This document shows, piece after piece, positions 1 to 20,751 of a stretch of DNA of 20,751 nt. This DNA comes from Chloroflexota bacterium. Its GTDB lineage: Bacteria > Chloroflexota > Dormibacteria > Dormibacterales > Dormibacteraceae. A program made the position numbers and the translations under genes. The notes under the pieces are model-generated. The model was not told where the DNA came from, did not search any database, and saw only the letters and a list, made by a program, of their open reading frames with translations. How positions within the stretch are numbered: the first letter of the stretch is position 1; each line of letters starts with the position of its first letter. The stretch covers positions 1-20,751 of the forward strand of contig VBJR01000175.1 of the NCBI GenBank assembly GCA_005880175.1, written 5' to 3'.

Positions 1-480
1 CCCTCCACGATCCGGATCTCGCGCCAGGCCCCCTCGATGCCGGGGTCGTCCGGGTGGTGGGTCGCGTAGTCGTCGAGCCAGTCGCGCGCCTCGGCGAGCT
101 GGTCCCAGGCCACCGTGTGCTCGGGGTCGCCGACCCACGTGTCCAGGTTGGCGCCGATCCAGCTGCCGGTGTGCAGCCGGTTCAGCGTGTGGCGGAACTC
201 GTGGTGGTCCAGGAAGTCGGCGACGGTCGTGCAGACGACGTCCTCGGCGCGGTCCAGCTCCTCGTAGAGGCCGTTCAGGAAGTCGTGGCCCTCGCGCGGG
301 TAGAAGTCCCACGCGTTCTCGCCGTCCAGGGCGACGACGACCAGGAAGTCGCGGTCCTCGCCCTGCTGGTGGCGGATGCCGCGCAGCCGGCCCATGAAGT
401 CGCCCACGGCGTCCCGCGCGGACATGCGGTGGTAGTCGAACCCGATCAGGTTGCTGAGCAGGCTGTCCCGGCTGAAGGCG
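1..480 (-). pseudogene. GH57 glucan hydrolase/transferase, central segment only
   Basis: Read on the minus strand, this stretch is open and encodes the later half of a GH57 catalytic domain. It runs from about FSRDSLLSNLIGFDYHR, through the family's DGENAWDFYP signature, to HTGSWIGANLDTWVGDPEH and a WDQLAEARDWL helix, and then leaves the window. GH57 enzymes cleave or transfer alpha-1,4/1,6 glucans in the cytoplasm. Upstream (rightwards) the GH57 match stops near 478-486, where GH57 sequence on the other strand begins. This segment would normally follow the plus-strand HPILPLLCD region in a single gene, and it is exactly the part missing from the plus-strand gene. It is therefore a displaced or inverted piece, from a rearrangement or a chimeric assembly. 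The product identity is well supported. Whether it continues as an intact gene beyond position 1 cannot be seen. Confidence 0.7.
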
Positions 481-2739
481 CAGGACCGCGACTTCACCGA
501 AGCCGACAAGGAGGCCCTGTTCGCCGCCCAGCTCGACATGGTGCGGCGGATCATCCCCGACTTCGCGAAGCTGGCGGAGCGCGGCCAGGCCGAGCTGACG
601 TTCTCGCCGTTCTACCACCCGATCCTGCCCCTGCTCTGCGACCTGGGGTCGGCCCGGGACGCGCTGCCCGAGATCCAGCTGCCCACCCGCCGCTTCGCGC
701 ACCCGGAGGACGCGCTGCAGCAGATCGTGGCCGGCCGCTTCGAGGTGGGGAGCGGGCTGGGCGCGCTCCACAAGCCGGTCGAGCTGGTCGAGCGCCTCCT
801 GTACGGCTCGGACGAGTCGCGGCTGCACGTCCGCGTGGACAGCACGGTCCAGCCCGAGCAGCTGGAGGAGGACGGGGTCGGCTTCTGGCTGTACCTCTCG
901 TGCACCGCCGGCGGCGACGAGATCGGCGAGACGTTCGCGACGCCGCTGCGGCCGGGCGCGATCAGCGACCTGGGCTTCGAGCCGGCGGCCGTCGTCCGCG
1001 TCAGCGGCCGCGAGCTGACGGTGGCCCGGCTCAACGAGAGCCGCACCGGGGCGCTGCCGGTCGCCGCGGAGAAGACCGGGTCGCCGACCGCGTTCTCGAT
1101 CCCGTACCAGGCGCTGGACTGCGCCGGCGGCGAGCCGCTGCAGCTGGCCCTGGTGGTGACGCGGGAGGAGCGCGACGTCGAGCACGTGCCCCCGGTCGGC
1201 TCGCTGGGCCTCCGGGTGCCGCGCAGCGCCGGGCCTCCGGGCAGCGGCGACGGGCGCCCGCTCCGCATCCTGATCGCGGCGGCCGAGGTGGCGCCGTTCG
1301 CGAAGGCGGGCGGGGTCGCCGACGTGACCGCGGCGCTGGCCAAGGAGCTGCGCCGGCAGGGCCACGACGTGCGGCTGGTGCTGCCGCGCTACCGGCAGAT
1401 CGTGCCGGAGCGCCACGGCCTGAACGTCGCGCTGAGCGGCCTGCGGGTGCCGCTGGGCGACCAGACGCAGACGCTGGAGTGCTCGATCCTGGAGGGCCGC
1501 CTGGCCGACGTGCCGGTGTACTTCGTGGACTGCCCGCAGCTGTACGACCGCGACGGCATGTACGGGTTCGGCGACGACGACGCCCGGTTCGTGTACCTGT
1601 CCCGGGTCGCGATCGAGATGCTGCGGCCGCTCGGCTTCATGCCCGAGGTCATCCACGTGCACGACTGGCACGTGGCGCTGATCCCGAACCTGCTGGACCG
1701 CCTGTATGCCGCGGACGCGGAGCTGTCCGGGATCGCGACGGTGCTGACGCTGCACAACCTGGCGTTCCAGGGCCAGTTCGGGCCGGCCACGCTGCGGCTG
1801 GCGGAGCTGGAGGGCTGGGGCCTCATCAAGGTCGGCATCCCGCACCTCGACGACGTGGTGAACTTCCTGGGCCGGGGCATCGCGTTCGCTGACGTCGTCA
1901 ACACCGTCAGCGAGCGGTACGCGGAGGAGATCCAGCGGCCGGAGTTCGGCGAGGGTCTCGACGAGCTGCTGCGGACGTACGCCCACAAGCTCTACGGGAT
2001 CGTCAACGGCATCGACACGGAGATCTTCGACCCGGCCGCCGACCCGGCCGTCCCGCACCACTACTCGGCCGACGAGCCGGGCGCCAAGGCGCTGGACAAG
2101 GCCGCCCTGCGCACCGAGCTGGGCCTGAGCGACGGCACCCGGCCCCTGATCGCGTTCATCTCGCGGTTCTACGAGCAGAAGGGCCTGGAGCTGATCCAGC
2201 AGGCGCTGCCGGCGCTGATCCAGCTCGACCTCCAGCTGGCGGTGCTGGGAGCGGGCGACCGCCGCTACGAGGACATGTTCCGGTTCGCCGCGGCGCAGAA
2301 CCCGGGCCGCATCGCCGCGTACATCGGCTTCGACGCGGCGCTGGCGCAGCGCCTGTACGCGGGCGCCGACATGCTGCTGATGCCGTCCCGGTTCGAGCCG
2401 TGCGGCCTGGCCCAGCTGATCAGCCTGCGCTATGGCACGATCCCGATCGTGCGCGCGACGGGCGGCCTGGCGGACACGATCCAGGACTTCGACGCCACGA
2501 CCGACCGCGGGTTCGGCTTCGCGTTCGCCCCGTACGACCCGTGGCAGCTGTTCGGCACCGTGGTGCGCGCGGTCGAGACGTACCGCCACGCCGGGACGTG
2601 GACGCGGCTGGTGCGCCGGGCCATGCGCGAGGACGTCTCCTGGGCCCGCTCGGCCGCGCAGTACGCGTCGCTGTACCGGAGCGCGATCGCGGGCCACCGC
2701 GGCCACCGGAGCGGCGCCCTGGGTGTGCTGCATCGCTGA
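451..2739 (+). CDS. glgA: GH57 remnant fused in frame to ADP-glucose glycogen synthase (GT5)
   Basis: Residues ~12-93 are GH57 (DRDFTEADKEAL, then GQAELTFSPFYHPILPLLCD and a HPEDA helix). Residues ~98-255 are the beta-rich C-terminal domain typical of long GH57 proteins (ALHKPVELVERLLYG, LHVRVD). From residue ~271 a complete GT5 glycogen synthase follows: ILIAAAEVAPFAKAGGVADV (K-x-GG ADP-glucose loop), HVHDWH, LTLHNLAFQG, YGIVNGID, and the EPCGLAQLISLRYGTIPIVR loop with TGGLADT. It should add glucose from ADP-glucose to alpha-1,4 glucan. The TTG at 451 is only the first possible start, since a stop lies at 433; the true N terminus is probably lost. About 280-300 residues of GH57 catalytic core, including DGENAW, are missing near 725-745. 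The GH57 half is thus almost certainly inactive, while the GT5 half looks intact. glgP lies downstream on the other strand. Confidence 0.85.
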   Translation: MLSRLSRLKAQDRDFTEADKEALFAAQLDMVRRIIPDFAKLAERGQAELTFSPFYHPILPLLCDLGSARDALPEIQLPTRRFAHPEDALQQIVAGRFEVGSGLGALHKPVELVERLLYGSDESRLHVRVDSTVQPEQLEEDGVGFWLYLSCTAGGDEIGETFATPLRPGAISDLGFEPAAVVRVSGRELTVARLNESRTGALPVAAEKTGSPTAFSIPYQALDCAGGEPLQLALVVTREERDVEHVPPVGSLGLRVPRSAGPPGSGDGRPLRILIAAAEVAPFAKAGGVADVTAALAKELRRQGHDVRLVLPRYRQIVPERHGLNVALSGLRVPLGDQTQTLECSILEGRLADVPVYFVDCPQLYDRDGMYGFGDDDARFVYLSRVAIEMLRPLGFMPEVIHVHDWHVALIPNLLDRLYAADAELSGIATVLTLHNLAFQGQFGPATLRLAELEGWGLIKVGIPHLDDVVNFLGRGIAFADVVNTVSERYAEEIQRPEFGEGLDELLRTYAHKLYGIVNGIDTEIFDPAADPAVPHHYSADEPGAKALDKAALRTELGLSDGTRPLIAFISRFYEQKGLELIQQALPALIQLDLQLAVLGAGDRRYEDMFRFAAAQNPGRIAAYIGFDAALAQRLYAGADMLLMPSRFEPCGLAQLISLRYGTIPIVRATGGLADTIQDFDATTDRGFGFAFAPYDPWQLFGTVVRAVETYRHAGTWTRLVRRAMREDVSWARSAAQYASLYRSAIAGHRGHRSGALGVLHR

Positions 2740-2746
2740 CGAATTG

Positions 2747-2784
2747 ATTAGCGACAGCTAACATCCCCATTAGCCGACGCTAAT
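2747..2784. promoter_or_regulatory. Two tandem ATTAGC-N4-GCTAAT palindromes (probable metalloregulator operator)
   Basis: ATTAGC-GACA-GCTAAC lies at 2747-2762 and ATTAGC-CGAC-GCTAAT at 2769-2784. The two are offset by 22 bp, about two helical turns, so bound dimers would sit on the same face. They begin 8 bp after the glgA stop and end 40 bp before the ZIP transporter start. A possible -10 (TAGACT, 2795-2800) follows the second site. The TTAG-type half-sites resemble DtxR/MntR-family boxes. The palindromes are seen directly; the regulator family is inferred, and no such regulator is encoded in the window. Confidence 0.6.
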
Positions 2785-2824
2785 TCGCCGCTGGTAGACT
2801 CACTCCTCGGAGGGACGAGGGAAC

Positions 2825-3658
2825 TTGAACCAGCCAACGACCATCCTGCTCGGCGCGATCGCGGGGTTCACCATCTTCATCGGTCTGCCGGTCGCGCGCC
2901 TGCGCAAGCTGTCCCGGACGACCACGGGGTTCCTGAACGCGATCGCGACGGGCATCCTCGTCTTCCTGCTGTGGGACGTGGTCAGCAAGGCCAGCGAGCC
3001 GGTGACGGCGGCGCTGGACGACCTCCACCACGGCCAGGTGGCCACGTTCCTCGGCCTCGCCGGCGTGTTCGCGGCCGGGATCACGGTCGGCCTGATGTCG
3101 CTGGTCTCGTTCAACCAGTGGAGCGGCAAGCGATTCGGCCGCCAGGGCTCGCGGCAGCTGCGGGGCCCGGGTGCCATGGCCGTGGACGCGGCCGCCATGC
3201 CGTCCGGGCGCTGGCTGGCGATGATGATCGCGGTCGGGCTCGGCCTGCACAACCTGTCGGAGGGCCTGGCCATCGGCGAGGCGGCTGTGCGAGGTGCGAT
3301 CAGCTTCGCGACCGTCCTGATCATCGGGTTCGGCCTGCACAACATCACCGAGGGGTTCGGCATCGCCGCCCCGATGGCCTCGGACGACCAGCGGCCGACG
3401 TGGACGTTCCTGTTGCTGGCGGGCGTGGTCGGGGGCGCGCCCACGTTCCTGGGCACGATCGTGGGCTACAGCGTCTCGAACACCTATTTCTTCGTGCTCT
3501 TCCTGGCGCTGGCGGCCGGCGCGCTGATCTACATCATCAGCGAGATGTTCAACGTGGGCAGGAAGCTCAACACGCCTTCGATGCTCGGGTGGGGCGTGCT
3601 CCTGGGCTTCCTGGCGGGCTACGGCACCGACCTGATCCTGACGTTCGCCGGGACCTGA
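2825..3658 (+). CDS. ZIP-family divalent metal transporter
   Basis: This 277-residue membrane protein has about eight hydrophobic segments. It carries the two ZIP signature helices: GLHNLSEGLAIGE (H142, N143, E146) and GLHNITEGFGIAAP (H172, N173, E176), which form the binuclear metal site in this family. A His-containing cytoplasmic loop (~100-125) precedes them. ZIP proteins move Zn2+, Fe2+ or Mn2+ into the cytoplasm; the metal cannot be told from sequence. The Pro usual in HNxPEG is Ser or Thr here. The TTG start at 2825 is supported by GGAGGGACGAGG just upstream. The gene has its own upstream region with tandem palindromes, so it is probably metal-regulated rather than part of the glycogen operon. 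A bidirectional terminator follows at 3669-3695. Confidence 0.85.
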   Translation: MNQPTTILLGAIAGFTIFIGLPVARLRKLSRTTTGFLNAIATGILVFLLWDVVSKASEPVTAALDDLHHGQVATFLGLAGVFAAGITVGLMSLVSFNQWSGKRFGRQGSRQLRGPGAMAVDAAAMPSGRWLAMMIAVGLGLHNLSEGLAIGEAAVRGAISFATVLIIGFGLHNITEGFGIAAPMASDDQRPTWTFLLLAGVVGGAPTFLGTIVGYSVSNTYFFVLFLALAAGALIYIISEMFNVGRKLNTPSMLGWGVLLGFLAGYGTDLILTFAGT

Positions 3659-3668
3659 CTACACAAAA

Positions 3669-3695
3669 CGGGGTCGAGCCCCAGGCCCGACCCCG
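3669..3695. terminator. Bidirectional intrinsic terminator
   Basis: Arms CGGGGTCG (3669-3676) and CGACCCCG (3688-3695) form a perfect 8-bp stem. On the minus strand the stem is followed by TTTTGTGT (3668-3661), a good U-tract for ending the transcript from ~3914. On the plus strand the tail is CGTTGATCGTTTCTC, weaker but usable to end the ZIP transcript. Confidence 0.65.
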
Positions 3696-3818
3696 CGTTG
3701 ATCGTTTCTCTGTTGTCTGGCGGCGCCGCTGGAGTTCGGCTGACCGGCTAATCCGGGGGCTACAGGAAGCCCGCACCTTTACGGCCGGCCGCTCGTCTCG
3801 CGACTCGGGTTTTCCGTA

Positions 3819-3881
3819 CTAGAGGAATCTCCCGGCAGTCCAAACCGCAGCGGCTCTGGAGTTGTCCGGTGGTTCAGCCAT
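3819..3881 (-). CDS. 20-residue small ORF inside the candidate RNA
   Basis: ATG at 3881 is preceded by GGAGGT at 3891-3886, four bases away. The ORF reads MAEPPDNSRAAAVWTAGRFL and stops with TAG. A good ribosome binding site and a promoter-to-terminator unit around it support translation. The length suggests a leader peptide or a small protein. It shows no membrane segment and no run of a single regulatory amino acid. No homologue is recalled. Confidence 0.35.
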   Translation of the reverse strand: MAEPPDNSRAAAVWTAGRFL

Positions 3882-3903
3882 AGGCACCTCCGTGAACTCG
3901 ACA

Positions 3904-3917
3904 GTTAAACGCTTAAC
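3904..3917. promoter_or_regulatory. GTTAA-N4-TTAAC inverted repeat
   Basis: Perfect 5-bp arms (GTTAA 3904-3908, TTAAC 3913-3917) lie over the predicted start point of the minus-strand RNA and ~65 bp before the alpha/beta hydrolase start. It could be an operator for either unit. No matching second copy was seen in the window. Confidence 0.3.
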
Positions 3918-3981
3918 CCCATCTTTCGCTTCCTGGGCGCCGCTGTCAATACCCGGACCGTATCGCGAGTACCATCGCGGC

Positions 3982-4866
3982 ATGCCACGCGTCGAGGCCA
4001 ATGGCCTGGAGTTCGAGTACGAGACGTTCGGCGATCCGGCCGCGCCGCCGCTCCTCCTGATCATGGGGCTGGGGGCCCAGATGATCTCGTGGGACGACGA
4101 GTTCTGCGACCTGCTCGCCAGCCGTGGCTTCCACGTCGTCCGGTTCGACAACCGCGACGTCGGGCTGTCCACGAAGCTGGATCACCTGGGGACGCCCGAC
4201 CTCTCCGCGGTCGCCGCCGGGACGGAGCCGCCGCCGTACCGGCTCGAGGACCTTGCCGACGACGCGGCCGGCATCCTGGACGCGCTGGGGATCGGCGCGG
4301 CGCACGTCGTCGGCGCGTCGATGGGCGGCTTCGTGGCGCAGGCCCTGGCGATCGGGCACCCGGCGCGGGTGCTGAGCCTCACGTCGATCATGTCGGCGCC
4401 CGGGGGCATGCGCGACAACACGCCGGCCACGCCCGAGGCGATGGAGGCGCTGCTGAAGCCGCCGCCGGCCGACCGCGAGGGCCTGATCGAGCACGGGGTC
4501 TGGGTCAGCAGCCGCATCTCGGGGCCCGCGCACTTCGACCCGGAGGAGGCGCGGCGCAAGCGGACGCGGGCGATCGACCGGTCGGTGAGCACGGCCGGGA
4601 CGGCGCGCCAGCTCGCCGCCATCGCGGCCGCCCCGTCGCGGGTGGACCAGCTGCGGGCGCTGTCGGTGCCGGCGCTGGTCGTGCACGGCGAGGTGGACCC
4701 GCTGGTGCCCGTGGAGAACGGGCGCCGGACGGCGGATGCGATCCCCGGCGCCCGGCTGCTCGTGCTCCCGACGATGGGCCACGACATGCCCCGGCCCTGC
4801 TGGCCCGCGATCGTGGACGCGATCGCCGAGACGGCCCGGCCGGCGGACACGCCCGCGGTGGCGTAG
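3982..4866 (+). CDS. Alpha/beta-fold hydrolase
   Basis: This 294-residue intact alpha/beta hydrolase is probably cytoplasmic, as it has no signal peptide. The nucleophile elbow is GASMGG (S113), the acid is GEVDPLVP (D239) and the base is GHDMP (H267). The oxyanion region LLLIMGLGAQMISWDDEF lies at residues 24-41. The RFDNRDVGLSTK segment recalls the aclacinomycin methylesterase/epoxide-hydrolase-like branch, so an esterase is likely; the substrate is unknown. ATG 3982 is chosen because TACCAT (3970-3975) ends six bases before it, a leaderless arrangement, and homology begins there. An upstream in-frame TTG at 3862 would add residues unlike the family. It converges on glgP with 11 bp between stops. 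Confidence 0.8.
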   Translation: MPRVEANGLEFEYETFGDPAAPPLLLIMGLGAQMISWDDEFCDLLASRGFHVVRFDNRDVGLSTKLDHLGTPDLSAVAAGTEPPPYRLEDLADDAAGILDALGIGAAHVVGASMGGFVAQALAIGHPARVLSLTSIMSAPGGMRDNTPATPEAMEALLKPPPADREGLIEHGVWVSSRISGPAHFDPEEARRKRTRAIDRSVSTAGTARQLAAIAAAPSRVDQLRALSVPALVVHGEVDPLVPVENGRRTADAIPGARLLVLPTMGHDMPRPCWPAIVDAIAETARPADTPAVA

Positions 4867-4877
4867 GCGCGTCCCGG

Positions 4878-6844
4878 CTACCCGCCCCAGTCGGGCAGCA
4901 GCCGCAGCTGCTCGACGCGGCGGGCGGCGGGCGCGTAGCACTCGGACAGGTAGTCGAGCACCATGCGCCGGGCCGAGAACCCGGTGACGATGTGGCGGAC
5001 CGAGCCGCGCATCATCGCGAGCCAGCGGGTCGGGAGGCCGCGCTCGTCGCGGTCGTAGAACGCGGGCACGACCTCGCGCTCGAGCAGGCGGTGCAGCGCC
5101 TCGGCCTCGGCCGCGTCGTCGGTCGTCGGGCTGTCCATCGTGGCGCCCGAGGGGATCGCCCAGCCCAGGCCGGGGCGGTGGCCCTCGTCCCACCAGCCGT
5201 CGAGCACGCTGACGTTGAGGACGCCGTTGGCGCCGGCCTTCATGCCCGACGTGCCGCTCGCCTCCAGGAATCGCCGGGGGTTGTTCAGCCACACGTCCGC
5301 GCCCTGCACGAGCAGGCGCGCGACCTCGATGTCGTAGTCCTCCATGAACGCGATGTGGGACTCCCGGCGCGCGGTCTGGACGATCTCGCGCAGGATGCGC
5401 TTGCCCTCCATGTCGGCCGGATGGGCCTTGCCCGCGAACACGATCTGGACGGGGCGGTGCGCGTCGTGCAGCAGCCGGAGCAGGCGGGCGTGGTCGGACA
5501 GCACCAGGTTGGCCCGCTTGTACGGCGCGAAGCGGCGGCTGAAGCCGATGGTGAACGCGTCGGGGTCCAGCTGGTCGCTGGCGTGGCGGGCGTGGACGGC
5601 CTCGGTCCAGCGGGCGTCGTCGGGGCCGATGTCCCACCACTCGGGGGCGACGTGGCGCTCGAGCAGGCCGGCGATCTCCGGCGCCACCCAGCTCGGCATG
5701 TGGACGCCGTTGGTCACGGAGTAGATGGGCACCTGGGCCTCCGGCAGGCCGGGCCAGGCGTCCTTCCACAGGCGGCGCGAGACGGCGCCGTGGAGGCGGC
5801 TGACGCCGACGGCGCGGTCGGCCATGCGGAGGCCGACGTACGTGGTGCAGAGCAGCTCGCGGACGTCGCCCGGCGTGCGCCGGCCCAGGTCCATGAAGCG
5901 CTCGAAGCTGAGGCCGACGTCGGTCAGGTACGGGCCGAGCAGCTCGCGGACCAGCGCGGGCTCGAAGTAATCGCTGCCGGCGGCGACGGGGGTGTGGGTG
6001 GTGAAGACGAAGCCGGCGCGGGCGATCAGCCGCGCCTCCTCGAGGGTGAGCTGGCGGCGCTGCCGGAGCTCCCGGATGCGCTCGACGGCGAGCAGGAAGC
6101 CGTGGCCCTCGTTCATGTGGAAGACGGTCGCGTCCACGCCCATGGCGCGGAGGGCGCGCATGCCGCCGATGCCGAGCACGATCTCCTGGGGCAGGCGCCG
6201 GGCCGGCTCGGGCACGTACAGGCGGTCGGCGATGGCGCGGCGGCCGGGCGGTCCCCGAGCGGGCAGGTCACCTCGAGCGGGCCGTCCGGGGTCTCGACCC
6301 GCTGCAGGGGCAGCTCCTGGAACACGTTCTCGGGGTAGACCTCGTACTGGCCGCCCTGGTCGTCGATGCGCTGGCGGCCGAAGCCCTGGCGGTAGAGGAG
6401 GCCGACGCCGACCAGCGGCAGGGCGAGGTCGCTGGCGGCCTTGAGGTGGTCGCCGGCCAGGACGCCGAGGCCGCCCGAGTAGATGGGGAGGCCCTCCGTG
6501 AGGCCGAACTCGAGGGAGAAGTAGGCGATGGAGAGGGGGGCCCCGGCCTCGATGGGCGCGGCGGGCCGGGCGCGGTACTGGCGGAGGGCGGCGCGGGCGT
6601 CGTCCAGCGCGGCGCGGACCTCGGGCCGAAGGAGGGCAGCGCGGACCCCCTCGGGGCCCAGCCGAGCGAGGAGCAGGATCGGGTTGTGGCCGGAGCGCTG
6701 CCAGAGCTCGGGATCGAGCTCGGCGAACAGGGCGGCGATGCGGGGCTCCCAGGTCCAGGTCAGGTCGAGGGCGATGTCCTTCAGCTCGTCCAGCACGACG
6801 TGGTCCAAAGGCCCCGAGCTCGAGTGGTCAGCACGAATGAGCAA
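4878..6844 (-). pseudogene. glgP: Alpha-glucan phosphorylase (GT35), internally deleted and frameshifted
   Basis: It releases glucose-1-phosphate from glycogen with PLP as cofactor. The N-terminal part (6844 to ~6240) has the DUF3417-type start (LKDIALDLTWTWEPRIAALFAELDPELW) and SIAYFSLEFGLTEGLPIYSGGLGVLAGD. The C-terminal part (6233-4878, another frame) has IGGMRALRAMG, HMNEGHG, YSVTNGVH, GFSRRFAPYKR, FAGKAHPAD and EASGTSGMKAGANGV with the PLP lysine. The frames change at 6234-6248, where the family normally has about 30 more residues between VTCPLGDRP and IADRLY. A deletion of 3n+1 or 3n+2 bases explains this better than one missing base. Start choice is weak: TTG 6844, TTG 6808 and GTG 6796 are all possible and none has a clear ribosome site. 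It pairs functionally with GlgA. Confidence 0.85.
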
Positions 6845-6846
6845 TC

Positions 6847-7335
6847 TTAGGGGGAGGCGCGAGATCGGCGACCTGGGGCGGGTGGCCGGCGCCACCCCCT
6901 CGGCGTTAAACTCACGGCGGGTTCGAGTCCCGTCTCCCGCTCCAGTGCCGCGTCTTCGAGGAAGCGCCTCCAGCTCTCCTTCGGAACGGCGACCACCTTC
7001 ACCTGACCCACCGCCGGCCACGCCTCGCGGGGGAGCGCCAAGCCCCGGTCTTCGAGCTGCCCGGCCAGGTGGACCTCCGTCCCGTCCACGAGCCGGACGT
7101 TCCACGTGGACTCGCGCTGGGCGCCGTAGGTCTTGCGGACCCACTCGATCTCGTGGCCGTGGTCGGCGAGGAGCCGCGCGACGGCGTCCGCCTGCCGCTT
7201 GGTGCGGATCTTGGTGCCGCGCTCGGGAACGGCGACGTGCGCCTCGATCCGCTCGAACAGGCTGCTGAGCAGCTTCGTCCGCTGGGCACCGTCAATCGTG
7301 AACTCATCCTCGCCGTTCGCGTCGTGAACCCGCAC
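6847..7335 (-). CDS. Hypothetical protein running into the tRNA-Gly fragment
   Basis: GTG at 7335 opens a 162-residue frame with strong third-position GC down to about 6945. The body is charged and helical (LFERIEAHVAVPERGTKI, RQADAVARLLADHGHEI, then ESWRRFLEDAAL). I recognise no family. The last ~33 residues begin ETGLEPAVSLT, which is the antisense translation of the tRNA-Gly 3' end and of the sequence beyond it. The native C terminus therefore probably ended near ALE and was replaced when this DNA joined the tRNA sequence. It shares orientation with vapBC and may belong to the same mobile islet. The start is uncertain because no clear ribosome site is visible. Confidence 0.5.
   Translation of the reverse strand: MRVHDANGEDEFTIDGAQRTKLLSSLFERIEAHVAVPERGTKIRTKRQADAVARLLADHGHEIEWVRKTYGAQRESTWNVRLVDGTEVHLAGQLEDRGLALPREAWPAVGQVKVVAVPKESWRRFLEDAALERETGLEPAVSLTPRGWRRPPAPGRRSRASP
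6880..6897. other. Strong hairpin GGGTGGC-CGGC-GCCACCC
   Basis: A perfect 7-bp stem with a 4-base loop lies between the glgP start and the tRNA-Gly piece. It lacks a U-tract on either strand, and a 4-base loop excludes it as an anticodon arm. It may be a terminator-like element or a junction scar. Confidence 0.3.
6918..6946 (+). repeat. tRNA-Gly 3' end fragment (att-like direct repeat, left copy)
   Basis: GCGGGTTCGAGTCCCGT followed by CTCCCGC and TCCA is the T-arm, acceptor 3' strand and CCA end of a tRNA-Gly. The 5' two-thirds of the tRNA (D-arm, anticodon arm) is absent upstream, so it is not a working tRNA. The last 15 bases (GTCTCCCGCTCCAGT, 6932-6946) recur at 8290-8304. tRNA 3' ends are classic integration sites. 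Confidence 0.6.
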
Positions 7336-7594
7336 CCGCTCGCGGTCCGGTCGCTCGCTCTGTGACGGTTCCCGGGGCCGGGCGGCAGCGTCCGCCGACC
7401 GGCGTCCAGTGCCGGCCGCTTGGCCGCCGTGCTGGCGACCACGGCGCGCACGGCGGCATCCGTCAGCCTCTTTCGGTCGAGTGAGCTGGAGAATCGCCTA
7501 GGTAGTCAGGCGATCACACGCTGGCCGGAGAGCAGCCATCTCGCGGTGGAGCCGTCCTTCGAGTTCCCGTGCGTATGTCAGGTGTTCTGGTTGG
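7336..7594. other. Gap without a supported gene
   Basis: About 260 bases between the hypothetical gene and vapC. A minus-strand stretch at ~7470-7390 has coding-like third-position GC (TDAAVRAVVASTAAKR) but joins no family and no clear start. It may be an eroded gene 5' end. Nothing else is supported. Confidence 0.3.
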
Positions 7595-7984
7595 TCAGGT
7601 GCTGCGAAGATCCTCGACCTCGCAATCGAGATCCTTTCGGCTGAGGATCTCGGGGTCGCCGGTGAGCAGAGGCAGCCGGTGGGCCGCGGCCGTCGCAATC
7701 GCGAAACAGTCGCCCAACGCGATGGGCAGCCGCGCCTTCAATCGGGCCGTCTCGACCATCCGCGCCGTACCGGGAAGGTCGAGGTCGAGCGTGATTCGCA
7801 GTTCGGAGAGAACGTCATCAGCGGCTCCACGTCCGTGGTCTCGCTCGAGGCGGTAGTAGACCTCGACGGCGTTCACCCAGCTCATCACGGGGCGATCAGC
7901 GAGGAGTGCTTCGACGCGTTCGCACGCCGGAGACTCTCCGTCAAGCCAGGCGAGCACTACCCACGAGTCGAGACAGGCGCTCAT
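7595..7984 (-). CDS. vapC: PIN-domain ribonuclease toxin, VapC family
   Basis: At 129 residues this is a standard single PIN domain. The acidic residues that bind Mg2+ are in place: D6 (CLDSWVVLAW), E41 (NAVEVYY), D92 (ALGDCFAIAT) and D110 (LLTGDPEIL). VapC toxins cut RNA, often tRNA or rRNA, when not held by VapB. Its ATG overlaps the vapB stop as ATGA (7984-7981), so translation is coupled and the antitoxin is made first. The pair sits between two tRNA-Gly 3' fragments, consistent with an addiction module on a small mobile islet. Confidence 0.85.
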   Translation of the reverse strand: MSACLDSWVVLAWLDGESPACERVEALLADRPVMSWVNAVEVYYRLERDHGRGAADDVLSELRITLDLDLPGTARMVETARLKARLPIALGDCFAIATAAAHRLPLLTGDPEILSRKDLDCEVEDLRST

Positions 7985-8202
7985 CTCGGTTCAGCCGCCC
8001 GGTCCTGGAGCAGCCGCGCCGCCATCCCACTCCTCGCGAACCGACCGCCCAGGCGAGACTGCGACTGCGGAGGCAGCGGGAGCAGAACGATTCGCTCGCC
8101 CACGATTGCGAAATCGACGGCCGTTCCCGGGTGCAGCCCGACACGATCCCGAAGGTCCTTTGGGATCACGACCTGGCCTTTGGCCCCAATCCGGTGAATC
8201 AT
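7981..8202 (-). CDS. vapB: AbrB/SpoVT-type antitoxin, VapB family
   Basis: Residues 1-45 form the swapped-hairpin DNA-binding domain (MIHRIGAKGQVVIPKDLRDRVGLHPGT, then VDFAIVGERIVLLP). The remaining ~28 residues are the C-terminal segment (RLGGRFARSGMAARLLQD) expected to wrap VapC. At 73 residues it has the usual family length. ATG 8202 is chosen because the AbrB domain starts there and because TATACT (8216-8211) ends eight bases before it, suggesting a leaderless message. A longer GTG/ATG extension upstream has no family support. An AAGT-ATA-ACTT repeat overlaps this promoter. Confidence 0.8.
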   Translation of the reverse strand: MIHRIGAKGQVVIPKDLRDRVGLHPGTAVDFAIVGERIVLLPLPPQSQSRLGGRFARSGMAARLLQDRAAEPR

Positions 8203-8209
8203 ACCTTCC

Positions 8210-8220
8210 AAGTATAACTT
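8210..8220. promoter_or_regulatory. vapBC promoter with overlapping AAGT-N3-ACTT repeat
   Basis: The inverted repeat AAGT-ATA-ACTT (8210-8220) contains the minus-strand -10 hexamer TATACT. VapB-VapC complexes usually repress their own promoter at such repeats, so this is a likely autoregulatory operator. The -35 is weak. Confidence 0.4.
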
Positions 8221-8277
8221 CGGCCGGCTACTGGGACAGTCGATAGCGACTTCCATCACCGAATACGTGCCACCCGC

Positions 8278-8304
8278 GCGGGAGACCCTGTCTCCCGCTC
8301 CAGT
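8278..8304 (+). repeat. tRNA-Gly 3' end fragment (att-like direct repeat, right copy)
   Basis: GTCTCCCGCTCCAGT at 8290-8304 is identical to 6932-6946. Here it is preceded by GCGGGAGAC-CCT, giving a perfect 9-bp hairpin (8278-8286 with 8290-8298), as if the 5' and 3' acceptor strands of tRNA-Gly had been joined directly. The copies are 1358 bp apart and bracket the hypothetical gene and vapBC. Confidence 0.5.
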
Positions 8305-8546
8305 CTCTCTCGTCGAGACGCTTCGAGCTCATTTGCGGGGCATCCTCGCCGGTCCTGAGCCGGAGCCAGCGGGGCGCCGCCAGAGGCGACTGGTCCCACC
8401 CTCTGGACCCCCCCTCAGGAGCCGGCCGTCGTGCCATGGCGGCGCCGCCGGCGCGGCGAGCCCCCGGCCGGGCCGGGGGCATCGCGACGTCCGACGGTCG
8501 ACGGGGCAGCCGCCCCCAGAGCGTCGCCCCCCGGCCCGTGGCATGG
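8305..8546. other. Gap with a strong GC hairpin
   Basis: No gene is supported here. GCCCCCGGCC (8460-8469) and GGCCGGGGGC (8471-8480) form a long perfect inverted repeat just 3' of the DUF6069-like gene. It may act as its terminator, although no U-tract follows on the minus strand. Confidence 0.35.
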
Positions 8547-8951
8547 TCAGGCCCGAGCGGAGCGGGCCAGCAGCGGGACAAGGGTCGCCGCCGCCGCCAC
8601 GTGCATCGTGGCCAGCCCGATCGCGGCCGTGGCCGTGACCGCACCGTTCAGCGGCGCGGCCAGCGAGACCAGCAGCGCAACCACGGCCACGGCGACCCAC
8701 ACCGTCCGCGCCGACGGCGTCACCCGTTCCAGGATCGCCAGCAGCGCCCACGCCACCAGCCCCGCCAGCAGCGTCGCGGACGCGACCGCGGGCACGCCCA
8801 CGGCCTGGGGGGCGGCGCCAGGCACCGGCCGCGCCCGCAGGTCGATTCCGAGCAGGTAGGTCTCCACCGCCCACACGACGAGCGTGACGACGACGGCCAG
8901 CAGCACGGCGAGCGTGCGGTGGACGGCGGTGGGTTGGTTCAGGTTCGGCAT
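8547..8951 (-). CDS. DUF6069-like four-helix membrane protein
   Basis: This 134-residue protein has four hydrophobic segments (about 12-32, 55-75, 83-103 and 108-130) with short loops. The pattern VGVPAVASATLLAGLVAWALLAILER and the last helix (GLATMHVAAAATLVPLLAR) match my recollection of the DUF6069 family, whose function is unknown. ATG 8951 is preceded by AGGGAGC at a good distance. It is divergent from the histidine kinase with ~200 bp between, so the shared region with its palindrome may control both. In this family such genes often neighbour regulators, but no role is established. Confidence 0.65.
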   Translation of the reverse strand: MPNLNQPTAVHRTLAVLLAVVVTLVVWAVETYLLGIDLRARPVPGAAPQAVGVPAVASATLLAGLVAWALLAILERVTPSARTVWVAVAVVALLVSLAAPLNGAVTATAAIGLATMHVAAAATLVPLLARSARA

Positions 8952-9070
8952 CGCGAAAGCTCCCTGGTCATCAACGACGGCGTCCGGCAGTTCTCGTGGC
9001 CACGCCGTGGACGCTATCCAGTCCGAGCTGCACCGGGAATCCGATGGGGGGCGCAATCTGCGGAGGCCCG

Positions 9071-9090
9071 ACTACGTCCCCGGACGTAGT
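9071..9090. promoter_or_regulatory. Perfect palindrome ACTACGTCC-CC-GGACGTAGT
   Basis: The 9-bp arms are perfect with a 2-base spacer, centred about 69 bp before the histidine kinase ATG and ~130 bp before the DUF6069-like gene. It is the right size for a NarL/LuxR-family response regulator dimer and is a likely autoregulatory site for the two-component system next door. This is inference from position; no second copy was found. Confidence 0.5.
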
Positions 9091-9149
9091 GCGCGGCTAC
9101 GCCCGAGAGCGGACGCCCGCGGCGCTGGTGAGGTCCTACGATTCCAGCG

Positions 9150-10310
9150 ATGAGGGCCGCACTGCCGCGGGTGCTCGAGAGCGACGGGCGGTCCGCCGGC
9201 CTCGCGGTCCTGGTGACCACGTTCGTGACCCTGGTCAGCTCGCAGCAAGTCGGGCACGTCCCGGGCGCCCCGCCGCTCGATCGGTCCGCGTACGCCCTCC
9301 TGCTCGGGACCGGGCCGGCCCTGGCACTGCACCGCCGCCTGCCGCTGTTTGCGTACGCGGCCACGCTGGCCCTGGCGCTCATCTACCTGCTCGGGGGCCA
9401 TCCGCCGGGCCCGGTCTACCTGCCTCCGTTCGTCGCCCTGATCCTGCTGGAGGGACGGGTGCCGCTGCGGCTGTGGGCACCGGCGGCAGCGCTCGGGGCC
9501 GGGCTGCTGGCGTTGGGCGACCTCAGCACCGGCGGGACGCTGCTGGCCGCGAGCCTGTGGGCTGCCGGTTGGCTGGCTGCCGCGATCCTGGTCGCCGCCG
9601 CCCTGATCGTGCGCCGGCGCTTCGCGGCCGAGGCCCGGGCCCGCGAGGAGCTGGCGCGGCGCACACGTGAGGAGGAGAGCCGACGTCGGACGGCCGAGGA
9701 ACGCCTGCGCATCGCTCGCGAGATGCACGACGTGCTCGGCCACAGCCTCGCGGTGATCAGCCTGCAGGCGGGGGTCGCCGAGCACCTCCTCGACGGCGGG
9801 CAGGACGAGGTCCGCAGCGCGGTCGTCGCCATCCGCCGCGTCAGCCGGCAGGCGCTGTCGGAGCTCCGCACGGAGCTGGCCGTACTGCGTGGCGCGGCTG
9901 GGCCCGGTTCCCGCAGCCCGGCCCCGGGCCTGGACGCGCTGTCGGGCCTGGGCGCCGCGATGCGCGACGCGGGGCTGCCCGTCGACCTCAGCCTCGACGT
10001 CGAGGCCGATGCGGTCCCGGAGATCGTGGCCGGCGCGGCCTACCGGATCGTCCAGGAGTCGCTGACCAACGTGGCCCGGCACGCGGGACCCGGTGCCCGG
10101 GCCTCCGTGCGCGTGGCTCGGGACGGGGACCGGCTGGAGGTGGAGGTGGTCGACAACGGGAGAGGTGCGCCAGCCGGAGGCGGCGCGCCCGGGAGTGGGA
10201 TCTCCGGGATGGCGGAGCGGGCAGCCGCGCTGGGCGGCGAGTGCACGGCGGCGAACCGGCCCGAGGGCGGCTTCCGCGTGCGCGCGCTGCTGCCGTGGAA
10301 CCCGACATGA
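9150..10310 (+). CDS. Sensor histidine kinase, NarX/DesK-type (HisKA_3)
   Basis: At 386 residues, its N-terminal half has about five hydrophobic segments (residues ~15-155) and no large periplasmic sensor domain. Membrane or small-molecule stress sensing is therefore likely. A charged coiled linker (156-185) leads to the phosphoacceptor REMHDVLGH with H193. The HATPase_c domain shows YRIVQESLTNVARHA (N307), DNGRG (335-339) and GSGISGM (348-354). It should autophosphorylate and pass phosphate to the response regulator, whose ATG overlaps its stop (ATGA, 10307-10310). TACGAT (9137-9142) lies seven bases before the ATG, suggesting a leaderless message. Confidence 0.9.
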   Translation: MRAALPRVLESDGRSAGLAVLVTTFVTLVSSQQVGHVPGAPPLDRSAYALLLGTGPALALHRRLPLFAYAATLALALIYLLGGHPPGPVYLPPFVALILLEGRVPLRLWAPAAALGAGLLALGDLSTGGTLLAASLWAAGWLAAAILVAAALIVRRRFAAEARAREELARRTREEESRRRTAEERLRIAREMHDVLGHSLAVISLQAGVAEHLLDGGQDEVRSAVVAIRRVSRQALSELRTELAVLRGAAGPGSRSPAPGLDALSGLGAAMRDAGLPVDLSLDVEADAVPEIVAGAAYRIVQESLTNVARHAGPGARASVRVARDGDRLEVEVVDNGRGAPAGGGAPGSGISGMAERAAALGGECTAANRPEGGFRVRALLPWNPT

Positions 10311-10996
10311 CCATCCGCGTGGTGCTGGCGGATGACCAGGACCTGGTCCGTGTCGGCCTGCGCGCACTGATCGACCGCGAGCCCGACCTGGAGGTCGTAG
10401 GCGAGGCGGCGAACGGCCAGCAGGCGCTGGACGCGGTCCGGACCACCCGCGCCGACGTCGTGGTCATGGACATCCGCATGCCGGTGCTGGACGGCCTGGA
10501 GGCGACCCGGCAGATCGCCGGTGACCGCGGCCTGGCCGGCGTCCGCATCCTCGTGCTGACGACGTTCGAGATCGACGAGTACGTGTTCGAGGCCCTGCGC
10601 CTGGGTGCCGGCGGCTTCCTCCTCAAGGACGCCGACGCGGCCGAGATCCTCCGCGCGATCCGGGTGGTCGCAGCGGGCGATTCACTGCTCTCCCCGAGCG
10701 TGACGCGCATGGTGGTCGAGACCTTCGCGACGACGCCGGGCCCGACCGCGCCGCGCGCCTCCCTGCTGCGTACGTTGACCGAGCGAGAGCGCGAGGTCGT
10801 CGCTCTGGCCGGCACAGGTCTCTCCAACGACGAGATCGCCGAGAAGCTGTTCATCAGCCCGGCGACGTCGCGCACGCACGTGTCGCGGGCGATGTCGAAG
10901 CTGGGCGCTCGGGACCGCGCGCAGCTCGTGGTCTTCGCCTACGAGACGGGGCTGGTGACGCCCGGCCAGCCATCGGCGACGCCGCCTCCGTCCTGA
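10307..10996 (+). CDS. LuxR/NarL-family response regulator
   Basis: This 229-residue protein has an N-terminal receiver with the acidic pair D9-D10, phosphoacceptor D55 (VVMDIRMP), T85/T86 and K107 (LLKDAD). The C-terminal LuxR-type helix-turn-helix (about 157-215) has LTEREREVVALAGTGLSNDEIAEKLF and SRTHVSRAMSKLGARDRAQLV. It should be activated by the upstream kinase and bind DNA as a dimer. The palindrome at 9071-9090 is the best candidate target in the window. The start overlaps the kinase stop, so the two are translationally coupled. Confidence 0.9.
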   Translation: MTIRVVLADDQDLVRVGLRALIDREPDLEVVGEAANGQQALDAVRTTRADVVVMDIRMPVLDGLEATRQIAGDRGLAGVRILVLTTFEIDEYVFEALRLGAGGFLLKDADAAEILRAIRVVAAGDSLLSPSVTRMVVETFATTPGPTAPRASLLRTLTEREREVVALAGTGLSNDEIAEKLFISPATSRTHVSRAMSKLGARDRAQLVVFAYETGLVTPGQPSATPPPS

Positions 10997-11007
10997 GCGA
11001 ACCGGCG

Positions 11008-11056
11008 CCGCCGAGATCTACGACGGCTTCGACGAGTACCTCCGCGCGATCGCCTG
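11008..11056 (+). pseudogene. Possible 3' tail of a lost gene
   Basis: The frame reading GAAEIYDGFDEYLRAIA then TGA looks like a natural protein C terminus and has coding-like composition, but no start or body is present upstream, where the response regulator ends in another frame. I take it as a leftover of a replaced gene. Confidence 0.3.
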
Positions 11057-11070
11057 AAAGACCCGAGGAG

Positions 11071-11119
11071 GGCGGCCGGCGAGGGCGGCCGGCGAGGGCC
11101 GCCGGCGAGGGCCGCCGGT
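11071..11119. repeat. 13-bp tandem repeat, nearly four units
   Basis: The unit GGCGGCCGGCGAG (11071-11083) is repeated at 11084-11096. Then GGCCGCCGGCGAG follows at 11097-11109, and a partial fourth unit at 11110-11119. The units are near-palindromic and GC-only apart from one A. They lie between the response regulator and the cutinase. 13 is not a multiple of 3, which fits a noncoding repeat. Confidence 0.7.
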
Positions 11120-11206
11120 CGCCCTCTCTCGACGCCGGCTGGCATCGAGCGGATTTTGCCGCGGCAATGGGCGCGCGCTCCAGGCGACCACGTGCAAGAA
11201 TGGATA

Positions 11207-11220
11207 TTACTCGCGAGTAA
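11207..11220. promoter_or_regulatory. Perfect palindrome TTACTCGCGAGTAA
   Basis: A 14-bp perfect palindrome stands out as AT-rich in GC-rich DNA, 31 bp before the cutinase start. Size and symmetry suit a TetR-family repressor. No TetR gene lies in the window, so the regulator is unknown. Confidence 0.55.
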
Positions 11221-11251
11221 GACGGCATCCGTTCCACACCAGGAGGCCACC

Positions 11252-12080
11252 TTGCTGACCGGTTTCCTTCCGCTACGCCGGCTCCGGCGCGCGGTCGCGG
11301 TTGCCAGCTCCGTCACCGCGATCGCCGTCTACGGCATTGTCTCGGCCAACCCGACCTCCGCGGACACCAACCCGTTCGAGCGCGGGCCCGCGCCGACCCT
11401 GGCCAGCATCCAGGCCACGACCGGGCCGTTCGCCATCTCCACCACGACCGTCGCCAGCAGTGCCACCAGCGGCAAGTTCGGCGGCGGCACGATCTACTTC
11501 CCGACCGACACCAGCCAGGGCACGTTCGGGGCAGGGCTTCGTGATCTTCACGATCGACACCAACTCCACCGGCGACAACCCCACCATGCGGGCCACAGAG
11601 CTGCTCGCGGCGCTGGACTACCTGACCCAGACCAGCTCGGCGCGCGCCGAGGTGGACGCCAGCCGGCTCGGCGTCTCCGGCCACTCGATGGGCGGTGGCG
11701 GCACGCTGGAGGCCTCGGTGAGCCGTCCCAGCCTCAAGGCCGCCGTACCGATGGCGCCCTGGGACGCCAACACGAAGAACTTCTCCACCGACGCCGTGCC
11801 AACGCTGATCGTGGCCGCGCAGAACGACAACATCGCCCCGGTCAACCAGCATGCGATGGTGTTCTACAACAGCATCCCGACGACCAGGCAGAAGATGTAC
11901 CTGGAGCTGGCCGGGGCGAGCCACACCGCCACCAACCGGGCCAACACCACGCAGGCCCAGTTCGAGATCGCCTGGCTCAAGCGGTTCATCGACAACGACA
12001 CTCGTTACACCCAGTTCCTCTGTCCGACGCCGAGCACGAGCAGCACGATCTCGACGATCAACAACACCTGCCCGTTCTGA
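11252..12080 (+). pseudogene. Secreted cutinase / PET-hydrolase-like polyester esterase, internally deleted
   Basis: TTG 11252 follows CAGGAGG. A signal peptide (basic LRRLRRAVAV, hydrophobic core, cut after SANPTSA) is followed by NPFERGPAP and GGGTIYFPTDTSQGTFG, as in Thermobifida cutinases. Downstream in another frame come GFVIFTIDTN, the nucleophile GHSMGGGG, APWD, the acid in AQNDNIAP, the base in GASHTATN, and the ending FIDNDTRYTQFLCP with NTCPF (the C-terminal disulphide pair). At 11528-11534 about 23-24 residues are absent. These normally hold SPG-aromatic-TG, the oxyanion and aromatic-clamp loop, and the WLG helix. The frame shifts by one at the same place. The catalytic triad survives in sequence, but as read here the gene cannot make an active enzyme. 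Confidence 0.85.
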
Positions 12081-12120
12081 CGGTCCAGGGCGGACTGTCC
12101 ACTTCGGAGGATGCGGTAAC

Positions 12121-12153
12121 CGACGGCGGCCCGCCGGGGGGCGGCCGCCGTCG
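12121..12153. terminator. Bidirectional hairpin between convergent genes
   Basis: CGACGGCGGCC (12121-12131) and GGCCGCCGTCG (12143-12153) make a perfect 11-bp stem with an 11-base loop. It lies between the stops of the cutinase (12080) and the serine hydrolase (12165). There is no U-tract, as is common in high-GC actinobacteria. Confidence 0.5.
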
Positions 12154-12164
12154 GCGGTCGCCCG

Positions 12165-13397
12165 TCAGTCGTCGATCGCCTGGTAAGCGGCTGTCCAGAA
12201 GTCGAACAGGATCGGCAGCCCGGGCGGCGCCGGCGCCCGCTGGATCATGAGGATCGTGGTCATGTCCTCGGCCGGGTCGTTGTACCAGCCGGTGCCGTAG
12301 ATGCCGGGCCATCCGTAGCTGCCGACCGAGGCCGGCGGAGGGCACGAGACCGACCAGGGTCCCAGGTGCGCGCGCTGGGTGCGGACCGACATCCCGAAGC
12401 CCCAGCCGATGTCGTCGAAGTACCCTGGTTCGAACCCGGACACAGCCTTCTGCGCCGGCGTCAGGTGGTCGCTCGTCATCAACGTGACCGACGGCCGCGA
12501 GAGCACCCGCTCGCCGCGGTGGGTGCCGCCGGCCAGCAGGGTCGAGGCGAAGGCGAGGTAATCGCTGGCGGTCGAGACGAGCCCGCCGCCGCCGTCTTCG
12601 AACGCCGGCGGCCGGCTCCAGTACCCGTCGGGGCCGTCCTCGACGACGACCTCGCCGGTGGCGCCGTCGAGCTGGTACGCGGTCGCCAGCCGGCTGATGT
12701 TCTCGCCGCCGACGCTGAAGGCGGTGTCCTTCATCCCGAGCGGCTCGCAGATCCGCTCGCGCAGGGCGTCCCCGAAGGACATGCCCGTGGCCCGGGCGAC
12801 GAGCACGCCGGTCACGCTGGCGGCGATGTGGTACATCCAGCGCTCACCCGGCTGGTGGACGAGCGGAAGCCTGCCGAGCCGCCGTATCCACTCATCCGGC
12901 GGCGGCGCGGGCTCCTCGCCCAGCAGCGCATTCAGCGCGTCGGCGATCGGGACCGTTCCCGGTTCGGCCACCACGATGCCGGTGCCGAGGCGGTACGTGA
13001 GCAGATCCCGCAGCGTGATCGGGCGTTTGGCGGGGACCGTGTCTTCCAGCGGCCCGTTCGGATCGGCGAGCACCGTCATGTCCGCCAGTTCCGGCAGGAA
13101 CTCGTCGACCGGGTCGTCGAGGCGCAGCGTGCAGTCCTCGACGAGCGTCATCGCGCAGGCCGCGACGATCGGCTTCGTCATCGACCCGATGCGGCAGATC
13201 GTGTCGGCCGCCATCGGCGTGCTGGAGCCTTCGCCCTCGAAGGCCAGGTTGCCCACTGCCTCGACATGAACCTCGCCGTGGCGGGCGATGACAGCGACCG
13301 CGCCGGGGACATAGCCGGCATCGAGGTGACGGGAGAGCACGTCTCGCACGCGGGCCAGCCGTTTCGGCGAGAGGCCGCTGGCGGTCACCTGGGTCAT
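12165..13397 (-). CDS. Serine hydrolase of the class-C beta-lactamase family
   Basis: This 410-residue protein has the nucleophile motif SMTK (S72, K75), the catalytic tyrosine in ERWMYHIAAS (Y189), and LRERICEPLGMKDTAF. These are typical of the beta-lactamase/esterase EstB/D-aminopeptidase superfamily (PF00144). The second motif is YHI rather than the YxN of true AmpC enzymes, which favours an esterase or peptidase over antibiotic resistance. There is no signal peptide, so it is probably cytoplasmic. ATG 13397 is preceded by GAGGGGG, which overlaps the ArsR-DinB stop 12 bp upstream. The two are therefore co-transcribed, and this enzyme should follow the same ArsR control. Confidence 0.85.
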   Translation of the reverse strand: MTQVTASGLSPKRLARVRDVLSRHLDAGYVPGAVAVIARHGEVHVEAVGNLAFEGEGSSTPMAADTICRIGSMTKPIVAACAMTLVEDCTLRLDDPVDEFLPELADMTVLADPNGPLEDTVPAKRPITLRDLLTYRLGTGIVVAEPGTVPIADALNALLGEEPAPPPDEWIRRLGRLPLVHQPGERWMYHIAASVTGVLVARATGMSFGDALRERICEPLGMKDTAFSVGGENISRLATAYQLDGATGEVVVEDGPDGYWSRPPAFEDGGGGLVSTASDYLAFASTLLAGGTHRGERVLSRPSVTLMTSDHLTPAQKAVSGFEPGYFDDIGWGFGMSVRTQRAHLGPWSVSCPPPASVGSYGWPGIYGTGWYNDPAEDMTTILMIQRAPAPPGLPILFDFWTAAYQAIDD

Positions 13398-13409
13398 GAA
13401 CGATCCCCC

Positions 13410-14330
13410 TCACACGCGCTGACGAAGTGCTTCCTCGACCGAGGTGATGTGCTCCGCCGCGTGCTCCGCTCTCCCGGCGAACAAGCCGCCAGCGGCCTGG
13501 TCGCCGACGACGGTGGGCAGCCGAGCGGCCAGCTGATCATCGGTGAACTGGTGCAAGAGGTCCAATGTGTCCTCCCGCGTCGCCAGGTAATCCGCTGCCA
13601 GTGTCTCCAGGCTGTCGTCGTGGTGCTCGTCCACATCGGCTTGATTGACACGGGCGACGGCCAGCACCAGCCGCTCCATCTCCTCCTGGGTCAGCGCGCT
13701 CAGATCGCCCAGGACGGCCGGCATCGGCATTCCCTCCGGGTATTGAAGACGCAGGAGAGCGTCTCGGCCCTCGCCGGCGAGCGCGCGGCCCAGCAGGTGC
13801 TGGATGCGGCGTTCGCTCTTCGCCAGGTGAGCCAGATGATCCCTGGCGCGCCAGGGAGCCGCTCCGGGCACATCACTCGCCGTTGCCGGGCGCTCCAGGT
13901 CTTCAGGGCTCAGGCCCTGAAAAAACGTCATGACCTGCGTCTGCGATGCCGCGAGTGTGTCCAGAATCTCCGCGCGAGTTGGCACGAGCACCCTCCCGGT
14001 GTTCTGTTGTTGCAGCTCGTTGAGGTAGTCACCCATCCGATCCAGTCGGTCATTCCACGCCCGCTCGTACTTGGCCAGCCAGTCGTGGAACGGCCGCAGG
14101 CGCGCGGGCTCCAGGCGGTACAGCCGATGGCGCCCCTCCGACCGGCAGCTGACGAGTCCCACCTCACTGAGCACCCGCAGGTGCTTTGAAACCTGAGGCT
14201 GGGACATCGAGAGGTCGCTCACGATCGCTCCGACCGCCTTCTCGCCCGCGATCAGCGTGTCCAGGATGTCGCGACGGCGTGCCTCGGCAATTGCGTTGAA
14301 GACATCCGAGGTCGTGGAGGAGCGAGCCAC
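13410..14330 (-). CDS. ArsR-family regulator fused to a DinB-like domain
   Basis: Residues ~1-105 are a winged-helix ArsR domain (DVFNAIAEARRRDILDTL, LSMSQPQVSKHLRVLSEVGLVSCR, RHRLYRLEPARLRPFHDW) of the subtype usually found beside SRPBCC/AHSA1 genes. It has no CxC metal site. Residues ~115-306 form a helical DinB/mycothiol-dependent-enzyme-like domain with candidate metal-binding histidines in RDHLAHLAKSERR and AEHAAEHITSVEEAL. Total length is 306, against about 100-120 for ordinary ArsR. GTG 14330 is chosen: TTGACA (14364-14359), a 16-base spacer and TATGAT (14342-14337) end six bases before it, so the message is probably leaderless. A 22-bp palindromic operator lies between -35 and -10, implying self-repression. 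Confidence 0.8.
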   Translation of the reverse strand: MARSSTTSDVFNAIAEARRRDILDTLIAGEKAVGAIVSDLSMSQPQVSKHLRVLSEVGLVSCRSEGRHRLYRLEPARLRPFHDWLAKYERAWNDRLDRMGDYLNELQQQNTGRVLVPTRAEILDTLAASQTQVMTFFQGLSPEDLERPATASDVPGAAPWRARDHLAHLAKSERRIQHLLGRALAGEGRDALLRLQYPEGMPMPAVLGDLSALTQEEMERLVLAVARVNQADVDEHHDDSLETLAADYLATREDTLDLLHQFTDDQLAARLPTVVGDQAAGGLFAGRAEHAAEHITSVEEALRQRV

Positions 14331-14336
14331 GGGTCC

Positions 14337-14364
14337 ATCATATACCGATATCAGCATATGTCAA
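14337..14364 (-). promoter_or_regulatory. Promoter of the ArsR-DinB gene with operator copy 1
   Basis: TTGACA at 14364-14359, a 16-base spacer, and TATGAT at 14342-14337. The operator 14339-14360 (CATATACC, central GATATC, CAGCATATG overlap) fills the spacer. It differs from a perfect palindrome at two positions per arm. 18 consecutive bases (14335-14352) are identical to 17759-17776. Confidence 0.75.
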
Positions 14365-14380
14365 CCCTCGGGAACGAGGG
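14365..14380. terminator. Short hairpin after the Gfo/Idh gene
   Basis: CCCTCG (14365-14370), GGAA loop, CGAGGG (14375-14380), placed just 3' of the minus-strand Gfo/Idh stop and before the ArsR -35. It is a plausible weak terminator separating the two units; there is no U-tract. Confidence 0.35.
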
Positions 14381-14397
14381 GCCGAGCGCCCGACCTG

Positions 14398-15477
14398 TCA
14401 GATGGGGTCCGGCCGCGCGCACGACGTGGAGACGGTCACGTGCCGCCCCAGCTCCGCCGATTCCACGAGACCGCTCATCACGTCGAGCACGTGGAGACCC
14501 AGCTCCCCGCTCGCGCGGTGGGGTCGCCCGTCGGCGACGGCCGCCATCATCTCTGCCAGGCCGAGCCCCCGGGTCTGGGGCCGGCCGGTCCGGTGGAGTG
14601 GGACCGGCTCCCACTCTCCGCGCGACGCGCGCCAGACCTGGACCGGGCCGGCGAAGGTGTTGGGATCGGGGCCGTCGAGCGAGCCCTCGGTGCCGAACAC
14701 CTGGAAGGGGGGCAGGCGGGCCGCCCAGACGTCGAAGGTCATCAGCAGGTTCACGATCGCGCCCGAGGCGAACTCCAGGGTCCCCGCGACGTGGGTTGGG
14801 ACCTCGACGGGGAATCGGGTGCCCGCCCGGGGTCCCGATCCGATGGTGCGTTCGGCCAGCGATGCGCGTGCGGCAGCGCTCACGCGGCGCACCGGGCCGA
14901 GCAGCGAGACCAGCGCGGTGAGGTGGTACGGGCCCATGTCCATCACCGGCCCGCCTCCCGCCTGGTAGTAGAACTCGGGCGAGGGATGCCACGACTCGTG
15001 CCCGTGACCGGCGACGACGACCGCACCGCCGATGGGCTCCCCGATGGCGCCCTCGTCGATCAGGCGACGGCAGGTCTGGATGCCGTCGCCCAGGAAGGTG
15101 TCGGGCGCCACGCCGAGCCGCACGCCGGCCTCCGCCGCGGCGGCGACCAGGCGCTCGCCGTCCTCGCGCCGCACCGCGAGTGGCTTTTCGACGTATACGT
15201 GCCTGTCGGCCGCGATCGCCGCCTCGGTCACCTCGGCGTGGGCGGCCGGCACCGTGAGGTTGAGAACGACGTCCACGTCCGCGCGGCACGGCAGCTCGTC
15301 GACGGCCGACACGACGGCGACGCCGTGCTCCTCCGCCGCGGCCCGGGCGCGCGCCGGGTCGAGGTCGGCGACCGCGACCACCTCGAGGCCGAAGTCCGCC
15401 GCGTGGGCCAGGTAGGTGCGGCTGATGTGGCCGGTGCCGATCACGCCGACGCGGGCCAGGGGTGACCGGCTAGGCAT
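14398..15477 (-). CDS. Gfo/Idh/MocA-family NAD(P)-dependent oxidoreductase
   Basis: This 359-residue protein has an N-terminal Rossmann fold: GVIGTGHISRTYL (residues 11-23) with an acidic end to the second strand (ADLD), and the family motif VEKPLA (E97-K98-P99). The C-terminal alpha/beta domain carries GGPVMDMGPYHL, which holds the likely catalytic Asp/His. Such enzymes oxidise or reduce sugars and cyclitols. The substrate is unknown, but the ThuA partner points to sugar metabolism. ATG 15477 overlaps the ThuA stop by 8 bp, so the pair is one operon with coupled translation. Length is normal and no defect is seen. Confidence 0.9.
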   Translation of the reverse strand: MPSRSPLARVGVIGTGHISRTYLAHAADFGLEVVAVADLDPARARAAAEEHGVAVVSAVDELPCRADVDVVLNLTVPAAHAEVTEAAIAADRHVYVEKPLAVRREDGERLVAAAAEAGVRLGVAPDTFLGDGIQTCRRLIDEGAIGEPIGGAVVVAGHGHESWHPSPEFYYQAGGGPVMDMGPYHLTALVSLLGPVRRVSAAARASLAERTIGSGPRAGTRFPVEVPTHVAGTLEFASGAIVNLLMTFDVWAARLPPFQVFGTEGSLDGPDPNTFAGPVQVWRASRGEWEPVPLHRTGRPQTRGLGLAEMMAAVADGRPHRASGELGLHVLDVMSGLVESAELGRHVTVSTSCARPDPI

Positions 15478-16138
15478 CGCGTCCGGCGTTCGCCGCCCAC
15501 AGCAGTCCGCGGCGGGTGACCGTCTCGACCTGCGGTACGTCGAAGTCCCGGTCCTGGTGGCCGATCGCGCTCACGAAAACGCGGCCCTCTCCCCACGTGC
15601 GCGTCCAGATCACGGGCATGACCGTGCGCTCGACCCAGGGCGCCTCCCGGCTCCTACCGAAGGTGGTCGTGGCGAACACGCGGTTGAGCGGATCCATGTG
15701 CAGGTAGTACTGCTCGGTTCGGATGCGGAAGTCGTCGAGCCCGGCGATCAGCGGATGGTCCCGCTCCTCGCGCACGAACTGGACGGAGTAGTCGATGATG
15801 CCGTCGGGGTGGGCGACCCACTGGGCGCCGGTCATGAACTGGTACCGCGTGCTCGCGCGAAAGGAGTCGATGATCCCTCCGTGCCATCCGGCGAACCCGG
15901 CCCCTCGCAGCACCGCGTCCTGCAGGCCCTCGAACTGCTCGTCGCCGATGGCGCCCATCGTCCAGGTCTGCACGATGAGATCGACTCTGCCCATGAGGTC
16001 CCTGTCGAGGTAGGCGTCCAGCGTGTCCGACACCACGACGTCGAAGCCTTGCTGGACGAGAAACGCCCTGAAGCGACCGCTCGTCTTCTCGGGCTCGTGG
16101 CCCTCCCAGCCGCCCCAGACGATCAGCGCGGCCGTCAT
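15470..16138 (-). CDS. ThuA-domain protein (trehalose-utilisation type)
   Basis: This 222-residue protein starts ALIVWGGWEGHEP, the ThuA first strand and loop. It continues with VDLIVQTWTMG, GAGFAGWHGGIIDSF, FVREERDHPLIAGLDDF and an end-domain TWGEGRVFVSAIGHQ, all typical of ThuA/GATase1-like folds. In rhizobia ThuAB act on trehalose by forming 3-keto sugars, and ThuB is a Gfo/Idh dehydrogenase. The next gene here is of that family, so this may be a ThuA-ThuB-like pair, though the sugar is not determined. ATG 16138 is chosen because the family begins there; the ribosome site is weak. Confidence 0.85.
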   Translation of the reverse strand: MTAALIVWGGWEGHEPEKTSGRFRAFLVQQGFDVVVSDTLDAYLDRDLMGRVDLIVQTWTMGAIGDEQFEGLQDAVLRGAGFAGWHGGIIDSFRASTRYQFMTGAQWVAHPDGIIDYSVQFVREERDHPLIAGLDDFRIRTEQYYLHMDPLNRVFATTTFGRSREAPWVERTVMPVIWTRTWGEGRVFVSAIGHQDRDFDVPQVETVTRRGLLWAANAGRDA

Positions 16139-16480
16139 CGCCGGTAGTCCGTGAAGCTCATGGAAGGAACGTAACCGCCAGGCGGCACCTGGGTGGGGCG
16201 GGCGGCCCGGGGCCACCGGGGCGCGATGGTCTCAGGTCTGCGCGTCCCCGACCGGCCGGTCGGGGCTGGTGAGGGTCATCACGCGCAGAAGCCCGCGGCC
16301 GTCAGCCGCGCGGCACGCCGGCCAGAGGGCCGGCGGCCTGCCCGAACCACCAGGACCGGTCACGTCCCGGCGCACGACTTCCAGGCCGTGCGCCGAAGCC
16401 GTGCCGGAGCGGCGCCGGCGCCAGAAAGCGAACGGCTCCGGCGGAGACCGCCGGAGCCGCTTCGTCCAGGGGAGTGATGA
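16139..16480. other. Gap with a 20-bp palindrome and a terminator
   Basis: No gene is supported in these ~340 bases. They hold the perfect palindrome at 16246-16265 (CCCCGACCGG and its complement), 108 bp upstream of the ThuA start, and the terminator at 16433-16459 belonging to the minus-strand membrane protein. The remainder shows no consistent coding frame. Confidence 0.5.
16433..16459 (-). terminator. Terminator of the membrane protein gene
   Basis: CGGCTCCGGCGG (16433-16444), AGA loop, CCGCCGGAGCCG (16448-16459): a perfect 12-bp stem 22 bp beyond the minus-strand stop. It is followed on that strand by TTCGCTTTCT, a modest U-rich tail. Confidence 0.7.
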
Positions 16481-17053
16481 TCACGCGGGGACGGGCTGGG
16501 GCCGGGTGGCCCGGGCCGTGCGGGGGGCCACCAGGACCTCGAACGCCAGGGTGGCGAGGACCACGATCGCGGCCACGGTCAGGCCGAGGGCGGCGTAGAG
16601 CAGGTACAGGGCCACCTGCGACCAGCCCCAGGCGTACAGGAGCAGACCGCGCAGGGTCTCGCCCTTGAACAGGGTGTTGGCCTGGTTCTGGAGGGCGGTG
16701 TTCTTGGGGTCGGCCTGGGAGGCGGCGCTGACCTGCGAGTAGGTCTGGCCGTTGGCGACCTTCTCGAGGTGGATGCCGATGAAGTCGTTGGCGTAGACGC
16801 GAGCCTTGTCGCCGTTGTCGACCTGCTGACCGGCGTAGTTGCGGATCTCGGCGGGGAACTCGGCCGGGTCGAGGGCGCCGCCGGCCCTGATCTCGCTGGC
16901 GGGCGGGAAGGAGATCTTCTGGGAGGCGAGCTGGTCGTGGACCATGCCGTTGATGAAGCCGTTGCCCCAGAAGGCGAAGCCGGCGCAGAAGCCGAGCACG
17001 AGCACGACGATGACCTGGAGGCTGACGATCCTCCAGCGAAGTCCCTTGGTCAC
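16481..17053 (-). CDS. Conserved three-helix membrane protein of unknown function
   Basis: This 190-residue protein has one N-terminal membrane segment (about 8-30), an extracytoplasmic domain of ~100 residues, and two C-terminal segments (about 135-172) with a basic tail. The middle contains FPAEIRNYAGQQVDNGDKARVYANDFIGIHLEKVANG and LFKGETLRGLLL. I recall these as recurring in uncharacterised actinobacterial proteins, so it is a real family without a known role. GTG 17053 follows a strong AAGGAGG. A GGGACC-TC-GGTCCC repeat lies ~112 bp upstream, possibly linking it to the stress regulon to the right. Confidence 0.75.
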   Translation of the reverse strand: MTKGLRWRIVSLQVIVVLVLGFCAGFAFWGNGFINGMVHDQLASQKISFPPASEIRAGGALDPAEFPAEIRNYAGQQVDNGDKARVYANDFIGIHLEKVANGQTYSQVSAASQADPKNTALQNQANTLFKGETLRGLLLYAWGWSQVALYLLYAALGLTVAAIVVLATLAFEVLVAPRTARATRPQPVPA

Positions 17054-17164
17054 TTGACGTCCTCCTTTCGTTCTGGTGGAGCCGCCCCTGAGCCGGCTCC
17101 CCTCGAACTCCAGTCAAGCGGCCATACCCGCCCCGGGCGACGGCCTCCCGGCCCGGGACCAGGA

Positions 17165-17178
17165 GGGACCTCGGTCCC
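17165..17178. promoter_or_regulatory. GGGACC-TC-GGTCCC inverted repeat
   Basis: Perfect 6-bp arms in the region upstream of the minus-strand membrane protein gene, with another GGGACC at 17155-17160. The form matches the GGGAC-N4-GTCCC core of DosR/DevR-type boxes. A binding role is inferred. Confidence 0.45.
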
Positions 17179-17224
17179 CCCGTCCTCGGGTCGTGGTGCC
17201 CTGTCCACGCGCCCTGACCCTCGC

Positions 17225-17710
17225 TCACTTCGTATCGAGCAGTGTCCGCAGGAGGTCTTCCATCTTGTCGAAGCTGTCTTCCTGGCCGTCGGACCTGGTC
17301 ATGTGGTCACGGCCGGCCTTGTCGCGGAACGCGAGCTTCACCGTCATCCTGGTCACTCCGTGCGCTTCGTGCAGATCCACGGACTCGACGGCATCCGCGT
17401 CCGGCCACCCTTCGAACAGCCACGTCGCGACGGTCCGGGTCGGCGGCTCGACCTCCAGGTAGGTTCCCCGAAACGAGCACTCGGTTCCGTCGTCGGTCAC
17501 GAAGACGATGTGGTAGTCACCGCCGACGCGCAGGTCGATGGAGCATTTCGTCACCTCGCACGTGAATGGAGCGAACCATTTGCTCACGTGCTCCGGCTTC
17601 GTCAGCACGTCGAAGACGAGCGCGATCGGAGCTTCGAACTCCCGAGTGGTGACGATCTCGAGCTCATTCGGGAATTCGATGACTGCCGATCCATGCCGAT
17701 TGGTCGTCAC
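17225..17710 (-). CDS. SRPBCC/AHSA1-family protein
   Basis: This 161-residue protein begins its START-like fold with LEIVTTREFEAPIALVFDVLTKPEHVSKWFAP, followed by DLRVGGDYHIVFVTDDGTE, FRGTYLEVEPPTRTVATW and a long last helix (KMEDLLRTLLDTK). These are typical of the AHSA1 branch that is usually adjacent to an ArsR regulator. It probably binds a hydrophobic ligand; no reaction is established. GTG 17710 follows GGGAGAGG. Its promoter region holds a perfect copy of the ArsR-DinB operator (17763-17784), so it is very likely regulated by that gene 2.9 kb away. Confidence 0.85.
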   Translation of the reverse strand: MTTNRHGSAVIEFPNELEIVTTREFEAPIALVFDVLTKPEHVSKWFAPFTCEVTKCSIDLRVGGDYHIVFVTDDGTECSFRGTYLEVEPPTRTVATWLFEGWPDADAVESVDLHEAHGVTRMTVKLAFRDKAGRDHMTRSDGQEDSFDKMEDLLRTLLDTK

Positions 17711-17757
17711 TGCGCCTCTCCCTGTTGTTGCGGTTCTCTGGGGTGGTCATCCACAGA

Positions 17758-17789
17758 CCCATCATATACCGATATCGGTATATGATGGG
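17758..17789. promoter_or_regulatory. 32-bp perfect palindrome: ArsR-type operator copy 2
   Basis: Starting CCCATCATATACC with central GATATC and ending in the exact complement, all 32 bases are symmetric. TATGAT -10 hexamers occur within it on both strands (minus 17766-17761). The core 17763-17784 matches operator copy 1. It lies 48 bp before the SRPBCC start and probably overlaps its promoter. Confidence 0.8.
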
Positions 17790-17826
17790 TCCGGGCCGTC
17801 AGCCGGGCGGGAGGAGGCCGAGAGGC

Positions 17827-17857
17827 GGCCGGGCTCGCCGGCGGGACGAGCCCGGCC
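17827..17857 (-). terminator. Terminator of the universal stress protein gene
   Basis: GGCCGGGCTCG (17827-17837) and CGAGCCCGGCC (17847-17857) form a perfect 11-bp stem with a 9-base loop, six bases past the minus-strand stop at 17864. Confidence 0.6.
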
Positions 17858-17863
17858 AGGCGG

Positions 17864-18277
17864 TCAGCGGGCGACCACCACCGGACAGTGGCTGAGCTGG
17901 ATCACCTTGTGGGCCACACTGCCCAGCAGCAGTCCCGCCAGGTCCGAGCGGCCCCGGCAGCCCATGACGATCGCGTCGGCGCCCTCGGCCTCCGCCTCGG
18001 CGAGGATGGCCCGCGCCGCCTGACCGATGACGTGCGGCTCCACGACGCCGCGTGCCCGCACGCCCTCAGCCGTCAGCGACGCGGTGATCCCGTCCACCAG
18101 CTCCTGGGCCTGGCCGTCAGCCTCCAGGGGGTACGCCCCGCCCCTCGCGAGCTGGAACTCGCGGACGTGGAAGACGAGCACCTCGCCGTGCGACTTCCGG
18201 GCCAGGTCCGCCGCCACCGGCACGGCCCTGCCGCCGTGATCGGAGCCGTCCACCGCCAGCAGCAACTTCTGAAACAC
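17864..18277 (-). CDS. Universal stress protein (UspA family)
   Basis: This 137-residue single Usp domain has the first strand KLLLAVDGSDHGGRAV and the ATP-binding signature G-x2-G-x9-G(S) complete as G106, G109 and G119-S120 (MGCRGRSDLAGLLLGSVAHKV), ending CPVVVA. It is probably an ATP-binding cytoplasmic dimer of the kind induced in dormancy or low oxygen. GTG 18277 is chosen: AGGAGG lies eight bases upstream and the fold begins at once. It is divergent from the CBS gene with 162 bp between them, so the two may share regulation. Confidence 0.9.
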   Translation of the reverse strand: MFQKLLLAVDGSDHGGRAVPVAADLARKSHGEVLVFHVREFQLARGGAYPLEADGQAQELVDGITASLTAEGVRARGVVEPHVIGQAARAILAEAEAEGADAIVMGCRGRSDLAGLLLGSVAHKVIQLSHCPVVVAR

Positions 18278-18390
18278 GAGCCCAACCTCCTGCGCCCGGG
18301 AGCCGGCGCCTCGCTGGCCCACCACGGGGCCCGATCTCAACCTAGGCGGCGTCCGGGGCCCGGCCGAGGGCCGGACGGCCGTGCGTGGCG

Positions 18391-18442
18391 GGGACCCCCG
18401 GCAGTGGCCCGGGCCGCCTCGCGGACCGACGCTGGCAGCATG
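18391..18442 (+). promoter_or_regulatory. GGGACC box 49 bp before a CBS-gene ATG
   Basis: GGGACC-CCC-GGC at 18391-18402 begins exactly 49 bases before ATG 18440. The same spacing holds at 19880/19929 and 20622/20671. No ribosome binding site lies before the ATG. This fits an activator box over the -35 of a leaderless message. Confidence 0.55.
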
Positions 18443-18838
18443 CGAGTGAGCGAACTGATGCAGCCGGAGGTCTGGCAGACCGACCCCGAGGAGAGCCTGG
18501 CCGACGCCGCGGCCCGCATGCGGGACCACGGTGTCGGCTCGCTCGCCGTCCTCGACGGTGAGAACCTGGTCGGCATCCTGACCGAGCGCGACCTGCTGTG
18601 GGCGCTGGCCGACGGCGCCGCCGCCCACGTGACCAGGGTCGGCACGTACATGTCCGCGCCGCCCATCGTGGTCTCGCCCGAGACCGACGTGGTCGAGGCG
18701 GGGCGGCTGATGGTGAAGCACGACGTGCGACACCTGCCCGTGCTGGCCGTGGGCCAGCTCCGGGGCATGGTCTCCATGCGCGACCTGCTGGTCGCCGAGG
18801 AGTGGGCCCGCGAGCTCCAGCCGGCCCGGCCGCGGTGA
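18440..18838 (+). CDS. CBS-domain pair protein
   Basis: At 132 residues, it has two CBS motifs (about 5-58 and 70-120) and nothing else. It begins MRVSELMQPEVWQTDPEESLADAAARM, has VGILTERDLL in the first repeat, and YMSAPPIVVSPETDVVEAGRLM with RGMVSMRDLL in the second. CBS pairs bind adenosine nucleotides (ATP, AMP, SAM), so a sensor or storage role in the stress cluster is likely. ATG 18440 begins the domain directly. It has no ribosome site, and a GGGACC box sits 49 bases upstream. A second such gene begins at 20671. Confidence 0.85.
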   Translation: MRVSELMQPEVWQTDPEESLADAAARMRDHGVGSLAVLDGENLVGILTERDLLWALADGAAAHVTRVGTYMSAPPIVVSPETDVVEAGRLMVKHDVRHLPVLAVGQLRGMVSMRDLLVAEEWARELQPARPR

Positions 18839-18902
18839 CACGGGCGCGGCCGGCCTGTGGCTCGTCGAGGCCGGACCGCCGCTCGACGAGGATGTGGCCG
18901 TC

Positions 18903-19592
18903 TCAGGGACGGCAGGTCGCGATCAGCTCGGTGTCCGCCGTGGGGCATGCGGCGCGGACCAGCGCCTCGATGCCCCGCAGGTGCCTCTCCAGGTCCGCGT
19001 CGGAGATGCCCGGGAGCGCGTAGGTCGTGAAGAGCGCCGACCGGGTCTCCGGCTGCAGGCGCGTCCGGTGATCGGGGCCGTAGACGACGCTGGAGATGAT
19101 GCCCTCGCCGTCCCTGAGCGACAGGTCGCCGTCCTTGACGTCGATGTCCCGGCCGCTGATGCCGGCGTACCGCTCGTCACGCCGGGTGACGTCCGCGACG
19201 AGCGGTGGTCGCACGGCGGCGAGGTCGTGGCCCGCGGTGAGGAGCAGGTCGTCGATCTCAGCGGCGAACATGGCGCTGACCAGGCACTGCTCGGCCGCCA
19301 GCGGACGCCCTCGGAACGCCACGGACTCGAGCTGCAGCAGCACGTGGTAGGTCTTGCCGAACCGGCGGTAGTGCTCGACGTACGGACGCATCGCCGGCTG
19401 GCGCTCCAGGTCGGCCCGCGACCGGCCGTCGTGACGGGCGCGGACCGCGGCCTCGAGAGAGCGCAGCCGTTCCCGCAAGCCGTCGTCCGGCGGGGCGTTG
19501 CGCACCGACGTCATCGCCAGCAAACCGACCGATGTGCCCGGATAGGCCGAACGCCACGCGTCGGTGAACTCGAGGCTGATGAGATGGGGCAT
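18903..19592 (-). CDS. B3/4 tRNA-binding-domain protein
   Basis: This 229-residue protein matches the stand-alone B3/4 domain (PF03483), known from the editing domain of phenylalanyl-tRNA synthetase beta. Visible parts are SVGLLAMTSVRNAPPD, YVEHYRRFGKTYHVLLQLESV, AMFAAEIDDLLLTAGHDL, ISGRDIDVKDGDLSLRDGEGIISSVVYGPDHRTRL and LFTTYALPGI. Stand-alone members may edit mischarged tRNA or bind tRNA, but this is not established for this branch. ATG 19592 fits the family start; TACGCT lies 11 bases upstream and no clear ribosome site is seen. Its 3' end converges on the CBS gene with 64 bp between. Confidence 0.8.
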   Translation of the reverse strand: MPHLISLEFTDAWRSAYPGTSVGLLAMTSVRNAPPDDGLRERLRSLEAAVRARHDGRSRADLERQPAMRPYVEHYRRFGKTYHVLLQLESVAFRGRPLAAEQCLVSAMFAAEIDDLLLTAGHDLAAVRPPLVADVTRRDERYAGISGRDIDVKDGDLSLRDGEGIISSVVYGPDHRTRLQPETRSALFTTYALPGISDADLERHLRGIEALVRAACPTADTELIATCRP

Positions 19593-19667
19593 GGTGAGGC
19601 GCCAGCGTAGCGGAGGACGCATGTCGCGGATTGACTGTCCACCAGGATTTTCGACAATGTGCCGGCC

Positions 19668-19751
19668 ATGGACGATCTCGCGTTCTACGCGGCTCCCGGC
19701 CCGATGACGGAGCTGGCCCGGAACATCGACCTGCCGGCGCCCCTGGCCTGA
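19668..19751 (+). pseudogene. Truncated gene start (transglutaminase-like N terminus?)
   Basis: ATG 19668 opens MDDLAFYAAPGPMTEL and stops after 27 residues. A promoter is visible: TTGACT (19631-19636), 16 bases, GACAAT (19653-19658), nine bases, ATG. The xDLxFYAxPGPMTDL start recalls uncharacterised actinobacterial transglutaminase-domain proteins of several hundred residues, from memory only. The remainder is missing, so this is probably a gene cut by deletion. Confidence 0.4.
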
Positions 19752-19879
19752 CCCGGCGCCAGGACCCGGCGAGCGAGTCGAACTCCGCGGCCAGCTGGCT
19801 GAACTCCGAGACTTCCACGGGGACCTCCGCCGCCGTGATGCCGGAGCCGGCCGCTCGGGCCGATCGCCCCGGCCCAACA

Positions 19880-19973
19880 GGGACCGTCGGCCATGGCCGG
19901 GGACCGCGTCGAGGCCGACGCTGGCCCCATGCGAGTGAGCCAACCGGGCGCGGCGGCGCCGACCACGATGTGA
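19880..19973 (+). pseudogene. Duplicate CBS promoter with 14-codon CBS start remnant
   Basis: 19880-19944 aligns without gaps to 18391-18455, about three quarters identical. 24 of 26 positions match around CCGACGCTGGC and ATGCGAGTGAGC. The box GGGACC-GTC-GGCC is 49 bases before ATG 19929. The ORF MRVSQPGAAAPTTM then stops at 19973, so only the first four CBS residues survive. The promoter may now drive the gene at 19990. Confidence 0.55.
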
Positions 19974-19989
19974 GCGCGGACGTCACCAC

Positions 19990-20505
19990 ATGTTCCTCAA
20001 GACCGTCACCGAGCTCGAGGCGGACTTCAGCGATGTCCGCTCCACACTGCTGCGCGACCCCGGGCAATGGCTCGCCGGCCTGGGAGCCGAGGCCGGCGAG
20101 GAGGGCGACCGGCTCGTGGTGCAGGTCGGCCTCGACGTGGCCGGCCACCAGGTGGGCGCCCACGCGCTGCTGGAAGCCGGCCGGCCCACCATCTCCGATC
20201 GACTGGGCGTCCTGCCGGTGCGCCTGCGCTCCCGGGACCACCGCCGGCTGTTCCCCACGATGGAGGGCAGCCTCGACGTCGCCTGGCTGGGTCGCGACCG
20301 CACCTACCTGTCGCTCAACCTCACGTACGAGCCACCGCTCGGCCTGATGGGCAGGCTTGCCGACCGAACCCTGCTGCACCGCGTCGCGGAGACCGTCGTC
20401 CAGCGCCTCCTCGAGGCGGTCGCGAACGAGCTGCTGGCCCGGGCGCGAGCGTGCGGTGCCCGGGCTCTCAGTGCGGTGGACGCGACCGGCGACGCTGGCG
20501 ATTGA
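19990..20505 (+). CDS. SRPBCC-like protein of unknown function
   Basis: This 171-residue protein begins MFLKTVTELEADFSDVRSTLLRDPGQWL. It has strand-like segments RLVVQVGLDVAGHQVGAHALLE and LGVLPVRLRSRDHRRLFPTMEGSLDVAWLGRDRTYLSLNLTYEPPLG, then a long C-terminal helix (LLHRVAETVVQRLLEAVANELLARA). The order of strands and a final helix suits the SRPBCC/START fold; the ligand is unknown. It lies 16 bp past the duplicated CBS promoter unit and has no clear ribosome site of its own, so expression from that promoter is possible. ATG 19990 is the first start that keeps the fold. Confidence 0.6.
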   Translation: MFLKTVTELEADFSDVRSTLLRDPGQWLAGLGAEAGEEGDRLVVQVGLDVAGHQVGAHALLEAGRPTISDRLGVLPVRLRSRDHRRLFPTMEGSLDVAWLGRDRTYLSLNLTYEPPLGLMGRLADRTLLHRVAETVVQRLLEAVANELLARARACGARALSAVDATGDAGD

Positions 20506-20621
20506 CCAGCGCGGACCACGGTGACCGCAGATGGGACCTCGCCTCCGCGACCAGCGCGTCGAAGTCGGCATCCATCCCTGGAGGCTGGCGGCCGGGCACG
20601 GCCAGAGGCCCCCGCTGGGAG

Positions 20622-20673
20622 GGGACCATCGCCCGCTGGCGGCGCTCGTGACCGCGCCCATGCTCGCGTCATG
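20622..20673 (+). promoter_or_regulatory. GGGACC box 49 bp before the second CBS-gene ATG
   Basis: GGGACC-ATC-GCCC at 20622-20634 begins 49 bases before ATG 20671, the same geometry as at 18391 and 19880, though the sequence between is only partly alike. No ribosome site precedes the ATG. Confidence 0.5.
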
Positions 20674-20751
20674 AGAGCAAAGGACGCGATGACGTCGCCG
20701 GCGATCACGGTGACGCCGCAGACGCACTGCAAGGACGCGGCCGCGCTCATG
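20671..20751 (+). CDS. CBS-domain protein, cut by the window edge
   Basis: ATG 20671 opens 27 codons to the edge: MRAKDAMTSPAITVTPQTHC then KDAAALM. This is the usual first strand and helix of a CBS motif (xAxDVMTxPVVTVxPxTxVxEAAxLM). It is therefore a second CBS protein in the same direction as the gene at 18440 and with the same upstream box. Length, second repeat and any extra domains lie outside the window. Confidence 0.7.
   Translation, partial: MRAKDAMTSPAITVTPQTHCKDAAALM

Follow-up and report, generated by a model that had tools for sequence, protein, structure and literature searches.

Gene organization and the two operator-like sites

The window, i.e., the whole 20,751-nt stretch of the Chloroflexota contig analyzed here, contains an ArsR gene fused to a DinB-fold domain, a serine hydrolase gene behind it, and an AHSA1/SRPBCC gene 3.4 kb away from the intact ArsR (Table 1). 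The ArsR winged-helix domain was confirmed by profile matches to HTH_5 (42 bits, cut-off 22) and HTH_metalloreg (80.1 bits, cut-off 55), and the other half of the fusion protein by a DinB_2 match (37.6 bits, cut-off 24.8). Domain matches also bore out the assignments of the beta-lactamase-fold hydrolase, the AHSA1/SRPBCC protein, ThuA and Gfo/Idh/MocA; the protein encoded at 16484–17053 has no Pfam match. The hydrolase gene is probably on the same transcript as ArsR-DinB. Its linkage to ArsR is not general: one linked case was found, locus L050, with the order ArsR–SRPBCC–hydrolase (hydrolase 54.5%), and none among 12 hydrolase loci covering about 1.5 kb on each side. The glycogen synthase of the window had matches in 8 of 23 selected genomes, at best 46% over the greater part of the match and 50% over a 182-residue piece, which gave no placement of the organism.

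Table 1. Coordinates of the genes, domains and regulatory features discussed in the text
Feature	Position	Strand	Details
Beta-lactamase-fold serine hydrolase	12165..13397	-	12 nt past ArsR-DinB stop codon
ArsR-DinB fusion gene	13410..14330	-	GTG start, 306 aa, stop 13410-13412
DinB-fold half, residues 116-306	13413..13985	-	Old GTG start codon 13985-13983
Fusion linker, residues 108-115	13986..14009	-	Old DinB ribosome site GGGAGGG 13997-13991
ArsR half, residues 1-107	14010..14330	-	HTH_5/HTH_20
Promoter around O1	14337..14364	-	TTGACA 14364-14359 (perfect -35), 16-nt spacer, TATGAT 14342-14337
Putative operator O1 of ArsR-DinB gene	14339..14360	-	CATATACCGATATCAGCATATG on +; 8 nt before GTG
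AHSA1/SRPBCC gene	17225..17710	-	GTG start, 161 aa; AHSA1/SRPBCC domain confirmed
ArsR remnant	17707..17754	-	15 codons + stop (VDDHPREPQQQGEAQ*); start 8 nt after 22-bp O2 core
Putative operator O2 before SRPBCC	17756..17791	-	36-bp perfect palindrome; -10-like TATGAT 17766-17761; no -35 box

The preliminary description had placed two operator-like sites at 14339–14360 and 17763–17784, with 18 consecutive bases in common. Both are present, and the identical bases are 14335–14352 and 17759–17776. The palindrome at the second site, given there as 32 bp, is actually 36 bp long and perfect, with 18-nt arms that are 100% complementary. With up to three mismatches allowed, the pattern CATATACCGATATC matches four times in the window versus 0.14 expected, and four or more matches occurred in none of 100 shuffled sequences. 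Scored against the consensus of the operator family described below, O2 reaches 18/18 and O1 17/18, while the next-best position in the window scores 10/18. The perfect arm of O2 is the longest of 74 distinct sites scoring at least 15/18 in the window and the collected loci, followed by arms of 14 nt in L004, a locus without ArsR, and then 13 nt.

The promoter around O1 is the sole promoter-like site detected in 12000–18500, and O1 lies between its −35 and −10 boxes, just before the start codon. Since this start codon is located 6 nt past the −10 box, the ArsR-DinB mRNA is probably leaderless. O2 has no −35 box, and TTGA is present at this position in 50 of 55 site-bearing relatives. The strength of the SRPBCC promoter is thus uncertain, and O2 may act as a weak promoter or merely as a roadblock to read-through.

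The operator family of ArsR–AHSA1/SRPBCC operons

The comparison across genomes identifies the two sites as copies of the operator of a widespread operon with the order operator–ArsR–AHSA1/SRPBCC. The family site lies 7–12 nt before the start codon in 55 of 57 distinct ArsR genes; by this comparative evidence, the shared operator proposed earlier truly belongs to the ArsR subfamily. The expectation that ArsR and SRPBCC genes are usually adjacent also held, as SRPBCC directly follows ArsR in 54 of the 57 relatives, and ArsR directly precedes SRPBCC in 27 of 30 cases. Among 299 genomes of one class, all 13 exact sites sit 9–13 nt upstream of an ArsR of the same family, and in the genome collection the pattern immediately precedes an ArsR in 10 of 24 pattern-bearing loci. 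The two ArsR genes before which no site reached the threshold are those of L047 and L049; the L047 start is probably misplaced, as a 14/18 site exists for the same gene in L144. In L151, where an ArsR is present (41%), the best site scores 10/18, which is not good. As background, 71 of 5000 stretches scored at least 13, although these were drawn from the same loci and may include true sites. No exact 20-bp site was found in the viral contigs searched, and word searches of the literature returned no paper on this operator.

The genes behind the ArsR–SRPBCC pair vary. Downstream open reading frames (ORFs) encode DoxX-like proteins in 9 of 57 cases, RibD_C proteins in 4, and a DinB-superfamily protein (MDMPI_N, L015) in one. 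These 57 are a subset of 76 ORFs from 67 loci, from which 19 mostly short or overlapping ORFs were omitted, so that eight loci dropped out entirely; four loci have too little downstream sequence and seven have no ORF. Four close ArsR–SRPBCC loci have the pair alone in common with the window, save for one alpha/beta-hydrolase match of 27%.

The ArsR remnant and the ArsR-DinB fusion

The SRPBCC gene of the window is 84–89% identical to those located directly behind ArsR in L040 and L041, and here it is preceded by a 15-codon remnant alone, whose stop codon overlaps the SRPBCC start (GTGA). In ungapped comparisons, the remnant matches the 3' ends of the ArsR genes of 11 out of 11 relatives with 26–37 identities in 46 positions, and an equal control window was found in none of the 11 loci; the weakest match, L044, has 26 identities versus 24 for the best control. 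The distance from the operator to SRPBCC is 52 nt in the window. Of the ten closest relatives, seven have 346 nt between the two and the remaining three 340, 349 and 314 nt; the deficit of 294 nt from 346 nt corresponds to exactly 98 codons. The leader of SRPBCC is thus what is left, in frame, of the ArsR gene usually found at this place, with 98 codons missing. Relative to the ArsR 3' end of L040, 38 of 48 bases are identical; six codons differ in the encoded amino acid, with proline gained twice, and three differ silently, so the peptide looks unconserved. The earlier view that SRPBCC stands apart from ArsR while being tied to it by the operator needs revision in one respect. The split pair does share the operator, but SRPBCC does not appear to have been merely relocated; its own ArsR seems to have been lost by the in-frame deletion. 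A second case of a remnant or of a split pair was not found among the genomes searched.

Read-through has joined the intact ArsR to a DinB-fold protein that usually occurs free, and the fused gene still contains the codon at which DinB formerly started. Standalone ArsRs, which commonly have 112–123 aa, reach up to 92% identity with the ArsR half, and the free DinB relatives, mostly 191 aa long, start at the same residue as the DinB half. Furthermore, AGGAGGGTAATC precedes the start of the free DinB genes in L067 and L068, and a close variant is found in others. One other fusion was found, P0001, a full-length relative of 306 aa that is 87% identical and retains the internal DinB methionine. 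In searches of class and phylum sets of 299, 400 and 396 genomes, which overlap, at E ≤ 1e-30, 1e-25 and 1e-32, with the best 5–7 first-look candidates per genome scored, none of the matches listed covers the two halves within one open frame. A match in G060 to residues 1–182 was rejected as a fusion, because it crosses a stop codon and corresponds to the ArsR–SRPBCC–hydrolase locus L050. No ArsR match of at least 40% was found beside the free DinB genes in the 12 loci fetched for DinB matches, and word searches of the literature yielded no paper on an ArsR-DinB fusion.

The predicted model of the DinB half has a pLDDT of 94.3; the mixed alignment A1, in which DinB-only rows were misaligned, was excluded from it. 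In a fold search, 4 of 112 matches had E ≤ 0.001. ClbS matched with E = 2.7e-4 (6anr; TM 0.62/0.69), while YfiT (5e-3) and mycothiol S-transferase (1.3e-2) matched more weakly. A search of solved structures with the DinB half gave no sequence relative. His50, His53, His175 and His179 are invariant in 27 aligned DinB-half sequences, a pattern that would fit H + HxxxH, and YfiT has a metal-binding histidine triad.

Probable control of the separated pair and comparison with known systems

The operator family, the remnant and the fusion, which are evident in the sequences compared, are best explained by a history in which the pair was split and ArsR-DinB came to control both its own operon and SRPBCC in trans; we assign this reading a probability of roughly 0.65. 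The palindrome would be an autoregulatory operator, at which the repressor, bound between the −35 and −10 boxes, shuts off its own probably leaderless transcript. The SRPBCC operon would have lost its repressor gene through the 98-codon deletion, which left the operator, the ArsR start position, 15 codons and a stop codon that overlaps the SRPBCC start. Located 3.4 kb away, a second repressor of the same kind with the same operator would have been fused by read-through to the DinB-fold protein. This ArsR-DinB now most likely controls its own operon, comprising ArsR-DinB and the serine hydrolase, and most likely also the orphaned SRPBCC gene in trans.

The SRPBCC gene might instead be controlled from another part of the genome, by a subfamily ArsR that is not linked to it, with ArsR-DinB controlling its own operon alone. 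Two subfamily members do occur in some relatives (G269 and G301, with two matches each, and G003), and the 13 genomes with an exact site have one each, in the promoter of their own ArsR, so that trans targets are not the rule. However, the two sites of the window are nearly identical and its ArsR lies 3.4 kb away, and the sequence favors no unseen copy, which makes this arrangement unlikely. It also seems improbable that O2 is a decaying relic, with a palindrome that no longer has a role and an SRPBCC gene that is expressed weakly or without regulation. The lack of a −35 box and the amino-acid changes accumulated in the remnant codons would suit such decay, but decay would not give a full match to the consensus together with perfect arms longer than at any other of the 74 sites compared, and the SRPBCC gene itself is intact and close in sequence to its nearest relatives.

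A perfect palindrome at a junction that recurs in no other genome searched could further raise the suspicion of a chimera formed during assembly or amplification, in which case the deletion would be unreal. We regard this as very improbable, since the deletion is in frame and retains the operator-to-start spacing, the stop codon and the GTGA overlap. Moreover, none of the 11 relatives compared has an ArsR 3' end identical to the remnant, and the ArsR-DinB of the window differs from it as well, whereas a fresh chimera need not show such differences.

Within the reading of a split pair under ArsR-DinB control, we tentatively put forward a more specific course of events. The repressor gene would have been cut in frame to a 15-codon leader ORF that starts at the old start position on a leaderless mRNA and passes ribosomes to SRPBCC via the GTGA overlap. 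Repression would be exerted in trans by the paralog, whose DinB domain, gained by read-through, would serve as a sensor of a ligand or as an enzyme and might in addition be translated separately, as free DinB, from the start codon inside the gene. If true, the window would have caught in the act a step by which an autoregulator of a single operon expands into a regulon of several. More generally, the window offers an example of a self-contained repressor–target pair possibly becoming a small regulon, along a route in which a paralog with the same operator provides redundancy and the local repressor is lost in frame, with the operator and start spacing preserved. A detoxification role of the module is a guess, for which the hints are indirect. 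The regulation of the large ArsR-AHSA1 family is little studied in the literature found, and an operator defined by sequence, about TTGACATATnCCnATATnGGnATATnAT before the start codon, makes targets predictable and testable in many genomes.

The ArsR–SRPBCC pair is known as a predicted module. The available text of one report describes the two-gene operon of ArsR and COG3832 (AHSA1/SRPBCC) as a predicted toxin–antitoxin-like or resistance module, and the COG3832-paired ArsR subfamily as being without metal-binding motifs (PMC2701414). In a type II toxin–antitoxin module of this kind, as predicted there, SRPBCC would be the toxic protein and ArsR would neutralize it. According to the available text of another, no toxicity was seen for one Stenotrophomonas COG3832–ArsR pair (PMC7650669). 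The window contains the same two families, whose adjacent order is usual among the relatives collected here; here, in contrast, the two genes stand apart, just 15 codons are left of the ArsR next to SRPBCC, and DinB has been joined to the ArsR that is still intact. ArsR-AHSA1 fusions, which have HTH and AHSA1 domains in 13 of 69 matches (e.g., P0246, P0248, P0259 and P0261), likewise join the same ArsR subfamily to a partner protein, although the partner there is AHSA1/SRPBCC rather than a DinB-fold protein. The DinB half shares the fold of the DinB/YfiT-fold proteins ClbS, DfsB, YfiT and mycothiol S-transferase, but the sequence identity is just 7–20% among the best 50 of the 112 matches, and no activity can be carried over to it.

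A parallel in regulation is Rv2034 of Mycobacterium tuberculosis, described in the available account as an autorepressor whose binding site is a palindrome close to its own start codon, with further action at other promoters (PMC3338718); Rv2034–Rv2035 is listed as a COG3832–ArsR pair in which Rv2034 is the ArsR (PMC3968373). The Rv2034–Rv2035–Rv2036 operon and the window thus have in common an ArsR repressor, a polyketide_cyc2/SRPBCC gene and a short palindrome near the start codon. By analogy, binding and repression by ArsR-DinB are expected at the palindrome of the window. The Rv2034 palindrome, CCGTAAGT-N4-ACTTACGG, differs in sequence from the operator of the window (PMC3338718), and the mycobacterial operon is intact and without a fusion as far as these accounts describe it, whereas the pair in the window is split and its repressor fused.

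Two operators in the window

The preliminary description had claimed that one site is shared by the promoter of the ArsR-DinB gene and the region preceding the SRPBCC gene. This observation is confirmed and extended, with 18 consecutive bases common to 14335-14352 and 17759-17776. The perfect palindrome described at the second site also exists, although it is longer than the 32 bp originally assigned. Four 14-mer matches with up to three mismatches occur in the window, versus 0.14 expected. The first operator (O1) is flanked by TTGACA and TATGAT, which form a promoter matching at 11 of 12 positions, the only one of its kind found in 12000-18500. Since the GTG start of ArsR-DinB lies only 6 nt past the -10 box, its mRNA is probably leaderless.

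Features at and around the two operators
Feature	Position	Strand	Remarks
O1 core	14339-14360		downstream gene (ArsR-DinB) on minus strand
O2 core	17763-17784		downstream gene (SRPBCC) on minus strand
O2 perfect palindrome	17756-17791		36 bp
ArsR remnant	17754-17707	minus	GTG GAT GAC CAC CCC AGA GAA CCG CAA CAA CAG GGA GAG GCG CAG TGA, 48 bases
GC-rich inverted repeat	17792-17863		between universal stress gene and SRPBCC operator
190-aa ORF	16484-17053		between SRPBCC and ThuA
PET hydrolase-like protein	11301-12080		PF12740, 241 bits; convergent with serine hydrolase gene

The operator family in other genomes

Scanning the genome collection with ATATRCYGATATCRGYATAT yielded 24 loci. In 10 of them, the site is immediately followed by an ArsR gene, whose product is 49-76% identical to the ArsR half of the fusion. 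An AHSA1/SRPBCC gene follows ArsR in eight of these; the two without an SRPBCC match are L008, where the contig ends, and L017, which is the same gene as L034. The other 14 loci contain no ArsR match and are probably chance matches or sites of other regulators; nine have a G+C content below 50%, and 13 are non-actinobacterial by record titles. The same 20-bp palindrome is present in Paenibacillus, Fusibacter, and Sulfurovum records (L016:6529-6548, L011:2089-2108, and L002:4703-4722), with no ArsR match found within the 8-kb locus. A TTGACA box on the opposite strand abuts it in L016, and a second similar palindrome follows it in L011. Another regulator may use the palindrome in these records.

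The looser pattern ATATNCCNATATNGGNATAT, searched in 299 genomes from the same class as L009, occurs at 13 sites in 13 genomes, one per genome, and a comparison of coordinates places all 13 at 9-13 nt upstream of a family ArsR start. In 55 of the 57 distinct ArsR genes collected, a site matching the 18-position consensus at 13 or more places lies 7-12 nt ahead of the start, and 54 of the 57 are directly followed by SRPBCC. The upstream edge of the site reads TTGA in 50 of the 55 and the full TTGACA in 35. The genes lacking a site at this threshold are those of L047, whose ArsR start is probably misplaced, and L049. The placement of the site and of SRPBCC identifies the palindrome as the operator belonging to an ArsR-SRPBCC operon that is widespread; judged by its position, it should be autoregulatory.

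An ArsR remnant before SRPBCC

With L047 set aside, the ten closest site-bearing ArsRs have 8-11 nt (8 nt in seven) between the operator and ArsR, and SRPBCC follows. In all 11 relatives examined, ArsR comprises 113 codons; its overlap with SRPBCC is 4 nt, GTGA or similar, in eight. The SRPBCC gene of the window retains the operator and lacks the ArsR gene, an arrangement seen in none of the 30 SRPBCC loci compared. ArsR lies directly upstream in 27 of the 30. Of the remaining three, L153 offers 58 bases of sequence before SRPBCC, L155 offers none, and L157 shows neither ArsR nor a site in 361 bases.

The leader preceding SRPBCC starts 8 nt after the operator core, the same spacing as at ArsR-DinB, and shares GTGA with the SRPBCC start. 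Before the stop it reads VDDHPREPQQQGEAQ, and the ArsRs of L040 and L026 end in MDDYLKELQQQGEPQ and VDDYLQELQRQGEQQ, respectively. In ungapped comparisons of 46 of its bases with the ArsR 3' ends, 26-37 positions are identical in all 11 relatives, with L040 and L043 the best; over 48 bases, 38 are identical to L040. Between 3,727 and 6,605 other stretches were compared in each of the 11 loci, and no stretch equals this match, the weakest comparison being L044 (26 versus 24 in the best control). A direct repeat in the window, D3, represents the same similarity between the remnant and the window's own ArsR-DinB. In the window, 52 nt separate the operator from the SRPBCC start. Of the ten closest relatives, seven have 346 nt at this place, and the other three have 340, 349, and 314 nt. 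The difference from 346 nt, 294 nt, corresponds to 98 missing codons, in frame. A deletion between the GTGG at the ArsR start and that at codon 99, in relatives having GTG GAC there, would be a plausible route. Support is good both for the operator family and for the remnant.

At most sites of the relatives, TTGACA or a similar box stands to the left and the ArsR start to the right. At O2, the left arm mirrors the right arm (GACCCATCAT and ATGATGGGTC), a -35 box is absent, and the 18-nt arm is the longest among 74 distinct strong sites compared. Template switching in replication could have produced this symmetry. SRPBCC may be transcribed either from a weak promoter with a -10 box alone or by read-through from the upstream universal stress gene, with the repressor as a roadblock. 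The inverted repeat upstream of O2 (GGCCGGGCTCG...CGAGCCCGGCC, minus strand) has no T run and is perhaps a terminator.

The ArsR-DinB fusion and its predicted role

Twenty-one free proteins of 191-198 aa share 75-88% identity with the DinB half (residues 116-306), and five free genes from genomes of the phylum of L020 (Chloroflexi bacterium) share 48-77%. In L067 and L068, two of these five, AGGAGGGTAATC precedes the ATG, and close variants occur in others. Since similar bases are translated in the window (...CAACAACAGAACACCGGGAGGGTGCTCGTGCCAACT), the linker NTGRVL holds the old ribosome site, with V116 as the old start codon. Internal translation of free DinB from the fusion gene is possible. 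Support for the fusion comes from a single independent relative, P0001, a 306-aa protein with 87% identity and a similar linker bearing Met in place of V116. It is the sole other full-length relative among 120 listed of 1001 matches and the sole protein with a listed DinB domain among 69 ArsR-region matches, 13 of which have HTH and AHSA1. The matches listed from 299, 400, and 396 genomes contain no further fusions. The DinB half was modeled confidently, with a mean pLDDT of 94.3. The solved structures closest to it in fold include ClbS and, with weaker matches, YfiT and mycothiol S-transferase, all at low identity. All 27 aligned sequences have His50, His53, His175, and His179.

For the serine hydrolase gene behind ArsR-DinB, the one parallel is the order ArsR-SRPBCC-hydrolase of L050 (54.5% identity); 12 other hydrolase loci showed no ArsR linkage. 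At L068:256-1032, a sequence weakly matching this beta-lactamase-fold hydrolase (29%) lies beside the free DinB gene and on the strand opposite to it. The 57 ORFs downstream of ArsR-SRPBCC pairs include DoxX-like proteins (9/57) and RibD C-terminal domain proteins (4/57). In the intact operator-ArsR-SRPBCC operon of L015, an ORF (3950-4525) with a mycothiol maleylpyruvate isomerase N-terminal domain, of the DinB superfamily, starts approximately at the end of the SRPBCC match and parallels the ArsR-DinB link of the window. The 190-aa ORF, previously taken for a membrane protein, yielded no Pfam or NCBIfam match.

The ArsR-AHSA1/SRPBCC pair is known as a predicted module, possibly a toxin-antitoxin-like or antibiotic-resistance unit (PMC2701414). 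ArsR occurs with AHSA1 in Frankia, where the link is described as not elucidated (PMC4531530), and a Stenotrophomonas pair is reported as not toxic (PMC7650669). Fold analogies, with ClbS for DinB and CalC for AHSA1 (PMC2701414), weakly suggest a detoxification role. Rv2034 is an ArsR from such a pair (PMC3968373); it reportedly forms dimers, represses its own gene, has a palindrome close to its start, and acts on further targets (PMC3338718). This precedent makes control of SRPBCC by ArsR-DinB in trans plausible, and this predicted mechanism is the most likely one.
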